A program made the translations under genes and the position numbers. The notes beneath the pieces are model-generated. The model saw only the letters and a list, made by a program, of their open reading frames with translations, was not told the DNA's origin and ran no database searches. This document shows, in pieces, positions 1-64,000 of a stretch of 64,000 nt of DNA. The first letter of the stretch is position 1. Each line of letters opens with the position of its first letter. Source of the DNA: Leptogranulimonas caecicola (GTDB taxonomy: Bacteria > Actinomycetota > Coriobacteriia > Coriobacteriales > Atopobiaceae); contig NZ_AP025285.1 in NCBI RefSeq assembly GCF_023168405.1, positions 742,001 through 806,000 of the forward strand, given 5' to 3'.

Positions 1-2
1 GC

Positions 3-623
3 CATCTGGTGCTCCAAGACTTCATCCCCGGAGGCGATGATGCCATCCGCTCGCTCACAGTGTTTGCGAATGCCCAGGGTCAAGCGCGCGTGATCTCGGG
101 AGGCCGTGTGGTGCTCCAAGACCATTCTCCCATTCTCATCGGCAACCCTTGCTGCATCTTGAGCGAGCGCGTTCCCCAGGTGATCGAGGATGCCGCGCGC
201 TTCTTGGCCCACGTGGGCTACCACGGCATGGCGAACTTCGACATCAAATACGATCAGCGTGACGGTAGCTATAAGTTCTTCGAGGTCAACACTCGTCCCG
301 GTCGCAACAGTTATTACATGACGCTGGGCGGGGTATGCTTTGTGGAGCCCATCGTCCAAGACTTTGTACTGGGCCAGGAGGTGCCCTATCGCGAGGCTTT
401 CGATCCCTTCCTTTATACGGTGATCCCGCCTTCGGTGGTCTCGCATCACGTCGCCAACGAAGCCCTGCGCGAGGAGGCTCTCGCCTGTTTTAAGAAGGGT
501 ATTGCCGGCTATCCCTACGACTACAAGCCCGACACCTTGAAGCACAAGCTTTTGGCGCGCCTGCTATTGCTCAACCAAAACCGCAAATTCAACCGCTATC
601 TGGGCAAGGATGGAAAAGCGTGA
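3..623 (+). CDS. ATP-grasp carboxylate-amine ligase, C-terminal part
   Basis: The reading frame is open from the left edge, so the N-terminus lies outside the window; about 206 residues are present. The segment FEVNTRPGRNSYY, with an acidic residue and Asn preceding an Arg, resembles the metal/ATP-binding end of an ATP-grasp fold, and GMANFDIKYD just before it fits the preceding strand. ATP-grasp enzymes join a carboxylate to an amine or thiol via an acyl-phosphate, but the substrate cannot be read from this fragment. The gene is followed by a secreted cell-wall hydrolase on the same strand, so a role in cell-wall or amino-acid-ligase chemistry is possible but only inferred. The TGA stop is followed at about 657 by a variant of the dispersed TTTCTCGGCA motif. 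Confidence 0.7.
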   Translation, partial: HLVLQDFIPGGDDAIRSLTVFANAQGQARVISGGRVVLQDHSPILIGNPCCILSERVPQVIEDAARFLAHVGYHGMANFDIKYDQRDGSYKFFEVNTRPGRNSYYMTLGGVCFVEPIVQDFVLGQEVPYREAFDPFLYTVIPPSVVSHHVANEALREEALACFKKGIAGYPYDYKPDTLKHKLLARLLLLNQNRKFNRYLGKDGKA

Positions 624-872
624 GGCACCGCGCACCTTGGCTGTCCCTCTCCAAAGGCTACCGAGAAACCCGCTCCATGGCTACCAAGGCTTTTGAAGAT
701 CTCGGGCAGTCTCTGCGCTGATTTGCTAGAGATGCGCTTCAGGCATTTGGCTCTGCTTGGCCTGATGGCTATTATATTGATCCATACGGATTTGCAGGGT
801 GTCTTCAGAAATCAGCGGATAGCTTCGCGGCCCCTGTACTCTATTCGCCATATCACGCCCCAGGGAGGGTCG

Positions 873-2045
873 ATGACTTTTAGCAAACGCCTCGCTGCGC
901 TGGCCTTCGCAATCGCGCTCGCTTGCCTCTGCATAGTGGCGCTTCCTCAACCGGCGCAGGCAGAGACCTCGGCAGAGCTTCAGGCTCAGCTGGATGCCGC
1001 CAAGTCCAAGCGCGACGAGCTCTATCAGCAGGCAGACGAGATCTCCTCTCAGCTCAACGACACCCGCACCCAGCTGGACGAGGTCAACGGGCAGATCGAT
1101 GAGACCCAGGCCAAGATCGACGATGTCCAAAAGGACATCTCTGCCAAAGAGGCCGAGCTCAAAGAGCGCCAGGCCACACTGGCTACGACCATCAGCCAAA
1201 ACTACAAGACGGGCGGTGTTTCCTGGCTCTCCCTCATCATGGAAGCCACCACCTTCGATGACTTTGTCTCGCGTGTGTATTACGCCGATAAGATCAGCCA
1301 ATCCCAGGCAGACGTCATCGAGGAGACCAACCGCCTGCGCGAGGAGCTGGCTGCCAAGAAGGCCGAGCTCGACCATGAGCAGGAGCAGCTACAACAGCAA
1401 AAGTCCGAGTCTGAGACGCTCTTGGCCCAACAGGAGAGCCAGCAGGCAGACCTCAACGCCAAGATATCCGAGGCTGACTCCTATGTGAACAGCCTAGATC
1501 AGCAGGTCAAAGACAAGATGGCCGAAGAGGCCGAGGTTGCCCGTGTCGCCGCAGAAGAGGCTGCTCGCCAGGCTGCCGCAGAGGCTGCAGCCAACAACGG
1601 CAATTATTACCGTCCCTCTTCTAGTGGCTCGGTAGGCTCCGGCGGTGGCTCGGGTACCGGCTCTGGCGGCCTCACCCAAAGCCAGCGCAATACCATACTT
1701 TCTGCTGCGTACTCTCTGGTGGGCAAGGTCAACTACGTCTGGGGCGGCGAAAACCCCTCCACGGGCCTCGACTGCTCCGGCTTCACCCGTTGGTGCTATG
1801 CCCAGGCAGGCATTAGCTTGCCCCACAGCTCCTCTTCCCAGCGCGCCTTGGTAGCCAGCCACACTGGCCTCAAGTCGGTAGGCAACCTCATCCCTGGCGA
1901 TATTTTGTGCTGGGGCGGCCACGTGGGCATCTATGCTGGCGGCAACACAGTCATCGACTGCAACTGGCCGCCCGACGGCGTGCGCATCGCCACCATCTGG
2001 AACACCGCTTCCAGCCCCTTCTACGGCGGCGGCTGCCCAGTCTAA
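873..2045 (+). CDS. Secreted NlpC/P60 peptidoglycan endopeptidase with coiled-coil domain
   Basis: The protein has 390 residues. The start at 873 is chosen because a GGGAGGG ribosome site sits just upstream and the product then begins with a classical signal peptide (FSKRLAALAFAIALACLCIVA, cleaved after AQA). Residues about 35-230 are a long coiled coil rich in Glu, Gln and Lys, as in PcsB-like hydrolases. An Ala-rich stretch and a Gly/Ser linker follow. Residues about 265-390 form an NlpC/P60 domain with catalytic Cys301 (GLDCSGF) and His350 (GGHVGIY). Such enzymes cut peptide stems of peptidoglycan outside the membrane during cell separation. An in-frame extension back to 693 exists but lacks a signal peptide. 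A strong bidirectional terminator follows. Confidence 0.9.
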   Translation: MTFSKRLAALAFAIALACLCIVALPQPAQAETSAELQAQLDAAKSKRDELYQQADEISSQLNDTRTQLDEVNGQIDETQAKIDDVQKDISAKEAELKERQATLATTISQNYKTGGVSWLSLIMEATTFDDFVSRVYYADKISQSQADVIEETNRLREELAAKKAELDHEQEQLQQQKSESETLLAQQESQQADLNAKISEADSYVNSLDQQVKDKMAEEAEVARVAAEEAARQAAAEAAANNGNYYRPSSSGSVGSGGGSGTGSGGLTQSQRNTILSAAYSLVGKVNYVWGGENPSTGLDCSGFTRWCYAQAGISLPHSSSSQRALVASHTGLKSVGNLIPGDILCWGGHVGIYAGGNTVIDCNWPPDGVRIATIWNTASSPFYGGGCPV

Positions 2046-2083
2046 GGGATGCGCCTAAGAAACCTGTCCCTCCCATTGAGGAA

Positions 2084-2098
2084 GGGTTTCTCGGCAGC
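2084..2098 (+). repeat. Dispersed motif, full match
   Basis: GGGTTTCTCGGCAGC lies between the hydrolase stop and its terminator. It is one of 11 exact copies of the core TTTCTCGGCA in this window. Confidence 0.85.
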
Positions 2099-2124
2099 TT
2101 GATACTGCTATAGATTTGCAACTA

Positions 2125-2155
2125 AAAAAGCTCCCTGCCAGGCAGGGAGCTTTTT
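2125..2155. terminator. Bidirectional intrinsic terminator
   Basis: A ten-base stem GCTCCCTGCC/GGCAGGGAGC around a single A is extended by A-tract and T-tract pairing on its two sides. It can therefore end transcription from the NlpC/P60 gene and from the convergent gene at 2397. Confidence 0.9.
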
Positions 2156-2191
2156 ACATGTTGGGGTGAGATTTTACATGTTGGGGTGAGG
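2152..2191 (+). repeat. Tandem 20-bp direct repeat
   Basis: Two adjacent copies of TTTTACATGTTGGGGTGAGR differ only at the last base, and a partial third copy (TTTTTTGGGGTGA) lies near 2220. The first copy begins inside the T-tract of the terminator. Confidence 0.85.
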
Positions 2192-2207
2192 GTGGGCGCT
2201 TTGGGTG

Positions 2208-2360
2208 CCTACTAAGTAGTTTTTTGGGGTGAAAGCGACCTATTTACTAAGTAGATCTACATAGTAGGTTGTAAAACCCCAGGTAAATATTCTCGCCTAC
2301 TAAGTAGGTCTACTTAGTAGGCGAAGGAGACGAGAGAGGCGAGGGGGACTTACTTAGTAG
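2208..2360. repeat. Array of TACTWAGTA palindromes in a convergent intergenic region
   Basis: Five exact copies of TACTAAGTA or its complement TACTTAGTA (starting 2210, 2245, 2298, 2311 and 2351) and one near copy (TACATAGTA, 2258) are packed in 150 bases. Two copies at 2294-2323 combine into 14-base inverted arms separated by two bases. Centres at 2249, 2302 and 2355 are spaced exactly 53 bases, and two tight pairs are 13 bases apart. The rest of 2156-2396 holds no gene that I can see. Confidence 0.8.
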
Positions 2361-2396
2361 GCGATGGGGACAAGTAGGGAATTACCCCCGGAGACC

Positions 2397-3452
2397 TTAG
2401 GCCTCTTTGCCGTCCCTCAAATGCTTGACGGTCACCAGACCTTTGTAGAAGAGGTCTTTCACGGGCAGATCGCGGTCGGGGGCTACGGCCACGGTCTCGT
2501 TGGAGAACTTGGTCTTGAACTTGTTGAGGTCGAGTAAGGTAGGGGAGAAGTCGGATCCGATGCCCATGAGGTCGCGGCTGGTGCAACCCAGCTTACCTAG
2601 GGCCACAGAGCTCTCGTAGACCTCCTGGTCGGGCACGCCGCGCATGGGTCCGCGGCGGCTGGCGGCATAGTAGCGGGTGGCCAGGTTGCCCTGGATGGTG
2701 TCGATGGACCAGCTGATGAGGTCGCCGTCGATGCGCGAAGCAAAGAGGCGAGCATGATCGGGTCCCAGGATCTCCAGCATGTTCTGGTAATCGGCCAGGG
2801 GCGCGGGGGTGAACCCGTCGCGCTCGCCGGTCTCCTCCATGATCTTGTAGTACTCGGAGAAGTCCTGAGTAGCCTGGGCGGTTTCATCTATGACCTGGGC
2901 TCCGGTCTCGCGCAGCGCCTTGCGCACGTCGCGGCGGCCGCGGGCCTTGAAGCGAGCGAGGATCTCATCCTCGTCGCCGTCGGCTAGATCGATGAACACC
3001 GTGGTGTCATAGGGGCGGGTGGAGAGCACCGGGCGGCTCTGTGGGATGTCGTGCAGGATGCCCATGCGGATGAAGGCCACCTTGGAATCCTTTTTGCGTA
3101 CCAGGCTGCGAAGCAGCTGGGCTACCTGCTCTTCCTGCTCCTCGCTGGGTCCAGACACATAGACGGGTCCATGGTGGGCGCGCAGATAGTGGTAGCCGTG
3201 GGTTTTGTAATCCATAAAAGAGACCAAGGCCATGGGGGCTTCGTCATCATAAATAATGTAAGAGCCCCAATAGGCGCGGTCGGGGATGGTGCTCTCGTAC
3301 TCCATCCATACTGCGGTTTGCTCGATGGGGAGCACAAGACCCAAGGACTCAGCTTCCTGGTCCAGCTGGGCTGCGCTCACCTCAGTGGCATGTAACATTT
3401 GGTACCTCTCCTCCGGGTCGAGGCCGACCCATGTATTCTTGAAGGCAACCAT
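2397..3452 (-). CDS. FemAB/FemX-type aminoacyltransferase
   Basis: The product has 351 residues. The central segment ARFKARGRRDVRKALRETG and the C-terminal region around YYAASRRG match the FemAB/GNAT-like fold of enzymes that transfer amino acids from aminoacyl-tRNA onto the peptidoglycan stem peptide to start or extend interpeptide bridges. These are cytoplasmic enzymes working on lipid-linked precursors. No helical-arm insertion as in staphylococcal FemA is obvious, which favours a FemX-like protein that adds the first residue. It is transcribed divergently from uvrC (75 bases between starts) and converges on the secreted NlpC/P60 hydrolase. The amino acid it transfers cannot be read from sequence. 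Confidence 0.8.
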   Translation of the reverse strand: MVAFKNTWVGLDPEERYQMLHATEVSAAQLDQEAESLGLVLPIEQTAVWMEYESTIPDRAYWGSYIIYDDEAPMALVSFMDYKTHGYHYLRAHHGPVYVSGPSEEQEEQVAQLLRSLVRKKDSKVAFIRMGILHDIPQSRPVLSTRPYDTTVFIDLADGDEDEILARFKARGRRDVRKALRETGAQVIDETAQATQDFSEYYKIMEETGERDGFTPAPLADYQNMLEILGPDHARLFASRIDGDLISWSIDTIQGNLATRYYAASRRGPMRGVPDQEVYESSVALGKLGCTSRDLMGIGSDFSPTLLDLNKFKTKFSNETVAVAPDRDLPVKDLFYKGLVTVKHLRDGKEA

Positions 3453-3527
3453 CTATCATATCGGGCCTTCGCGCCATACTTGCGAAGACCCGCCGTCTGT
3501 GAAGTCTCTGTGCAACGAAAGAGTCCT

Positions 3528-5597
3528 ATGGATCTTACCCAGCAAAACCCGGCTTCCCATGCCTCTGGGCCCCGCGAGCCTCAGGGCGTCCACGACAGTG
3601 CCAGCAAAAGCGATTCTCTGCAGGTGGCCACGCCTGGCTCCTCTCATCAGCCCCCCTCGCTGGCAGAGCAGGTGGCCCAAGTACCCAGAGATCCCGGTTG
3701 CTACCTATGGAAAGACGCCTGGGGCCATGTGCTCTACGTAGGCAAAGCCAAAGATTTGCGGGCACGTATGCGTCAATACATCAACGGCGAGGATGAGCGC
3801 CCTCGCATCCGCCTGATGATGCGCGAGGTGTCCAGCTTCGACTATCTGGTGGTGGGCAGCGAGCATGAGGCCTTGGTGTTGGAGATCAACCTCATCCAGC
3901 AGCACAAGCCTCCCTATAACGTGGCCCTGAAGGACGATAAAAGCTACCCCTTCATCGCCATCACCGAGTCCGACGCCTACCCGGCCATCAAGTACACCCG
4001 CGAGCGCCATCGCAAAGGAACCCGCTACTTTGGCCCCTACACCGATTCGCGGGCGGCACGCGAGACCGTAGACATTGTGCGCAAGCTATGTCCGCTTTGC
4101 TCGGCCAACTGTGCCGAATGGAAAAAGGTCAAGCGCATGCTGGCTTCCCACGACAACCATGTGGACGAGGTGCGCGAGCTTTTGGCCGCCAAAGGGCGCC
4201 AGTGCTTCGACGCCCATGTGGGTCGTGGCCCCGGTGTGTGCATTGGCGCTGTGAGCCCTGAGGAGTACGCAGAAAACGTGGGGGTGGTCACCGAGTTTCT
4301 CTCGGGCCATCGCGCGAAGTTGGCTTCCACCATCGCCCAGGAGATGGAGGGGGCCGCTGCCAACCTAGACTTCGAAAAGGCCGGGCGCTACAAGCGGCGC
4401 CTGGAGACACTGGCCCATCTGGACACCAAGCAGCAGGTCTACTTTGCCAAAGACGTGGATGCCGACGTGGTGGGCATCTGGCGCGAGGAGACGATAGCTG
4501 GGGCCTGCATCTTCTCTGTCCGAGAAGGGCGCATGGTGAGAAGCTGCGAGTTTATCCTGGATCGCGGCATGGACGTGGACGAAGACGAGATCGTGCGCTC
4601 CTTCTTGCAGCGCTATTACGCCCAGACAGATGACGTGCCCGGATTGGTGGATGTGCCCGCCTTGCCCGACGACCCTGAAGCCCAGGAAATCTGGCTCTCA
4701 ACCCTCAAAGGGGGCAAAGTGCATCTGCGGGTGCCCCAGCGAGGGGAGCATAAGCGCATCTTGGAGATGGCCGCGCGCAATGCCCGCCACGCCCTCATGC
4801 GCTACGAGATGCGTACAGGCTACGAGGATGACAGAGCCAACAGGGCCCTGTTGGAGCTGGAGAGCGCGCTGGCGCTGCCGGAACCCCCGCTGCGCATCGA
4901 ATGCTTCGACATCTCCACCATCCATGGGTCCCATACGGTGGCTTCTATGGTGGTCTTCACCAACGGTCGGCCCGATAAGAGCCAGTATCGCCGCTTCAAG
5001 ATCAAGACGCCCCTCACTGAGGCAAACGACGTGCTCTCCATGGCCGAGGTGCTGGGTCGCCGCTATGCCCCCGAGCGCATGGCCGATGCGCGTTTTGGCG
5101 CAAAGCCCGACCTGCTCATCTTGGACGGCGGCAAACCTCAGCTCAATGCGGCCAAGCGCCAGTTGGAATCGCTGGGGCTTGCCATCCCCATGGCAGGCCT
5201 TGCCAAGTCAGACGAGGAGCTCTTTGTGACCTGGGACGACGCCCCGGTGGTGCTTCCTTCGGGATCGCCCTCGCTTTACCTGGTGAAGCGGGTGCGTGAC
5301 GAGGCCCACCGCTTCGCCATCACCTATCACCGGGAGCTGCGAGACAAAGCCATGACGGCCTCAATCTTGGACGAGATTGAAGGCGTGGGGCCAAAACGCA
5401 AGAAAGCCCTGCTCAAAGCCTTTGGCTCCATGAAGCAGTTGCGCCAAGCCACAGAGGAGCAGATCGCCGCCACCCCTGGCATCCCAGAGGCGGTGGCCCG
5501 CGATGTCTACGGGGCCCTTAGGGCGTGGGACGAGGAGCTGGGCCGCACCCGCTCCAACGCAGAGCTTCCAGATGCTGCCTCTGATAAGGCCCGTTGA
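3528..5597 (+). CDS. uvrC: Excinuclease ABC subunit C
   Basis: The protein has 689 residues from the ATG at 3528; earlier in-frame starts would overlap the divergent gene and lie upstream of the family's conserved region. UvrC makes both incisions flanking a DNA lesion in nucleotide excision repair. The order is: a nonconserved 50-residue leader, a GIY-YIG nuclease at about 52-130 (GCYLW...LYVGKA), a UVR motif near residues 280-300 (FEKAGRYKRRLETL) that contacts UvrB, an RNase H-like nuclease (ECFDISTIHGSHTVASMVVF and LLILDGGKPQL), and C-terminal helix-hairpin-helix repeats (EGVGPKRKKALL). The leader is longer than usual. rapZ and whiA follow on the same strand, the conserved actinobacterial arrangement. 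Confidence 0.97.
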   Translation: MDLTQQNPASHASGPREPQGVHDSASKSDSLQVATPGSSHQPPSLAEQVAQVPRDPGCYLWKDAWGHVLYVGKAKDLRARMRQYINGEDERPRIRLMMREVSSFDYLVVGSEHEALVLEINLIQQHKPPYNVALKDDKSYPFIAITESDAYPAIKYTRERHRKGTRYFGPYTDSRAARETVDIVRKLCPLCSANCAEWKKVKRMLASHDNHVDEVRELLAAKGRQCFDAHVGRGPGVCIGAVSPEEYAENVGVVTEFLSGHRAKLASTIAQEMEGAAANLDFEKAGRYKRRLETLAHLDTKQQVYFAKDVDADVVGIWREETIAGACIFSVREGRMVRSCEFILDRGMDVDEDEIVRSFLQRYYAQTDDVPGLVDVPALPDDPEAQEIWLSTLKGGKVHLRVPQRGEHKRILEMAARNARHALMRYEMRTGYEDDRANRALLELESALALPEPPLRIECFDISTIHGSHTVASMVVFTNGRPDKSQYRRFKIKTPLTEANDVLSMAEVLGRRYAPERMADARFGAKPDLLILDGGKPQLNAAKRQLESLGLAIPMAGLAKSDEELFVTWDDAPVVLPSGSPSLYLVKRVRDEAHRFAITYHRELRDKAMTASILDEIEGVGPKRKKALLKAFGSMKQLRQATEEQIAATPGIPEAVARDVYGALRAWDEELGRTRSNAELPDAASDKAR

Positions 5598-5624
5598 GGG
5601 CGAGAGCCCCTATACTTGAGGGAT

Positions 5625-5639
5625 GGGTTTCTCGGCAGC
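5625..5639 (+). repeat. Dispersed motif, full match
   Basis: GGGTTTCTCGGCAGC lies in the uvrC-rapZ gap. Confidence 0.85.
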
Positions 5640-5729
5640 TCGAGGGCGGCAGGCATGGGTGCCTGGTAAGGCGAGATGCGCGGGGTGGCGAGAGATCCCA
5701 AATTTGAAGCATCGGCGAGAGAGGTCATA

Positions 5730-6686
5730 GTGGCAGACCACACACCCTCGGCTTCCTCTGAGGACAAGGGCCTAGAGAATCCCCAGGCGACTCCAACGGC
5801 GGCACCGGTGGAGACCCCCGATGTGGTGATCATCACCGGCATGAGCGGCGCGGGACGCACGGAGGCCATGCACACCTTCGAGGACCTGGGCTATTACGTC
5901 ATCGACAACCTGCCGCCCTCCATGCTGCTGCAGCTGGCGCGCATCGTAGGCATCGATACCGGCGTGGGCCGCCACCTGGCCGTGGTCTGCGACCTTCGAA
6001 GCCAGGGGCTCTTCGACGAGCTCAAAGACGGCATTCAAGAGCTGCACGACCACGAGATATCCACCAAGCTCATCTTTTTGGACGCCTCTGACGAGGTCTT
6101 GCGGCGCCGCTATGCCCTGTCGCGCCGGCGCAACCCCATCGCCATGGAGGGGGAGTCGAACGTCGAGGCTATCGCCCGCGAGCGCCATCAGCTAGAAAAC
6201 GTGCGCCACGGGGCCGATGTCACCATCGACACCTCCTCGTTGCGCCCCATCGAGCTTCGCCGCCGCCTCCAAGGCATCTTCTCTGAGCTGGAAGAGCAGC
6301 AGCTTATGGATGTGCGCGTCTTCTCCTTTGGCTTCAAGTACGGGATGCCCCAAGAGGCAGACCTCATGATCGACGTGCGCTTTTTGCCAAACCCCTACTG
6401 GGACCCCCAGATGCGCGCCCTCACAGGAGAGGATGAAAAGGTTCGAGACTTTGTGTTGGAGCACGCTCAGACCAAGGCGTTCTTCTCGGCCTGGACCCAC
6501 TTGCTCGATGCCGTGATGCCTGGCTATGTGGCCGAGGGCAAAAGCTCGCTCTCCATCGCCGTGGGGTGCTCGGGCGGCCAGCATCGCTCGGTGGCCCTCG
6601 CGGCTGCCACGGCCCGCTACCTGGAGGACGAGGGCTATCGGGTGAGCCTCTTCCATCGCGATCTGCCCCGGGCGCAAAGGGGCTGA
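5730..6686 (+). CDS. rapZ: RNase adapter / nucleotide-binding protein RapZ (YvcJ family)
   Basis: The GTG at 5730 is preferred because GAGAGAGG lies five bases upstream; an ATG at 5676 would add 18 poorly conserved residues. The product has about 318 residues. A P-loop (GMSGAGRTEA), a DNLPP segment and the C-terminal GCSGGQHRS motif are typical of RapZ/YvcJ, an ATP/GTP-binding protein that in enterobacteria directs RNase E to a small RNA and in Gram-positive bacteria has a less clear regulatory role. The P-loop reads GRTE where most members have GKS, which may weaken nucleotide binding. One base separates its stop from whiA. The usual intervening gene yvcK is absent. Confidence 0.93.
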   Translation: MADHTPSASSEDKGLENPQATPTAAPVETPDVVIITGMSGAGRTEAMHTFEDLGYYVIDNLPPSMLLQLARIVGIDTGVGRHLAVVCDLRSQGLFDELKDGIQELHDHEISTKLIFLDASDEVLRRRYALSRRRNPIAMEGESNVEAIARERHQLENVRHGADVTIDTSSLRPIELRRRLQGIFSELEEQQLMDVRVFSFGFKYGMPQEADLMIDVRFLPNPYWDPQMRALTGEDEKVRDFVLEHAQTKAFFSAWTHLLDAVMPGYVAEGKSSLSIAVGCSGGQHRSVALAAATARYLEDEGYRVSLFHRDLPRAQRG

Positions 6687-6687
6687 C

Positions 6688-7641
6688 ATGTCGTTCACCG
6701 CCGAGGTCAAAGACGAGCTCTCCCGCATAGAAGACCCTTCGCGCTCCTGCCGCGTCGCCGAGCTCTCGGCCCTGATGCGCGTCTGCGGCACCCTGTCCTT
6801 CCATGGATCGGGCACCCACTCCTTGCGCGTCACCACCGAGACCGGAGCAGTGGCCCGCACGGTGATCCGGCTGGCCCATTCGGTCTTCGACTTGGACACC
6901 TCGCTCACAGTGCGTCGCTCGGTGCTTCACAAAACCCGGAACTACCTCATCGAGGTTCCCGATCAGCCCAAGCTGGAGGGCGCGCTGGTGGAGCTGGGCA
7001 TCTTGGTTCCCGGCCAGGGACTGGTCTCAGGCATCCCGCCCTTTGTGGTGCCCCAGGCTGCCGATAAGGCCGCCTTCCTTCGTGGGGCGTTCATGGCTGG
7101 CGGGTTTATCGCTGACCCCCGGGGAGACTTTCATCTGGAGATGGCGGTCTCAGGGGAGGGGCTTGCCCAAGGGCTCATCGATCTGTGTGCCGTCTGCGGG
7201 GTCACAGCGAGGCTCAACCGCCGCCGCGGCGCTTTTGCCATCTATCTTAAGAGCTTCGACGACATCGCCCGCTTCCTCTTGGTGGTTGGCGCTGCCCGCA
7301 CTGCCCGGGCGGTGGGCAACGTGCGCCATTTGAAGTCGGTGAAGAACACGGTAAATCGTTCGGTCAATGCCGAGATGGCCAATGCTCGACGCGCCTCGGG
7401 TGCGGCTGCAGAGCAGCTGGCCCTCATCGACCGCATCGAGGCAGGACCTGGCTTGGATACTCTTCCGCCCGCACTGGCCGCTTTCTGCAAGCTGCGTCGG
7501 GCCTATCCAAATCTGCCCTTAGCAGATTTGGGCCGCAAAGCCTACCCGCCACTTTCAAAATCTGCGCTCTATCATCGTGTGGTCAGGCTTGAGGCCATCG
7601 ATAAAGAGTGGGCGGCCTCTCACACCAGTCTCTCTCAATGA
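6688..7641 (+). CDS. whiA: DNA-binding regulator WhiA
   Basis: The protein has 317 residues. It starts with SFTAEVKDELSRI, the standard WhiA N-terminus, followed by two LAGLIDADG-like repeats (FLRGAFMAGGFI) that have lost homing-endonuclease activity, and a C-terminal helix-turn-helix (LADLGRKAYPPLSKSALYHRVVRL). WhiA is a transcription factor for sporulation septation in Streptomyces and influences division and chromosome segregation in other Gram-positives. Its ATG is one base after the rapZ stop, so the two are very probably co-translated. The downstream 322-base gap separates it from gap. Confidence 0.96.
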   Translation: MSFTAEVKDELSRIEDPSRSCRVAELSALMRVCGTLSFHGSGTHSLRVTTETGAVARTVIRLAHSVFDLDTSLTVRRSVLHKTRNYLIEVPDQPKLEGALVELGILVPGQGLVSGIPPFVVPQAADKAAFLRGAFMAGGFIADPRGDFHLEMAVSGEGLAQGLIDLCAVCGVTARLNRRRGAFAIYLKSFDDIARFLLVVGAARTARAVGNVRHLKSVKNTVNRSVNAEMANARRASGAAAEQLALIDRIEAGPGLDTLPPALAAFCKLRRAYPNLPLADLGRKAYPPLSKSALYHRVVRLEAIDKEWAASHTSLSQ

Positions 7642-7683
7642 TGAATAATGCAAGCTCACCGGCTGGAAATTGTTGTGACTTAA

Positions 7684-7717
7684 GAGAAAACCCACGTCTG
7701 CTGCGGATGGGTTTCTC
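7684..7717 (+). terminator. Hairpin built on the dispersed motif (after whiA)
   Basis: GAGAAAACCCA pairs with TGGGTTTCTC with one bulged A, and the right arm is part of a variant dispersed motif (GGGTTTCTCGGTTTG, 7709-7723). There is no long T-tract. The rest of 7642-7963 holds the gap leader and no gene that I can support. Confidence 0.55.
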
Positions 7718-7963
7718 GGTTTGGCTATTTATCGATATGCATAAAAGCTGCGAGGCGAATCACCAGGTAGAGGTTGCGATGGCGCCGGGTTGTCTATCTT
7801 TTCATGGTCAAATACGCCATCTGCCTGCAGATTTAGCGAATGGATAAGGTTTTCAGCCGAGAAGCTCCCTCTAAGCGTTACTATGCGAGCAGTGGTAATT
7901 GATGGCCTGACTTGCGCGCATGGAGAGCCCGTGCGGGGGGAGGGCCGATGAAAGGAGAAATCC

Positions 7964-8989
7964 ATGGCAGTAAAGGTTGCGCTCAACGGTTTCGGTCGTA
8001 TTGGCCGTCTCGTGTTCCGCCAGATGTTTGGCCATGAGGGTACCGAGATCGTCGCAATCAACGACCTTACCAGCCCCGATATGCTCGCTTACCTTCTCAA
8101 GTATGACTCCACCCAGGGCAACTACGCCCGCAATCACCAGGTAGAGGCTGGCGAGGACTCCATCACCGTCGATGGCACCACCATCAAGATCTACAAAGAG
8201 CCCGATGCCAACAACCTCCCCTGGGGCGACCTTGACGTAGACGTCGTGCTCGAGTGCACCGGCTTCTACACCTCCAAGGAGAAGGCTCAGGCCCACATCA
8301 ACGCTGGCGCCAAGAAGGTCGTCATCTCCGCTCCCGCCGGCAACGACCTGCCCACTATCGTCTACAACGTCAACCAGGACATCCTGACGGCTGACGACAA
8401 CATCATCTCCGCCGCCTCCTGCACCACCAACTGCCTGGCCCCCATGGCCAAGGGCCTCAACGACTTCGCCCCCATCGTGGCTGGCATCATGACCACCATC
8501 CACGCTTACACCGGCGACCAGATGATCCTCGACGGCCCCCAGCGCAAGGGCAACAAGCGTCGCAGCCGCGCTGCCGCTGTCAACATCGTCCCCAACTCCA
8601 CCGGTGCCGCCAAGGCCATCGGCCTGGTGCTCCCCGAGCTCAACGGCAAGCTCATCGGTGCCGCTCAGCGCGTACCCGTGCCCACCGGCTCCATCACCAA
8701 CCTCTATGCCGTGGTCGACAAGAAGGTCACCGTGGACGAGGTCAACGCTGCTATGAAGGCTTACGCTGAGACCATTCCCGAGACCTATGCCTACAACGAG
8801 GACGACATCGTCTCCACCGACATCGTGGGCGAGACCCACGGCTCCATCTTCGACGCCACCCAGACCATGGTTCAGGATCTGGGCGACGGCCGCAGCCTGG
8901 TGCAGGTCACCTCTTGGTACGACAACGAGAACTCCTACGCCTCTCAGATGGTCCGCACCATCAAGTACTTCGAGAAGTTCGTCGACTAG
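7964..8989 (+). CDS. gap: Glyceraldehyde-3-phosphate dehydrogenase, type I
   Basis: The protein has 341 residues, with AGGAGA 8 bases before the ATG. It oxidises glyceraldehyde 3-phosphate to 1,3-bisphosphoglycerate with NAD. The dinucleotide fold begins NGFGRIGRL. Asp at INDL near residue 34 suggests NAD rather than NADP. The active-site Cys is residue 153 in ASCTTNC, and the substrate-binding region VPVPTGS follows. It begins the lower-glycolysis block gap-pgk-tpiA-gpmI; a strong terminator separates gap from pgk, so gap may also be expressed alone at a high level. Codon use is strongly biased to C-ending codons, as expected for a highly expressed gene. Confidence 0.98.
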
Positions 8990-9040
8990 TTTTCGCTGCG
9001 CTTCTTCGCTGCGGTTTTTCGCCGCGTAGCGTTCATTGAG

Positions 9041-9076
9041 GGCGCGGATAAGGCCAAGCCCTATCCGCGCCTTTTT
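9041..9076 (+). terminator. Intrinsic terminator after gap
   Basis: The stem GGCGCGGATA/TATCCGCGCC has a loop of about eleven bases and is followed directly by TTTTTATTT. Confidence 0.9.
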
Positions 9077-9117
9077 ATTTGTTCTTTAGTTTGTCCTTAT
9101 CTACGAGGAGGTTCTCT

Positions 9118-10311
9118 ATGGCATTCACCAAGAAGACCGTCAAGGACATCGACGTCGATGGCAAGCGCGTGCTTATGCGCGTCGACTTCAATGTGCCTTT
9201 GGATGGCACCACCGTCACCGACGACACCCGCATCAAGGCCGCCATCCCCACCATCCAATACCTGGTGGACCACGGCGCCAAGGTTGTGCTCATGAGCCAC
9301 CTGGGCCGCCCCAAGGGCGACGGCCCCGAGCCCGAGCTCTCTTTGAAGCCCGCTGCCGATAAGCTTGCTGAGCTCACCGGCTTGGACGTCACCTTTGTGC
9401 CCGACACCTACGGCCAGGAGGCCGAGGATGCCGTGGCTGCCATGGAGCCCGGCCAGGTAGTGGTTCTCGAGAACGTGCGCTTTGACAAGCGCGAGAAGAA
9501 GAACGACCCCGAGATCGCCAAGCAGCTCTCCAAGCTGGGCGACATCTTTGTGCTGGACGCCTTTGGCACCGCTCATCGCGCTCAGGGCTCGGTCGTGGGC
9601 CCGGCCGAGTATCTGCCCGCCGTGGCCGGCTTCCTGCTGGAGAAAGAGGTGGACACCCTCACCTCTATCTTCGCCGATCCCGATCGCCCCTTCGTGGCTA
9701 TCGTAGGCGGCTCCAAGGTCTCCTCCAAGATCGGCGTCCTAGATCACCTGCTGGACTCTGTGGACACTCTTATCATTGGCGGCGGCATGGCCTACACCTT
9801 CTTCCTGGCCAAGGGCTACACCGTGGGCACCTCCCTCCAGGAGCCCGACTGGGTGGATCGCGCCAAGGAGATGATGGAGAAGGCCGAGAAGAACGGCGTC
9901 AAGCTGCTTCTCCCTGTGGACAATGTCGTGGCTGATCACTTTGGCCCCGATGCCGTAGGCGTGGTCGTCAAGTCCAACGAGATCCCTGACGACATGATGG
10001 GCATGGACATTGGCCCTGAGACCGCCAAGCTCTATGCCGATGCCATCGCCGGCGCCAAGACCGTCTTCTGGAACGGCCCCATGGGCGTCTTCGAGTTCGA
10101 CCAGTTCTCCGACGGCACCAAGGCTGTGGCTGAGGCTGTGGCAGACAACGAGGACTGCACCTCGATCATCGGCGGCGGCGACTCTGTGGCCGCAGTGAAC
10201 AAATTTGACCTGGCAGACAAGATGAGCTGGATTTCCACCGGCGGCGGCGCCTCTATGGAGCTCGTCGAAGGCAAGGATCTCCCCGGAGTGGAGGCGCTGC
10301 TCGATGCCTAA
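9118..10311 (+). CDS. pgk: Phosphoglycerate kinase
   Basis: The start at 9118 has AGGAGG seven bases upstream; a start at 9079 would lie almost in the gap terminator. The protein has 397 residues. It transfers phosphate from 1,3-bisphosphoglycerate to ADP. Visible landmarks are the N-terminal substrate-binding signature RVDFNVPL, the basic patch SHLGRPKG, the hinge/nucleotide region GGSKVSSKIGVLDHL, and the C-terminal GGGDSVAAVNKF loop that binds the nucleotide phosphates. Its last 8 bases overlap the start of tpiA, so the two are translationally coupled. Confidence 0.98.
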   Translation: MAFTKKTVKDIDVDGKRVLMRVDFNVPLDGTTVTDDTRIKAAIPTIQYLVDHGAKVVLMSHLGRPKGDGPEPELSLKPAADKLAELTGLDVTFVPDTYGQEAEDAVAAMEPGQVVVLENVRFDKREKKNDPEIAKQLSKLGDIFVLDAFGTAHRAQGSVVGPAEYLPAVAGFLLEKEVDTLTSIFADPDRPFVAIVGGSKVSSKIGVLDHLLDSVDTLIIGGGMAYTFFLAKGYTVGTSLQEPDWVDRAKEMMEKAEKNGVKLLLPVDNVVADHFGPDAVGVVVKSNEIPDDMMGMDIGPETAKLYADAIAGAKTVFWNGPMGVFEFDQFSDGTKAVAEAVADNEDCTSIIGGGDSVAAVNKFDLADKMSWISTGGGASMELVEGKDLPGVEALLDA

Positions 10312-11077
10312 CAACCGCATGCCCCTCATCGCGGGCAACTGGAAGATGAACAAGAACTATACCGAGGGCGTCACTCTGGCGCAGGACCTGTCCAATGCCT
10401 TGGGCAACGGCGTCGACGGCGTCGAGGTGGTCGTATGCCCGCCCTTCACCGACCTCAAGGGCGTGGCCGGCGTCATCGACTTTGATCACGCTCCCTTTGG
10501 CCTGGGTGCCCAGAACGTCTATTGGGAGGCCTCCGGCGCCTATACCGGCGAGATCTCCTGCGACATGCTCACCTCGGTGGGGTGCACCTACTGCATCGTG
10601 GGCCACTCCGAGCGCCGCGATTACTTTGGCGAGACCGACGAGGACATCAACCGCAAGGTGAAGGCTCTTCTGGCTGCTGGTCTCAAGCCCATCTCCTGCT
10701 GCGGCGAGTCCCTGGAGGTTCGCGAGGCCGGCAAGCAGGTGGAGTTCGTGGTGAGCCAGATCAAGGCCGATCTGGCTGGCGTCGAGCTGGCCACCGGCGA
10801 CGAGCTTGTCATCGCCTATGAGCCCATCTGGGCTATCGGCACCGGCAAGACCGCCACTCCCGATGATGCTCAAGAAGTCTGCGGAGCCATCCGCGAGACC
10901 TTGGTAGAGCTTTTAGGCGAAGACGTCGCCAACAAGGTGCGCGTGCTTTACGGCGGGTCTGCCAAGCCCGGCAACATCGCCGGCTTCATGGCCTGCCCCG
11001 ACGTGGACGGCGCTTTGGTTGGCGGCGCCTCTTTGGTGGCTGCTGATTTCGCTCAAATGGTAGAGAGGGCTATCTAG
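10304..11077 (+). CDS. tpiA: Triose-phosphate isomerase
   Basis: The protein has 257 residues and interconverts dihydroxyacetone phosphate and glyceraldehyde 3-phosphate. Catalytic landmarks are Lys in GNWKMN near the N-terminus, His in GHSERR, Glu in AYEPIWAIGTG, and the phosphate-binding LYGGSAKPGN. The ATG lies within the last codons of pgk, with GGAGG about ten bases upstream; a second in-frame ATG five codons later is possible. gpmI begins two bases after the stop, so pgk-tpiA-gpmI form one operon. Confidence 0.98.
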   Translation: MPNNRMPLIAGNWKMNKNYTEGVTLAQDLSNALGNGVDGVEVVVCPPFTDLKGVAGVIDFDHAPFGLGAQNVYWEASGAYTGEISCDMLTSVGCTYCIVGHSERRDYFGETDEDINRKVKALLAAGLKPISCCGESLEVREAGKQVEFVVSQIKADLAGVELATGDELVIAYEPIWAIGTGKTATPDDAQEVCGAIRETLVELLGEDVANKVRVLYGGSAKPGNIAGFMACPDVDGALVGGASLVAADFAQMVERAI

Positions 11078-11079
11078 GA

Positions 11080-12648
11080 ATGACCAAACTCAAGTCCAAA
11101 AAGCCCGCGCTTCTCGTCATCATGGACGGCTTTGGCCTCGCTCCCACCGGCCCGGAGAACGCGGTAAGCCAGGCCAAGCTGCCCTACATTCAGTCGCTTC
11201 TGGCCACCTACCCCCACACCACGCTGGGCGCTTCCGGCGAGGATGTGGGCCTGCCTGACGGCCAGATGGGCAACTCCGAGGTAGGTCACTTGAACATTGG
11301 CGCCGGCCGCATCGTGTTCCAGGAGCTCTCCCGCATCAACAATGCGGTGCGCGACGGCTCCATCGAGCAGAATCCGGTGCTAGCCGACGCTATGGATGCT
11401 GTCATAGCCAAAGACTCCGTGCTTCACGTCATGGGCCTGGTGTCTGACGGCGGCGTGCACTCCTCCATGGAACACGCTGAGGCCATCATCTCCATGGCAG
11501 CCAAGCGCGGCGTCAAGCGCGTGCGCGTGGACGCCTTCACCGACGGCCGCGACGTGGATCCTCAGTCCGGCGCCGGCTTCATGGAAGACCTCCAGGCCTT
11601 CTGCGCCAAGGTCTCTAAAGAGACCGGGGCAGACGTCAAGATCGCCACGGTCTCCGGCCGCTATTGGGGCATGGACCGCGACAATCGCTGGGAGCGCGAG
11701 GAGAAGGCCTACAACGCCATCGTCTGCGCCGAGGGAGTGCCCGTGGCTTCCGCAGCCGAGGGCCTGCGCGCCTTCTACGCCGAAGACCCTCGTGGCGACG
11801 AGTTCGCCACCCCAATGATCGTCGAGGGCGCCGCTTTGGGTACCAATGACGGCGATGCCTTCATCTTCTTCAACTTCCGTCCCGATCGCGCCCGCGAGAT
11901 GACCCGCGCGCTCACCGATCCCAACTTTGACGGCTTCACACGTCAAAAGTGGCCCAAGCTCTCCTGCTTTGTGACCATGACCGAGTACGATCCCGAGTTT
12001 GACGTCGAGATCGCCTTCCCCAAGACCGTGCCTGCCCACGTGCTCGCCGACGTCATCGCCGACGAGGGCTTGAAGCAGCTCCACACGGCCGAAACCGAGA
12101 AGTACGCCCACGTAACCTTCTTCTTGAACGGCGGCGTGGAGGCCGAGAAGGAGGGGGAGACCCGCGTGCTCATCCCTTCGCCCAAGGTGGCTACTTACGA
12201 CCTCAAGCCCGAGATGAGCGAGCCGGAAGTTACCGAGAAGCTCGCCTCTGCCATCCGCGACGACGCCGCTGACGTCTACATCGTCAACTACGCCAACTGC
12301 GACATGGTAGGTCACACTGGCGTGGTGCAGGCTGCCGTCAAGGCCTGCGAGGCAGTGGATGACGGCCTTTCTCGCGTCGTCCCTGAGATTCTGGCCAAAG
12401 GCGGCTTCGCGCTGATCACTGCCGACCATGGCAATGCAGACCACATGTACGACGTGGCCTCTTCCGGTGAGCGCAAGCCCTTCACTGCTCATACCACCAA
12501 CCGCGTGCCCTTCATTGTGGTTGACCCCGATGCCCAGCTCAAGGGCATCGAGGACGGCCGCCTTTCCGACATCGCGCCCACCATGCTCGCCATGATGGGC
12601 ATCGATCGTCCTGAGGAAATGACCGGTCGCGTGCTCGTAGAGGAGTAG
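11080..12648 (+). CDS. gpmI: Phosphoglycerate mutase, 2,3-bisphosphoglycerate-independent
   Basis: The protein has 522 residues, normal for the metal-dependent GpmI family, which interconverts 3- and 2-phosphoglycerate through a phosphoserine intermediate. The first metal site is in VIMDGFG, the catalytic Ser in GQMGNSEVGHLNIGAGR, and the second metal cluster in ITADHGNADHM. It is the fourth consecutive glycolytic gene on this strand. Downstream are a copy of the dispersed motif and a perfect 15-base-stem terminator. Confidence 0.98.
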   Translation: MTKLKSKKPALLVIMDGFGLAPTGPENAVSQAKLPYIQSLLATYPHTTLGASGEDVGLPDGQMGNSEVGHLNIGAGRIVFQELSRINNAVRDGSIEQNPVLADAMDAVIAKDSVLHVMGLVSDGGVHSSMEHAEAIISMAAKRGVKRVRVDAFTDGRDVDPQSGAGFMEDLQAFCAKVSKETGADVKIATVSGRYWGMDRDNRWEREEKAYNAIVCAEGVPVASAAEGLRAFYAEDPRGDEFATPMIVEGAALGTNDGDAFIFFNFRPDRAREMTRALTDPNFDGFTRQKWPKLSCFVTMTEYDPEFDVEIAFPKTVPAHVLADVIADEGLKQLHTAETEKYAHVTFFLNGGVEAEKEGETRVLIPSPKVATYDLKPEMSEPEVTEKLASAIRDDAADVYIVNYANCDMVGHTGVVQAAVKACEAVDDGLSRVVPEILAKGGFALITADHGNADHMYDVASSGERKPFTAHTTNRVPFIVVDPDAQLKGIEDGRLSDIAPTMLAMMGIDRPEEMTGRVLVEE

Positions 12649-12680
12649 CCATCAGGGGAGCGCTGCAGCCCTTGGCTGCA

Positions 12681-12695
12681 GGGTTTCTCGGCAAG
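12681..12695 (+). repeat. Dispersed motif, near-full match
   Basis: GGGTTTCTCGGCAAG keeps the full ten-base core. It directly follows a small hairpin CTGCAGCC/GGCTGCAG (12663-12680). Confidence 0.85.
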
Positions 12696-12714
12696 GGGTG
12701 TTCCTAAGATCTTT

Positions 12715-12754
12715 GAAGCCCACCAAAGGCAACTGTTGACCTTTGGTGGGCTTC
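12715..12754 (+). terminator. Intrinsic terminator after gpmI
   Basis: GAAGCCCACCAAAGG pairs perfectly with CCTTTGGTGGGCTTC (15 pairs, ten-base loop). TCT follows but there is no long T-tract. Confidence 0.8.
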
Positions 12755-12904
12755 TCTGTGAGAAAGACGCATCGCAGACTTGCTACAGACTTGCTATATA
12801 GATGTGCCTGCAACTTCTGTGGTAAGGTTGTTCGATGTGGTTCTAGCCAACCTATTGTTCGGGGCGCACCTTTAAGGCCCCGCATGTACCTTAAAGGAGT
12901 ATCT

Positions 12905-13156
12905 GTGAGCCCGCTCAATATCTTTTTGTCTGTGGTTTGGGGCATCTCTGCGGTAGCCTCCATCATTCTGGTGCTTATGCATTCTGGCAAAGGGACTGGC
13001 GTCTCTGATATGATCGCCAGCTCCATGTACAACTCCAATGCAGGCTCCGGCGTGTGGGAGAAAAACCTTGATCGCCTCACCGTCATCTCGGTGTGCGTCT
13101 TTGTGGCTACGCTCTTTATCTTTATGCTCATCTTCCCCCAGGGAACCCTAGGTTAA
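12905..13156 (+). CDS. secG: Protein translocase subunit SecG
   Basis: The GTG start has AAAGGAG five bases upstream and gives 83 residues, the usual SecG length; a longer frame back to 12743 would run through the terminator. The protein has two membrane segments (about 3-23 and 60-80) joined by a short cytoplasmic loop with LMHSGKGTG, the conserved SecG motif. SecG is the small subunit of the SecYEG channel. Its place just after the glycolytic genes is a common Gram-positive and actinobacterial arrangement. Confidence 0.93.
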   Translation: MSPLNIFLSVVWGISAVASIILVLMHSGKGTGVSDMIASSMYNSNAGSGVWEKNLDRLTVISVCVFVATLFIFMLIFPQGTLG

Positions 13157-13208
13157 GCAGAGCCTGCCTAGGCGTTTTTACGCCATTAAAATATGTTGCA
13201 TCCCAGGT

Positions 13209-13247
13209 CGACGCCCGTATCTTCGTCAGTTGAAGGTATGGGCGTCG
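13209..13247. terminator. Stem-loop after secG
   Basis: A 16-base stem, with two G-T pairs, forms from CGACGCCCGTATCTTC and GAAGGTATGGGCGTCG around a seven-base loop. There is no T-tract, so its role as a terminator is uncertain. I see no gene in the remainder of 13157-13465. Confidence 0.5.
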
Positions 13248-13465
13248 ATATGTGTTGATGGTGGAAGAATCTTCGTCTTTTGCCCAAATCTATGCATCGG
13301 GAAGGTCAAGAGGACCAAACATGGGCATGAACCTTACGAAATACTAGGCTGCTCGGTTTTTGATGAATCGAGACTGTGGGTGCTATGAGGGCGAGCTTCC
13401 TGATGCGAGCGCTCTTGGGGATTCACAGGCCAAAGCCAGCCACAGCAACACTCAAGGGAGATCCT

Positions 13466-15124
13466 ATGAACGGCAATCCTCAGACCCCCTCTCTCACGCG
13501 CAAGGCTTTTCTGGGAAGCTCTGCGTTGGCGGCAGGGGTTCTGGCGCTGAGCGGCTGCAAGAAGAGCGGCGGCGTGGCTTCCGGGGACGGAACCTCAATC
13601 AGCTACTTCATCACCAACCCACCTTCAATCGACCCTTACAACGCACAAGACGTAGCCGGTTGCTTGGTGGCGCGCCAGCTTTTTGACCCTCTGTGCACCT
13701 ATAACTTCAAGACTTCCGAGGTAGAGCCTTGCGCTGCCGAGAGCTGGACGGTCAACGACGAAGGCACGGTGTTCACCTTCACCATCCGCCAGGGCAACAC
13801 CTTCCACAACGGCGAGACTGTGGACGCTGCTGCTTTCCAGCGTGGCTGGAACCGTCTGTGCAATCCCACTACGACCGAGTCGCCTTCGGTAGTGAGCTAC
13901 TACCTCAAGCTGGTCAAGGGCTATGACGAGGTAGTCAACGGGCAGGCTCAGGAGCTCTCGGGTGTGAGCTGCCCGGATGAGTACACCTTCCAGGTGGAGC
14001 TCTCTCAGCCCTTCTTTGACTTCCCCATGATCTGTACCATCGTCCCCACCGCCCCCGTGCCCAAGGCTGCTTTGGATGATTTCCAAAGCTACTTCAAGGC
14101 TCCCATTGGCAATGGCGCCTATGAGATGGACGGGCAGTGGGTCGACGGTCAGTACATCAAGCTCAAGGCTTATCCTGACTACAAAAATGGCGAGAAGCCC
14201 AAGATTGGCAACCTTAACTTCAACATTCAAAAGGATGTGGAGACTGGCTATAAGGAGTTTTTGGCCGGCAATATCGACATCTGCGACATCCCTACACCTC
14301 AGGTAAAGGATGCTCAGGCAGAGTACGGCGTCTCCGAGGACGGCTACACCATCACTCCGGATCACCAATGTCTCGATGGCGAGCAGCCCTCCACCTACTA
14401 CCTGGTGCTCAACCTCGACGATCCAGTGTTGCAAGATGCGGATGTGCGCCGCGCCATCTCTATGGCCATCGATCGCCAGAGCATCTGCGACACCGTGCTT
14501 CAGGGCACTAGGACTCCTGCCGGCAATCTCTGTGCGCCTACCTGTCTGGGTTACGAGGAGAACCAGTGGGCGTATTCCAAATATGACAAGGATGCAGCCG
14601 TCGCGCTTTTGGACAAGAACCACCCGGCGGATGCCAATGGCATGCGCGACATCTCTGTCACCCTTTCCTATAACGTGGACGGCTCCCATAAGGAGATCAT
14701 GGAGACCGTCCAGGCCAACCTCCAGGCTGTGGGAATCAACGTCACTCAAAACACCGTGGAGTGGGCTGCCTACCTGTCTATGCTGGACTCCGGCGATTAC
14801 CAGATCGGCCGTCAGGGTTGGGTGGCCGAGTATCCTTCTATCGACAACTTCCTCTACTCGCTGTGCTACACCGGCAATGCCGACAACCTCTCCGGCTACT
14901 CAAACGAGCAGGTAGATAGCCTCATTGTCCAGGCTCGTGGCACCCAAGACGAGAATGAGCGCCTCTCGCTTTTAGAGCAAGCCAACGTCATTGTGGGCAA
15001 CGACGTGCCCATGATCCCTCTGTTCTTCTACAAGTTCGCAAAGGTGGGTTCCAGTCGCATCAAGCAAGCCTATCTGTCGCCTATCGAGCAGTCTTCTGCC
15101 GCCTCGTGGGAGCTTGAGGGCTAA
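13466..15124 (+). CDS. Oligopeptide ABC transporter substrate-binding lipoprotein (first paralogue)
   Basis: The start at 13466 has AGGGAG six bases upstream, giving 552 residues. The N-terminus has basic residues TRK, a hydrophobic stretch and a lipobox LSGC, so the mature protein is lipid-anchored on the outer face of the membrane. The rest is a family 5 (DppA/OppA) extracellular binding protein, with FHNGETVDAAAFQRGW and the repeated hinge and lobe signatures. It is strongly similar to the next gene along its whole length, including the motifs GTRTPA, YDKDAAVALLD and IPLFFYK, so the two arose by duplication. A hairpin terminator made of the dispersed motif follows, so it is probably expressed separately. 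Confidence 0.92.
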   Translation: MNGNPQTPSLTRKAFLGSSALAAGVLALSGCKKSGGVASGDGTSISYFITNPPSIDPYNAQDVAGCLVARQLFDPLCTYNFKTSEVEPCAAESWTVNDEGTVFTFTIRQGNTFHNGETVDAAAFQRGWNRLCNPTTTESPSVVSYYLKLVKGYDEVVNGQAQELSGVSCPDEYTFQVELSQPFFDFPMICTIVPTAPVPKAALDDFQSYFKAPIGNGAYEMDGQWVDGQYIKLKAYPDYKNGEKPKIGNLNFNIQKDVETGYKEFLAGNIDICDIPTPQVKDAQAEYGVSEDGYTITPDHQCLDGEQPSTYYLVLNLDDPVLQDADVRRAISMAIDRQSICDTVLQGTRTPAGNLCAPTCLGYEENQWAYSKYDKDAAVALLDKNHPADANGMRDISVTLSYNVDGSHKEIMETVQANLQAVGINVTQNTVEWAAYLSMLDSGDYQIGRQGWVAEYPSIDNFLYSLCYTGNADNLSGYSNEQVDSLIVQARGTQDENERLSLLEQANVIVGNDVPMIPLFFYKFAKVGSSRIKQAYLSPIEQSSAASWELEG

Positions 15125-15165
15125 GGGCGAACCGCCCAGCACATAAGATATAGGGTCCACAATTG

Positions 15166-15200
15166 AGATGCCGAGAAAGCCCTGGTCTTTCTCGGCATCT
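15166..15200. terminator. Hairpin formed by an inverted pair of the dispersed motif
   Basis: AGATGCCGAGAAAG and CTTTCTCGGCATCT are perfect 14-base inverted arms around a seven-base loop. Both arms contain the exact core TTTCTCGGCA. It sits 41 bases after the first binding-protein gene. I see no gene in the remaining 15201-15542, which is AT-rich and presumably carries the promoter of the second binding protein. Confidence 0.75.
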
Positions 15201-15542
15201 ATATATGAAGAATTAATGTAAAAAGGGGAGTAACAGGAGAGGGGTTATGAACCTTCTGTGTGGATGTACTGACCTGCTGAAATATTCCTAAAATCTCTAC
15301 GTTAGTTTTAGTCCTATTGGTTTCCATCTTGGTAACAAATGACCAAAAGAGGGCATTCAGGTTGCGTTAAAGGACTATTTCCTAAATACTTCTATGGAAC
15401 CGAATGCCCCCGAGCGTCTCGGGCTGAGAGGTGGACACGGACACTTCTTGCCTCTGGAGGGTAGGGGGCCGGATCGAAGGCATGATTCGCTCGAGCCGGA
15501 GAGGTTCTGAGCGAACAAGCACGACAGACAGAAGGAGAGAGT

Positions 15543-17198
15543 ATGAGCGAGTTCCTCAAGATCGGTCGCCGCACGTTCCTCAAGGGTTCTGCTGCTGCGT
15601 CCGCTCTCATGGCACTGGCTGCCTGCAAGAAGGATGACGGTGGCGCCACCGCCGAGGCAGGCACTGAGGGCGCTACTGCCAAGGTCTACATCAACAACCC
15701 CGTGTCCATCGACCCCTACAACTGCCAGGAGTCCGAGGGCACTCAGGTTTGCTATCAGATGTTTGACTGCCTTACCGACTTCGATTACGAGAAGGGCGAG
15801 CTCGTACCCGCCGCCGCTGAGTCTTGGACTTCCAATGACGACGGCACCGAGTTCACCTTCACCCTCAAGGAGGGCTGCAAGTTCCACAACGGCGACCCCG
15901 TGGATGCCGAGTCTTTCGTACGCGGTTGGACCCGTCTGGTGGATCCCAAGACCAACACCGACAGCCCCTCTGCCGTGACCTACCACATCTCCATGGTGGA
16001 CGGCTATGACGCGCTGGCTGCCGGCGAGACCGACGTCCTCTCTGGCGTCTCTGCACCCGATGACAAGACCTTCGTGGTCAAGCTCGCCATCCCCTATGCC
16101 GACTTCCCCTATGTGGCGAGCCACCCCGCCCTGGCCCCTGTGCCCGCTGTGGCTCTGGAGGATTTCAACGCCTACTTCACCGCTCCTGTGGGCAATGGCC
16201 CCTTCATGATGGACGGCAAGTGGGTGGACGGCCAGTACATCAACCTCAAGCGTTTCGAGGACTACAACGGCGACAAGCCTAAGATCGCCGCCATCCAGTT
16301 CAACATCCAGAAGGACATGGAGACTGCCTACAAGGAGTTCCAGGCCGGCAACTATGACTTCTGCGACGTTCCCACTGCACAGATCGCCTCCGCCCAGGAC
16401 ACCTATGGCCTGTCTGACGACGGCTACACCATCACCCCCGGCAAGCAGATGCTGCTGGGCGATGAGGCCTCCGTCTACTACCTCACCATCAACAACACCG
16501 ATCCTCTGCTTAAGGATGTGAACCTGCGCAAGGCCATCTCCCTGGCCATTAACCGTCAGGCCATCTGCGACACCATCTTCTCTGGCACCCGTACCCCTGC
16601 TGCCAACATCATTCCTCCGGGAATCGCTGGCTACGAGGACGGCGTGTGGGCTGACTCCCACTACGACAAGGATGCCGCAGTGGCCCTGCTGGATCAGTAC
16701 TATCCCGCAGACGCTGACGGCAAGCGCAACGTCACTTTCCAGCTGTCCTTCAACGGCGACGGCAACCACAAGGACATCATGACCGCCATCCAGGCCGACC
16801 TGGCCGAGGTGGGCATCGACGCCACCCTGGATCAGGGCGAGTGGGCCGCCATTCTCGACCGTTACCAGAACGGCGACTATCAGACCGGTCGTCTGGGTTG
16901 GATCGCAGACTATCCCATCATGGACAACTTCCTCTATCCTCTGTTCTTCACCGGCAACGGCGACAACCGCTCCCTCTACAGCAACGCCGAGGTCGACGCT
17001 GCTCTTGAGGCTGCCCGCCAGACCGTGGACGACGACGCTCGCATCACCGCCCTTCAAGAGGTCAACAAGAAGATCTCCGAGGATATGCCCGTGGTTCCCA
17101 TCTTCTTCTACAAGCACACCTATGTGGGCTCCGACAAGGTGAAGAGCGCTTACGTCGATCCTTCCAAGAAGATCCACCTGAAGTCTGCCGATATGTAA
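15543..17198 (+). CDS. oppA: Oligopeptide ABC transporter substrate-binding lipoprotein (second paralogue)
   Basis: The protein has 551 residues, with AAGGAG upstream of the ATG. The N-terminus GRRTFLKGSAAASALMALAAC combines a twin-arginine motif with a lipobox, so export by the Tat pathway followed by lipidation is likely; the first paralogue has only RK there. The body is a family 5 peptide-binding protein with FHNGDPVDAESFVRGW. C-ending codons dominate, which suggests high expression, as expected for the main solute receptor. It is the closest binding protein to oppBCDF but is separated from oppB by a terminator and 386 bases, a usual way to make more receptor than permease. Confidence 0.94.
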   Translation: MSEFLKIGRRTFLKGSAAASALMALAACKKDDGGATAEAGTEGATAKVYINNPVSIDPYNCQESEGTQVCYQMFDCLTDFDYEKGELVPAAAESWTSNDDGTEFTFTLKEGCKFHNGDPVDAESFVRGWTRLVDPKTNTDSPSAVTYHISMVDGYDALAAGETDVLSGVSAPDDKTFVVKLAIPYADFPYVASHPALAPVPAVALEDFNAYFTAPVGNGPFMMDGKWVDGQYINLKRFEDYNGDKPKIAAIQFNIQKDMETAYKEFQAGNYDFCDVPTAQIASAQDTYGLSDDGYTITPGKQMLLGDEASVYYLTINNTDPLLKDVNLRKAISLAINRQAICDTIFSGTRTPAANIIPPGIAGYEDGVWADSHYDKDAAVALLDQYYPADADGKRNVTFQLSFNGDGNHKDIMTAIQADLAEVGIDATLDQGEWAAILDRYQNGDYQTGRLGWIADYPIMDNFLYPLFFTGNGDNRSLYSNAEVDAALEAARQTVDDDARITALQEVNKKISEDMPVVPIFFYKHTYVGSDKVKSAYVDPSKKIHLKSADM

Positions 17199-17277
17199 GC
17201 TGCCTTCCTCAAGGCTTAAAGCTTGCCTAAAGCAGGTTGCAGGGTGATGTGTGGATAAATTCTGCGCAGCCATGCAT

Positions 17278-17319
17278 AGCGAGGTATCGCTTCTATTTGA
17301 GGCGGTACCTCGCTTTCTT
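17278..17319 (+). terminator. Intrinsic terminator after second binding protein
   Basis: AGCGAGGTA pairs with TACCTCGCT (nine pairs) and is followed by TTCTTATA. The rest of 17199-17584 has no gene that I can support and should contain the oppBCDF promoter. Confidence 0.7.
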
Positions 17320-17584
17320 ATAGGGAAGACACCCTCTTTGCGCAGCGCTTGTTTGTCGATATCCATGCAATCTGAATATACTTTTAAACATGTAATTGCT
17401 TCCAATGTGTTTCATATCGCGCTTGCGATGCATCGAATAGGCCTCTTTTGCCACCGGTCTGCCTATACTTGTTACCGTGCGCTAGGTGGCTAGTTTTTGA
17501 CCCTCTCTTTTGGGACCCAGTCCTTAGTGCATAGAGGGCCGCTTGGCCCTTACCTGTTGGCATCGGATACAGGAGACATCGAGC

Positions 17585-18619
17585 ATGCTCAAGTACATCC
17601 TCAAGCGCCTCCTGCAGTTCATCCCGGTGTTCTTTGGCGTCACAATGATCTTGTTTGCCATGAAGAACATTGTCCCTGGCGATCCCATCAAGCTTATCGC
17701 CGGCGACAAGGCGCTCCCGCCTGAGACAGAACTGCAGCTCCGCATCGCGAATCACCTCATCGAGGTAGATGCAGACGGCAAGCCCATCTATGACGAGGAG
17801 GGCAACACCGTCCCCATGCCCATCTGGAAGCAGTACGGCTACTATATCTCTGGCCTGCTTCAGGGCGACTTGGGCAACTCCTATAGCCGCAAGCTTCCGG
17901 TGTCCCAGATTTTTGCCGATAAGTACCCCTATACCGCCAAGCTCGCCATCGTGGCCATCATCATCGAGGCGGTGGTGGGCATAGGCGCAGGTATGGTGAG
18001 CGCCATCAAGAGGTACTCCTTCTGGGATGTGCTCGTCACCCTCATTACCGCAGTGCTTGTGGCCATGCCTGCTTTCTGGTTAGGTATGTTGCTCCAGCTC
18101 TTCTTCGGCATCATTCTCAAGAACGCCACCGGGGGCGCGGTATACATGCCCATCTCTGGCGCTGGCGGCAACTCCGAGTTCCTGCCTTGGGTGCACTATA
18201 TCTTGCCAGCCATCACGTTGGCAGCAGTATCTACTGCCTATACGGCCCGCATCATGCGCTCCCAACTGTTGGAAGTCATGAACCAAGACTACATCCGCAC
18301 GGCAAAGGCCAAAGGCCTTTCTCGGCGCGAGATTATTTACCACCATGCACTCAAGAATGCGTTGATCCCTGTAGTCACCTACATAGGACTGGACTTTGGC
18401 GCCATGCTCTCGGGCGCCATTCTCACAGAGACGGTATTCAACTGGCCTGGTGTGGGCAATGAGATCTATCGCGCTATCACACAGCGTGACTGGCCCATTG
18501 TGATGGGCGGCGTAACCATCATCATCGTGGTGGTGCTACTCATCAACCTTATCGTCGACATCAGCTACGCCTTCCTGGATCCGCGCATCCGCTACGGCGC
18601 TCCCAAGGATCAAGGTTAG
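17585..18619 (+). CDS. oppB: Oligopeptide ABC transporter permease OppB
   Basis: The start at 17585 has AGGAGA eight bases upstream; 344 residues. The protein begins MLKYILKRLLQFIPVFFGVT, the typical first membrane segment of OppB/DppB permeases, followed by a large external loop (about 40-110) and five more membrane segments. The cytoplasmic EAA loop, which docks on the ATPase subunits, is visible as DYIRTAKAKGLSRREIIYHHALKNALIP. It heads a four-gene run oppB-oppC-oppD-oppF with gaps of 10, 3 and 4 bases. Peptide versus nickel or other family 5 substrates cannot be distinguished from the permease alone; the two oligopeptide-type binding proteins upstream favour peptides. Confidence 0.93.
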   Translation: MLKYILKRLLQFIPVFFGVTMILFAMKNIVPGDPIKLIAGDKALPPETELQLRIANHLIEVDADGKPIYDEEGNTVPMPIWKQYGYYISGLLQGDLGNSYSRKLPVSQIFADKYPYTAKLAIVAIIIEAVVGIGAGMVSAIKRYSFWDVLVTLITAVLVAMPAFWLGMLLQLFFGIILKNATGGAVYMPISGAGGNSEFLPWVHYILPAITLAAVSTAYTARIMRSQLLEVMNQDYIRTAKAKGLSRREIIYHHALKNALIPVVTYIGLDFGAMLSGAILTETVFNWPGVGNEIYRAITQRDWPIVMGGVTIIIVVVLLINLIVDISYAFLDPRIRYGAPKDQG

Positions 18620-18629
18620 GAGGTGCCCC

Positions 18630-19709
18630 ATGGAAAAGAAACAGCATGAGAAAGACCTTGAGCGCGAGGCTCAGGAGGAACTCCGCGAAGAGACCGATCG
18701 CGCCTATGACATTCATGAAGAGCGTGCGCAGGCTGCTTCCGAGGTAGAGACAGATCAGCAAGACGATGCAGAGCCTGAGCATCATCGCGATTTCCGCGGC
18801 GCCTACAATGCGGTGGTCGACGAGGTCGACCATGAGGGAGCTTCCCGTACCCTTTGGAGCGACGCCTTCGCGCGCCTTCGCAAGAACAAGCTTGCCATCA
18901 TCGGCGCTGTCTGGATTATCTTCGTGGCCTTGGTGGCCATCACTGCCGACCTGTGGGTCCCCCAGACGTTGGGATCCCCCACAGCCATCGATTCTTCCCA
19001 AATGGCATCGCTGGCACGCCTCCCGCCCTCCCTTGAGCATCCCTTTGGCACCGATGCTCTGGGTCGCGACGTGCTTTGCCGCGTGATCTACGGCGCGCAG
19101 ATCTCTCTTACCGTAGGCCTTCTGGCCACTGCGATCTCTACAGTGCTTGGCCTCATCATGGGAGCTTTGGCAGCCTTCTATGGCGGCATTTGGGACACCA
19201 TCATCATGCGCCTGGCAGACATCTTCTTGGCCTTCCCTTACACCCTCTTTGTCATTGTCATGCTGGCGGTGCTAGGGCAGGGCATCCAGAACGTGTTCAT
19301 CGCCATCGGCGTGTTGGGCTGGCCTTCCATCGCCCGCGTGTTCCGCTCTGCCATTCTTTCCGTCAAGGAGAACGATTACGTGGACGCCGCCCGTTCCATG
19401 GGCGCCTCGGACGCCCGCATCATCATGCGCCACATCTTCCCCAACTCGGTAGCATCCATCGTGGTCTACGCCACTATGAATATCGGCGGCGCCATCCTTA
19501 CCGAGAGCGCGCTGTCCTTCTTGGGCATGGGCGTGACACCCCCTAATCCTTCCTGGGGTTCCATGATTCAAGACGGTCAGCAGTACCTGGCTACTCAGCC
19601 GTGGCTCATGCTTATGCCCGGTATCGCCATCATCACCACCGTGTTGGCCTTTACGCTGCTGGGTGACGTTCTGCGCGATGCGCTGGATGTCAAGATGAAG
19701 GATGCCTAA
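18630..19709 (+). CDS. oppC: Oligopeptide ABC transporter permease OppC
   Basis: The protein has 359 residues and starts after a strong TAGGAGG. Residues 1-75 are an unusual, highly charged extension (acidic and basic residues, many Glu and Asp) not needed for transport in the family. Then come the OppC N-terminal helix (NKLAIIGAVWIIFVALVA), the PFGTDALGRDVLCRVIYGAQISL signature, and five more membrane segments with the EAA loop DYVDAARSMGASDARIIMRHIFPN. It pairs with OppB to form the membrane channel. Confidence 0.94.
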   Translation: MEKKQHEKDLEREAQEELREETDRAYDIHEERAQAASEVETDQQDDAEPEHHRDFRGAYNAVVDEVDHEGASRTLWSDAFARLRKNKLAIIGAVWIIFVALVAITADLWVPQTLGSPTAIDSSQMASLARLPPSLEHPFGTDALGRDVLCRVIYGAQISLTVGLLATAISTVLGLIMGALAAFYGGIWDTIIMRLADIFLAFPYTLFVIVMLAVLGQGIQNVFIAIGVLGWPSIARVFRSAILSVKENDYVDAARSMGASDARIIMRHIFPNSVASIVVYATMNIGGAILTESALSFLGMGVTPPNPSWGSMIQDGQQYLATQPWLMLMPGIAIITTVLAFTLLGDVLRDALDVKMKDA

Positions 19710-19712
19710 ACC

Positions 19713-20873
19713 ATGGCTAAAAGAGATGCTAAGCAAGAGCAGGACCTCAAAAACCAGCCCATTCCCGAGGGCTCTCACCTGCTCGAGGTAGACAACCTCA
19801 AAATGTACTTCCACACCCAAGACGGCGTGGTTAAAGCCGTCGACGGCGTTACCTATACGCTGGATCGTGGCGAGACGCTGGGCGTGGTAGGCGAGTCTGG
19901 CTCGGGAAAGTCTGTCACCGCCATGACCATCATGGGTCTCATCGATATGCCTCCGGGACGTATCGAGGGCGGCGATGTGCGCTATCGCGGCAAGTCTTTG
20001 CTTGAAATGACCGAGCAGCAGATGCAGTCGGTGCGCGGCAACGACATCGCCATGATCTTCCAAGACCCCATGACCTCGCTTAACCCGGTCTATACCATCG
20101 GCCGTCAACTGGGTGAGGGCCTGCGCGTCCACCGCGGCTATTCCAAGGAGCAGGCGCTCAAGCGCGCCACCGAGCTTCTGGCTATGGTGGGTATTCCCAA
20201 CGCAGAGCAGCGCGTCAAAGACTATCCGCACCAATTCTCCGGCGGCATGCGTCAGCGCGCCATGATCGCCATGGCATTGGCGTGCGACCCCGACATCCTT
20301 ATCGCCGACGAGCCCACCACCGCCCTGGACGTGACCATCCAGGCTCAGATCATCGAGCTCATGCAAAAGATGCAAAAGGAGAACGGCAACGCTATCGTCA
20401 TGATCACCCATGACTTAGGCGTGGTGGCAGACATCGCCGACAAGATCATGGTCATGTATGCCGGCCGCCCAGTGGAGTTTGGCACTGCGGACGAGATCTT
20501 CTACAGCCCCATCCATCCCTACACCTGGGGCCTCATGCGCTCGATCCCCGAGCAGGTGACAGATGAGAAAAAGCCCCTCACACCCATCAAGGGAAACCCT
20601 CCATCGCTGGTCAACGTGCCCAAGGGCTGCTCCTTCTCTCCTCGCTGCCCCTATGCCACTGAGCTTTGCCACACCCAGGAGCCTCCGCTCTACACGATGC
20701 CTTCGGGACACTACGCGCGTTGCCACTACTGCAGCGACCCTGAGTTTGTAAAGAAGAACGCCCCTGTGACCTCTCGCACAGCCGTCGACGTGGCTGATGG
20801 CGAGCCTTATCGTGCCGATAAGAACGCCGCTTCGGCACCTGCACAGTTCCCACATCTAGGAAGCGAGGCATAA
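19713..20873 (+). CDS. oppD: Oligopeptide ABC transporter ATP-binding protein OppD
   Basis: The protein has 386 residues. It has Walker A GESGSGKS near residue 68, the signature [12 protein letters not shown], and Walker [14 protein letters not shown]. The C-terminal oligopeptide-transporter domain with Cys-containing [14 protein letters not shown] is present; in family members such cysteines can hold an iron-sulfur cluster. The gene begins three bases after oppC. It energises peptide import together with OppF. Confidence 0.95.
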
Positions 20874-20877
20874 ATCT

Positions 20878-21900
20878 ATGGCTACCTCGCAAGAGCCCCT
20901 GCTCCATGTGGAGCATCTCACCAAAGAGTTCCCGGTAGACTCCGGCGTCTTCGCAGGACGCATGGCGAAAAAAGTCTCCGCCGTCGATGATGTGAGCTTT
21001 GATATCTTCCCGGGCGAGACCTTTGGTTTGGTAGGCGAGTCTGGTTGCGGCAAGTCCACCACCGGCCGTTGCATCATGCGTCTCACCCACCCTACGGGCG
21101 GCCGTGTGGTCTTTGACGGCAAAGACGTCGCCACTATGAAGAAGAAAGAGCTCAAGGCTGTGCGCCATGACCTCCAGTACATCTTTCAGGACCCCTACGC
21201 CTCGCTCAACCCTCGTATGACCATCGGCGAGATCGTGAGCGAGCCTCTGGTGATACATGGCGAGATGAACAATACCGAGGAGCGCATGGATTATGTGCGC
21301 AAGATCCTCGATATCGTGGGTCTCAACCCTGAGCACATCAACCGCTATCCACACGAGTTCTCTGGCGGCCAGCGCCAGCGTGTGGGTATCGCGCGTGCCT
21401 TCGCGCTGCATCCCAAGCTCATCATCTGCGACGAGCCGGTCTCTGCTCTGGATGTGTCCATTCAGGCGCAGGTGTTGAACCTTTTGGGCGAGCTCCAAAA
21501 GGAGTATGGCACAGCCTATCTCTTCATTGCCCATGACCTCTCGGTGGTTCAGCATATTTCTGACCGCGTGGCCGTCATGTATCTGGGCAACCTTATGGAG
21601 ACTTCCGATTGGCGCTCCCTCTACGCAGAACCCTACCATCCCTACACCCAGGCCCTTCTCTCTGCAGTGCCCATCCCTGACCCCGACGTTCAGCGTTCTC
21701 GTGAGCGCATCATTCTCGCGGGGGATCCTCCTAGCCCCATCGATCCTCCCTCCGGATGCCGCTTCCACACCCGTTGTCCCATCGCCCAGGAGATCTGCAG
21801 CCAGAAGCGTCCTGAGATGCGCGAGGTGGCGCCAGGGCACCACTGTGCGTGCTTCTTTGCCAAGCCGTTCCCCATCCAGGGGTCCTCTATCGAGCTCTAA
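20878..21900 (+). CDS. oppF: Oligopeptide ABC transporter ATP-binding protein OppF
   Basis: The protein has 340 residues. Walker A GESGCGKS, signature [14 protein letters not shown] and Walker [13 protein letters not shown] are all intact, and the C-terminus carries the conserved Cys-rich segment [13 protein letters not shown]...HHCACF. The gene starts four bases after oppD and ends the operon; a terminator with a T-tract follows 21 bases later. Confidence 0.95.
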
Positions 21901-21921
21901 GTTGCGCTATTTCTAGGTCTG

Positions 21922-21955
21922 AAAGGACGTTCACTCACAAGTGGGCGTCCTTTTT
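21922..21955 (+). terminator. Intrinsic terminator after oppF
   Basis: AAAGGACG pairs with CGTCCTTT across a 16-base loop, followed by a run of five T. Confidence 0.85.
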
Positions 21956-22074
21956 CATGGATGGGCCATTAGAATGCGCCTCTCTGGGGCATAGAAACCC
22001 ATGTGCAGCCAATGACCGCCTACCGGTTGCAGGCGCATGTGTTCTAGTCTTTTACATTGTGGGGGAGGGGACCG

Positions 22075-22473
22075 GTGGGTTCTCACGAAAGCACATACAC
22101 TCAGGCATCTGGCACCCAGGACGCCTCGCTTACCACGCTCGACAAAGGCGTCATAGGCCAGTATTACCGGGTGGTGTCCCTTGAAGATCTGGGGGAGTCT
22201 GTAGCTCGACGCCTGGAGTCGGTGGGCATGACGCGGGGCTCGGTGATCTGTGTGCTCAACAACAAGAGCCATGGCACAGACATCATCAGGCTCAGGGAGA
22301 CCCGTTGGGCCTTGGGCCGCTCCATCACCTCCTGCATCCAGGTGCGCCATCTGGATACGCCTCCTGTGCCCAACCGCGACCTAAGCCCGGAGTCTGTGTC
22401 CACAGACCACACTCGGACCGCTGCTCAACGGACCTCTTTGGCAACCGATGGCGAGGAGGCATCCCGTGGATAA
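22075..22473 (+). CDS. feoA: FeoA family protein
   Basis: The start is taken as the GTG at 22075, immediately after GGGGGAGGGG. The product has 132 residues. The central part (YYRVVSLEDLGESVARRLESVGMTRGSVICVLNN...ALGRSITSCIQV) is the SH3-like FeoA fold, a small cytoplasmic partner of the ferrous-iron transporter FeoB. About 27 residues before it and 35 after it are not conserved in typical 75-residue FeoA proteins. The stop overlaps feoB by eight bases, so translation is coupled. I could not recognise a convincing iron-regulator box in the 120 bases upstream. Confidence 0.88.
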   Translation: MGSHESTYTQASGTQDASLTTLDKGVIGQYYRVVSLEDLGESVARRLESVGMTRGSVICVLNNKSHGTDIIRLRETRWALGRSITSCIQVRHLDTPPVPNRDLSPESVSTDHTRTAAQRTSLATDGEEASRG

Positions 22474-24565
22474 GTTCGAGCGCCACTTCACGTACCAGCC
22501 GCTTCCTGCGAAGCCCGGACCTGAGGTAGGGCATCCTGGTATGACGTTGGCATTTGTCGGCAATCCCAATTGCGGCAAAACCACGCTCTTCAACGCCTAT
22601 ACGGGCGCCAAGCTCAAGACCGCCAACTGGCCCGGCGTCACCGTGGAGGGCAAAGAGGGCGCCACCACCTTCGAGGGCGTAGAGATTCGCCTTATCGATC
22701 TGCCAGGAACCTACTCGCTCACCAGCTACACCATGGAAGAAGAGGTTGCCCGTTCCTACGTGCTTTCGGGTGATGCCGACGCCATCATCGACGTGGTGGA
22801 CGCCAGCTCCCTGGAGCGCTCCCTCTATCTCACGTTGCAGCTTATCGACTTGGGTAAACCCGTGGTGGTAGCCCTCAACATGATGGATGTGGTGCGCAAG
22901 CGCGGCATGGAGATCGACGTGCACCGCCTTGCCGAGACCCTGGGCTGCCCCGTCATCCCGGTCTCTGCCCGCAAACGCGAAGGCCTGCAGCCTCTGCTTC
23001 ACGCCGCCTACCATCACAAGGGCGCTCAGCACGATCCTTTCTGCCACGACCATGTGATAGACGACGGAATGGCCGAGAAACACCTCCACAACGTCATGGT
23101 CTACTCCCGTGACTTGGAAGCTAAGATCGACGAGGTGCAAGCTGCCTTTTGCAAGGCCTATCCTGATTGTGAGAATCCTCGCTGGCATGCGGTGAAGCTT
23201 CTGGAAGGCGACGTGTCGGTGAAGCGCGACTTCCCGCTGGATCTTCCAGTGTTGGAGCATAGCTATGAGGACGAGTTCATCAGCGAGCGCTATGACTTCA
23301 TCTCCAGCGTGGTCAACGAGTGCGTATTCAATCGCTCGGCTCGTGCTGAGGCTACAAACAAGGCAGACCGCATCCTTACCAACCGCATCTGGTCTATTCC
23401 AGTGTTCTTGCTTATCATGGCCATCGTCTTTGGCCTCACCTTTGTGGTGGGCGATGCCATCAAAGAGGTGTTCCAAGGTTGGCTGGATGCCTTTAACGGC
23501 GGGGTGGGGGACTTGCTCGCCTCCATCGGAGCCTCGCCTGCGGTGGTGAGTCTGGTATGCGACGGTGCCATATCAGGCGTGGGCACGGTGCTCACCTTCC
23601 TGCCCAACATCTTCATTCTCTTCTGTGCTTTGGCGTTTTTGGAAGACTCCGGCTATATGAGCCGCGTGGCCTACGTCATGGACGGCATCATGGGCAGGTT
23701 GGGGCTTTCCGGCCGTGCCTTCATCCCCATGATCTTGGGCTTTGGCTGCTCAGTGCCGGCCATCATGAGCTCTAGGACCTTGGAGTCAGTGCGCGACCGC
23801 AGGCGCGTCATGCTGGTAACGCCTTTCATGAGCTGCTCGGCGCGCTTGCCCATCTATGTGCTCTTCTCGGGCCTCTTCTTCGATGCCTACGCAGGTCTTG
23901 TGGCCTTCTCCATGTACGTGCTGGGAATACTGGTGGCCTTGGCAGTGCTCAAGGTGATGTCTCTGACCGATAAGAGCGAAGAGACTGAAGGCAGCATGCT
24001 CCTCATCGAGCTCCCAGAATACAAGCTGCCAGACGCCCATACGGTGTGGATCTATGTATGGGATAAGGTCTGCGATTATGTGGAGCGCGCAGGCACGGTC
24101 ATTTTTGCAGCTTCGGTCATCATGTGGCTGCTCCTTAACTTTGGCCCCACGGGCTATGTGGGAGAAGATGTGGCCAACTCCCTGGGTGCGACTATTGGCA
24201 GGATATTGGTGCCCTTCCTCGCCCCTATTGGCGCTGGTGACTGGCGCCTGGCAGTGGCGCTGCTGGCGGGCATTTCAGCCAAAGAAGTGGTGGTATCCTC
24301 GGTTTCGGTGCTCTTTGGAGTGGCGGGCGACGCCGTGGGCAGCCAAGCGCTGCACGCCGCTCTGCTGTCCATTGGCTTTGGGCCGGCAAACGCGCTGGCC
24401 TTTATGGCCTTCTGCCTGCTCTACGTACCCTGCATAGCCACCATCGCCACCATTCGCTCAGAGAGCCATTCGCGCAAATACGCCTGGTTTGCGGTGATCT
24501 TCCAAGTGGCAGTGGCCTGGGTGATCGCCTTTGTCGTCTACCAGATCGCACGACTGGTGATCTAA
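22466..24565 (+). CDS. feoB: Ferrous iron transport protein B
   Basis: The GTG at 22466 has AGGAGG six bases upstream and gives 699 residues. The N-terminal GTPase domain has G1 GNPNCGKTTLFNAYTG, G2 NWPGVTVEGKEG, G3 DLPGTYSL and G4 NMMD. It is followed by the helical GDI-like domain and a C-terminal membrane domain with the two Cys-containing Gate motifs GFGCSVPAIMSSRTLE and MSCSARLPIYVLF. FeoB imports Fe(II) under anaerobic or acidic conditions, which suits the presumed anaerobic lifestyle. No separate FeoC is visible; tRNA-Leu follows. Confidence 0.97.
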   Translation: MDKFERHFTYQPLPAKPGPEVGHPGMTLAFVGNPNCGKTTLFNAYTGAKLKTANWPGVTVEGKEGATTFEGVEIRLIDLPGTYSLTSYTMEEEVARSYVLSGDADAIIDVVDASSLERSLYLTLQLIDLGKPVVVALNMMDVVRKRGMEIDVHRLAETLGCPVIPVSARKREGLQPLLHAAYHHKGAQHDPFCHDHVIDDGMAEKHLHNVMVYSRDLEAKIDEVQAAFCKAYPDCENPRWHAVKLLEGDVSVKRDFPLDLPVLEHSYEDEFISERYDFISSVVNECVFNRSARAEATNKADRILTNRIWSIPVFLLIMAIVFGLTFVVGDAIKEVFQGWLDAFNGGVGDLLASIGASPAVVSLVCDGAISGVGTVLTFLPNIFILFCALAFLEDSGYMSRVAYVMDGIMGRLGLSGRAFIPMILGFGCSVPAIMSSRTLESVRDRRRVMLVTPFMSCSARLPIYVLFSGLFFDAYAGLVAFSMYVLGILVALAVLKVMSLTDKSEETEGSMLLIELPEYKLPDAHTVWIYVWDKVCDYVERAGTVIFAASVIMWLLLNFGPTGYVGEDVANSLGATIGRILVPFLAPIGAGDWRLAVALLAGISAKEVVVSSVSVLFGVAGDAVGSQALHAALLSIGFGPANALAFMAFCLLYVPCIATIATIRSESHSRKYAWFAVIFQVAVAWVIAFVVYQIARLVI

Positions 24566-24622
24566 GAAAGCCTCCGAGTGTGAGTGACCCCTCATAAAGT
24601 GCCAACTTTCTTAGATTGTCAC

Positions 24623-24650
24623 TTGCACCCAAGGGCGCCTATGCTATTAT
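24623..24650 (+). promoter_or_regulatory. Promoter of tRNA-Leu
   Basis: TTGCAC and TATTAT are separated by 16 bases, and the tRNA begins 18 bases after the -10 element. The reverse-strand tRNA cluster at 29.6-29.9 kb has the same TTGCAC -35 element. Confidence 0.65.
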
Positions 24651-24668
24651 TTCTTTCGCACCAAACCT

Positions 24669-24759
24669 GTCGGAGTGGCGGAATTGGCAGACGCGCTAGC
24701 TTGAGGTGCTAGTGACTGACTAAAAGGTCGTGCGGGTTCAAGTCCCGCCTCCGACACCA
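24669..24759 (+). tRNA. tRNA-Leu (GAG)
   Basis: The acceptor stem GTCGGAG/CTCCGAC, a D-loop GAATTGGCAGACGCG, an anticodon arm CTAGC-TTGAGGT-GCTAG with anticodon GAG, a long class II variable arm and the T-arm GCGGG-TTCAAGT-CCCGC are all present. Discriminator A and an encoded CCA end the gene at 24759. Confidence 0.97.
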
Positions 24760-24767
24760 GGACATTC

Positions 24768-24796
24768 AACGTGGATCCTTAGGGGTCCACGTTTTT
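24768..24796 (+). terminator. Intrinsic terminator after tRNA-Leu
   Basis: AACGTGGA pairs with TCCACGTT around a ten-base loop and runs into six T. Confidence 0.9.
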
Positions 24797-24870
24797 TGTT
24801 ATTGTGGGACAATCGGCGTCTGTTCCACCTATACTCTGCGCGTCTCACAGCCGCAGTGTGAGGAGACCTT

Positions 24871-27291
24871 ATGATCCTTGGCAGCAGCATCACCGCTGTC
24901 GATAAAGGTGACGGCCGTCTCAAGGCTTTCTCCGGGCTTACCACCGTCATCAAGATATTGTCTTTGGTGGATGACGCCATTGCAGGCTATGACTCCCATG
25001 GCAAGATCATCATCGCCAACGGCAACCTGGCTGAGTTGACAGGCCTTTCTCGGCAGCAATTGATCGGTATGGATGTAAGCACGCTCTTTCTGCCGCTTAC
25101 TGGCGTTCCTAAGACCCACGGGCGCCTGCCGTTTCCTTTAGACGGAGAAGAGACGCCGCTCCTTTGCCGCAAACCCAACCAAAACACCTGGACGCCGGTG
25201 CACGTGCGTGCCAAAGAGATGGGCGATGACGGCTCGTTTCTCATGGTAGCAAGGCCGTTTGTGGAAAAGTCTGTGTCGGGAGACGCCGGAGCAGTAGAGC
25301 CCGAGCTGGCAGTGCCGCACCTTTCGGCCAGCGACGTGCTGATCGACGCTGCGGTGGTGCCAGGCGAGGATCCGACCCCTTCGGGCATCGCAGTGAGCAA
25401 CGCCGATCTCTATCAGAGCGCAGACGCCCCCGATGACTCGGTGCCCAATGATGTGGTTCGTGTGATTCAGGAGATTGGACGCGCGGCAGACACCGGCAAT
25501 ACTTCCGGCGTGCATGACATGCTGGTGCGCGAGCTGCGCAGCGCGGTGGATGCCGATGCCGCGGCGCTCTATACGGCCGGTTATGGCGGCTATGTGTTCA
25601 AGAGCTTCTCGGGAAAGTTGGGCGGCTCCTCCATGCCCACGTTTGTGGAGGGCAAGAACGCGGTGGTCTCCATCGCCTCTTCCCGCGGGCGCACAGCGAG
25701 TTTCGACCGCGTGCGGCAGGATACTGGCGAGATCGCCCTGGTGGATTCTGCCACGGGCAAAACCTATGAGATATCTGGGGCAGAAAACTTCCCCCTTACC
25801 TCGTTTTATGTGGTGCCTATCATCTATAACCGCTCCACGGTGGCGGTGGCCGCGGTGGGGTGGACCACTCCCCACGGGTTGGGAGGACACTCGGCAAAAG
25901 TACTGGACATCTTGGCAGTCCATCATGCCAACGACCTGCTGACCGCCCAGGCACTGGCTCTTACCTCGGCAAGCGAGCGGGTGCAGGACGTGGCCCATGA
26001 GAACCTTATGCACCTCGAAGAGCTCGAAGACAAAGCCACTTTCCTAGACTATTGCCGCGCCTTCGAGGCCATGGCGCAGGCTATCAACTGCCGCTTTGCC
26101 CCGGTCTTCCGCAATTTGCATCAAAACACCAACTTCATCAAGAAGGCTGACGGCTCGTTGGTGGACTTCCCCTTCACCATCAATGATTTGGCAGACGACC
26201 GCACTGCCCCCGAGGTATATGTGGGCCCGTTCTCCCACCACAAGGAACTCTCAGACTGGCTTGCGCAAAATCATATCCAGCGCGATGGCTTCGTGGTGGT
26301 AGTTCGTCAGCTGCGAGAAGAGCGCAGGGCGTTTTTGGTGCTTTCGGACGTGTCGGACATTCCTCTGGGAAACCTGGAGATCACGCTGTACAAGCGCTTT
26401 GTGCAAGACGTCTTTCGCCAAGACCAGCTCCAGCGCCAGCGCATCCAAAACTCCCTCATCGCCCATACGCTGCAGCAGGGCATGGGAAATCACATGCAGC
26501 ATGTGCAGGGCTTATCGGCGCAGGCCGTGTATAACTCGGCTACCGAGAGTGCCAATGTGGGCGGCGACTTCTACGATCTTCTGCGCCTTGAGAACAACCG
26601 TGCCTGCATCATCTTGGGCGACGTGGCAGGCAAAGGCGTGCAGGCAGCCAGCGTGTCGGCGGCAGTGCGCACCGCTTTGGGCACCTATGTGTGGGAGGGT
26701 ATGGAGCCGGCGCATATGGTGCGTTCGCTCAATGACTTCTTCTTGGGATTTTCGCGCCTAGACTCTTTCGCCACCCTCTTTGTAGGCCTGCTGGATGTGA
26801 GGTCTGGTAAGCTCACCTACTGCTCGGCAGGGCATCCCCCGGCATTCCTGCTGCATCCCAAGGACAACCAGATGGAGCTCTTAAACGTGCAATCCGGCGT
26901 GGTGGGCGCATTCCGCGAGATGGTCTTCAAAGACGGCATCGTGCAGCTTGAGCCCGGAGACGAGCTGGTGCTCTATACCGACGGCGTTACTGAATCCCGC
27001 GATCCCTCCGGCATCTTCTTTGGCGAGACCGGTCTTCGCGAGACATTGGTGCGCGAGATGGACACGGACGTCCATGACATGGCAGACGCCATCATGAACA
27101 CCCTCTACGACTTTACCGGCGGCCGCCTGGACGACGACGTGGCTATCATGGCCCTGCGCTACAACGGATTGGATGACGCCCCTGAAGACGACTCTTCAGG
27201 CCTGGGCACGGAGGGCAAAGGCGCGGTGCTTGCCCCAAGCGAAAGCCACCAGAGTGCCCAAACTGGAGCCTCTGAAGGAGAGCAGCTGTGA
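24871..27291 (+). CDS. PAS-GAF-PP2C (SpoIIE/RsbU-type) serine phosphatase
   Basis: The protein has 806 residues, with GAGGAGA upstream of the ATG. A PAS domain lies at about 28-125 (AIAGYDSHGKIIIANGNLAELTG), then an acidic linker, a GAF-like sensor region at about 190-365, a second possible sensor region at 385-520, and a C-terminal PP2C phosphatase at about 540-770. Metal-binding aspartates are in VGGDFYDLL and LGDVAGKG, and YTDGVTES closes the site. Such enzymes dephosphorylate STAS anti-sigma-factor antagonists in partner switching. The STAS-HATPase fusion 1.3 kb downstream is a natural candidate partner, though no sigma factor is visible here. The last four bases overlap the CDF transporter gene. 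The dispersed motif core is embedded at 25046. Confidence 0.9.
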   Translation: MILGSSITAVDKGDGRLKAFSGLTTVIKILSLVDDAIAGYDSHGKIIIANGNLAELTGLSRQQLIGMDVSTLFLPLTGVPKTHGRLPFPLDGEETPLLCRKPNQNTWTPVHVRAKEMGDDGSFLMVARPFVEKSVSGDAGAVEPELAVPHLSASDVLIDAAVVPGEDPTPSGIAVSNADLYQSADAPDDSVPNDVVRVIQEIGRAADTGNTSGVHDMLVRELRSAVDADAAALYTAGYGGYVFKSFSGKLGGSSMPTFVEGKNAVVSIASSRGRTASFDRVRQDTGEIALVDSATGKTYEISGAENFPLTSFYVVPIIYNRSTVAVAAVGWTTPHGLGGHSAKVLDILAVHHANDLLTAQALALTSASERVQDVAHENLMHLEELEDKATFLDYCRAFEAMAQAINCRFAPVFRNLHQNTNFIKKADGSLVDFPFTINDLADDRTAPEVYVGPFSHHKELSDWLAQNHIQRDGFVVVVRQLREERRAFLVLSDVSDIPLGNLEITLYKRFVQDVFRQDQLQRQRIQNSLIAHTLQQGMGNHMQHVQGLSAQAVYNSATESANVGGDFYDLLRLENNRACIILGDVAGKGVQAASVSAAVRTALGTYVWEGMEPAHMVRSLNDFFLGFSRLDSFATLFVGLLDVRSGKLTYCSAGHPPAFLLHPKDNQMELLNVQSGVVGAFREMVFKDGIVQLEPGDELVLYTDGVTESRDPSGIFFGETGLRETLVREMDTDVHDMADAIMNTLYDFTGGRLDDDVAIMALRYNGLDDAPEDDSSGLGTEGKGAVLAPSESHQSAQTGASEGEQL
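25046..25055 (+). repeat. Dispersed motif core inside a coding region
   Basis: TTTCTCGGCA, in the extended form GCCTTTCTCGGCAGC, encodes GLSRQQ in the PAS domain. Confidence 0.8.
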
Positions 27292-28289
27292 GTGCCGCAG
27301 GCCTGAGCCGAGAAGAGCGCTGCCGCAAAGTGGTGCGAATCCTCTGGATCATCCTTATCCTCAACTGGGCAGTGGCGGCAGCCAAGTTCTTTTACGGCGC
27401 CGCTACAGGCTCGCTCTCCATGCGCAACGACGGCATTGCGAGCGCCTTTGACGGCCTGTCCAACATCGTGGGCATCCTGGGCGTCAAGATGGCCTCCCAA
27501 CCCCCTGACAAGGCCCATCCCTATGGCCACGCCAAGTTCGAGACCTATGCGTCGCTGGCTATCGGGGTCATGTTGGCGGTGGCTGCCTACAACCTCGCCG
27601 CCGACGGCATCCAAGCCCTTTTGGGCCACAGGAGCGCAGTGGAGGTTAACGGCGGCTCCTATGTGGTGATGGTGGGGACCCTCGTCATAAATCTAGCGGT
27701 CTCCTTTGTGGAGGGGCGCTTTGGCAAGCGTCTTGCCAGCGAGGTGCTTACCGCAGATGCCCTCCATACTCGCTCGGACGCTTTCGTCACCATATCGGTC
27801 ATCTTGGGCCTTGTGGCAGTGAGCTTGGGATATCCCATGGCTGACTCTTTGGTGGCTGTGATCGTGAGCGTCGCCATCGCCATTTCTGCGGTGGAAGTCT
27901 TTCGGGAGGCGGCTCGTACCCTCTCCGACCACGCGGTGTTGGAGGTCGAGCCGCTGCGCCAGGCGGCCTGTCAGGTGCCTGGCGTGCGCTCCGTGCACCA
28001 TATCCGCACCCGCGGCACTGAGGGCGACGTCTTCGTGGACCTCCATCTTCTGGTTGACCCAACCATGACGGTGGCACGCGCCCATCAGATCGCCCAAGAG
28101 GTAGAGCAGGCGGTGCAGCAGGGGTTTCCGGAAGTCTCCGATGTCATGGTGCACATCGAGCCCGACAATCCCCAAGAGCGCTCTGAAGGTTTGGCCGACG
28201 ATCGCGCGCTCGGCGTAGCATCTAAGGACTCCTCCACAGATGACGCGGCCACTCTTCCTGCCGAGAAGAGCGATCCTTCCTGCCAGTGA
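27288..28289 (+). CDS. Cation diffusion facilitator (CDF) family transporter
   Basis: The protein has 333 residues. Its GTG start overlaps the phosphatase stop as GTGA, so the two are translated together. Six membrane segments are followed by a cytoplasmic metal-binding domain from about 205. The conserved loop PPDKAHPYGHAKFE is present. The transmembrane metal site has HTRSD intact in helix 5 (His160, Asp164), but helix 2 reads NDGIASAFDGLSN, with Ala51 where a His, Asp or Asn ligand is usual. These proteins export Zn, Fe or Mn by proton antiport; the altered site leaves the metal open. A nonconserved tail of about 40 residues ends the protein. Confidence 0.9.
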   Translation: MSAAGLSREERCRKVVRILWIILILNWAVAAAKFFYGAATGSLSMRNDGIASAFDGLSNIVGILGVKMASQPPDKAHPYGHAKFETYASLAIGVMLAVAAYNLAADGIQALLGHRSAVEVNGGSYVVMVGTLVINLAVSFVEGRFGKRLASEVLTADALHTRSDAFVTISVILGLVAVSLGYPMADSLVAVIVSVAIAISAVEVFREAARTLSDHAVLEVEPLRQAACQVPGVRSVHHIRTRGTEGDVFVDLHLLVDPTMTVARAHQIAQEVEQAVQQGFPEVSDVMVHIEPDNPQERSEGLADDRALGVASKDSSTDDAATLPAEKSDPSCQ

Positions 28290-28308
28290 CTCGCTGCCTT
28301 GGGTAGGC

Positions 28309-28354
28309 GAGTTTCTCGGCAGCGAGAGGAACGTCTATGCCCAGCTGCCGAGAA
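28309..28354. repeat. Inverted pair of the dispersed motif (terminator-like hairpin)
   Basis: GAGTTTCTCGGCAGC at 28309 and GCTGCCGAGAA at 28344 form an 11-base perfect stem with a 20-base loop, starting 20 bases after the CDF gene. A further variant, TGCCGAGAAGAG, lies at 28259 inside that gene. The remainder of 28290-28630 is AT-rich, without a gene that I can see, and should contain the promoter of the STAS protein. Confidence 0.8.
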
Positions 28355-28630
28355 GGAATAATTTCAGGAAGCTATAAGAAATAATGTGCATTACAGTGAA
28401 TGTGGGTTCTACAGGCGGGTATCAGAAACCCATATCAACGTTGAATATGCTTTCTCAAAACAATGGTAACAAACGCCAGGTTTTTGGACATATATTCACC
28501 GCTGGAATTATATATAAACGCAGGTTAATGGATTAATAGGTTAACAGTTGCCTACTTAATTCTCTCCCTAAAATTGGGGATGCCTGTGTAGAGACATCTC
28601 GCGTCTGGCACAGCTACGAAAGGGGAGAGC

Positions 28631-29404
28631 ATGCTTATCGTCTCAGACTGCATGATGGTTCCCGTTCGTTCTGATATCAGTGTGAGGACGGCTCCAGAGC
28701 TTAAAGACCATATCGAAGAGCTTATGAACGGCGGCTGCCATCGCATCATCTTGGATATGGACAAAGTTGGCTATATCGATTCGGCAGGCATTGCGCTCAT
28801 CCTGTCGCTCTCTCGCAAGATGCGCGCTATGGGTGGTCTGTTGACCTTGGTGAACGTCTCAGAGATGGTAAACCATATTTTGAGCGTAGGATGCCTGGTC
28901 CCCTTCATTCCTTGTTTGGCGAAACAGTCGTCAAAGGCTGCGGTGCCCGCATTGCCGGTGGGTTCCAAGCCGTCAAAGCGTCTTACGGTTCGCATCGAGC
29001 CAGATACCCTCCAAGATGCGCGAGAGCGCTTGCGCGAGTTTTTGGAGGTGCTGCCTCTGTCCAGCAGCGAGCTCTATGACATCATCTTGGCTGCCGGCGA
29101 GGCTATGGGCAACTGCGTGCTTCATACAGATTCGGGCATCGGCTATCTTACCTGCGCCCTCTATCCTGACCGTTTGGTGATGGAGGCGGTGGACAGCGGG
29201 CCTGGGTTCGAGATCGCCCCGGATGTCGACCCCGTGGTGACTCTGGAGCATGGGCGCGGCATCAAGATCATGCGCCTTCTATGCGACGACGTTGAGATCA
29301 AGAAAAAGCCTGTGGGCCATGGCACCATCGTGCGGCTGGTAAAGATGCTGCAGCAGGGCGCTGAGCCACTGGAAAAAGGCATGTTTGAGATTCTTTCTGC
29401 CTAG
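28631..29404 (+). CDS. STAS - HATPase fusion (anti-anti-sigma joined to anti-sigma-type kinase)
   Basis: The protein has 257 residues, after GGGGAG. Residues about 1-95 are an STAS domain with the phosphorylatable serine in KVGYIDSAGIALILS (Ser51). A linker at 95-115 leads to a GHKL ATPase domain at about 115-245. That domain has the N-box in AAGEAMGNCVLH (Asn161), the G1 box DSGPGFE and the G2-like EHGRGIKIMRLLCDD. In partner switching these are normally separate proteins: the antagonist (RsbV) is phosphorylated by the kinase (RsbW). Here both are in one chain, so self-phosphorylation is possible. No sigma factor lies next to it. The PP2C phosphatase upstream could reset the serine. Confidence 0.87.
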   Translation: MLIVSDCMMVPVRSDISVRTAPELKDHIEELMNGGCHRIILDMDKVGYIDSAGIALILSLSRKMRAMGGLLTLVNVSEMVNHILSVGCLVPFIPCLAKQSSKAAVPALPVGSKPSKRLTVRIEPDTLQDARERLREFLEVLPLSSSELYDIILAAGEAMGNCVLHTDSGIGYLTCALYPDRLVMEAVDSGPGFEIAPDVDPVVTLEHGRGIKIMRLLCDDVEIKKKPVGHGTIVRLVKMLQQGAEPLEKGMFEILSA

Positions 29405-29569
29405 AGATTTCTCTCACGCGTATAGAGATGCTGCAGCCTAAAGGGCACAACGCGCGTTGGTAGGTCCTGTGATCCAGCCTCATGCACAGCGTTTCGCTTT
29501 ATGGGCCCCCGCCACAGGCAAATTGGACGTACACAACAACTTCGACCCCAATGGCAGATGAAAAAGAAA

Positions 29570-29595
29570 AGCCGGGACTTCAAGGAGTCCCGGCT
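29570..29595 (-). terminator. Terminator of the tRNA-Gln/Glu/Glu cluster
   Basis: On the reverse strand AGCCGGGACT pairs with AGTCCCGGCT around a six-base loop and is followed by TTTCTTTTT. It may also stop transcription coming from the STAS gene. Confidence 0.9.
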
Positions 29596-29604
29596 TGCAA
29601 CTTA

Positions 29605-29681
29605 TGGTAGCCCGTACCAGATTCGAACTGGTGATCTCCGCCTTGAGAGGGCGGCGTCCTGAACCGCTAGACGAACGGGCC
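29605..29681 (-). tRNA. tRNA-Glu (CTC), second copy
   Basis: The reverse strand reads GGCCCGTTCGTCTAGCGG at the 5' end, anticodon loop CTCTCAA (anticodon CTC), T-arm ACCAG-TTCGAAT-CTGGT, and acceptor ACGGGCT with discriminator A and an encoded CCA (29605-29607). The first acceptor pair is G-U. It is identical to the copy 111 bases upstream in the transcript. Confidence 0.96.
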
Positions 29682-29715
29682 ATAAAAATGGGGCAGGGAG
29701 CCCCAGGGAAAAGCG

Positions 29716-29792
29716 TGGTAGCCCGTACCAGATTCGAACTGGTGATCTCCGCCTTGAGAGGGCGGCGTCCTGAACCGCTAGACGAACGGGCC
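29716..29792 (-). tRNA. tRNA-Glu (CTC), first copy
   Basis: The sequence is identical to the neighbouring tRNA-Glu over the full gene and CCA. About 34 bases separate the two. It probably belongs to one transcript with tRNA-Gln. Confidence 0.96.
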
Positions 29793-29804
29793 ATAACCCA
29801 AGAA

Positions 29805-29878
29805 TGGCTGAGCCAGAGAGAATCGAACTCCCATTGACGGAACCAGAATCCGCTGTCCTACCGTTAGACGATGGCTCA
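29805..29878 (-). tRNA. tRNA-Gln (CTG)
   Basis: On the reverse strand the acceptor arms TGAGCCA/TGGCTCA, the anticodon loop TTCTGGT (anticodon CTG) and the T-arm GGGAG-TTCGATT-CTCTC are visible. Discriminator G and an encoded CCA are present. Confidence 0.95.
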
Positions 29879-29912
29879 AGCTTTTGGGGCCGATTGCTCG
29901 GCGCGAGTAGTT

Positions 29913-29941
29913 ACTTTACGTCATGGGGCACGCTCGTGCAA
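29913..29941 (-). promoter_or_regulatory. Promoter of the reverse-strand tRNA cluster
   Basis: On the reverse strand TTGCAC and TAAAGT are separated by exactly 17 bases, 35 bases upstream of tRNA-Gln. Confidence 0.65.
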
Positions 29942-30110
29942 GCCTAAATTGGTCCAATAAGGCAATTTGGTGCAGGTTGTGAAGGCGCCTGCACAACCGT
30001 CACGGTTTTGTCGTGGGGTCTTAGCAGTTGCCCCTAGGCCTTGGAGCCAAGATGGCCATAATCCTATAACAGCTTGGTATTGGGTGGCGCGGGTTGCAGA
30101 AGGGAGGGCT

Positions 30111-31727
30111 ATGGAAGAGCAAGAGAATAGGTCGAGTCACCCTCCTTTGGATGAGGGGAGCTCCGCTGCTTCCAATCTACAGCCCTCTACTGACTCCTCC
30201 AACACTCCTGAAGGCCCCTCTCTTGAGGCTCTGGAGCTGTTGGAGCAACCGCTGGAAGACGCCCTAGGCTTCTTTGACATCCCAACATCAGAGGGTACAC
30301 CCTCCTCCAAGGAGCCTGCCGCTCAGGTTCCTCCAGAGCCCGGCTCTACGGCTCCTTCCTCTTACCCTGTCCCATCCACCCCTGAGCAGCCAACTGCCGA
30401 TGCAGGGGTTTCTCGGCAGCGAAAAAAACCAGCCAACCTCAAGATAGGGGTTGCGGGAGCCAGGCATCACAGGTCGCAAAAAGCTTCCTCTACCAATGCC
30501 TATGCGGCAGCAGCTGGGGCTCGCAAGGCCTCGGGTGCCCAGAAGCCCGCACCTCAGGGGGTGGCGGGTTCAAGGACCAAGGCGTCGGTGTCCAAGAAGA
30601 CAGTCGGGCCAAAGACCCGCGTGGGGCAAGAGGAGAGCCAGGACCAAAAGAAGGCGCGCAAAGGCGCGCTGTTTATGGTGGGCGTGCTGGCTGCCTACGC
30701 GCTTTGGATCTTCATGAGTGGCCAGTTCGACGAGTTCGTGGGTGCGCTCAACGGGGCCGATGCAGGCTGGTTTGTAGCCGGCATGCTGGTCATGAGCTTC
30801 AACTTCGTCTTTGGCGCCCTGGCGTTCGTGCTGGCAGCCTATATCGATCCTACGAGTCCTTTGGGCGTGCGCGACTGCATGTCGGTGGAGGCAAACGGCG
30901 TGCTCTTTGGCAATCTCACGCCCATGAGCACGGGTACCATGCCGGCGCAGATCTATAGGCTCACCCAGGCGGGCTTGGATGTGGGGGCGGCTTCTGCCAC
31001 GCAGCTCACGCGTTTTGTGATCTACCAGGCTGGCGAGGTAGTAGTAGCTGCAACACTGTTGCTGCTGCGCTTCGACTTCTTCTTGCACACCTATGGAGAC
31101 ATCGTCTTCTTGAATATTGTGGTGTTTATCATTCAGACGCTCCAGGCCGCAGGCCTGCTGGTGGTCTGCCTGTTCCCGCGCTTTGTGACCCGTGTGGGCA
31201 ACTGGGGTCTAAGGTTTGCCAGCCGCCATGGGTGGTTTAGTGCAGAGCGCGTAAAGCGCTACTCCGACGTGCTCAACAACCAGGTGCGTTCCTTTGGCGG
31301 CACCTTCCGCGACTCCTTCAGGCACATGGGCTCGCTGGCCCTTACGCTTCTGGTGACCTTGGGCCAGATGCTCTGCTTTTACGCGGTGCCCTGGTTTGTG
31401 CTCCGCGCGTTTGGCGGCGACGCAGATTTTGTCACCTGTCTCGCCGCAGCTTCCATGGTGCAGATGATTGGCAATTCTGTGCCGCTTCCCGGTGGCACCG
31501 GTGGCAACGAGGCCGGCTTCGCGCTGTTCTTTGGCCCCATTTTTGGCGCTGCCGCTACTGCGGGCTTCATCGTATGGCGCCTCATCACGTTCTTCATCCC
31601 TACGCTGGCTGCCTTCCCGCTTATGGCGTTGAGCTCGTCGCATAACAAGTCCATTTATCAGCGCTGGCAGCATTTTCGCACGCGCAAGGGCAGGCGCGCC
31701 CAGGTGTTCGTCTCTCGCAAGAAATAG
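30111..31727 (+). CDS. Lysylphosphatidylglycerol synthase transmembrane-like protein
   Basis: The ATG at 30111 follows GGGAGGG and gives 538 residues. Residues 1-215 are low-complexity, rich in Ser, Pro, Ala, Gln and Lys, and probably disordered. About eight membrane segments follow from residue 218, with the family signature NSVPLPGGTGGNEAGFALFF near the C-terminus. This membrane domain (UPF0104, the flippase-like part of MprF) occurs without the lysyl-transferase domain in many bacteria; the substrate is unknown, probably a lipid. A paralogue faces it on the opposite strand. A full dispersed motif lies in the disordered region at 30406 and encodes GVSRQR. Confidence 0.87.
   Translation: MEEQENRSSHPPLDEGSSAASNLQPSTDSSNTPEGPSLEALELLEQPLEDALGFFDIPTSEGTPSSKEPAAQVPPEPGSTAPSSYPVPSTPEQPTADAGVSRQRKKPANLKIGVAGARHHRSQKASSTNAYAAAAGARKASGAQKPAPQGVAGSRTKASVSKKTVGPKTRVGQEESQDQKKARKGALFMVGVLAAYALWIFMSGQFDEFVGALNGADAGWFVAGMLVMSFNFVFGALAFVLAAYIDPTSPLGVRDCMSVEANGVLFGNLTPMSTGTMPAQIYRLTQAGLDVGAASATQLTRFVIYQAGEVVVAATLLLLRFDFFLHTYGDIVFLNIVVFIIQTLQAAGLLVVCLFPRFVTRVGNWGLRFASRHGWFSAERVKRYSDVLNNQVRSFGGTFRDSFRHMGSLALTLLVTLGQMLCFYAVPWFVLRAFGGDADFVTCLAAASMVQMIGNSVPLPGGTGGNEAGFALFFGPIFGAAATAGFIVWRLITFFIPTLAAFPLMALSSSHNKSIYQRWQHFRTRKGRRAQVFVSRKK
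30406..30420 (+). repeat. Dispersed motif, full match, inside a coding region
   Basis: GGGTTTCTCGGCAGC lies in the part of the gene that encodes the disordered N-terminal tail. Confidence 0.85.
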
Positions 31728-31869
31728 CTTGCAGTGCGAGGGCTTATAGGCCGCTACGCCTACGCTGGCATGCATGGCGACACATCGGCACACATGGCGG
31801 CGCCTATCCAGCGAACCCATCTGTCCATGAGCATGCTCGTGGCCCTCGAACGATGTGGCGTCCCAGGGC

Positions 31870-31885
31870 CACGAAGGCCTTCGTG
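31870..31885. terminator. 16-base perfect palindrome between convergent genes
   Basis: CACGAAGGCCTTCGTG is fully self-complementary and lies between the two converging membrane-protein genes. There is no T-tract, so a terminator role is only likely. Confidence 0.4.
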
Positions 31886-31906
31886 TGCAGGCTCTCTACT
31901 TAATAG

Positions 31907-33199
31907 TTAATCATCGAGCCGCTTCACAAGCCTGCGCAGGCGCTGGCGCAGGGTAGGGGCGCTGTCAGGCGTGCGCACGAGCGTGGCGGCTCCGCAAAGG
32001 GCGGTGTAGAGGTAGTAGGTCACCAAGCGCCACAGGATATAGCCGGCAGCGGCCGTCGATCCCATCCAAGGGGCAAAAAAGGTGGCGAAGGAGGCTTCGA
32101 TGCCGCCGGTGCCACCGGGCAAAGGAATGGCGCTGGCCAAGAGCTGCACCATTGATCCTGCGCAGACCACCAGCCAAAAGTCCACCTGAATGTTCAAGGC
32201 CTGCAGCACAAACCAAGGGGAGCAAAAGATGCAGAACTGTTGCAGGACGGACACCACAAGCATACCCAGCATGACCCACTTGTGCCTCACTGCAGCCTTA
32301 AAGGTGGTGGAGAACTGAGTCACCTGGTTAGAGATGGCCTTCGACCAGCCATCGGCTTTGATCCCCATCCCAAACAGGTCGCGCCTTTTTATCCATCCAC
32401 ACAGCCGCTCGCCCAGTCTGGCCACCCATTGAGGACGCAGGCACATCACCAGCAGTGCCATGGCCTGGATGAGCTTGAATCCAAAGACAGCCACGTTGAT
32501 CCACACCACGGCTCCGTAGTGGCTGAAGAAGTAGGGCCAGTTGCACAGCAAAAGACCACCTGCGAGAAGGATCTCCGCTGCTTGGAATAGCAAAAAACGG
32601 TTGATCTGCACTGCGGTGGCCGAGCCAAAATCCAGCCCTGCCTCCAGCAGGCGCCAGATCTGCCCGGGCACCGAGCCGGCCATCATTGGCGTGAGGTTGC
32701 CAAAGAAGGTGCCGGCTGCCTCCACCGACACCAGGTCCAAAAAGCCCACAGGCGCCTTGCGCGCGATAAGGGTTTCCAGCACAAACGCCAGGGTGCCAAA
32801 GAGCAAGTAGAGGCCCATGACTCCTACCATGGCCAGCATCCACACCAGCTTTGCCTGGTCCAGCGCCTCCCTAAAGGATTGGCCCTGTCCCGACGCTTCG
32901 ATATACGCCAGGCTCACTATCAGCACCGCTGCCATGAACAGGCCGCCAATGACGGCCTTGCGCGTGTTGGAGCGGGCGCGTGCCTTGGAATCTGCGGCGT
33001 CTTTGCCGCCAGTGAGTTCGCCTAACGCCTCTAGAGCCTCGCCTTTGGTGGAATAGTCGATGGTATCGAAGGCGTTCAGCGGGGGCTTATTGGCGGCATC
33101 CGCCTCCTTGGGTTCCTGCCGAGAAGAGATTGCGCTTGCATCAGGCGCTTGTGCCGCAGGTGCCGCGTTGGAGGTTGAACGTGAAGGGATCGAGGCCAT
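31907..33199 (-). CDS. Lysylphosphatidylglycerol synthase transmembrane-like protein (paralogue)
   Basis: The protein has 430 residues. Residues 1-80 are a hydrophilic, probably disordered leader; about eight membrane segments then follow the same plan as in the convergent gene. Shared motifs include the segment FGNLTPM(M/S) with a downstream Pro-x-Gln-Ile, and SAIPLPGGTGGIEASFATFF near the end. The two genes point at each other with 179 bases between their ends, so they are an inverted duplicated pair. A variant of the dispersed motif, read on the coding strand as TCTTCTCGGCAGG near 33118, encodes SSRQE. Confidence 0.87.
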   Translation of the reverse strand: MASIPSRSTSNAAPAAQAPDASAISSRQEPKEADAANKPPLNAFDTIDYSTKGEALEALGELTGGKDAADSKARARSNTRKAVIGGLFMAAVLIVSLAYIEASGQGQSFREALDQAKLVWMLAMVGVMGLYLLFGTLAFVLETLIARKAPVGFLDLVSVEAAGTFFGNLTPMMAGSVPGQIWRLLEAGLDFGSATAVQINRFLLFQAAEILLAGGLLLCNWPYFFSHYGAVVWINVAVFGFKLIQAMALLVMCLRPQWVARLGERLCGWIKRRDLFGMGIKADGWSKAISNQVTQFSTTFKAAVRHKWVMLGMLVVSVLQQFCIFCSPWFVLQALNIQVDFWLVVCAGSMVQLLASAIPLPGGTGGIEASFATFFAPWMGSTAAAGYILWRLVTYYLYTALCGAATLVRTPDSAPTLRQRLRRLVKRLDD

Positions 33200-33301
33200 A
33201 GATGAGGATGTCCTTTCGTTCAGGCATGACGAAAGATCTATTCCCCTTTATTCGCTCGGACTCCTCAAAGGGGGTCAGTGATACGCAGCTTATTCAAGAG
33301 A

Positions 33302-34870
33302 TCAGTCGCAGGCGCCGCAATCGGCGCAGACTGAGGGGCAGACGGCCAGGCCGCCTTGAGCGGTCTCGCGCAGGCTCACGGGCAGCGAGTTTCCCACCAT
33401 GACCATGGCTGCAACTGCCTCGTCGAAGGGAACCGGACTCACCACGCCGGAGAGCGAAAGCTGGGCTGCGGTCATGGCATTGGCAACGCCAATGGCGTTG
33501 CGGTTTTGGCAGGGGAACTCCACCAACCCTTGCACAGGGTCGCATACCAGGCCCAACAGGTTTCCAAGAGCAATGGCGGCGGCGTTAAGGCACGCTTCGG
33601 GGCTTCCATAAAGCATTTGGCAAAGGCCTGCAGCGGCCATGGCAGATGCTGTGCCCACCTCGGCCTGGCAGCCGCCCTCGGCGCCGGAGACGCTGCCATT
33701 GGCAGTGACGATGGCACCCACCGCGGAGGCGCACCACAGGGCGCTGGGCAGACGGTCGAAAGACCCCAGGGCTTCGGCGCAGGCAATGAGGGCACCTGGC
33801 ACCACGCCAGCAGAGCCGGCGGTGGGCGCAGCCACAATGACGCCCATAGCGGCCGAGCGCTCCAATACCGCCATGGCATAGGCGCAGGCGTTGGAGAGGG
33901 TGAGCCCCAAAAGAGGCTCTGCCAGCTGCCGGCGATGGCTAAAGACGTCCTTGGCCTGTCCGTGCAAGAAGCCGCCCAAAGAGCGCTGAGGTTCCTTGAT
34001 GGTAGAGGCTACCTCGGCCTTCATGGCATCCATCACGCGATCCATGGCCTTATCGGCAGTCTCAAGAGATCCCAGCAGCGATCCCTCGCGGCGTCTCATG
34101 GCAGCTCCTATGGAGCAGGGCTCGGCGGCGCATAGGGCCAAAAGATCGGCGCCGCAGGAAAAATCTGATTGAATGGCGCCCTTCTCGTTCAAGGGCAGCG
34201 CGCCGGGGATGGTGATGGAAGTGGCAAAGGACGCCCCGGCGCGTTCGCGAATAGTCTCCACCATGATGTGGTCTAAGGCCTCATCCAGCTCCACAATGGT
34301 GTAGGCGTCGCCTCCGCGCTCGTTCCTAAAGGTGCGTATGGTAGCAATATTGATAAAGTCCTCAGACAGGGCGCCGCAGATCTTGGCCAGCACTCCCGGC
34401 TTGTCGCGGTGATGGATGAGCAGTGTAGGGTATTCGCCTCCAATGGAGACAGCCACATTGTCCACGGAGGAAATGCGCACCCGCCCGCCTCCCACAGACT
34501 CGCCGCGCACGGTGAGGGCGGTGCCGTCTGCCAAGGTCATAGCAATGGAGACAGTGTTGGGATGCAGCGAGACGTCCTCGTCGGCGATGGTGAAGTGCAC
34601 CTCAAGGCCGGCTTCTTGAGCCAGCTCGAAAGAGTCGCGGATGCGTTCGTCGTCGGTGTCCAAGCCCAGCATGCCGGCCACCAAGGCCCGGTTGGTGCCG
34701 TGGCCCAGGTAGGTGCGGGCAAAGGAGTTGTAGAGGGTGAAGTCCACGGCCACCACGGGCGCCGACGCGAGTTCTCGGGCCACGCGCGCCAGGCGCAAGG
34801 CGCCGGCGGTATGCGAGCTGGACGGGCCCACCATGATGGGCCCCAAAATCTCAAAGGCGCTGGGCAGCAT
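33302..34870 (-). CDS. sdaA: L-serine dehydratase, iron-sulfur-dependent, single chain with ACT domain
   Basis: The ATG at 34870 has TAGGAG upstream; 522 residues. The enzyme deaminates L-serine to pyruvate and ammonia. The beta-type domain comes first (EILGPIMVGPSSSHTAGALRLA), then an ACT domain (YPTLLIHHRDKPGVLAKICGAL, about 150-220), then the alpha-type catalytic domain. Iron-sulfur ligands are likely in GAEGGCQAEVG, CDPVQG and FPCQNRN. The very C-terminus CPSVCADCGACD has four cysteines; in a structurally known relative the terminal Cys enters the active site and caps the cluster. Many Gram-positives split these parts into two genes. The ACT domain suggests allosteric control by an amino acid. 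Confidence 0.93.
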   Translation of the reverse strand: MLPSAFEILGPIMVGPSSSHTAGALRLARVARELASAPVVAVDFTLYNSFARTYLGHGTNRALVAGMLGLDTDDERIRDSFELAQEAGLEVHFTIADEDVSLHPNTVSIAMTLADGTALTVRGESVGGGRVRISSVDNVAVSIGGEYPTLLIHHRDKPGVLAKICGALSEDFINIATIRTFRNERGGDAYTIVELDEALDHIMVETIRERAGASFATSITIPGALPLNEKGAIQSDFSCGADLLALCAAEPCSIGAAMRRREGSLLGSLETADKAMDRVMDAMKAEVASTIKEPQRSLGGFLHGQAKDVFSHRRQLAEPLLGLTLSNACAYAMAVLERSAAMGVIVAAPTAGSAGVVPGALIACAEALGSFDRLPSALWCASAVGAIVTANGSVSGAEGGCQAEVGTASAMAAAGLCQMLYGSPEACLNAAAIALGNLLGLVCDPVQGLVEFPCQNRNAIGVANAMTAAQLSLSGVVSPVPFDEAVAAMVMVGNSLPVSLRETAQGGLAVCPSVCADCGACD

Positions 34871-34994
34871 AGTTGCTCCTAATGGGTGGGCCGCCACCTT
34901 GCCAGGCGACGGCCGCACAAAGACGTGAGTATGAGAGCGCAAGGCTCAAGCAACAGGGCATATCGGGCTGGTCGCATCGCCCCTTAGGCTCTAT

Positions 34995-35010
34995 GGATGC
35001 CGAGAAGCCC
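34995..35010 (-). repeat. Dispersed motif variant downstream of gltX
   Basis: On the reverse strand it reads GGGCTTCTCGGCATCC, placed eight bases after the gltX stop, in the same sense as gltX. Confidence 0.65.
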
Positions 35011-35017
35011 TTGGCCC

Positions 35018-36514
35018 CTAGGCCTCGGAGCTTTCCTGGGCGATGCGTGTCAGAGCGGCATCGATGCGTGCCAACACGGAGACTTTGCCCAAAAGCTCCA
35101 GAGTTTCGCCCAAAGGAGGAGAGACCAGAGAGCCGGTGGCGGCGGCACGCACAGCTCCAAAGAAGGTGCGCTTCTTAAGGTCGGTGGCCTCCTGGGCGGC
35201 AGCCAGGGCATTGTCGATGGCGCTGGCGTCAAAGTCGTCCAAAGGCTCCAGGGCGGCGCGGGCCAGCTCCAGAGATTGCTGGCAGCCGTCGGCCAAAAGC
35301 CCCTTCTTCAAGGCTTTGGGATCGATCTTAGGAGTATCGCCGGCATAGAGGAAGCGGGCCAGGTCCACCACCTCGGGCGCCTTCTTGGTGCGGGGCTTGA
35401 GCACCGAGGCCAGAAGGCCAAACCACTCAGGACGCGCATCTACGCAGCCCGGCTGTTCCAAGCCTGCAGCTACCAGCTGGGGCTCGATGACGTCGCGGGC
35501 AAAGTCCATGTCGTCTTTGGCCATGAGGTAGTGGCTGTTGATCCAATCCAGCTTGGCCGGGTCAAAGGTGGCCGGGTTTTTGGAGACGTGGTCCAACGAG
35601 AACTCGCGGGCCAGCACCTCTCGAGGCACGATGGTGGTGTCGCCGTCCAGCGACCAGCCCAAAAGCGCAAGGTAATTGACGAAAGCCTCAGAATCGTAGC
35701 CGGCATCGCGATACTCTTCCACCGAGGTGGCTCCGTGGCGTTTGGAGAGCTTCTTGCCGTCTGCCCCCAAAATCATGGAGATGTGGGCGAACTCGGGCAC
35801 CGGATAGCCCAGCGCCTCATAGACCATCACCTGGCGCGGGGTGTTCGACAGGTGGTCGTCGCCGCGGATTACATGGGTGATGCCCATGAGCGCATCGTCC
35901 ACCACGGTGGTGAAGTTGTAGGTGGGGGTGCCATCGCTGCGCACGATGACAAAGTCGTCCAGCTCGCGGGCGTTAAAGGTCACATCCCCATGGACAGCGT
36001 CGTGCACCACCACGTCGCCGCGATCCTCGGGCACCTTGATGCGCAGCACGTAGGGCTCTCCAGACTCCATACGAGCGCGAGCCTCAGTGGGATCGATATT
36101 CCGGCACCTGCGTTGGTAGCCCTGGAAGGGATCCTTGCGTGCTTGGGCTGCCTTGCGGTCTGCTTCCAGCTGATCCGGCGTACAAAAGCAAGGGTAGGCT
36201 TTGCCCTCATCCAACAGCTTTTGGGCGGCCTTGCGATAGATATCCAGGCGCTCAGTCTGTTTGTAGGGAGCGCAGGGGCCGCCCACCTGAGGGCCCTCGT
36301 CCCAGTCCAAGCCCAGCCACCGCATGGCGCGCAAGATGATGCCCTCGTTCTCGCTGGTAGAGCGTGTGGGATCAGTGTCGTCGATACGCAGGATAAAGGT
36401 ACCGCCGTGAGCCCTGGCAAACGCCCAGTTATAAATGGCAGTACGGGCGCCGCCTACATGAAGCTTGCCGGTAGGGGACGGCGCAAAACGCACGCGCACG
36501 GATGTATCGCTCAA
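35018..36514 (-). CDS. gltX: Glutamyl-tRNA synthetase
   Basis: The protein has 498 residues. It charges tRNA-Glu, of which two identical genes lie 5 kb away. The class I signature FAPSPTGKLHVGGARTA (HIGH equivalent HVGG), the Glu-binding RIDDTDPTRS, the zinc-region cysteines in YPCFCT and RRCRN, and the KMSKS equivalent KLSKRHG are visible. The C-terminal anticodon-binding alpha-helical region follows. Whether it is a discriminating enzyme, or also makes Glu-tRNA-Gln for an amidotransferase, cannot be settled here. Confidence 0.97.
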   Translation of the reverse strand: MSDTSVRVRFAPSPTGKLHVGGARTAIYNWAFARAHGGTFILRIDDTDPTRSTSENEGIILRAMRWLGLDWDEGPQVGGPCAPYKQTERLDIYRKAAQKLLDEGKAYPCFCTPDQLEADRKAAQARKDPFQGYQRRCRNIDPTEARARMESGEPYVLRIKVPEDRGDVVVHDAVHGDVTFNARELDDFVIVRSDGTPTYNFTTVVDDALMGITHVIRGDDHLSNTPRQVMVYEALGYPVPEFAHISMILGADGKKLSKRHGATSVEEYRDAGYDSEAFVNYLALLGWSLDGDTTIVPREVLAREFSLDHVSKNPATFDPAKLDWINSHYLMAKDDMDFARDVIEPQLVAAGLEQPGCVDARPEWFGLLASVLKPRTKKAPEVVDLARFLYAGDTPKIDPKALKKGLLADGCQQSLELARAALEPLDDFDASAIDNALAAAQEATDLKKRTFFGAVRAAATGSLVSPPLGETLELLGKVSVLARIDAALTRIAQESSEA

Positions 36515-36711
36515 AACAACTCCTTACAGGCCAAAACTCAGCCGCTCGTGTATCCGACCAATCCCCAAGATCTGCATCCTAGGGCTTAGCTGCCGTTTCA
36601 TGGTACACCGCAAGAGGGGCTACCCTTAAGACCTCACAGCTTGTCCGTCTGCAAGATGGCAAACGCTGCCAAGAAACCCTTCCATCCCACCGGCACCTTC
36701 GCCATCCCAGG

Positions 36712-38976
36712 CTACATCACCTTGGTGGATGCCAGCTGGTGCTCGATCCAATGGTTGAGGCGCACCAAGGGGCGACGGAGCACCAGGCCCAAGATAAGCG
36801 TCGGCGCCAAAAAGCCTAAAAGCCCCAGCAGATGAACCAAAAAGTCGTTGCCGTAGATACCGCCTATGCATCCGCGCATAAGCTGCATGGACTGCACGAA
36901 GGGCAAGAACGGATAGACCGCCTGGAAGGGTGCAGGAAGCATCTGCACAGGAAACGACCCGCCGGCTCCGGCGATCTGGATCACCATAAGGATTACCGCC
37001 AGCGCTTTGCCCACGTCGCCAAAGGATACGGTGAGCGCATAGGTGATGTTGGTGAATACCAACGACACCAAGATGCAGGTGAGAAACATCAGGCCCACGT
37101 GTTCGCATTGGATCTGCAGGTAAAAGAGGTCGCCTGCGCAAAGCAGCGCAGCCTGAAGAGTGGCCAGCACCAAGAAAATGCCCAAGCGCCCCAAATAAGC
37201 CTGGGTGAGCGTGAGCCCTCCCAGCTGAGCCTCCTCCTTCTTGCTGGGCTCCACTTTGAGCATGACCACCAAAATGATGGCGCCCACCCAAAGGGCCAGC
37301 GAGTTGTACATGGGCGCCATGGCGCTGCCATTATTGGCCACAGGAAAGACCGCCACGCGTTTGAGATCCACCGGTGCCGATAAGAACTGCGACAGCTCCT
37401 GGGGGTCTTCTGCCAGGATGGCGCGAATCGACTCTGCGTCCTGGGAAGCTACTGCAGTCGCCAGTCGCTCTTTCAAGGTAGAGACGTCCTCAGAGGCCCC
37501 ATCCAAATCGCCGGACACCTTATCCAACGCTTCCTGAATGGCCCCCAGGTCCTGGGCGGCAGAATCGCCAGTGACCGCCAAGGCTTGCAAAGTGGAGTCC
37601 AAGCCGTCTTTGAGGGCTCCTGCGTCGTCGGCGCTCTGGGTGATGGCATCAGAGAGCGAGGTCAGCGACGGCGCCACGTCATCATTGAAGGTGCCCTTGG
37701 CGCTGTCCAGGCTGGTTTTGGCGCCTTCCACGAGCCCCTCCAGTTTTGCCTTGGCGTCAGCGGCGCTGGTGGTGCCGTCTTTGAGCTCCTGGGACATTTG
37801 AGAGATCTCTGCGCTCAGCTCTTCCAGGCTTTGAGAGGCTGCCGATAAGGACGCCAGCGCACGCTCGCTGGCTTCCAAGGCCCGGTCTAGGCTGCGTAGC
37901 ACTGCCCGCTCGGCTGCAGTGAGCTGGTTGTCTTGGTTGTATTCGTCTTCTAGGCGATCGCGAAGCTCTTGGAGCTGGTCGCGCTGAGCAGTAAATCCTT
38001 CCAACAGGGCGTCCACTGCCTCTTTCCTCCCGTTCAAAGTGCCCGCAATCGACTCTAAGTCGTTGGCAACCTGAGTGGTGGAAGCGCCCGCTTTGTCAAA
38101 GACGCTGTCGATGGAGTCCTTGATGGAATCCAGCGAGTCGCTTCCAGAGGTGAGTGCGTCAGAGACGGTGCTCGAAGCAGAACCAAGCGCATCTTTGAGG
38201 CTTCCCACGCCGCTGGAGGCGCCGTTCAAGGCGTCTTGCAAATCAGAGGTGGAGTTTTTCTCGGTACCTACTAAGCCGGCCGAGCCCTCCACCAGGGATT
38301 TGGCAGAGGATACCAAGGCTCCGTAACTCTTAACGTTGGCGGCGGTGCTGGTGAGGGTCTGCTGGGTGTGGTCCAGCGAGGCAATGATGCGGTTGGCCAG
38401 CTGGGTCATCTCGTCGGAGCCCAGATAAGATCCCAAATCGCCCAGCACTGAGGAGCCCACCGAGCTCACCGTCTGGGCAAAGGTGGTGTCAATTTGATTC
38501 TTGAGCGCAGAAGAGGCTTTGGAGGTCACCACATTGGCGATGGCGTTTTCCTTCTCGTTCACGTAGAAGTCCAAGGCAGAGGTGTGGGGGTCTGCCGAGA
38601 GCATGCCAAGCAGGTCTCTGGAGAAGTTGGGCGGGATGATCACTGCTGCATAATACTGGCCGGAGCGCACGCCTTCCAGCGCGTCCTGTTCGCTGGTGAT
38701 GAGCCAGCCAATTTGATCGTTTTCCCGCAACGCCGAGGTCACCTTGTCGCCCACATTGATGGAGAGGGGCATCAGGTCGCTGGTATAGCCTTCGTCGGTG
38801 TTGGCTACAGCCACTTTGAGGTATTTGGTGTTGGAGTAAGGGTCCCAGCTTCCGGCGATGTTGAACCATGCATAGAGGGAAGGGACTATGACCAAGCCTA
38901 GGCACACGATGCCGGCGATGACGTTCATAGTGCTTCGATGCAGATCCATCTTAAACAGTTGCCAAATCTTGCGCAC
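36712..38976 (-). CDS. YhgE/Pip family membrane protein (second of a coupled pair)
   Basis: The protein has 754 residues and starts at GTG 38976, which shares its G with the TAG stop of the upstream gene (TAGTG); GGAGG lies nine bases before it. It has one membrane segment at about 17-40 (IAGIVCLGLVIVPSLYAWFNI), a large external region (about 45-540) with long Ser/Asp/Gln-rich coiled coils, and five or six membrane segments at the C-terminus, an ABC-2/YhgE arrangement. Family members include the phage infection protein Pip of lactococci and components near type VII-like secretion loci. The function here is unknown; the pairing suggests a heterodimer. Confidence 0.88.
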   Translation of the reverse strand: MRKIWQLFKMDLHRSTMNVIAGIVCLGLVIVPSLYAWFNIAGSWDPYSNTKYLKVAVANTDEGYTSDLMPLSINVGDKVTSALRENDQIGWLITSEQDALEGVRSGQYYAAVIIPPNFSRDLLGMLSADPHTSALDFYVNEKENAIANVVTSKASSALKNQIDTTFAQTVSSVGSSVLGDLGSYLGSDEMTQLANRIIASLDHTQQTLTSTAANVKSYGALVSSAKSLVEGSAGLVGTEKNSTSDLQDALNGASSGVGSLKDALGSASSTVSDALTSGSDSLDSIKDSIDSVFDKAGASTTQVANDLESIAGTLNGRKEAVDALLEGFTAQRDQLQELRDRLEDEYNQDNQLTAAERAVLRSLDRALEASERALASLSAASQSLEELSAEISQMSQELKDGTTSAADAKAKLEGLVEGAKTSLDSAKGTFNDDVAPSLTSLSDAITQSADDAGALKDGLDSTLQALAVTGDSAAQDLGAIQEALDKVSGDLDGASEDVSTLKERLATAVASQDAESIRAILAEDPQELSQFLSAPVDLKRVAVFPVANNGSAMAPMYNSLALWVGAIILVVMLKVEPSKKEEAQLGGLTLTQAYLGRLGIFLVLATLQAALLCAGDLFYLQIQCEHVGLMFLTCILVSLVFTNITYALTVSFGDVGKALAVILMVIQIAGAGGSFPVQMLPAPFQAVYPFLPFVQSMQLMRGCIGGIYGNDFLVHLLGLLGFLAPTLILGLVLRRPLVRLNHWIEHQLASTKVM

Positions 38977-41711
38977 TATTCATCGCCTCCCCTCGTGGAT
39001 TGATCCTTTGACTTGGGTCTCTCTTCGGGCGCGGGCCCTGCCGTCTCATCGGTTTTATGATTGATAAGTGATTCCAGGCGCTCTTTGGCCTTGTCGTGGC
39101 TCTCATCCAACCTGCGCATGGCCGAGAAGGGGGCGAAAGGGGCCACCTCATGATTGAGCCGGTCGCTTACCATGGCCATGATCTGGGATTGGGAGAGCTC
39201 GGAAAGCCCCATCTTCTGGGCGGCCATGTCGTGGATGTATTCGATGGTCACCAGATAGAGGATGAGCAGCAAAATGGAGACGATCCAGAGGATGAGCACT
39301 GCAAACTTGATCTCCTGTGTGGCTATGAACAGAGGAATGAGCAGCACGGTGGAGCAGAGCAGCAGGGCGCGGAAGCCCCAGCGCACCATGGTTTCGTAGT
39401 GCGTGTTAAACCAGGCCATGCGCATCTCGAACACCTGGCGGTAGGCGGCAGAATCCAGCGCTGCCTTGAGCAGGGTGGTGAGTCGGAAGTTGGCCTGTGG
39501 AGGCTCGGTCTCCTCGCAGGCCATAAGGTCTGTCTCGCGGAGCTTGGCGTCAAAGAGGCGGTTGATGTTGAGCAAATGGCGCCGCAACGTCACGCCAATG
39601 ATGAGCGAGGGGATCACGTAGAGCAGCAGGATGCAAAGGTTCTCGACGTAATAGCTGCCATAAAAGCCGGCGATGGCCTCGCGCATGGCGTTGTTGCCGT
39701 AGGTGAAGGGCAACCAGGGGTAGAGGGCTTGAAAGAAGCCCGGCTGCATCTGAATGGGGTAGAGGCCGGAGGACCCCGGGATTTGCAGGATCAGAATAAC
39801 CACTGCAAGGGCTTTGCCCACATGCTTTAAGGCCACGGCCAGCGCGTAGATCATATTGACATAGACAAAGGACTCCACCAGTCCCGCAAAGACGAAGGCG
39901 ACCGGATGGACGCATTGGATGCCAAGCGCGATGTCGCCTATGCACGTAATAAGCGCTTGCAGGATGCCCACCAGGTTAAGGAGCATCCACCTTCCAAAGT
40001 AGGCCTGCCATGGCTTGAAATCGCCTACCTGTTCGCGGTCCACTTCAAGCTTGTAGATGGATACCAGCACGAAGCCACCTACAAACAGGGCCACGTCTGT
40101 GTAGAAGGGAGTGACGCCAGTGCCGTAGTTGGCTACCGGATAGACCGTCTTCTCATCGATGGTCACAGGAGATGACATAAATGATGAAATCTGATCTGTA
40201 TTGGCCCCTGTATAGGTTCTCAAAGCTTCCATTACCTGGGAGCTGTCGATGGCAGAAAGATCGGTGGCCAGGTTGTCCAACGATTCTAAGGCATTGTCCA
40301 AAGAGGTCTGGGTGCTTCCTAGTGCCGTGGACGCCTGATCCAAGGTGGAGGCCAAGGAGTCGAGAGACACCTGAGCTTGGTCCAAAAGGCTGTCCAGGCT
40401 GCCTAGGGTGCCAGCCAATCCATTGCCTGCCGAGGAGAACGAGTCCAAGGCGCTTGTAAGATGGGGGAGAGCCTCATCTGCCAGTGCCTGGCGCGTGGAC
40501 AACAGGTTGTTGGCAGTCGATTGCACCTCATTGTTGATGGATTGAGCTGCGTCGTTGGTCTCATTGGTGGAGGTTTGGGCTGCATCCAGCGCGGTCTTCA
40601 CCTTGTCCAGCAGGGCCTGTTGGGCGCTAAGTTGCTGGCCTAGGCGCTGGGACTCGGCTTCCAGGCGACTCTTGAGATCTGCGATGGATCCGGTGTCTGG
40701 CAGGGCGGCGACGGCATTGTCCAGCGAGGTCTTTGCGGCGCTCAGCGAGTCCTGGGTGGATTGCAACCGGGTGGCCACCGAGCTTAGCGTGCCGTTGGCA
40801 GAGCTTAGCGTGCCGTGTATGGCAGCCATGTTCGAGGCGGCCTCAGAAGAGATGCCAGAGATGGTGGTGGCGCCATTCACTAGAGAGCTGTCGAGCTTTT
40901 GGGCAAGCGCGTTGGTCTTGGTGCGCGTGGTCTCCAACGAGCCTAGGGCGTGCTCCAGATTGGCGCGGGCGTTCTCGCCTGACGTCTTGAGCTGGGAGGT
41001 GGTGGCTTTGGCCTCCACAATGGTGTCTTTGGCCGTTTGGCAGGAGCTTTGGGTATCTTTGAGCAGCTGCGAGATGGAGGCAATCTGATCGCGGGCATCC
41101 AACACTTTTTGGCGGGCGGCGTCGGTGCCTGAAGAAGTGCGGTTCTCTAGAGTGAGTCCCTCGGTCTTGGCTGCCTCCACCACGGCGGTGGTCACTGTCT
41201 CAACAAACGAGTCGTCGATGGAGCTCTCTACTGTGGAGGCTCCGGAGTCGGTGACTTTGGGGGCCACGGCGCTGAGCTTCTCGTTTACGTAGTACTCCAG
41301 CTCAGGTCTGGTGATGTTTCCGGTAAGTACTGAGGCGAGGTCTTTTGAGAAGTCCTCCGGAATGACGAGGGCGGCATAGTAGCGGCCGGATTCCACACCT
41401 GCTTTGGCCTCATCGGCGTCTACGAAGGTCCAGCCCAGCTTGTGGTTGTCCTTGAGCTGGGCTTCCACCTGGGCGCCCACATTGATGGCGGTGGCGCCCT
41501 TGTCGGCAAAGTCCACAGATGCCCCGGCATCTTGATTGGCCACCGCCACGGGCATGGTGGAAGTATTGGCATAGGGATCCCAGTTGGCCAAGATGTTTAA
41601 CCAGGCATAGGCGGCGGGGATGATGGCGACGCCAATGGTGATCACTATGGCCACGGGGTTTTTAAGAATGCGAAGCAGATCCCGCTTGAAGATGGCAAAG
41701 ACGGTATGCAA
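38976..41711 (-). CDS. YhgE/Pip family membrane protein (first of a coupled pair)
   Basis: The start is taken as TTG at 41711 because AAGGAG lies five bases upstream and the following VFAIFKRDLLRILKNP is the conserved family N-terminus; earlier ATGs have no such site. It has 911 residues: a membrane segment near 15-40, a large extracytoplasmic region with coiled coils (about 45-510), and five to six membrane segments. About 190 more residues carry two further membrane segments (ALLLCSTVLLIPLFIA and AVLILWIVSILLLILYLV) and a charged tail. That C-terminal extension is absent from its partner. The two proteins share NWDPYAN/SWDPYSN and GRYYAALVIPEDFSKDL/GQYYAAVIIPPNFSRDL. Confidence 0.87.
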   Translation of the reverse strand: MHTVFAIFKRDLLRILKNPVAIVITIGVAIIPAAYAWLNILANWDPYANTSTMPVAVANQDAGASVDFADKGATAINVGAQVEAQLKDNHKLGWTFVDADEAKAGVESGRYYAALVIPEDFSKDLASVLTGNITRPELEYYVNEKLSAVAPKVTDSGASTVESSIDDSFVETVTTAVVEAAKTEGLTLENRTSSGTDAARQKVLDARDQIASISQLLKDTQSSCQTAKDTIVEAKATTSQLKTSGENARANLEHALGSLETTRTKTNALAQKLDSSLVNGATTISGISSEAASNMAAIHGTLSSANGTLSSVATRLQSTQDSLSAAKTSLDNAVAALPDTGSIADLKSRLEAESQRLGQQLSAQQALLDKVKTALDAAQTSTNETNDAAQSINNEVQSTANNLLSTRQALADEALPHLTSALDSFSSAGNGLAGTLGSLDSLLDQAQVSLDSLASTLDQASTALGSTQTSLDNALESLDNLATDLSAIDSSQVMEALRTYTGANTDQISSFMSSPVTIDEKTVYPVANYGTGVTPFYTDVALFVGGFVLVSIYKLEVDREQVGDFKPWQAYFGRWMLLNLVGILQALITCIGDIALGIQCVHPVAFVFAGLVESFVYVNMIYALAVALKHVGKALAVVILILQIPGSSGLYPIQMQPGFFQALYPWLPFTYGNNAMREAIAGFYGSYYVENLCILLLYVIPSLIIGVTLRRHLLNINRLFDAKLRETDLMACEETEPPQANFRLTTLLKAALDSAAYRQVFEMRMAWFNTHYETMVRWGFRALLLCSTVLLIPLFIATQEIKFAVLILWIVSILLLILYLVTIEYIHDMAAQKMGLSELSQSQIMAMVSDRLNHEVAPFAPFSAMRRLDESHDKAKERLESLINHKTDETAGPAPEERPKSKDQSTRGGDE

Positions 41712-41977
41712 CAGCGCTCCTTGGACTCGTGAGTTAAGAAACCGGTATTTAAGAAAGGCGATCGCTCCACAAGGGAGAGCGCTCTTTGAGCCGGCACGAC
41801 ATGGTACTCCAAAAACGTTCACAACAATGAACTGGTTGATGCCTAATATGCCCCCATAGGAACGAGGCGCATAACAGGAGTGCCGCAGTCTCTACTTCTT
41901 GTCCCCATTTTCTAAAACCTTGTGTATCAGAAAGAATGCGCAGCACCTTACAAGTCTTGTTGGGGTAGAGTCCCCTA

Positions 41978-42114
41978 TGCCGTCAAGAGGTATGACGCAT
42001 ATGCGCCGTGCACAGAGCAGAGGGACCGAGCCCTAGGAAGCTCCGGCAACCCGCCTCAAAAGCGAGGTAGGGTGCCACATCTCGGCAAATGCTCAAAGCA
42101 TTTGGAAGACGGGG
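41978..42114 (+). ncRNA. SAM riboswitch (SAM-I/SAM-IV clan), metK leader
   Basis: The conserved core AGAGCAGAGGGACCGAGCCC, GGAAGCTCCGGCAACCC and GGGTGCCA appears in order. Likely helices are P1 CCGTC (41980)/GACGG (42108) followed by AAGAG, P2 CCGAG (42026)/CTCGG (42081), P3 CCCGCCTC/GAGGTAGGG, and a further hairpin AAATGC/AGCATTT. It lies 135 bases upstream of metK, with a terminator between, so S-adenosylmethionine should switch metK off. The exact class is unsure: the stretch between AAGAG and AGGGAC is longer than in common SAM-I. Confidence 0.87.
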
Positions 42115-42132
42115 GAATTCGCTGATTATTTG

Positions 42133-42170
42133 AAGGTCCCCTGGGTAGTAATGGGGGGACCTTATTTTTT
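42133..42170 (+). terminator. Riboswitch-controlled terminator before metK
   Basis: AAGGTCCCC pairs with GGGGACCTT and is followed by ATTTTTT, 19 bases after the aptamer. Confidence 0.9.
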
Positions 42171-42248
42171 GCGTCCTCACGGCCGGTCATCCTAGGCCGG
42201 CTGGTACAGGAGCGCAGCCTAAGTCTTTAAGCTGCAGAAGGAGTAGCA

Positions 42249-43526
42249 ATGGCGAGCAATGTCACCTATTTCACCTCTGAGAGCGTTACAGAGGGCCATC
42301 CTGACAAGATTTGCGACCAGGTGTCGGATGCCATCCTCGACGCCATTCTTGCCAAAGAGACTGATCTTCAAAACAAGGGCTATGTGTCTCCTTCGGGCAA
42401 GCCGGCAAACGTGGACGACGTGCGTTGCGCCTGCGAGACCTTTGTGACCACCGGTACCGTGCTTGTGGCAGGCGAGATTCGCACCCAAGCCTACGTGGAC
42501 GTCCAAAAGATCGCCCGCGACGTGATCCGCAACATCGGCTACGACGACCCCAGCTACGGCTTTGATGCAGATACCTGCGGCGTCATCAACATGATCCACG
42601 AGCAGTCCCCCGACATCGCCATGGGCGTCGACGAGTCTTTTGCCGCTCAGCGCGGCGAGGCCGAGGAGGACATCGACCGCGTAGGCGCCGGCGACCAGGG
42701 CATGATGTTTGGCTATGCCACAGACGAAACCCCGGCCCTTATGCCCATGCCTGCCTATCTGGCCCAAAAGTTGGCCCTGCGCCTGGCAGAGGTGCGCAAG
42801 AACGGCACTGTGCCCTATCTGCGCCCCGACGGCAAGACCCAGGTGACCGTCAAATACGAGGACGGCAAGCCTGTGGCGGTGACCGCCATCGTCATCTCCA
42901 CCCAGCACGATCCTGAGGTGGAGTCCATGGACACCATCCGCAAGGACATGATCGAGCAGGTCATCGAGCCGGTCTTTGCTCAAGACAACATCGACTGGCA
43001 GGACGCGGAGATCTTTGTGAACCCCACCGGCCGCTTTGTGGTGGGCGGCCCCATGGGCGACACCGGCCTTACCGGCCGCAAGATCATCGTGGACACCTAT
43101 GGTGGTATGGGCCGTCACGGCGGCGGCGCCTTCTCCGGCAAGGATGCCACCAAGGTGGACCGCTCCGCTGCCTACGCCGCCCGTTGGGTCGCCAAGAACG
43201 TGGTGGCCGCCGGCCTTGCCAATCGCTGCGAGGTGGAGCTGGCCTACGCCATTGGCGTCTCTCGCCCCATCTCCGTGCTGGTGGACACCCATCACACCGG
43301 CGTCGTGCCCGACAACGTCATCGAGCAGGCCGTCAAAGAGGTCTTCGACCTTCGCCCCGGCGCCATCATTCGCGACCTCAAGCTGCGCCGTCCCATCTTC
43401 CAAAAGACTGCCGCCTACGGTCACTTTGGCCGCCAAGACGCAGACTTCACCTGGGAAGACACCAACAAGGTTGAGCAGCTCAAGGACGCCGTCGCAAAGA
43501 TTGAGGCCGCCCGTCTCGAAGCCTAG
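42249..43526 (+). CDS. metK: S-adenosylmethionine synthetase
   Basis: The protein has 425 residues, with AAGGAG upstream of the ATG. It makes S-adenosylmethionine from methionine and ATP. Conserved motifs are [20 protein letters not shown] near the N-terminus, [12 protein letters not shown], and the phosphate loop [22 protein letters not shown]; the active-site Asp and Lys are present. It is somewhat longer than the 384-400 residues common in the family, through small insertions (for example after [14 protein letters not shown]). The upstream SAM riboswitch gives end-product control. Confidence 0.98.
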
Positions 43527-43589
43527 TAACCTCGCACCTTAGAATCCGTGCTTCTGCACGTCTCGCCCACAGATATGGGCTAGTCTTTA

Positions 43590-43626
43590 GACCCCCAAAG
43601 CACTCCGGTGACTTGGGGGTCGTTTT
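43590..43626 (+). terminator. Intrinsic terminator after metK
   Basis: GACCCCCAA pairs with TTGGGGGTC around a 14-base loop, then CGTTTT. Confidence 0.85.
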
Positions 43627-43680
43627 GGTTAAGCTGTCAAATCGCGTACCAAGGGCTCTTGGCTATTCTGGAATTCCAAG

Positions 43681-43695
43681 ATGCCGAGAAACCCG
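43681..43695 (-). repeat. Dispersed motif, opposite orientation
   Basis: ATGCCGAGAAACCCG lies between metK and priA. It is one of only two exact cores on the reverse strand. Confidence 0.8.
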
Positions 43696-43773
43696 CGCCT
43701 TCGCCACCTGCACTGCTTCAGCTGTTGAGTTGGCGCTAATAAGACCTGCGATCCCCTGCGAGAGGAAACGTTT

Positions 43774-46074
43774 GTGGCCCAGTATGCCTCCATAGTGCTC
43801 GACATCCCCACAAGGGCTCTGACCAGCACCTATGACTATCGTGTCCCAGAAGGGCTGGGGTCTCAGGTGCAGGTGGGTTCCACGGTGTTGGTGACGTTTT
43901 CTGGCCGTGCAGCGGTGGGCTATGTCACAAACCTGTCAGACCAGGTGAGCCCCGGCGTCAATCCTGGCAAGCTACGCGATATCGAGAGCGTGCTTGCGAG
44001 CCCGGCATTCGATCAGACGGCGGCCCAGGTCGCGCTCTGGATGGCTCAGGAGTATGCCGCTCCTCCTTCGGCCTGCCTGCGGCTGCTGTTGCCGCCAGGA
44101 CAGACGGTGAAGGTGCATAAGAGTCAGGAAGGCGGTCCTTGGGAGCTCATCAATGAGCAGGTGAGCGCCCCTGATGCCCGCTGGGTAAGTTTGACCAATG
44201 ATGGCAACGACTTCACCCCGCGCAAAAATGCCAGCCGCCAAAGAGAAGTGTTGGCAGCTTTGGCAGAGGGTCCCCAGCGCTTGGCAGACCTTAAAGCTTT
44301 GATTCCTGGAGCCGCCAGCGTGGTGACCAACCTGGCCAAGCGCGGCGTGGTAGCTGTAGAAACTCGCACTTATGCTCGCGGAATGCAAACCACTACGCTC
44401 TCCAGTGCCAAAGCGTTGCGACCTGCAGCGCTTACCCAAGGCCAGCAGCAGGCCGTCGCAGCCATAGAAGAGGCTCGCCAAAGCGCCAATGGGGACGTGG
44501 TGCTGGTAGACGGCGTCACAGGCTCCGGCAAAACCGAGGTCTATCTCCAGGCCATCGAGTCCACCTTAGCCGCAGGCCAGGGCGCCATCGTGCTGGTCCC
44601 CGAGATCTCGCTAACCGCCCAAACCGTAGGCCGCTTCCGCAGCCGCTTTGGCGACCGAGTGTCCATCTTGCACTCTAGACTCTCGGTAGGGGAGCGCCGC
44701 GATCAGTGGGAGCGGTTGCGCACTGGCGAAGCCCAGGTGGCGGTAGGTGCTCGATCGGCGCTTTTTGCACCCATCCATAATTTGGGTCTCATTGTGGTGG
44801 ACGAGGAACACGAGCATTCCTACAAGCAAGATCAAGCCCCTCGTTACCAAGCCCGCGATGTGGCAGCCCAGATGGCCCGTGAGCGTGGAGCAGCCCTCGT
44901 TTTGGGCAGCGCCACTCTCTCTATGGAGGCCATCCAGCGTGCCCAAGAAGGCGGCTGGCGTGGCGCCCGTTGGACGCGCGTGGCCATGGAGGAGCGCCCA
45001 GGCACCTCCCAGCTTCCCAGCGTGCGCATCGTAGATATGCGCACTGAGGGCGCCAAGGGAGACGGCTCGCCCTTTTCGCCCACCTTGGCTGCAGCGCTCA
45101 AGGCCAACTACCAAGCCAAACGCAAATCGGTGCTGCTGCTCAATCGCCGAGGCTTTGCCAGCTTCCTCATGTGCCAAGACTGCGGCTGCGTTCCCGAGTG
45201 CCCCCACTGCTCCACAGCGCTTACCTATCACGAGCGCACCCATGAGCTGGTGTGCCACAGCTGCGGGTCCAGCTGGTCCATCAACGCCTATCCCAATCCC
45301 TACACCCACTGCCCTTCCTGCGGCAGCCGCTACCTGGCCGCCTATGGCGTGGGCACTCAGCGGGTGGAAGACGAGCTTGCGCAGCTTTTGCCCGGCGCCC
45401 CCATCATTCGCATGGATGCCGACACCACCAAAACCAAAGGTGCCCATCAGGCGCTGCTGGAAGAGTTCGACGCAGCAGAGGGCGCCGTGCTCATTGGCAC
45501 CCAGATGATCGCCAAAGGCCTCGACTTCCCCGAGGTCACTCTGGTGGGCGTCATCAATGCCGACACTACTTTGAAGCTTCCCGACTTCCGCGCCGGCGAG
45601 CGCACCTACGACCTATTAGAACAGGTGGCTGGGCGCGCCGGCCGCGGCCAGGAAGCCGGACAGGTGATCGTTCAAACCTACTGGCCTACCCACCCTGCCA
45701 TTACCTCGGTGGCAAGCCATGACCGCTATGGGTTCCGCTCATGGGAGCTGGCCCAGCGCCAAGAGGCCAGCTATCCGCCCTTCGCCCGCCTAGGAAACAT
45801 CACGGTTTCTGGCACCAACGGCCGTCATGTACAGCAGGAGGTGCAAGACATCGCTGCTCAGTTACGCCAACGCACCCGAGATCTCGCTGGCTGGCAGATC
45901 CTCGGCCCTACCGAATGCGTAAAGGCCAAGGTCAAAGACCGCTACCGATTCCACGTGCTCATCAAAGCTCCTGCCACCGCAACCCTTGGCCCACTGCTGG
46001 CCGAGACCTGTGCGGCAGTGAACACCAAAGGTGTTTCTGTAGCTATCGACGTGGACCCCTACGACTTTATGTAG
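43774..46074 (+). CDS. priA: Primosomal protein N' (replication restart helicase)
   Basis: It starts with GTG after AGAGGAAAC; 766 residues. PriA reloads the replisome at stalled forks. The N-terminal 3'-DNA-binding domain is followed by an SF2 helicase with Walker A VDGVTGSGKTEVYLQA, DEEH, and motifs VI/VI-like QVAGRAGRG. Eight zinc-binding cysteines lie in CQDCGCVPECPHC and CHSCGS...CPSCGS. Its last eight bases overlap the convergent aldo/keto reductase gene. In many actinobacteria def and fmt follow closely; here they are 10 kb away. Confidence 0.96.
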   Translation: MAQYASIVLDIPTRALTSTYDYRVPEGLGSQVQVGSTVLVTFSGRAAVGYVTNLSDQVSPGVNPGKLRDIESVLASPAFDQTAAQVALWMAQEYAAPPSACLRLLLPPGQTVKVHKSQEGGPWELINEQVSAPDARWVSLTNDGNDFTPRKNASRQREVLAALAEGPQRLADLKALIPGAASVVTNLAKRGVVAVETRTYARGMQTTTLSSAKALRPAALTQGQQQAVAAIEEARQSANGDVVLVDGVTGSGKTEVYLQAIESTLAAGQGAIVLVPEISLTAQTVGRFRSRFGDRVSILHSRLSVGERRDQWERLRTGEAQVAVGARSALFAPIHNLGLIVVDEEHEHSYKQDQAPRYQARDVAAQMARERGAALVLGSATLSMEAIQRAQEGGWRGARWTRVAMEERPGTSQLPSVRIVDMRTEGAKGDGSPFSPTLAAALKANYQAKRKSVLLLNRRGFASFLMCQDCGCVPECPHCSTALTYHERTHELVCHSCGSSWSINAYPNPYTHCPSCGSRYLAAYGVGTQRVEDELAQLLPGAPIIRMDADTTKTKGAHQALLEEFDAAEGAVLIGTQMIAKGLDFPEVTLVGVINADTTLKLPDFRAGERTYDLLEQVAGRAGRGQEAGQVIVQTYWPTHPAITSVASHDRYGFRSWELAQRQEASYPPFARLGNITVSGTNGRHVQQEVQDIAAQLRQRTRDLAGWQILGPTECVKAKVKDRYRFHVLIKAPATATLGPLLAETCAAVNTKGVSVAIDVDPYDFM

Positions 46075-47107
46075 TCAGCCTTGTAGGATTAGTCTCCTCA
46101 TTGGCATAGAGTGCCATGATGTCCTCGTCGGTACGATTGCCATGAACCTCGATGACTGCCAGCGCATTATCAAGCGCTTCAAGCTCGCTGGCGCTCAACC
46201 TTACTACCGCGGCCCCCAGGTTTTCTTGCAACCTGTCTAGTCTGCGTGCTCCAGGGATTGGCACTACAAAGTCATGGCGGTCGAGCATCCATGCCAGGGC
46301 AATCTGGGCCTTTGTTGCGCCCTTCTTAGCCGCCACTTGATCCAGCAGCTCCAGCAACGGCTCATTAGCCTCCATGTTTGCTTTGTTATAGCGCGTGATG
46401 CCACGGCGCACATCGTCACCCAAGTATTCAGATTGCTCTTTGGGTGCATACTTACCCGATAAGAACCCTCCGCTCATTGGGGAGAAGGCCACAAAGCCGA
46501 TGCCCAGCTGCCCACAAAGCGGAATCACTTCACTCTCAAACATGCGCTCCATCATGGAGTGTTCACTCTGAACCGCCGTAAGCGGACAGGCTCCATAGCC
46601 TCGCTTGATCTCCTCGGGAGTCGACTGCGATTGGCCCCAGCCATGAATCAGACCTTCATCAATCAAACGCCCCATCACCTCGGCCACAGCCTCAGGGGTA
46701 ATGGTGTGATTCATCCGATGCTGATAGTACAAATCGACATAATCTGTCGCCAAGCGCTTCAGCGAAGCCTCCAAATGCTCGCGCACCACACCATAGAGAT
46801 CATATTTCGCACGACTATCCATCGCAGTCTCTGGAATATGCAGCTTGGTTGCCAGCACAACCTCAGACCTAAAAGGTGCCACCGCTTCGCCTACCAGGCG
46901 CTCGTTGTGACCGCTGCCATAGCCCTCGGCAGTATCAAAAAAGCTGTAGCCCATAGCATGGGCGCGGCGGATAAGATCCACCGACTTGTCCCAGTCTGGT
47001 CCAGGCCCATAACCATGGCTAAACCCCATGCAGCCTAAGCCCACTGCAGAGACTTCAAGAGGACAAGTAGCGCCAACACCCAGCGTGCGAGAAGGAACCT
47101 GCACCAT
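46067..47107 (-). CDS. Aldo/keto reductase
   Basis: The protein has 346 residues, with AGGAGG before the ATG. It is an NADPH-dependent (beta/alpha)8 oxidoreductase. The catalytic tetrad is readable as Asp and Tyr in FFDTAEGYGSGHNE, Lys in LATKLHI and His in LYYQHRM. The C-terminal cofactor region VPIPGARRLDRLQENLGA is present. The substrate is unknown. It overlaps the end of priA tail to tail by eight bases and may be the first gene of the accessory island or an older neighbour. Confidence 0.93.
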   Translation of the reverse strand: MVQVPSRTLGVGATCPLEVSAVGLGCMGFSHGYGPGPDWDKSVDLIRRAHAMGYSFFDTAEGYGSGHNERLVGEAVAPFRSEVVLATKLHIPETAMDSRAKYDLYGVVREHLEASLKRLATDYVDLYYQHRMNHTITPEAVAEVMGRLIDEGLIHGWGQSQSTPEEIKRGYGACPLTAVQSEHSMMERMFESEVIPLCGQLGIGFVAFSPMSGGFLSGKYAPKEQSEYLGDDVRRGITRYNKANMEANEPLLELLDQVAAKKGATKAQIALAWMLDRHDFVVPIPGARRLDRLQENLGAAVVRLSASELEALDNALAVIEVHGNRTDEDIMALYANEETNPTRLTT

Positions 47108-47228
47108 AAGTGCCTCCTGTGCCTGAAAGCCGCCTGATTTGGCCCTAGTTTAATCACGCATCAAATATGATCTGCTTCTCATTCAGCACGCTCGCAAAAA
47201 GCTCCTGTTCACGTAAGGAAATGCTTAA

Positions 47229-47534
47229 CTACTTCGGCCTCCTCACCCTCTGCGGCAGACTTTGAGGCGCTCTTGCCCGTCTATAATCCGTCTCATAGGG
47301 ATTCACTGCATCAATGACATGATCCGTGAGCGCAAAGGCATTGCAAATATTAAGGAGAGTCGCCAAGCTCACCGATGGATCTCCATTCTCTAAACGAGAC
47401 AACGTAGACCGAGAAACTCCCGCCATATCAGCAAGTTCATCTGAAGTAATGGTCTGAAGTCTTCGCCAATCGCGTATGGATTGCCCTATGTCTTTCGCTG
47501 CTTGGCGAGTTCTAAAGGGAAGAGCTCGTTTCAT
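47229..47534 (-). CDS. XRE-family regulator, HipB-like
   Basis: The protein has 101 residues. The helix-turn-helix is ELADMAGVSRSTLSRLENG (about 33-52), followed by DPSVSLATLLNICNAFAL, which resembles HipB-type antitoxin regulators that repress their own hipBA operon. No HipA-like kinase is present on either side, so it is an orphan. It lies upstream of the aldo/keto reductase on the same strand, 121 bases away, and may regulate it. Base composition is lower in G+C than the core genes. Confidence 0.8.
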   Translation of the reverse strand: MKRALPFRTRQAAKDIGQSIRDWRRLQTITSDELADMAGVSRSTLSRLENGDPSVSLATLLNICNAFALTDHVIDAVNPYETDYRRARAPQSLPQRVRRPK

Positions 47535-47646
47535 GATCTACCTAACGTCGCGAATATGATACGGAATCAAGGTAGGTGTATCAAATAAACGACGTAAAAG
47601 GCGTGCCCATAAAGTATGGCCGCTAGGTTGGGAAAAGATTATCTCG

Positions 47647-47931
47647 CTAATAATGGTCGCGTAAAGAGAGGAAAAGCACGTAATCATCCTCAGGCTTATA
47701 CACCAGACGGTTTTTATGATCAATTCGCCTAGACCACAAGCCCGATAAGTCTCCTTTTAGTGGCTCCGGTTTTCCTATGCCTTCGAAAGGAGTTCGACAT
47801 ATTTCTTCTACTAATCGATTAATTCTTCGCAATGTGGCTTTATCACCTGCTTGCCAAGAAAGATAATCTTCCCAAGAATCAGTCGTCCAAACTTTGTGGC
47901 GTCCTTTCTGACTACTCCTATTCACAGACAT
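47647..47931 (-). CDS. yoeB: YoeB-type mRNA interferase toxin
   Basis: The protein has 94 residues from the ATG at 47931 (a GTG two codons later is possible). The order [43 protein letters not shown] and the final RDHY matches YoeB. The catalytic residues of the E. coli enzyme (Glu in KPEPL, Arg in RLVY, His-Tyr at the end) are all kept, so the toxin is probably active: it cleaves mRNA at the ribosome. Its start overlaps the end of yefM by 14 bases, the standard coupled layout. Confidence 0.94.
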
Positions 47932-48199
47932 TTGAGATATCCATATCATCAATTAAGTCATGAATAAATACATCTCCTGATGCAGCCGAGGCTACTCCTT
48001 TGAGTATTTTCTGATGAAGCTCTGGATTCTCGTAGATTCTTAACGTTTCCATGAGGGAGTCGTATTCAGAAGCATTCATTACTACGACATTTGAAGTCGG
48101 ATCTTGGCTCGTGACGAGTATCTCGCAGGCATCATCACGAGTCTTATCAAGGTATTCCCGCAAATTGCGTCGAAACCCTGAGTAGCTTACACATTCCAT
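47918..48199 (-). CDS. yefM: YefM-type antitoxin
   Basis: The protein has 93 residues; AGGAGG sits six bases before the ATG at 48199. The N-terminal [16 protein letters not shown] and the central [23 protein letters not shown] are Phd/YefM family features: the N-terminus dimerises and binds DNA, and the C-terminus wraps the toxin. It should repress its own operon through the TGTACA sites just upstream. The gene is AT-richer than the core genes nearby. Confidence 0.94.
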
Positions 48200-48213
48200 A
48201 TATAACCTCCTAT

Positions 48214-48250
48214 ATGTATACTGCTTATATTGTACCAATATATGTACAAC
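48214..48250 (-). promoter_or_regulatory. yefM-yoeB operator/promoter region
   Basis: TGTACA at 48243-48248 and TGTACC at 48231-48236 are spaced 12 bases centre to centre in an AT-rich stretch right before yefM. TGTACA is the core of the palindromes bound by E. coli YefM. Confidence 0.7.
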
Positions 48251-48333
48251 ATTTCACCTTTATCATGTGAACCTCAATCCAAGTCTATAAAATAGAACAA
48301 ATGTACGCTATACTAAGTATCACCTCCTCCCCA

Positions 48334-48355
48334 GGATTGGTTTTCAGGCCAATCC
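48334..48355 (+). other. Inverted repeat upstream of the recombinase
   Basis: GGATTGG and CCAATCC flank an eight-base loop, 31 bases before the recombinase start. A TACTAAGTA palindrome, the same as in the 2.2-2.4 kb array, lies at 48311. These could be an operator or a recombination site. Confidence 0.45.
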
Positions 48356-48385
48356 AGCCTCTTAGTGCTCGTAGGGGAGGGCTGT

Positions 48386-48979
48386 ATGGCTTCGCGTTTA
48401 TTTGGCTATGCTCGTGTTTCTGCTGCAGATCAAAACCTTGATAGGCAGCTCGATACTTTTTCTAAACTGGATCTTGATGAGATAGTCACAGACAAGGCCA
48501 GTGGAAAGAACTTCGATCGTCCAGGGTGGCGCTCTCTAATACGGAGACTTAAACCAGGTGATGTGTTGTACGTCGCCAGTATCGATCGTCTTGGTCGCAA
48601 TTACGATGAAATTCTGAGTGTTTGGCAGGATCTCACCCATGAGCGAGGTGTGGACGTGGTGGTGTTAGACATGCCTTTGCTAGATACACGTAATACCGTT
48701 GGTGGTCTCACGGGTAATTTCTTGTCCAATATTGTTTTGCAATTACTTGCATACGTTGCTCAAATGGAGCGAGATAAGATTCGCGAACGCCAAGCCCAAG
48801 GCATCGCTGCTGCTCGGGCTCGTGGCAAACATTTGGGGAGGCCTCGAATAGAGCAACCACCCACTTATACATTTGTCAAAAATGCCTTTGACCAAGGGGA
48901 GATAACTCGCAAAGAAGCCGCCCAGCAATTAGGAGTGAGTCTTTCTACCTTTGATAGCTGGCGACGCCAAGAAGCTTAA
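48386..48979 (+). CDS. Serine recombinase (resolvase/invertase family)
   Basis: The ATG at 48386 follows GGGGAGGG; 197 residues, the size of small resolvases and invertases. The nucleophile is Ser12 in YARVSAADQN. ASIDRLGRNYDEI and the long E-helix with QMERDKIRERQAQGIAAARARGKHLGRP are also typical, and a helix-turn-helix (ITRKEAAQQLGVSLSTFDSW) ends the protein. It could invert or excise nearby DNA or resolve cointegrates. No transposase is present. It is placed directly before the restriction-modification gene, with a pair of inverted repeats in the gap. Confidence 0.92.
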   Translation: MASRLFGYARVSAADQNLDRQLDTFSKLDLDEIVTDKASGKNFDRPGWRSLIRRLKPGDVLYVASIDRLGRNYDEILSVWQDLTHERGVDVVVLDMPLLDTRNTVGGLTGNFLSNIVLQLLAYVAQMERDKIRERQAQGIAAARARGKHLGRPRIEQPPTYTFVKNAFDQGEITRKEAAQQLGVSLSTFDSWRRQEA

Positions 48980-49018
48980 TAGGATTAGATGTGGAGGTAG
49001 GGTTTCTGCGACCTACCG

Positions 49019-49058
49019 AAAGGTGTGCCTTTTAAATACCTCTCCCCACACCTTTTTT
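49019..49058 (+). terminator. Intrinsic terminator after the recombinase
   Basis: AAAGGTGTG pairs with CACACCTTT and a T run follows. An adjacent small hairpin GGTAGG/CCTACC lies at 48996-49017. Confidence 0.8.
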
Positions 49059-49138
49059 AGAGACCTCTTGCCACGCAAACTGCAGTTGAATACATGAATT
49101 ATCACATTGATTAGCTTCGCTGGAAAGGCACACCTTTT
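49019..49138. repeat. 14-base inverted repeats flanking the gap before the restriction gene
   Basis: AAAGGTGTGCCTTT (49019-49032) and AAAGGCACACCTTT (49124-49137) are exact reverse complements. Each is itself a near-palindrome AAAGG....CCTTT with an asymmetric centre (TGTG versus CACA), as expected of crossover sites for serine recombinases. The left copy also forms the terminator stem. Confidence 0.6.
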
Positions 49139-49181
49139 CAAGGCCTAGGCTTCCTGCCGCGCCTGTTCAAAGGGCGAATAA

Positions 49182-52100
49182 GTGGGAGAGAGCCAAGAAA
49201 ATCTCACGGTCAATGAGGTGTTCGAGCGCATTGTTACCCAGTCCCTCAACAAAAGGGAGCAGGGTACTGCCTGGGAGCGGGCAGTTAAGTTCTACTTCGA
49301 AAACGACCCGACTTACCAGGACAAATTCTCCCATGTGTGGATGTGGGAGGATGCTCCGACCAATCCAGGCAGGCAAGACACAGGCATCGATCTTGTAGCC
49401 CAGGATGCGACTACTGGTGAGTACTGGGCAATTCAGGCCAAGTGCTACACCTCCAAAACCCTTTCAGAAGGCGATGTGTCGACGTTCTTCATGAACGCCA
49501 CTGAGGATACCTATGCCTACAGGGTCCTGGTTGACACCGCCCCAAAGCTCACTAGGAACCTCGAAGAGTTCATCTGCACTCATGAGTCTGTTTATCGAAT
49601 TGGCTTGGATGTCATCAAGAAGTCCAACTTGCCTTGGCAGGATTTTTGGACTCATGGAATGCACCTTACCTGCGAGGAAGTGCAGGGGGCGCGTAAGCGA
49701 CTGATTTTTGATCCACTTCCTCACCAGCGTAAAGCTATTAATGCTGTAAAGGCAGAGCTTCAAGAAGCTGACCGCACAACCCTTGTCATGGCCTGCGGCA
49801 CCGGTAAAACGCTCACCGCTTTGCGTTTCTCTGAGGAGTTCGTCCCCGGCGGCACGGTGCTCTTCCTTGCTCCGTCCATCAGCTTGGTGGCTCAATCCAT
49901 GCGTGATTGGGCTCAGCAGGTGAGAGGCAAGCTGCGCGTTTGGGTGGTGTGCTCAGATCCTAAGGCATCCAAGCTTGGCAAGGATAAGCAAGACGAGACT
50001 GAGGCTCTCGAGTCTTATGGATCTCTCTCTCAGGTTCCTTATCCTGCGACCACTAACCCAAAGCTTCTAGAAGGGCAATTTGCTCCTGACCCCGACGCGC
50101 TCAATGTCATTTTCTCCACCTATCAATCCATCGATGTCATCCATCGAGCCCAGGAACTCGGACTTCCTGTCTTTGACCTGATCATCTGTGACGAGGCTCA
50201 TCGCACCACTGGCCGCATGCATGGCGAGAGCGGCAGGGAAGACGAGACCTCCTTTGTGCGCGTTCACGATAACCAATGGATAGCTGCAGTCAAGCGCCTC
50301 TATATGACGGCTACTCCGCGTGTCTATGAGACGCGTGACGAGACGCTGCCTGGCACAAAGAAAGTTTCTGACGGCCTCATTGCTTCCATGAATAACCCCG
50401 AGGTTTATGGCCGCATCTGTCATCGCCTCTCCTTTGGAGCGGCTGTCGATCAAGGGCTGCTCACTGACTACAAGCTCGTGGTTATGCAAATCGACCAGTC
50501 GATGCTGCCTCAGTCGATCTTGCTCTATGCGATGAGCAACGCCAATGAGATCGACGTGCCCGATGCTGCTCGATTCCTGGGTGTGTGGAAAGCGCTGTTT
50601 GACCGCACTCACGCTGGCGGCGTCATGGATCTGGAGGGCGCAGACAGCGGCCAGGATGATGCTCAGCGCGTACTGCATCATGCCATCGCGTTTGCCGCTA
50701 ATATCTCGGCTTCCAAACTGCTCTCCAACGAGTTCCAGCACGTTGTTGACGCTTATCTCCAAGGCACGGAGCCAGCTCTGGCGCTTCCGGCTGATGCCAG
50801 ACATGTACGCATTGATGTGAAGCACGTCGACGGCACTATGACTGCTCCTCAGCGGGCCGAGCTTTTGGATTGGCTTGCCGAGAAGGACGACGAAGACACT
50901 TGCCATGTCCTCTCCAATGCCCGCTGTCTTGCAGAAGGCATCGACGTTCCAGATCTCGATGCCGTCATCTACCTCTCTAAACGCCGCAGCAAGGTCGACA
51001 TCATCCAGTCTGTGGGCCGTGTCATGCGTACTTCTCCCGGTAAGAAGTACGGCTACATCATCATTCCAATATTTGTGCCGGAGGGCACCGATCCGGGCAC
51101 CGCGCTTTCTTCCAGCCGTGAGTATGGGCGTATCTGGGACGTGGTCTCAGCCCTTCGCTCCCATGACGAGCGCCTGAATGCCAAGATCAACTCCGCCTCC
51201 CTCGGTGATTCTGAGCCGTTAAAGAAGGTAGTTGAGTTCGAGGTCCTAGATTCCTCACGTCTCAACAAGGCCAAGAATATCCCTCATCGCACTCATCCTA
51301 TTGGCGAGGATGCCCATGATGAGGACCGCGAGCCAAGCGGAAGCCATGATCAGGGCGACTCTGGACAGTCCCAGCTCATCCTTGGCGACAACGACGAGTC
51401 TCTTCAAAAGATGGCTCGTGCCATCCGCGCTCAGATTGTTCGCAAGTGCGGTACCAAGATCTATTGGAGCGAGTGGAGCAGCGACGTCGGGGCCGTCACC
51501 CGGGCCCGGGCCGAACAGATCCGCTCCCTCGTGGCCGCGCCCGGCCGGGCCGCGGACGCCTTCGGCGAGTTCCTTACCGGCCTCCGCGACACCCTGAACC
51601 CCGACTACGAGGCGGACCACGCTGTCGACGTGCTGGCCCAGCACGAGGTGACGCGCCCTATCTTCGACGCCCTGTTCAACCAGGACCAGGTGCGCGAGGG
51701 CAACCCCATCGTGGCGGGCATCGAGCGTGCCCTGGCGGCCCTCTACGACGCGGGCCTCGAGTCGTCGCTGGACAGCCCCGAGCTCACAGACCTCTACTCC
51801 CAGGTGCGCGTCATCGCCTCCCAGGTGCAGAGCGACACGGCCAAGCAGAACCTCATCAAGGAGCTCTACAACGACTTCTTCGCCGCGGCGTTCAAGGACA
51901 CCGCCGACGAGCTGGGTATCGTCTACACGCCCGTGGAGGTGGTGGACGCCCAGCTCCACATGGTCCAGAGGGCTCTGCAGCGGGAATTCGGCGAGAGTCT
52001 CGGGGACCGCGGTGTGCATATCCTTGACGGTTTTGCAGGCACCGGCACCTACTTGAGCCGACTCATCGAGGACCCCACGCTCATCCCCGACGATGACCTG

Positions 52101-54155
52101 CCCTACAAGTACGACCACGACCTGCACTCCAACGAGATCGTGCCCCTGGCCGCCACCATCATGGACATCAACATCGAGCAGTCCTACCACGCGCGCATGG
52201 GCGGCGCCTACCGGCCGTTCCTCGGGGCGCTCCTCTGCGACACGTTCCAGCTGGGCGAGGAGGACAACGTCATTGACCGGCGCACGTTTTTGGAGAACAG
52301 CGACCGCATAGAGGAGCAGGTGGCCACCGACATCACGGTGATCGTGGGCAACCCGCCGTACCGGGCGGGCGACAAGGGCAACACCGGCAACCAGAACGCG
52401 AAGTACAGGACGTTGGACGGGCGCATCGAGTCCACCTATGCGGCGAGGACGACGGCGACGTTGAAGAACTCGCTCTACGACCACTACATCCGCGCCTTCC
52501 GCTGGGCGAGCGACCGCATCGGCGACTCGGGTATCGTCTGCTTCGTCTCCAACGGCGGCTGGCTCAAGGGCGATGCCGCCGCGGGCGTGCGCAGGTGCTT
52601 CTGCGAGGAGTTCAACTCCATCTACGTGTACAACCTGCGGGGCAACCAGCGCACCCAGGGCGAGGAGTCGCGTCGTGAGGGCGGCAAGATCTTCGACTCC
52701 GGCTCCCGCGCGACCGTCGCCATCACGCTCCTGGCCAAGAACCCTGCGTCGAATGAGCGTGGCGTCATCCGCTACTGCGACATCGGTGACTACCTCTCCC
52801 GTCAGGAGAAGCTCGACATCCTCAAGGACGCCGTCGACGCCGACCCGGAGTGGACCGTCCTGACCCCCGACCGCCACGGCGACTGGCTCGACCAGCGCGA
52901 CGACTCTTGGTACGAGTTCGCCCCCATGGGTTTAACGAAACAGAAAACACCCCTCGGCATCTTTAATCTTTGGTCTCAGGCCGTACTTACTGCTCGTGAT
53001 GCGTGGGCGTTTTCATTTGACAGGGGCGAGGTTGTCGGCAATATGGAGCGCCTCATCGCCACGTTCAACGAGGAGACGAGGAGGTTCCAGGAGGCCGGCA
53101 GGCCTGGTGACGTCAAGCGGTTCGTGACGGACGACGGGGCGAGGATCAAGTGGACTCGCGAGCTTTATTCAAGTGCCTCCCTGGGAAGATTCGGGACATT
53201 TGATGAGTCCCATTTGTATCCATCGCTTTATCGCCCGTTCTGCAAGCAATGGCTCTACATGGACTCGCAGTTCAACAACTGCGTCTACCTGCAGCCCAGG
53301 CTCTTCCCGAGCCCGGAGGTCGAGAACCTCGAGATTTGCATGGTCGGTCCATCTGCCGGTCGCGAGTTCTCTTGTTTGCTTACGAACATCAATCCGGACC
53401 ATCACATGCAGAGTACTGCCCAGTGCTTCCCCCTCTACTGGTACGACGAGCCGTCGAGCGACGGGCTTCTCGGCAACGCCGAGCCCGTCCGTCACGACAC
53501 CATCACCGACGAGGCCCTCGCGGTGTTCCACGAGGCCTACGGCGATTCCTCCATCACCAAGGAGGATGTCTTCTTCTATGTCTACGGCGTCCTCCACTCG
53601 CGCGAGTACCGCACGCGCTTTGCCAACAACCTCAAGAAGGAGCTGCCTCGCATCCCGCTGGCGGCGGACTTCCGCGCGTTCGAGGAGGCCGGCCGCAAGC
53701 TCGGCGAGCTTCATGTGAACTACGAGTCGGTGGAGCCCTGGCCCGTGGAGGAGGTCGGCAGCTCGGAGAACCCCGGGCGGACCGAGAAGATGGCCTGGGG
53801 CAAGGTGCGCGACAAGGAGACCGGCAAGCTCGTCAAGGACTTCACCGTCCTCAAGGTGTCCGACAGCCTCACCCTGCGCGGCATCCCCGAGCGTGCCCAG
53901 GAGTACGTGGTCAACGGCAAGAGCGCCCTCGGCTGGCTCGTGGACCGCTACAAGGTGACCACGGACAAGAAGAGCGGCATCGTCAATGACCCCAACCTCT
54001 ACGCGCCGGACAACCCGCGCTACATCGTGGACCTCGTGGAATCGGTCATCACGGTGTCCTTGGAGACGCTGGACATCGTTGACTCCCTGCCGCCCCTGAA
54101 CGAGCTGCCGCACCCCGCCAACTGGCCGACGGCCTGGAGTATGGACGTAAAGTAA
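49182..54155 (+). CDS. Single-chain restriction-modification enzyme, Type ISP architecture (nuclease-helicase-methyltransferase)
   Basis: The protein has 1657 residues and starts with GTG. An Mrr-like nuclease lies at about 25-160 (Asp70 in DTGIDLVAQ, Gln85 and Lys87 in AIQAKCY). An SF2 helicase follows at about 175-720 (Walker A ACGTGKT at 204-210, CDEAHR near 337, MTATPR, QSVGRVMRTSPG). A helical coupler leads to an N6-adenine methyltransferase at about 940-1250 (FAGTGTYL, NPPYRAG near 1055) and a C-terminal target-recognition region to about 1650. This is the plan of LlaGI and LlaBIII, which translocate along DNA and cut when two enzymes collide. Base composition changes sharply near 51450: the nuclease-helicase part is moderate in G+C and the coupler-methyltransferase part is very G+C-rich, with lower-G+C patches near 52930-53010, 53160-53230 and 53335-53420. 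Confidence 0.93.
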   Translation: MGESQENLTVNEVFERIVTQSLNKREQGTAWERAVKFYFENDPTYQDKFSHVWMWEDAPTNPGRQDTGIDLVAQDATTGEYWAIQAKCYTSKTLSEGDVSTFFMNATEDTYAYRVLVDTAPKLTRNLEEFICTHESVYRIGLDVIKKSNLPWQDFWTHGMHLTCEEVQGARKRLIFDPLPHQRKAINAVKAELQEADRTTLVMACGTGKTLTALRFSEEFVPGGTVLFLAPSISLVAQSMRDWAQQVRGKLRVWVVCSDPKASKLGKDKQDETEALESYGSLSQVPYPATTNPKLLEGQFAPDPDALNVIFSTYQSIDVIHRAQELGLPVFDLIICDEAHRTTGRMHGESGREDETSFVRVHDNQWIAAVKRLYMTATPRVYETRDETLPGTKKVSDGLIASMNNPEVYGRICHRLSFGAAVDQGLLTDYKLVVMQIDQSMLPQSILLYAMSNANEIDVPDAARFLGVWKALFDRTHAGGVMDLEGADSGQDDAQRVLHHAIAFAANISASKLLSNEFQHVVDAYLQGTEPALALPADARHVRIDVKHVDGTMTAPQRAELLDWLAEKDDEDTCHVLSNARCLAEGIDVPDLDAVIYLSKRRSKVDIIQSVGRVMRTSPGKKYGYIIIPIFVPEGTDPGTALSSSREYGRIWDVVSALRSHDERLNAKINSASLGDSEPLKKVVEFEVLDSSRLNKAKNIPHRTHPIGEDAHDEDREPSGSHDQGDSGQSQLILGDNDESLQKMARAIRAQIVRKCGTKIYWSEWSSDVGAVTRARAEQIRSLVAAPGRAADAFGEFLTGLRDTLNPDYEADHAVDVLAQHEVTRPIFDALFNQDQVREGNPIVAGIERALAALYDAGLESSLDSPELTDLYSQVRVIASQVQSDTAKQNLIKELYNDFFAAAFKDTADELGIVYTPVEVVDAQLHMVQRALQREFGESLGDRGVHILDGFAGTGTYLSRLIEDPTLIPDDDLPYKYDHDLHSNEIVPLAATIMDINIEQSYHARMGGAYRPFLGALLCDTFQLGEEDNVIDRRTFLENSDRIEEQVATDITVIVGNPPYRAGDKGNTGNQNAKYRTLDGRIESTYAARTTATLKNSLYDHYIRAFRWASDRIGDSGIVCFVSNGGWLKGDAAAGVRRCFCEEFNSIYVYNLRGNQRTQGEESRREGGKIFDSGSRATVAITLLAKNPASNERGVIRYCDIGDYLSRQEKLDILKDAVDADPEWTVLTPDRHGDWLDQRDDSWYEFAPMGLTKQKTPLGIFNLWSQAVLTARDAWAFSFDRGEVVGNMERLIATFNEETRRFQEAGRPGDVKRFVTDDGARIKWTRELYSSASLGRFGTFDESHLYPSLYRPFCKQWLYMDSQFNNCVYLQPRLFPSPEVENLEICMVGPSAGREFSCLLTNINPDHHMQSTAQCFPLYWYDEPSSDGLLGNAEPVRHDTITDEALAVFHEAYGDSSITKEDVFFYVYGVLHSREYRTRFANNLKKELPRIPLAADFRAFEEAGRKLGELHVNYESVEPWPVEEVGSSENPGRTEKMAWGKVRDKETGKLVKDFTVLKVSDSLTLRGIPERAQEYVVNGKSALGWLVDRYKVTTDKKSGIVNDPNLYAPDNPRYIVDLVESVITVSLETLDIVDSLPPLNELPHPANWPTAWSMDVK

Positions 54156-54197
54156 GCGCAGACGTATCAGCTTCGGTTGAGATGAAAGAGGGGTTAT

Positions 54198-54704
54198 ATG
54201 GAGGATTGAGAACGTAAGGTCAACCGATTCACGGCAATAGCTCAACACTTTCATGCGAATCTGCGGCACACAGTCGAGAAGTGGCGCACTGCCGGATCAG
54301 GTGCCCTCGACCTTGTCGAGGTGGACTGTGCTCTGTTTGGTGTGGTTGGGAGCCTCGTCGCGGTTTGCGACACCAGCCCCGACCTCAAGGACGATAAAGA
54401 GAATCCGGCTGTGCTTGCACTAAAGTTCGCAAATAACCGTCTGAAGCACGACGGCTCCATCTCTAGGATGACGGCGCCCAAGGACGGATTCGTTCGCTTC
54501 GGGTCTCCGTTCGTCAGCCTCATGCCAGACATATTCTGGTTAAACTACCAGGAGTTCAAGGACGAGTGGCGCCACGAGAATCAGTGGGCGGCCTATGGGG
54601 AGAAGCTGGCGAACCACGCCGTGTTAAGATCGCTCCTAGCCATAGCCTTCGAGATCGGTGTGGACCTGAGGGATGATGAGCTGGATCAGCAGATCGAATC
54701 TTAA
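54198..54704 (+). pseudogene. Hypothetical gene with in-frame stop at codon 4
   Basis: GAGGGG lies seven bases before an ATG at 54198, but codon 4 is TGA (M-E-D-stop). The same frame is then open to 54704 and would give about 168 residues in total. The only in-frame start that I find after the stop is the GTG at 54321, giving 127 residues. I do not recognise the family; the product is soluble, with no membrane segment and no obvious motif (KWRTAGSGALDLVEVDCALFG, LMPDIFWLNYQEFKDEW). It lies between the intact C-terminus of the restriction enzyme and a second broken copy of that C-terminus. Confidence 0.6.
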
Positions 54705-54736
54705 AGTCGTCACAGTTCTTGCTCTGAACGGATTGT

Positions 54737-55047
54737 TTCATGGTCCTAAAGGTGGCTGATAACCTTACCCTCCGCGGCGTCCCTGTGTGCTCAGGATTAC
54801 GTAATCAACGGCAAAAGCGCCCTCAGTGGCGGCAGATCGTTACAGGGTGAAGGTGGGCAAGAAGAGTGGCGTCATCAACGATATCAACCTTTTTGCGCCG
54901 AATAACCTAAATTATATCGTAGACTTTGTGGAGTCTTTCATCACGATATCCTTGAAATCAATGGATATCATGGAATCCCTGCCGCTGCTGAACGAGTATC
55001 TCCTTCCGGCTAATTGGCCGGCAGCCTGGGGAATGGGAGCGAAGTAG
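54737..55047 (+). pseudogene. Frameshifted remnant copy of the restriction enzyme C-terminus
   Basis: Read across two frame changes, the segment encodes FMVLKVADNLTLRGVP, then AQDYVINGKSAL, then DRYRVKVGKKSGVINDINLFAPNN and onward to PANWPAAWGMGAK. Each part aligns in order with the last 105 residues of the 1657-residue enzyme; in the last 62 residues I count 39 identities. It is therefore a diverged, not a recent, copy. No other part of a second enzyme gene is left. A GIY-YIG gene follows 12 bases later. Confidence 0.88.
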
Positions 55048-55059
55048 GAAGGGTTCAAG

Positions 55060-55722
55060 ATGGCCAAAGGTATTATTTATCTAATGAAAACCGTAGTCCC
55101 GGGGCTCGTGAAAATTGGTAAAACAGATAATTATAAAGAGCGCATGAAAGAACTTGAACGGAATGGTTATTACAACGTGACAGGTCTTAAGCGCAAATTT
55201 GCAATCGAAGTAGAAGACTACGATGAAAAAGAGAAGCTACTCCATGCGTTGTTCTCAAAGGCTCGTGTAGCTGAAAGTGAGCTATTTGCATTGGATGTAG
55301 ATCTGGCAATGCAGCTGCTGTCTTCCTTTGAAGGTAGGCAAATTTATCCTGAGAATCAAACAAAGGAACAGGTTTTTGATACTGCTACCGAAGCCATCGA
55401 AGAACGAGCGATAGTACCCAATGGCTTGTATTGGATGAATCGAAAGGTGAAAGGTGTTGGCGTCATTAAGGCCAAGCTGGAAGTAAAAGATGGAGTATTT
55501 CGCGTACTAAAAGGGAGTGACTGCTGCGCCAAGGGACATGGCAGAAAGACTCCTGCTATCCTCAATGATGTGCTTATAGAAAATGATGTTCTACAGCAAG
55601 ACGTAGTGGTTTCTTCGCTCTCTGCTGCTGCAGAAGTAGTCCTTGGTGGGTCTGTCAACGGGTGGGAAGTGTGGAGGACAGAGCAGGGTGTTGTGCTTAA
55701 AAAAGTGAGAGACAATAATTAA
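55060..55722 (+). CDS. GIY-YIG nuclease-like protein with C-terminal DUF4357
   Basis: The protein has 220 residues; GGAAGGG precedes the ATG. The N-terminus GIIYLMKTVVPGLVKIGKT is a GIY-YIG domain of the T5orf172/MUG113 kind (about 3-95). The C-terminus (CCAKGHGRKTPAILN...SLSAAAEVVLGGSVNGWEVWR) matches DUF4357, a domain often found next to restriction-modification genes. The function is unknown, possibly a nuclease tied to the defence locus. It is AT-rich compared with its surroundings, a sign of horizontal transfer. Confidence 0.82.
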   Translation: MAKGIIYLMKTVVPGLVKIGKTDNYKERMKELERNGYYNVTGLKRKFAIEVEDYDEKEKLLHALFSKARVAESELFALDVDLAMQLLSSFEGRQIYPENQTKEQVFDTATEAIEERAIVPNGLYWMNRKVKGVGVIKAKLEVKDGVFRVLKGSDCCAKGHGRKTPAILNDVLIENDVLQQDVVVSSLSAAAEVVLGGSVNGWEVWRTEQGVVLKKVRDNN

Positions 55723-55832
55723 GAAATAATCTGAAACATCAATAATGGATACATCAAAATTAATTGCAAAAAGCTCAAAAACAGAAAGTTTAGGAATACG
55801 CCCCCTGACTTCCCGGTTGATTCAATAAAGCG

Positions 55833-56015
55833 CTATCTAAGTAAATCAGTTTGGTCTGAGTGGAAGGTATCTGGGATTCTGTCATTCTTTACAATTTCAG
55901 TCACAAAATCCGAAATAAGTGCTTCGAGGGTAGTTCCAGCCTTTATGGCAATGGCCTCAGTTTTATCACGAACCTGCTCATCAACTACTTCCGAAACAAC
56001 TACAGTAGCCTCGAT
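55833..56015 (-). pseudogene. RelB/DinJ-like antitoxin relic lacking a start codon
   Basis: The reverse-strand frame encodes IEATVVVSEVVDEQVRDKTE, then AIAIKAGTTLEALISDFVTEIVKND and a tail, about 60 residues, resembling RelB/DinJ antitoxins. A perfect AGGAGG lies three bases before ATC, where ATG is expected, and TAA lies in frame four codons further upstream. No toxin gene follows. Thus it looks like a decayed toxin-antitoxin unit. The remaining noncoding DNA in 55723-56230 shows nothing else that I can name. Confidence 0.6.
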
Positions 56016-56230
56016 GTACCTCCTCGTTTATGAAACGATAGCAAGATAAACAGACCTCGAGGGGAAGCAAAGCATAGTTCGACGCTTGAGTTACGAAAAC
56101 AATTAACTGACTTCTTCTGGTGCCCTCCCTGCTCAACAGGTAAGAAGGCTCAAATCTCATGGCTTTTCTTAAGAGAGGGGACGAGGTGGGTAAAATGGTG
56201 GGGAGAAAAGACTAGTCCCCAAGGAGTGCC

Positions 56231-56782
56231 ATGTCTGCAAAAGATTCTATGCTTGATGAGATTGTGCTGATGGGCGATCCTGTGCTCAAGAGCGAGACGG
56301 CGCCCATTGAGACCATCGATGACGAGATCAAAGAGCTGGCCAACCATATGCTTGACGTCATGTATGCGGCAGAAGGCTGCGGGTTGGCGGCGCCACAAAT
56401 TGGCAAGTCGGTGTCCATGGTGGTCATCGATTGCGATTGGGGCGATGGCACGGCCAAGAATCCCTACGTGCTTATCAACCCCCAAATCATCGAGGCCGAC
56501 GGCGAGCCTATGATGGGCTCGGAGGGGTGCCTGTCGTTCCCGGGCATCTCGGTGGATGTGGAGCGTCCCAGCCACGTGGTGGTCCATGCACAGAACCTCG
56601 ACGGCGATACCATGCGCTACGAGGCCGAGGGCTCGCTCATGGCCCGCTGCCTGCAGCACGAGATCGATCACCTGCACGGCGTCACCATGCTGGACCATCT
56701 GGGCCCCATGGCCCGCATGAAGGCAAAAGGCCAGGTAGAAGCTGCTATCAAAGAGGGCGTGCGCCCCGGCGAGACCGACTAG
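56231..56782 (+). CDS. def: Peptide deformylase
   Basis: The protein has 183 residues, with AAGGAG before the ATG. It removes the formyl group from new polypeptides. All three motifs are present: GCGLAAPQIG, EGCLSFPG (the Cys binds the metal) and HEIDHLHG (two His ligands and the catalytic Glu). fmt follows after nine bases, which puts addition and removal of the formyl group in one operon. It marks the return to core genes after the island. Confidence 0.97.
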   Translation: MSAKDSMLDEIVLMGDPVLKSETAPIETIDDEIKELANHMLDVMYAAEGCGLAAPQIGKSVSMVVIDCDWGDGTAKNPYVLINPQIIEADGEPMMGSEGCLSFPGISVDVERPSHVVVHAQNLDGDTMRYEAEGSLMARCLQHEIDHLHGVTMLDHLGPMARMKAKGQVEAAIKEGVRPGETD

Positions 56783-56791
56783 GAGATCCCC

Positions 56792-57709
56792 ATGCGCGTG
56801 CTTTTCATGGGTACTCCCAATTTTGCGGTGCCCTCGCTAGAGGCCTTGGACAAAAACTTCAAAGTGGTCGCGGCGGTCACTCGACCCGATGCCGTGCGAG
56901 GCCGCGGTAAAAAGCTGGTGCCTTCTCCTGTCAAAGTGGCAGCTCAGGAGCGCAACATTCCGGTGATCGAGGCTTCGCGCATCACGCCGGAGGTGCTCCA
57001 GCAGCTCAAAGATCTCGCCCCCGACGTCATTTGTGTGGCCGCCTACGGCGCGCTTCTGCCCGACAGTGTTATGGAGATCGCCCCCACAGTGAACGTCCAT
57101 GGGTCGCTGCTGCCTCGCTGGCGAGGCGCCGCTCCCATCCAGCGAGCCATTCTGGCAGGCGACGAGCGCGCGGGCGTCTCCATCATGCAGGTGGTCCATG
57201 AGCTGGATGCTGGAGACTACAGCCTTACCGGTTCAGTGGAAATTGCCGATAAACCCGCCCCCATCCTTATGGACGAGCTGGCACAGTTGGGCGCAGACCT
57301 GCTGGTGGATGCCCTTAACGCCATGGAAGCCGGAACACTTGAGTGGCAGGCTCAGGATGAGTCGTTGGTGACCTACGCCCAAAAGATCGCCAAGCAGGAG
57401 ATGGCGCTGGACCCAGCGCTCACTGCCGCAGACAATGCGCGCAAGGTGCAGGCATCCATGGATGCGGCGCCTTCTCGCGCGGTGGTGGCCGGCAAAGCCT
57501 TGCGGGTCATGAGGGCACGGGTTTCTCGGCAGCCAGAGGCTGTGGAGCCTGGCCGCGTAGCTCTGGTGCATAAAGCACTGCTCTTGGGTTGCAGTGATGG
57601 GGCGCTGGAGCTCCTTGAGGTGAAGCCCGACGGCAAGCGCGAGATGGACGCGGCTGCCTGGGCGCGTGGCTTGCATGATGTGAAGAATGCTACCTGGGAG
57701 AAGATCTAG
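56792..57709 (+). CDS. fmt: Methionyl-tRNA formyltransferase
   Basis: The protein has 305 residues, with AGGAGA upstream. It formylates initiator Met-tRNA with 10-formyl-tetrahydrofolate. The catalytic region VNVHGSLLPRWRGAAPIQRAI (Asn and His) and the catalytic Asp in HELDAGDY are present. The C-terminal tRNA-binding OB-fold follows from about 205. A full copy of the dispersed motif lies in the OB-fold at 57519 and encodes RVSRQP. rsmB starts three bases after the stop. Confidence 0.97.
   Translation: MRVLFMGTPNFAVPSLEALDKNFKVVAAVTRPDAVRGRGKKLVPSPVKVAAQERNIPVIEASRITPEVLQQLKDLAPDVICVAAYGALLPDSVMEIAPTVNVHGSLLPRWRGAAPIQRAILAGDERAGVSIMQVVHELDAGDYSLTGSVEIADKPAPILMDELAQLGADLLVDALNAMEAGTLEWQAQDESLVTYAQKIAKQEMALDPALTAADNARKVQASMDAAPSRAVVAGKALRVMRARVSRQPEAVEPGRVALVHKALLLGCSDGALELLEVKPDGKREMDAAAWARGLHDVKNATWEKI
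57519..57533 (+). repeat. Dispersed motif, full match, inside fmt
   Basis: GGGTTTCTCGGCAGC lies in an apparently poorly conserved surface stretch of the OB-fold. Confidence 0.85.
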
Positions 57710-57712
57710 CCT

Positions 57713-59149
57713 ATGGCCTCCTGCGCTCCTGCGAGAAAAGTGGCGTTGACGGTGGTGTCCAGGGCGAGGCGACGGGATGCCTACGCTCGCGAGCTGCTGC
57801 GCGTGGCGCCGGAGATGACTCGGCTTTCGCTTAAGTCGCGGGGGCTTGCGTCTCGGTTGGTGCTGGGCACCTGCGCCTGCGTGGGGCAGCTGGACGATGT
57901 GCTGGACCGTTATGTGGCAAAGCCCAAGGGGCTGCAGCCTCGGGTGCGGGATGCGTTGCGGCTGGCCTGCTTTGAGCTGCTGCATCTGGATACTGCCACG
58001 CAGGTGGCGGTGTCTCAGGGCGTGGAGCTGGTGCGCGACGTGGCGCCTCGGGCAGCGGGGCTGGCCAATGCGGTGCTTCGCCGTGTGGCGGCAGAGGAGC
58101 GGCCGCGGGTGCGCGCCGCGAAGGACGCAGTGGAAGCCTGCGTGGCCAATGGGGAAGTCATAAGCGACGAGCTGTTGGCGGCGGCTTCGGGCATGCCGGA
58201 GTGGCTGGCCGCCACCATCAAGGCGTCTTGGGGAGACGTGAGAGCGGCTCAGGTGGCCTTGTCCCAGTTGGAGCCTGCTCCGGTGTGGGTGGCCACCAAC
58301 ACGGGAGTCACTACGCCTGAGGCAGCCTTCGCCAAGCTCCAAGAGGCGCAAACGGCGCCGGTGCCCATTGCGCTGCCAGGATCGTTCTTGCTGGAGAAGC
58401 CCGCGGCGCTCAATGGCAGCGGGCTTATTGGCAGCGTGAATGTGGTGGTGAGCGATCTGGGCTCGCAAATGGTGAGCCGCATTGGCGCTCCGCAGCCGGG
58501 GTCCAGCCTGCTTGAGGTGGGCCAAGGCCGCGCCACCAAAACGCTGCTGTTGGAAAATGCGGCGGCTTCGCTGGGCGGCGCTGCCTCTATCGTGGCGGTA
58601 GATGTATCAGAGTCTAAAGTGCGTCTGGCTACCGAGCGTGTGAGCCACGGCTGGGAAGCATCGGTGCTCTCGCTTGCCTACGACGCCACTAAACTGGCAG
58701 ACTATGCGTTGCCTCCGGAGCTAGATCGCACTTTTGATACGGTGTTTTGCGATGTGCCTTGCTCGGGCACGGGCACCATGCGCAGGCATCCAGAGATACC
58801 CTGGACGCTCAAGCAAGAAAACTTGGGACCAACAGGGCTGCCTCAACTCCAATGGTCCATCCTCTGTGCAGCTGCCCATCGCGTGAAGGCAGGAGGCACG
58901 CTCATCTACGCCACCTGCTCCATCTGCACTCAGGAAGACCAGGCGGTGCTGGACGCCTTTTTGAATACGCCGCTCGGCAGCCAGTTCGAGGTGGCCAATG
59001 TGTGCGATGCTCCCGGTGTGGCAGGGGCGCCCGAGCCCTTCCAAGAGCTGGTGGCCTCCCACACCACCCCTGAGGGTTACTTCTGCAGCATGCCGGCGCT
59101 TTTGGGGCCAGACGGCCACTTTGCCGCCAGGCTCATTCGGCGCTCCTAG
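57713..59149 (+). CDS. rsmB: 16S rRNA m5C methyltransferase RsmB (Sun/NOL1 family)
   Basis: The protein has 478 residues. Residues about 1-140 are a NusB-like RNA-binding domain; the rest is a SAM-dependent methyltransferase. The two catalytic cysteines are in DVPCSGTGTMRRHPE and ATCSICTQEDQ. The SAM-binding motif I reads LLEVGQGRATKT, where the usual core is D-x-x-A-x-P-G-G-K; the substitution of Gly-Gln-Gly-Arg is within what is seen but somewhat unusual. It methylates C967-type positions of 16S rRNA. It completes def-fmt-rsmB. Confidence 0.94.
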   Translation: MASCAPARKVALTVVSRARRRDAYARELLRVAPEMTRLSLKSRGLASRLVLGTCACVGQLDDVLDRYVAKPKGLQPRVRDALRLACFELLHLDTATQVAVSQGVELVRDVAPRAAGLANAVLRRVAAEERPRVRAAKDAVEACVANGEVISDELLAAASGMPEWLAATIKASWGDVRAAQVALSQLEPAPVWVATNTGVTTPEAAFAKLQEAQTAPVPIALPGSFLLEKPAALNGSGLIGSVNVVVSDLGSQMVSRIGAPQPGSSLLEVGQGRATKTLLLENAAASLGGAASIVAVDVSESKVRLATERVSHGWEASVLSLAYDATKLADYALPPELDRTFDTVFCDVPCSGTGTMRRHPEIPWTLKQENLGPTGLPQLQWSILCAAAHRVKAGGTLIYATCSICTQEDQAVLDAFLNTPLGSQFEVANVCDAPGVAGAPEPFQELVASHTTPEGYFCSMPALLGPDGHFAARLIRRS

Positions 59150-59189
59150 GCGCTTGCGAGTACGGGTGTTTGCGGATCCATAAATAGGC

Positions 59190-59243
59190 GCCGCTGCTAA
59201 GAACCGCTTCCTACGTGAGAGGGAGGCGCTTCTTAACAGCGGC
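59190..59243. terminator. Large hairpin between rsmB and the convergent fmdB-like gene
   Basis: GCCGCTG...TAAGAA pairs with TTCTTA...CAGCGGC, and partly paired GC-rich segments lie inside. It probably terminates both genes, though no T-tract is present. Confidence 0.6.
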
Positions 59244-59289
59244 AGGCACGGCGCAGCGTGTGGGAAGCCAGGTTGGCTGGCGCAGCGGG

Positions 59290-59535
59290 TTAGCTGGCGC
59301 AGTGGGAGCAGTCGCCGCCGGAGCAGCTGTCGCAATGGCTGGCGCTCTTGGTAGAGGAGTCTCGCTGGTCGGTGTTGTAAAAGCCGCTGCCGGTAAAGGC
59401 GATGGCGCTGGGCTCGAAGACGTGCTCGCACACCTCGCCGTCGGCAGGGCACAGGATCTCCGGCTTTTCTCCCATAGGGTGCTCTACCTCGAAGATGAGG
59501 CCGCATTTGGGGCAGCGGTAGTCGTAACGTGCCAT
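59290..59535 (-). CDS. FmdB-type zinc-ribbon protein
   Basis: The ATG at 59535 follows GAAAGGAC; 81 residues. It starts ARYDYRCPKCG, and a second Cys pair (LCPADGEVCEHVF) completes a four-Cys zinc ribbon, the FmdB family pattern. FTGSGFYNTD is the conserved C-terminal part. The tail SHCDSCSGGDCSHCAS adds more cysteines. FmdB was proposed as a regulator near formamidase genes; here the role is unknown. Confidence 0.88.
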   Translation of the reverse strand: MARYDYRCPKCGLIFEVEHPMGEKPEILCPADGEVCEHVFEPSAIAFTGSGFYNTDQRDSSTKSASHCDSCSGGDCSHCAS

Positions 59536-59626
59536 ACCAGTCCTTTCATAAAAGTTCTTAAACCCTCTCAAGATACCCCTTTGAGCTACAGTTCTTAAGA
59601 GACGAATGCGCAAGAGAGGGAGTTCT

Positions 59627-60292
59627 ATGGACATTCAAGGAATGATATTTGACATGGACGGCACCTTGTTGGACTCCATGGGCATGTGGCGCACCATCTT
59701 TCCTGACTATTTCTCTCGCTATGTCTCCCCAGAGCAGGCAGAGGCCCATATGGCAGAGGCTGAGACCATGAACATGGACACCTCCCTGGCACTCTTTGTA
59801 AAGACCTACTCTGTTCCCGCCACGGTGCAAGAGCTCAAGCGTGGGCTCATCGCCCGAGCTAAAGAAGGCTATGCCGCTCAGAAGCTCTTGCCGGGCGCCA
59901 AAGACTTCTTGGATCAGGTGGCTTCCGCGCACATCCCCATGGCCATCGCATCATGCACAGAGCTTGAGCTGCTGGACTATGCTCTGGACTGCTTTGGGCT
60001 CACCGGTTACTTTGATGCGGTTTTCTCGGCATCTATGGGCTACCCCTCCAAGAGCTCGCCCGACATCTATCTGGCCGCCGCAGAGGCCCTAGGCACAGAT
60101 CCCGGCGTCACGCTGGTGGCAGAGGATGCCCTGGTGGCTGCCGCCTCTGCCAAGGGCGCGGGCTTCGAGACGCTAGGGCTCCACTGGCCGTCCAGCCGCT
60201 TTAGCCCCCAGGACATGGGCGAGGTCTGCGACGTGGTGCTCACCTGCGGCTGGCCGGGAGTCACTTTCGACGCCCTGCGCTCCCTCTCATGA
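59627..60292 (+). CDS. HAD-superfamily phosphatase (beta-phosphoglucomutase-like)
   Basis: The ATG at 59627 has GAGGGAG six bases upstream; 221 residues. Motif I FDMDGTLLDS holds the two catalytic aspartates. A helical cap domain, motif II ASCT, Lys in GYPSKSSPD and the acidic motif IV LVAEDALVAA follow; the order fits subfamily I HAD phosphatases or beta-phosphoglucomutases. The substrate is unknown. Its last four bases overlap the thiamin pyrophosphokinase gene. The dispersed motif core lies at 60022 and encodes VFSAS. Confidence 0.9.
   Translation: MDIQGMIFDMDGTLLDSMGMWRTIFPDYFSRYVSPEQAEAHMAEAETMNMDTSLALFVKTYSVPATVQELKRGLIARAKEGYAAQKLLPGAKDFLDQVASAHIPMAIASCTELELLDYALDCFGLTGYFDAVFSASMGYPSKSSPDIYLAAAEALGTDPGVTLVAEDALVAAASAKGAGFETLGLHWPSSRFSPQDMGEVCDVVLTCGWPGVTFDALRSLS
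60022..60031 (+). repeat. Dispersed motif core inside the HAD gene
   Basis: TTTCTCGGCA, in the form GGTTTTCTCGGCATCT, is read in a different codon frame from the copies in fmt and at 30406. Confidence 0.75.
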
Positions 60293-60978
60293 GCGCTGCG
60301 CCCGTTAAGCATGAAGCCCTCGTTGTCCTGGTAGCGGGCTCGCCGGAGCCCACGGATTTGGCGCATGTGGCCCAGCTTTGCAGCCAGGCTCGCTACGTCA
60401 TCGCTGCCGATAAAGGCTACTCCTGGTGTCGTCGCGCACAGGTGGTGCCCCAGCTTTATGTGGGGGATAGCGACTCGGTGGAGCCAGAAGATCTGGCTGC
60501 CTTGGAATCCAGCGGAGTAGCCCGGGTGGACCTCTCCTGGCACAAGGACATGACAGACTTGGAAGTGGCCTTTGAGCAAGGGGAGGCCTGGGCTGTCCAG
60601 AAGGGCGCGTCCCCGCATTTTGTAGTGCTCTGCGCGTTGGGTGGCCGGCTGGACCATGAATTGGCGGTCTTGGGAACCTGTAGGCGTTATAGCCGCTGGG
60701 CTATCGATCTTATAGGAGCCACCCAAAAGGTGCAGCTTGTCGCGCCGGGGGCTCGCGAAGAAGTGAGGGTGGGGGAGCCGGGAGAGGTGCTCTCTGTGGT
60801 GCCTCTTGCAGACAACACCTCCATCTCTGAGGAGGGCTTCGAGTGGCTGCTGGACCACCACGTCATGGATGCCCTGAGCGATCGGGGGATTTCCAATATC
60901 GTGCGAGCTTCTGCAGGTGCCGTGGTGAGGTGCCACGGAGGCTGCGCGGCCGTCATTCAAAGCCTGCGGGAGCGCTAA
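60289..60978 (+). CDS. thiN: Thiamin pyrophosphokinase
   Basis: The protein has 229 residues. It converts thiamin to thiamin pyrophosphate with ATP. The motifs are AADKGYSWC, VGDSDSV, KDMTDLEVAFE (Asp residues for magnesium) and GGRLDHELAVL, and a C-terminal beta-domain holds the thiamin (NTSISEEGFEWLL). It overlaps the HAD gene by ATGA. No riboswitch is needed here because the gene is downstream in an operon. Confidence 0.94.
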   Translation: MSAAPVKHEALVVLVAGSPEPTDLAHVAQLCSQARYVIAADKGYSWCRRAQVVPQLYVGDSDSVEPEDLAALESSGVARVDLSWHKDMTDLEVAFEQGEAWAVQKGASPHFVVLCALGGRLDHELAVLGTCRRYSRWAIDLIGATQKVQLVAPGAREEVRVGEPGEVLSVVPLADNTSISEEGFEWLLDHHVMDALSDRGISNIVRASAGAVVRCHGGCAAVIQSLRER

Positions 60979-61133
60979 ACTAAAAGTTCATGGCCATTTG
61001 GGGCTGTCGGCTTGTGTGGGCTGGGCAAGCACGGGTGCGCATAGGGGGATGCCTTCCTTTTTTTGTCGGGCACGGCTGTTGCTGCATCTCTGGCCATAGA
61101 TAGACAACCATCGACGGGCAAGGAGGCCGCCCT

Positions 61134-61505
61134 ATGGATACGCAAAAGACACCCCAGGAGCTCTTTGGCCTGAGGCTCGCCCACGTGGGCATCAATGCTG
61201 CCGATGAGGTGGAAGCAGCCGCGATCGCCCAGCTCTTCTCCTGCCTCATGGGCCTGGAGACCCGTGAGACGCCGGTGTCGCTCTTTAGCGACACCATGGT
61301 GGAGATCATGAAGCAGCCGGGCCGCGGCGAGCGCGGCCACATCGGCTTTCATGTGGACGATATTCCCGCGGCAGAAAAGTGGTTTGCTGCCCGCGGCTTT
61401 GCCATCGACGAATCCAGCCGCCGCCTTCTGCCTTCAGGCGAGACCCAGCTGGTCTACTTTGAGCAGCCTATCGGCGGCTTTGCCATCCATCTCACCTGTG
61501 ACTAG
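61134..61505 (+). CDS. VOC-fold protein resembling the domain fused to KDPG aldolases
   Basis: The protein has 123 residues, with AAGGAGG upstream. Two short beta-alpha-beta modules are visible: LRLAHVGINAADEVEAAAIAQLF and GHIGFHVDDIPAAEKWFAARGF, ending EQPIGGFAIHLTCD. The pattern closely resembles the C-terminal VOC domain of bifunctional KDPG/KHG aldolases in clostridia, but here it stands alone with no aldolase beside it. Function unknown. Confidence 0.75.
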   Translation: MDTQKTPQELFGLRLAHVGINAADEVEAAAIAQLFSCLMGLETRETPVSLFSDTMVEIMKQPGRGERGHIGFHVDDIPAAEKWFAARGFAIDESSRRLLPSGETQLVYFEQPIGGFAIHLTCD

Positions 61506-61520
61506 CAAGGGCTTGCGGCC

Positions 61521-61536
61521 GGGCTTCTCGGCAGCC
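61521..61536 (+). repeat. Dispersed motif variant
   Basis: GGGCTTCTCGGCAGCC differs from the consensus by one base. It lies between the VOC gene and the ABC-F gene. Confidence 0.7.
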
Positions 61537-61584
61537 CTAAGGCCTTCCTGCTCGGGTACTTACTATAGAAAGTGATTTAGCTCC

Positions 61585-63648
61585 GTGATCCTTCTCATCG
61601 ACAAAGTGGCCAAGTCCTTTGGCCCTCAGGCGCTCTACTCCAACGCAACCATGCAGCTCAACGCAGGCGAGTCCTGGGCTCTGGTGGGCCCTAACGGCGC
61701 CGGCAAGACCACGCTGCTAAAAATTGTGATGGGCTTGGAAACGCCGGACGAGGGAACCGTCGCCTTTGCCAAGGGCGCCACGGTGGGCTATCTGGAGCAG
61801 GAGACCCAACTGGCCGGCAAGGACACGGCCCTTGAAGAAGTGATGTCTTCTGCCACAGAAATCCAGCACTTGGGCGAGCGCATCTCAGAGCTGGAGCTTG
61901 CCATGGCTTCCGAGAAGGACTCCGTTCGCCTCCAGCAAGCCATGGACGAGTATGGGCGCGCCCGCGACCGCTTCGAGGCGGCCGGCGGCTATGAGCTGGA
62001 GAGCCGGGCCAGGCAGATCTTGTGTGGCCTGGGCTTTCCGGTGGAAGACCTGGACAAGCCGGCGCTGGAGTTTTCTGGCGGCTGGCAGATGCGCATCTCG
62101 CTGGCCAAGCTTTTGCTGCGCCACCCAGACGTGCTGCTGCTGGACGAGCCCACCAACCACCTGGACCTGGAAAGCGTCCAGTGGTTCGAGTCGTTCTTGT
62201 CTTCCTACGACGGCGTGGTGCTCATCGTCTCCCACGACCGCGCCTTCATGGATGCCTGCGTGGACCACGTGGCGGCTCTGGAGAACCGCCAGCTGCGCAC
62301 CTATACGGGCAACTACTCCGACTACCTGCGCCAGCGCGAGGCCAACCTGGAGCAGCTGCGCGCCAAGCGTGCGGCTCAGGAGCGCGAGATCAACCACATG
62401 CAGGTCTTTGTGGACAAGTTTCGCTACAAGCCCACCAAGGCCAAGGCGGCCCAGGAGCGCATGGCGCGCATCGAGGCCATCAAGCGCGAGCTGGTGGTGC
62501 TTCCAGAGCAGTCCAAGAAGGTGCACTTCAGATTCCCTGAGCCTCCGCGCACTGGCGACATGGTGGTCAAGGTGGACCACGTGCGCAAGGCCTTCGACGA
62601 CAACGTGGTCTACGAGGATGCAGACCTCACCCTCTACCGGGGCGACCATGTGGCCCTGGTAGGTCCCAACGGCGCAGGCAAGTCCACCCTCATGAAGCTC
62701 ATCTGCGGCCATCTGGCGCCCGACGCCGGCTCCATCGAGCTAGGCAAAAACGTGGAGCTTGCCTACTATGCCCAGCACCAGCTGGAGGAGCTCAACCCTG
62801 CAAACACCGTGCTGCAAGAGATCGACGGCGTGGCTCCCAGCTGGACCACCTCCCAAGAGCGCCAGCTTTTGGGCGCCTTCCTGTTCCACGGCGACGATGT
62901 GGAGAAGCGCGTCTCCATGCTCTCCGGTGGCGAGCGCGCCCGTTTGGCCTTGGCCAAGATGATCGTGTCGCCAGACCCGCTGCTCTGCCTGGACGAGCCC
63001 ACCAACCACTTGGACATCGACTCGGTGCAGGTATTAGAAGAAGCCCTGGTGGAGTTCGACGGCACCATTGTGCTCATCTCCCACGACGAGCATCTGGTGC
63101 GCGCCGTGGCCAACAAGATCGTGGATGTGCGCGACGGCCAAGTGACCGTCTACGACGGCGACTACGACTACTTTATGTTCAAGCGCGCCGAGCTGGAGGC
63201 GCGCCGGGCTGAGGAGGCTGCCGCTGGGGACACGAGCATTGCCGCGGGCTCTCGCAACGTGGTGGCCATTGGCGCCAAGGCTCCTAAAGCTGCAGGTGGC
63301 CAGGGCGAGTCCTTCTCGGCAGCCGAGAAGGACGCGGCCAAGCCCGCTGGACGCAATGTGAAGACCAAAGAGCAGCGCCGGGCCGAGGCCGAGGCCAGAA
63401 ACGCCCGCAACAAGAAGCTGGCAGGCACCAAGAAGCGCCTGTCCCAGGTGGAAAAGGCGCTGGCGAGCTCCCAAGCCCGTTACGACGAGCTTATGGCGCT
63501 CATGGCCTCAGAAGAGCTCTACAACAATGCAGAGAAGTTCGACGAGGCCATGAAGGAGTATTCGGCCCTCAAGAAGAAGCTTCCGGCGTTAGAAGAGGAG
63601 TGGCTGGAGCTCTCCGCCCAACTGGAGGAGGCGCAGCAGGATGATTAG
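61585..63648 (+). CDS. ABC-F family ATPase (ribosome-associated type)
   Basis: The start is the GTG at 61585; 687 residues. Two ABC domains are joined by a charged helical linker (about 235-305), with no membrane segments. Both have Walker A (GPNGAGKTT and GPNGAGKST), signatures FSGGWQMR and LSGGERARL, and Walker [12 protein letters not shown] and [13 protein letters not shown]-terminal coiled coil (about 590-685) follows a Gly/Ala linker. ABC-F proteins act on the ribosome to rescue or regulate translation, and some give antibiotic resistance; which applies is not visible. A palindromic fusion of two motif arms lies at 63310-63332. Confidence 0.95.
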
Positions 63649-63931
63649 GCGTCTTTTCTCGGCGCTTTTCAGAATGGCGGCCTATCTGGCCCGCATCGTA
63701 GCCATCCTTCTCTCTGGTTTGGTGGTCATCTTGTGCTTGGGCACTGCCACCAATCTAGGGGTGGTGGGGGTCATCATGACGCTCAACGGCATGGTGCCCT
63801 CGGCCATCTCGGGCATGCTGGTGATCCCCACGCCTTTGGGCGGCGCCTTTCGCGGCGACTTCGCGCTTTTGGCCATCGCCCTCTTTGTGGTGGATTGGGC
63901 CTGCCTGCGCATCGCCTCGGCGCTCAGGTAG
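63641..63931 (+). CDS. Small membrane protein
   Basis: The protein has 96 residues. Its ATG overlaps the ABC-F gene by eight bases. Two or three hydrophobic segments (about 12-35, 38-62 and 72-92) and a basic N-terminus are visible. I do not recognise the family. Coupling suggests co-expression with the ABC-F protein and with the gene that follows ten bases later. Confidence 0.7.
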
Positions 63932-63940
63932 GGAGGTGCC

Positions 63941-64000
63941 ATGGGATTGTTTAGTGTCTCTGACGTCCTTCAGGCTGCCATCACCGTGCTGGTGGTGATG
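63941..64000 (+). CDS. Start of a further gene, probably a membrane protein
   Basis: GGGAGG precedes an ATG at 63941; 20 codons are visible before the window ends (GLFSVSDVLQAAITVLVVM), becoming hydrophobic. No family can be named. Confidence 0.55.
   Translation, partial: MGLFSVSDVLQAAITVLVVM

Follow-up and report, generated by a model that had tools for sequence, protein, structure and literature searches.

A fused RsbV-RsbW-like protein as a candidate intramolecular partner switch for a SigB-type sigma factor in Coriobacteriia

Partner switching is usually explained as a competition among separate proteins, in which relative amounts are important. The window analysed here, a stretch of 64,000 nucleotides from the 2.0 Mb genome of Leptogranulimonas caecicola, raises the question of how such a switch may operate when the competitors are one protein. 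It encodes a chain in which an anti-anti-sigma (STAS) domain is followed by an anti-sigma kinase (HATPase_c_2) domain. Two opponents in a bacterial stress switch, the inhibitor of a sigma factor and the antagonist that lifts the inhibition, would then be parts of a single protein. In our reading, the gene probably arose by fusion of an rsbV-rsbW (spoIIAA-spoIIAB) pair and encodes an anti-sigma module, complete in itself, for the SigB-like sigma factor of this genome, and the PP2C phosphatase encoded upstream would trigger the release of sigma.

The open reading frame of the fusion starts with ATG, with AAGGGGAG a short way 5' of it. The first-pass annotation, made from the sequence, had recognized a STAS domain with Ser51 and a GHKL ATPase with Asn161 and a DSGPGF motif in the same protein, and both Pfam and the alignments agree with this assignment (Table 1). 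The matches to PF01740 and PF13581 are above the curated cut-offs of Pfam, and the STAS half also passes the TIGR00377 threshold (61.7 bits, cut-off 53.45). In the structure model of the fusion (mean pLDDT 90.1, pTM 0.75), the N-terminal half resembles STAS antagonists with Z scores of 12-15, and the C-terminal half resembles SpoIIAB and RsbW with Z scores of 15-16. The best folds for the kinase half are SpoIIAB (1th8, Z 15.8; 1l0o, 15.7), UsfX (8ih8, 15.6) and RsbW (6m36, 15.3), and the structures matched include the UsfX-RsfB (8ih8) and SigF-anti-sigma (8jzt) complexes. By these similarities, each half of the model has the expected fold. A phmmer search of the PDB with the kinase half alone gave no significant match, whereas a profile search did. 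The fusion is not classed as an orthologue of SpoIIAB or RsbW in the strict sense, because its scores for the NCBIfam equivalogs are far under the cut-offs (TIGR01925, 33.6 bits versus 135; PRK04069, 26.1 versus 145).

Table 1. Features of the fusion gene, its surroundings and the candidate sigma factor gene. Positions are those of the window unless a contig is given.
Feature	Position	Strand	Basis or remark
PAS-GAF-SpoIIE/PP2C phosphatase, presumed Ser51-P phosphatase and signal input	24871..27291	+	PF07228 E 3.4e-47, PAS, GAF
CDF cation-efflux gene between PP2C and fusion	27288..28289	+	PF01545 E 1.7e-39
Intergenic stretch 5' of fusion	28290..28630	.	consensus scan
STAS-HATPase_c_2 fusion gene, RsbV/RsbW-like in one chain	28631..29404	+	257 aa
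STAS domain, anti-anti-sigma half, residues 4-94	28640..28912	+	PF01740 E 3.9e-17; TIGR00377; structure match
Ser51, predicted phosphorylation site, SpoIIAA Ser58 / RsbV Ser56 position	28781..28783	+	alignment; invariant 40/40
Inter-domain linker, about residues 98-115	28922..28975	+	domain ends
HATPase_c_2 domain, anti-sigma kinase half, residues 123-238	28997..29344	+	PF13581 E 8.7e-15; structure match residues 114-241
Arg131, SpoIIAB Arg20 / RsbW Arg23 position (partner contact)	29021..29023	+	spacing; invariant
N box, Glu157 (catalytic base) to Asn161 (Mg2+ ligand), roles per SpoIIAB	29099..29113	+	invariant 40/40
G1 box DSGPGF, residues 188-193	29192..29209	+	D188, G190, G192 invariant
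G2 box GRG, residues 208-210	29252..29260	+	invariant
SigB/SigF/SigG-type sigma gene	G000:C1:1296571-1297407		profile match

Conservation was judged from an alignment of 40 orthologues of several families, which are 29-63% identical to the protein of the window. The invariant positions include D50, S51, G53, R131, D150, E157, N161, D188, G190, G192, G208 and G210. Correspondences to SpoIIAB, RsbW and RsbV were taken from pairwise alignments and residue spacing. Asp50-Ser51 is aligned with 1th8, and the column of Ser51 holds serine in the wild-type SpoIIAA of this structure and alanine in the 1tid construct. A phosphorylatable serine after an aspartate is present, as in proteins of the RsbV/SpoIIAA type. 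In the kinase half, Arg131 and Glu157 are 26 residues apart, like Arg20 and Glu46 of SpoIIAB, and the spacing of Glu157 and Asn161 equals that of Glu46 and Asn50. The catalytic base of SpoIIAB is Glu46, its Mg2+ ligand is Asn50, and its Arg20 makes contact with the partners (PMC10345196). With the required residues intact and invariant, the fusion is predicted to be competent for self-phosphorylation, which, owing to the tethering, would likely take place within the same molecule or the kinase dimer. A degenerate fusion, with an inactive kinase that is locked by the tethered STAS domain, appears highly improbable. It would fit the presence of His207, in the subclade of the window, at the position of SpoIIAB Arg105, a residue credited with stabilising the transition state (33 of the 40 orthologues have arginine), and a loss of kinase activity has been reported for Rv1364c, according to the title of reference 219 in PMC9138534. 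Against it, all 40 sequences keep the remaining catalytic residues, and the phosphosite is also invariant across the class members and outgroups compared.

The contact residues point to the preferred reading of a fused antagonist and kinase pair as well. In the RsbV-RsbW structure, Arg23, Asp42 and Glu49 of RsbW contact Asp23, Arg84/Arg87 and Ser56 of RsbV (PMC7340262). The counterparts in the fusion are R131, D150 and E157 on the kinase side, and S17, position 82 and S51 on the STAS side. Position 17 is serine in the protein of the window and aspartate in 33 of the 40 orthologues, and position 82 is basic in 38 (Arg, Lys or His). D15, which is Asp or Glu in 38 of the 40, is the counterpart of RsbV Glu21, for which a clash with sigma has been described (PMC7340262). 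As the matching positions are kept, both STAS-kinase contact faces appear to be retained within one chain. Lys41 of SpoIIAB, which has been reported to contact sigma, has no conserved counterpart.

The fusion is widespread. A search for the same domain order in other genomes had been proposed in the first-pass annotation, and the order indeed recurs, with full-length fusions in 102 of 150 relatives and in 123 of 159 genomes of a class-wide set (completeness at least 85%). The presence in 102 relatives rules out an assembly or frameshift artefact as the origin of the fusion. The protein of a close relative (G001) is 98% identical, and named matches include Olsenella, Atopobium, Thermophilibacter, Tractidigestivibacter and Collinsella.

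An orthologue of the PP2C gene is found in all 102 relatives with the fusion, and in 92 of them it lies directly upstream on the same strand, mostly with the matched regions separated by 44 to 260 nt. In the window, the PP2C gene, which the first-pass annotation had placed 1.3 kb upstream, ends 1.34 kb 5' of the fusion, and the CDF gene that lies between them overlaps its end by 4 nt. The order PP2C-CDF-fusion is also present in L056, L057 and L075, and in L060 from a different family. The CDF gene intervenes in some lineages only, and may have adjoined the switch ancestrally. In L195, which belongs to a different part of the class, the PP2C protein has HAMP and GAF domains instead. Between the CDF and fusion genes, no consensus promoters or terminators were found, and the predicted fold of 28280-28350 is ordinary (z -1.3).

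Which sigma factor could be controlled? The genome contains only two genes with sigma-70 region 2. The one in a 458-aa reading frame is taken as the primary sigma factor. The other encodes a 278-aa SigB/SigF/SigG protein (279 bits, cut-off 234), the sole alternative sigma-70 factor of the genome. Its gene is about 525 kb distant from the fusion, which is located at 770631 of the genome. The arrangement thus differs from a Bacillus-type SigB/SigF operon, in which the sigma gene lies beside the anti-sigma gene, and no sigma gene was found to adjoin the fusion in the class members examined. The compact two-gene switch without a local sigma factor that had been suggested earlier stands as far as the conserved unit of PP2C and fusion and the lack of a nearby sigma gene are concerned, but a switch without any sigma partner is not favoured. 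The sigma locus has its own conserved setting, as the order rarA, DUF, sigma, AI-2E transporter, alaS is syntenic in almost all of the 20 genomes that were read, two of them from outside the taxonomic order.

The fusion is the one HATPase_c_2 protein over the cut-off in the genome. Two proteins with a STAS domain are encoded, and a single SpoIIE-type phosphatase, as the other PF07228 match is a PP2C of the PrpC type in a PASTA-kinase locus that also has FHA and FtsW genes. With one HATPase_c_2 protein and one alternative sigma factor, there is a single candidate anti-sigma kinase and a single candidate sigma factor. The second STAS protein is free-standing, has 112 aa and an intact IDS motif, and is encoded beside tatAC-like genes (L043:6907-7245, minus strand; about C1:1839906-1840244). 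It may serve the fusion as an additional substrate or input. Alternatively, the fusion could be a kinase without sigma binding of its own, which phosphorylates its STAS domain and perhaps the free-standing one, while an unrecognised anti-sigma factor sequesters sigma. There is a precedent in Mycobacterium smegmatis, where RsbW2 phosphorylates RsfB and does not bind SigF, whereas RsbW1 does (PMC7693655), and second STAS matches are common across the class. The conservation of Arg131 and Asp150 is no proof of sigma binding, because their counterparts contact the STAS partner (PMC7340262). We nevertheless regard this alternative as unlikely, since the genome has no other HATPase_c_2 protein over the cut-off to act as the anti-sigma factor, and since it is the fusion itself that co-occurs with sigma almost perfectly.

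Among the 150 relatives, 99 have both the fusion and the SigB/SigF/SigG-type sigma gene, 43 have neither, and 8 are discordant. In the class-wide set of 159 genomes, the respective numbers are 120, 34 and 5. The discordant relatives include one with the PP2C gene at a contig end (G023), one with a partial sigma gene at a contig end (G061), and four incomplete assemblies (G076, G083, G088, G108); in the class-wide discordant genome G517, the kinase match is cut by a contig end. Fisher's test gives p of about 1e-28 for the co-occurrence, a value that ignores shared ancestry, and independent losses are few, because the absences are confined to family f2 and a few others.

For some STAS/kinase partner switches the target is not a sigma factor, and the co-occurrence could then reflect shared ancestry only. 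The sigma gene is indeed not beside the fusion, and the structural matches include SiaB and LvrC, kinases that are not described as anti-sigma factors. The clearest exception to the co-occurrence, G047 (98% complete, two contigs), retains PP2C and the fusion, yet its assembly contains no SigB-type sigma gene, and the conserved sigma neighbourhood was not found at the four contig ends or in the 290-680 kb region of contig 2. Even so, a non-sigma target seems decidedly unlikely. The fusion, PP2C and the SigB-type sigma are jointly present in several families and jointly absent in f2 and others, and in an outgroup locus (L189) a SigB-type sigma gene is found next to STAS and kinase genes. The earlier idea of a switch towards another target is therefore not favoured, as there is one SigB/F/G-type sigma elsewhere in the genome, and both components are present in 120 of the 125 class-wide genomes with at least one of them.

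Outgroups to the class suggest how the fusion arose. In the phylum sample, stop codons intervene in the listed matches that span both domains and come from more distant actinobacteria, outside the class. Five such loci were read, and all have separate STAS and kinase genes, with the STAS gene first and gaps of 3 to 15 nt in four cases and 33 nt in the fifth. In L189, the SigB-type sigma gene precedes the STAS and kinase genes, and its product is 51% identical to the sigma factor of the L. caecicola genome. A tree of 24 sequences sets the split outgroups apart from the fused proteins (outgroup support 0.94 with L189 and 0.99 without it). The simplest reading is that an rsbV-rsbW pair fused once, in an ancestor of the class, and that the sigma gene stood apart.

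For a fused switch that acts on this sigma factor, the following cycle can be proposed, with phosphotransfer (within the chain or across a dimer), sigma binding and the PP2C substrate inferred from the Bacillus and mycobacterial systems. The fusion would fix the stoichiometry of STAS and kinase domains at 1:1. While PP2C is inactive, the kinase domain would transfer phosphate from ATP to Ser51 of the STAS domain, in the same chain or in the dimer partner. The phosphorylated STAS domain would release the kinase, which could then keep the single SigB/SigF-like sigma factor off RNA polymerase. Upon a signal, the upstream PAS/GAF-PP2C protein would be activated and remove the phosphate from Ser51, so that the tethered STAS domain could dock again on the kinase and displace sigma, which would be free. 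Once the signal is over, the kinase would reset the switch. The SigB-type motif G[GT]TT-N13-19-GGG[TA]A[TAC] was present upstream of 0 of 20 sigma, 2 of 18 fusion and 1 of 13 PP2C genes; as these counts fall within the range of shuffled sequences, there is no sign of autoregulation.

In the Bacillus RsbV-RsbW/SigB and SpoIIAA-SpoIIAB/SigF systems, the operon order equals the domain order of the fusion, and phosphosite, catalytic and contact residues are the same. A SpoIIE-type phosphatase and a SigB/F-type sigma factor in the genome are further shared traits. In contrast to the fusion, the Bacillus components are two separate proteins, with the sigma gene in the same operon. The mycobacterial UsfX/RsbW1, RsbW2 and RsfB belong to an actinobacterial SigF partner switch, and the kinase half is matched by structures of the UsfX-RsfB and SigF-anti-sigma complexes, but they are separate proteins, and M. 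smegmatis divides the kinase and anti-sigma roles between RsbW2 and RsbW1 (PMC7693655). M. smegmatis RsbW3 was considered as a candidate for an already known STAS-kinase fusion and rejected, as its only description is that of an RsbW homologue of 194 aa (PMC7693655).

The nearest tested precedent is Rv1364c of M. tuberculosis, which is linked to SigF, and whose STAS domain is phosphorylated by its own kinase and dephosphorylated by its own phosphatase (PMC7693655; PMC9138534). As in the fusion, an RsbW-like kinase and a STAS domain are joined in one chain, with a PAS-PP2C partner. However, Rv1364c has four modules in one chain (PAS-PP2C-kinase-STAS) with the kinase before STAS, whereas here there are two chains, with STAS before the kinase and PP2C encoded by a separate gene. 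Moreover, Rv1364c has been described as confined to pathogenic mycobacteria, whereas the present unit is conserved across a class. No description of a fused RsbV-RsbW protein or of SigB regulation in Coriobacteriia was found in the literature searched, which is no proof of absence.

Taken across the class, the evidence leans somewhat towards an intramolecular partner switch, in which the antagonist never leaves its anti-sigma partner, the two are present at 1:1, and a single tethered serine, on which PP2C and kinase act in opposition, decides whether a SigB-type sigma factor is free. If true, such a switch would be the control point of this sigma factor in most Coriobacteriia sampled, including Collinsella and the Atopobiaceae. 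The conserved fusion of both competitors would also allow a test of whether partner switching can operate when the stoichiometry is fixed and the substrate tethered. Sensor PP2C, fusion and sigma together form a concrete and complete candidate pathway for the sole alternative sigma-70 factor of the genome, and common gut bacteria are among the members of this lineage.

Directly 3' of the fusion gene, the minus strand of the window carries two near-identical tandem tRNA-Glu(CTC) genes and one tRNA-Gln(CTG) gene (29605-29878). They are followed by two convergent genes (29967-31727 and 31907-33199) for apparently related multi-pass membrane proteins, both of which contain the motifs FGNLTPM and PLPGGTGG.
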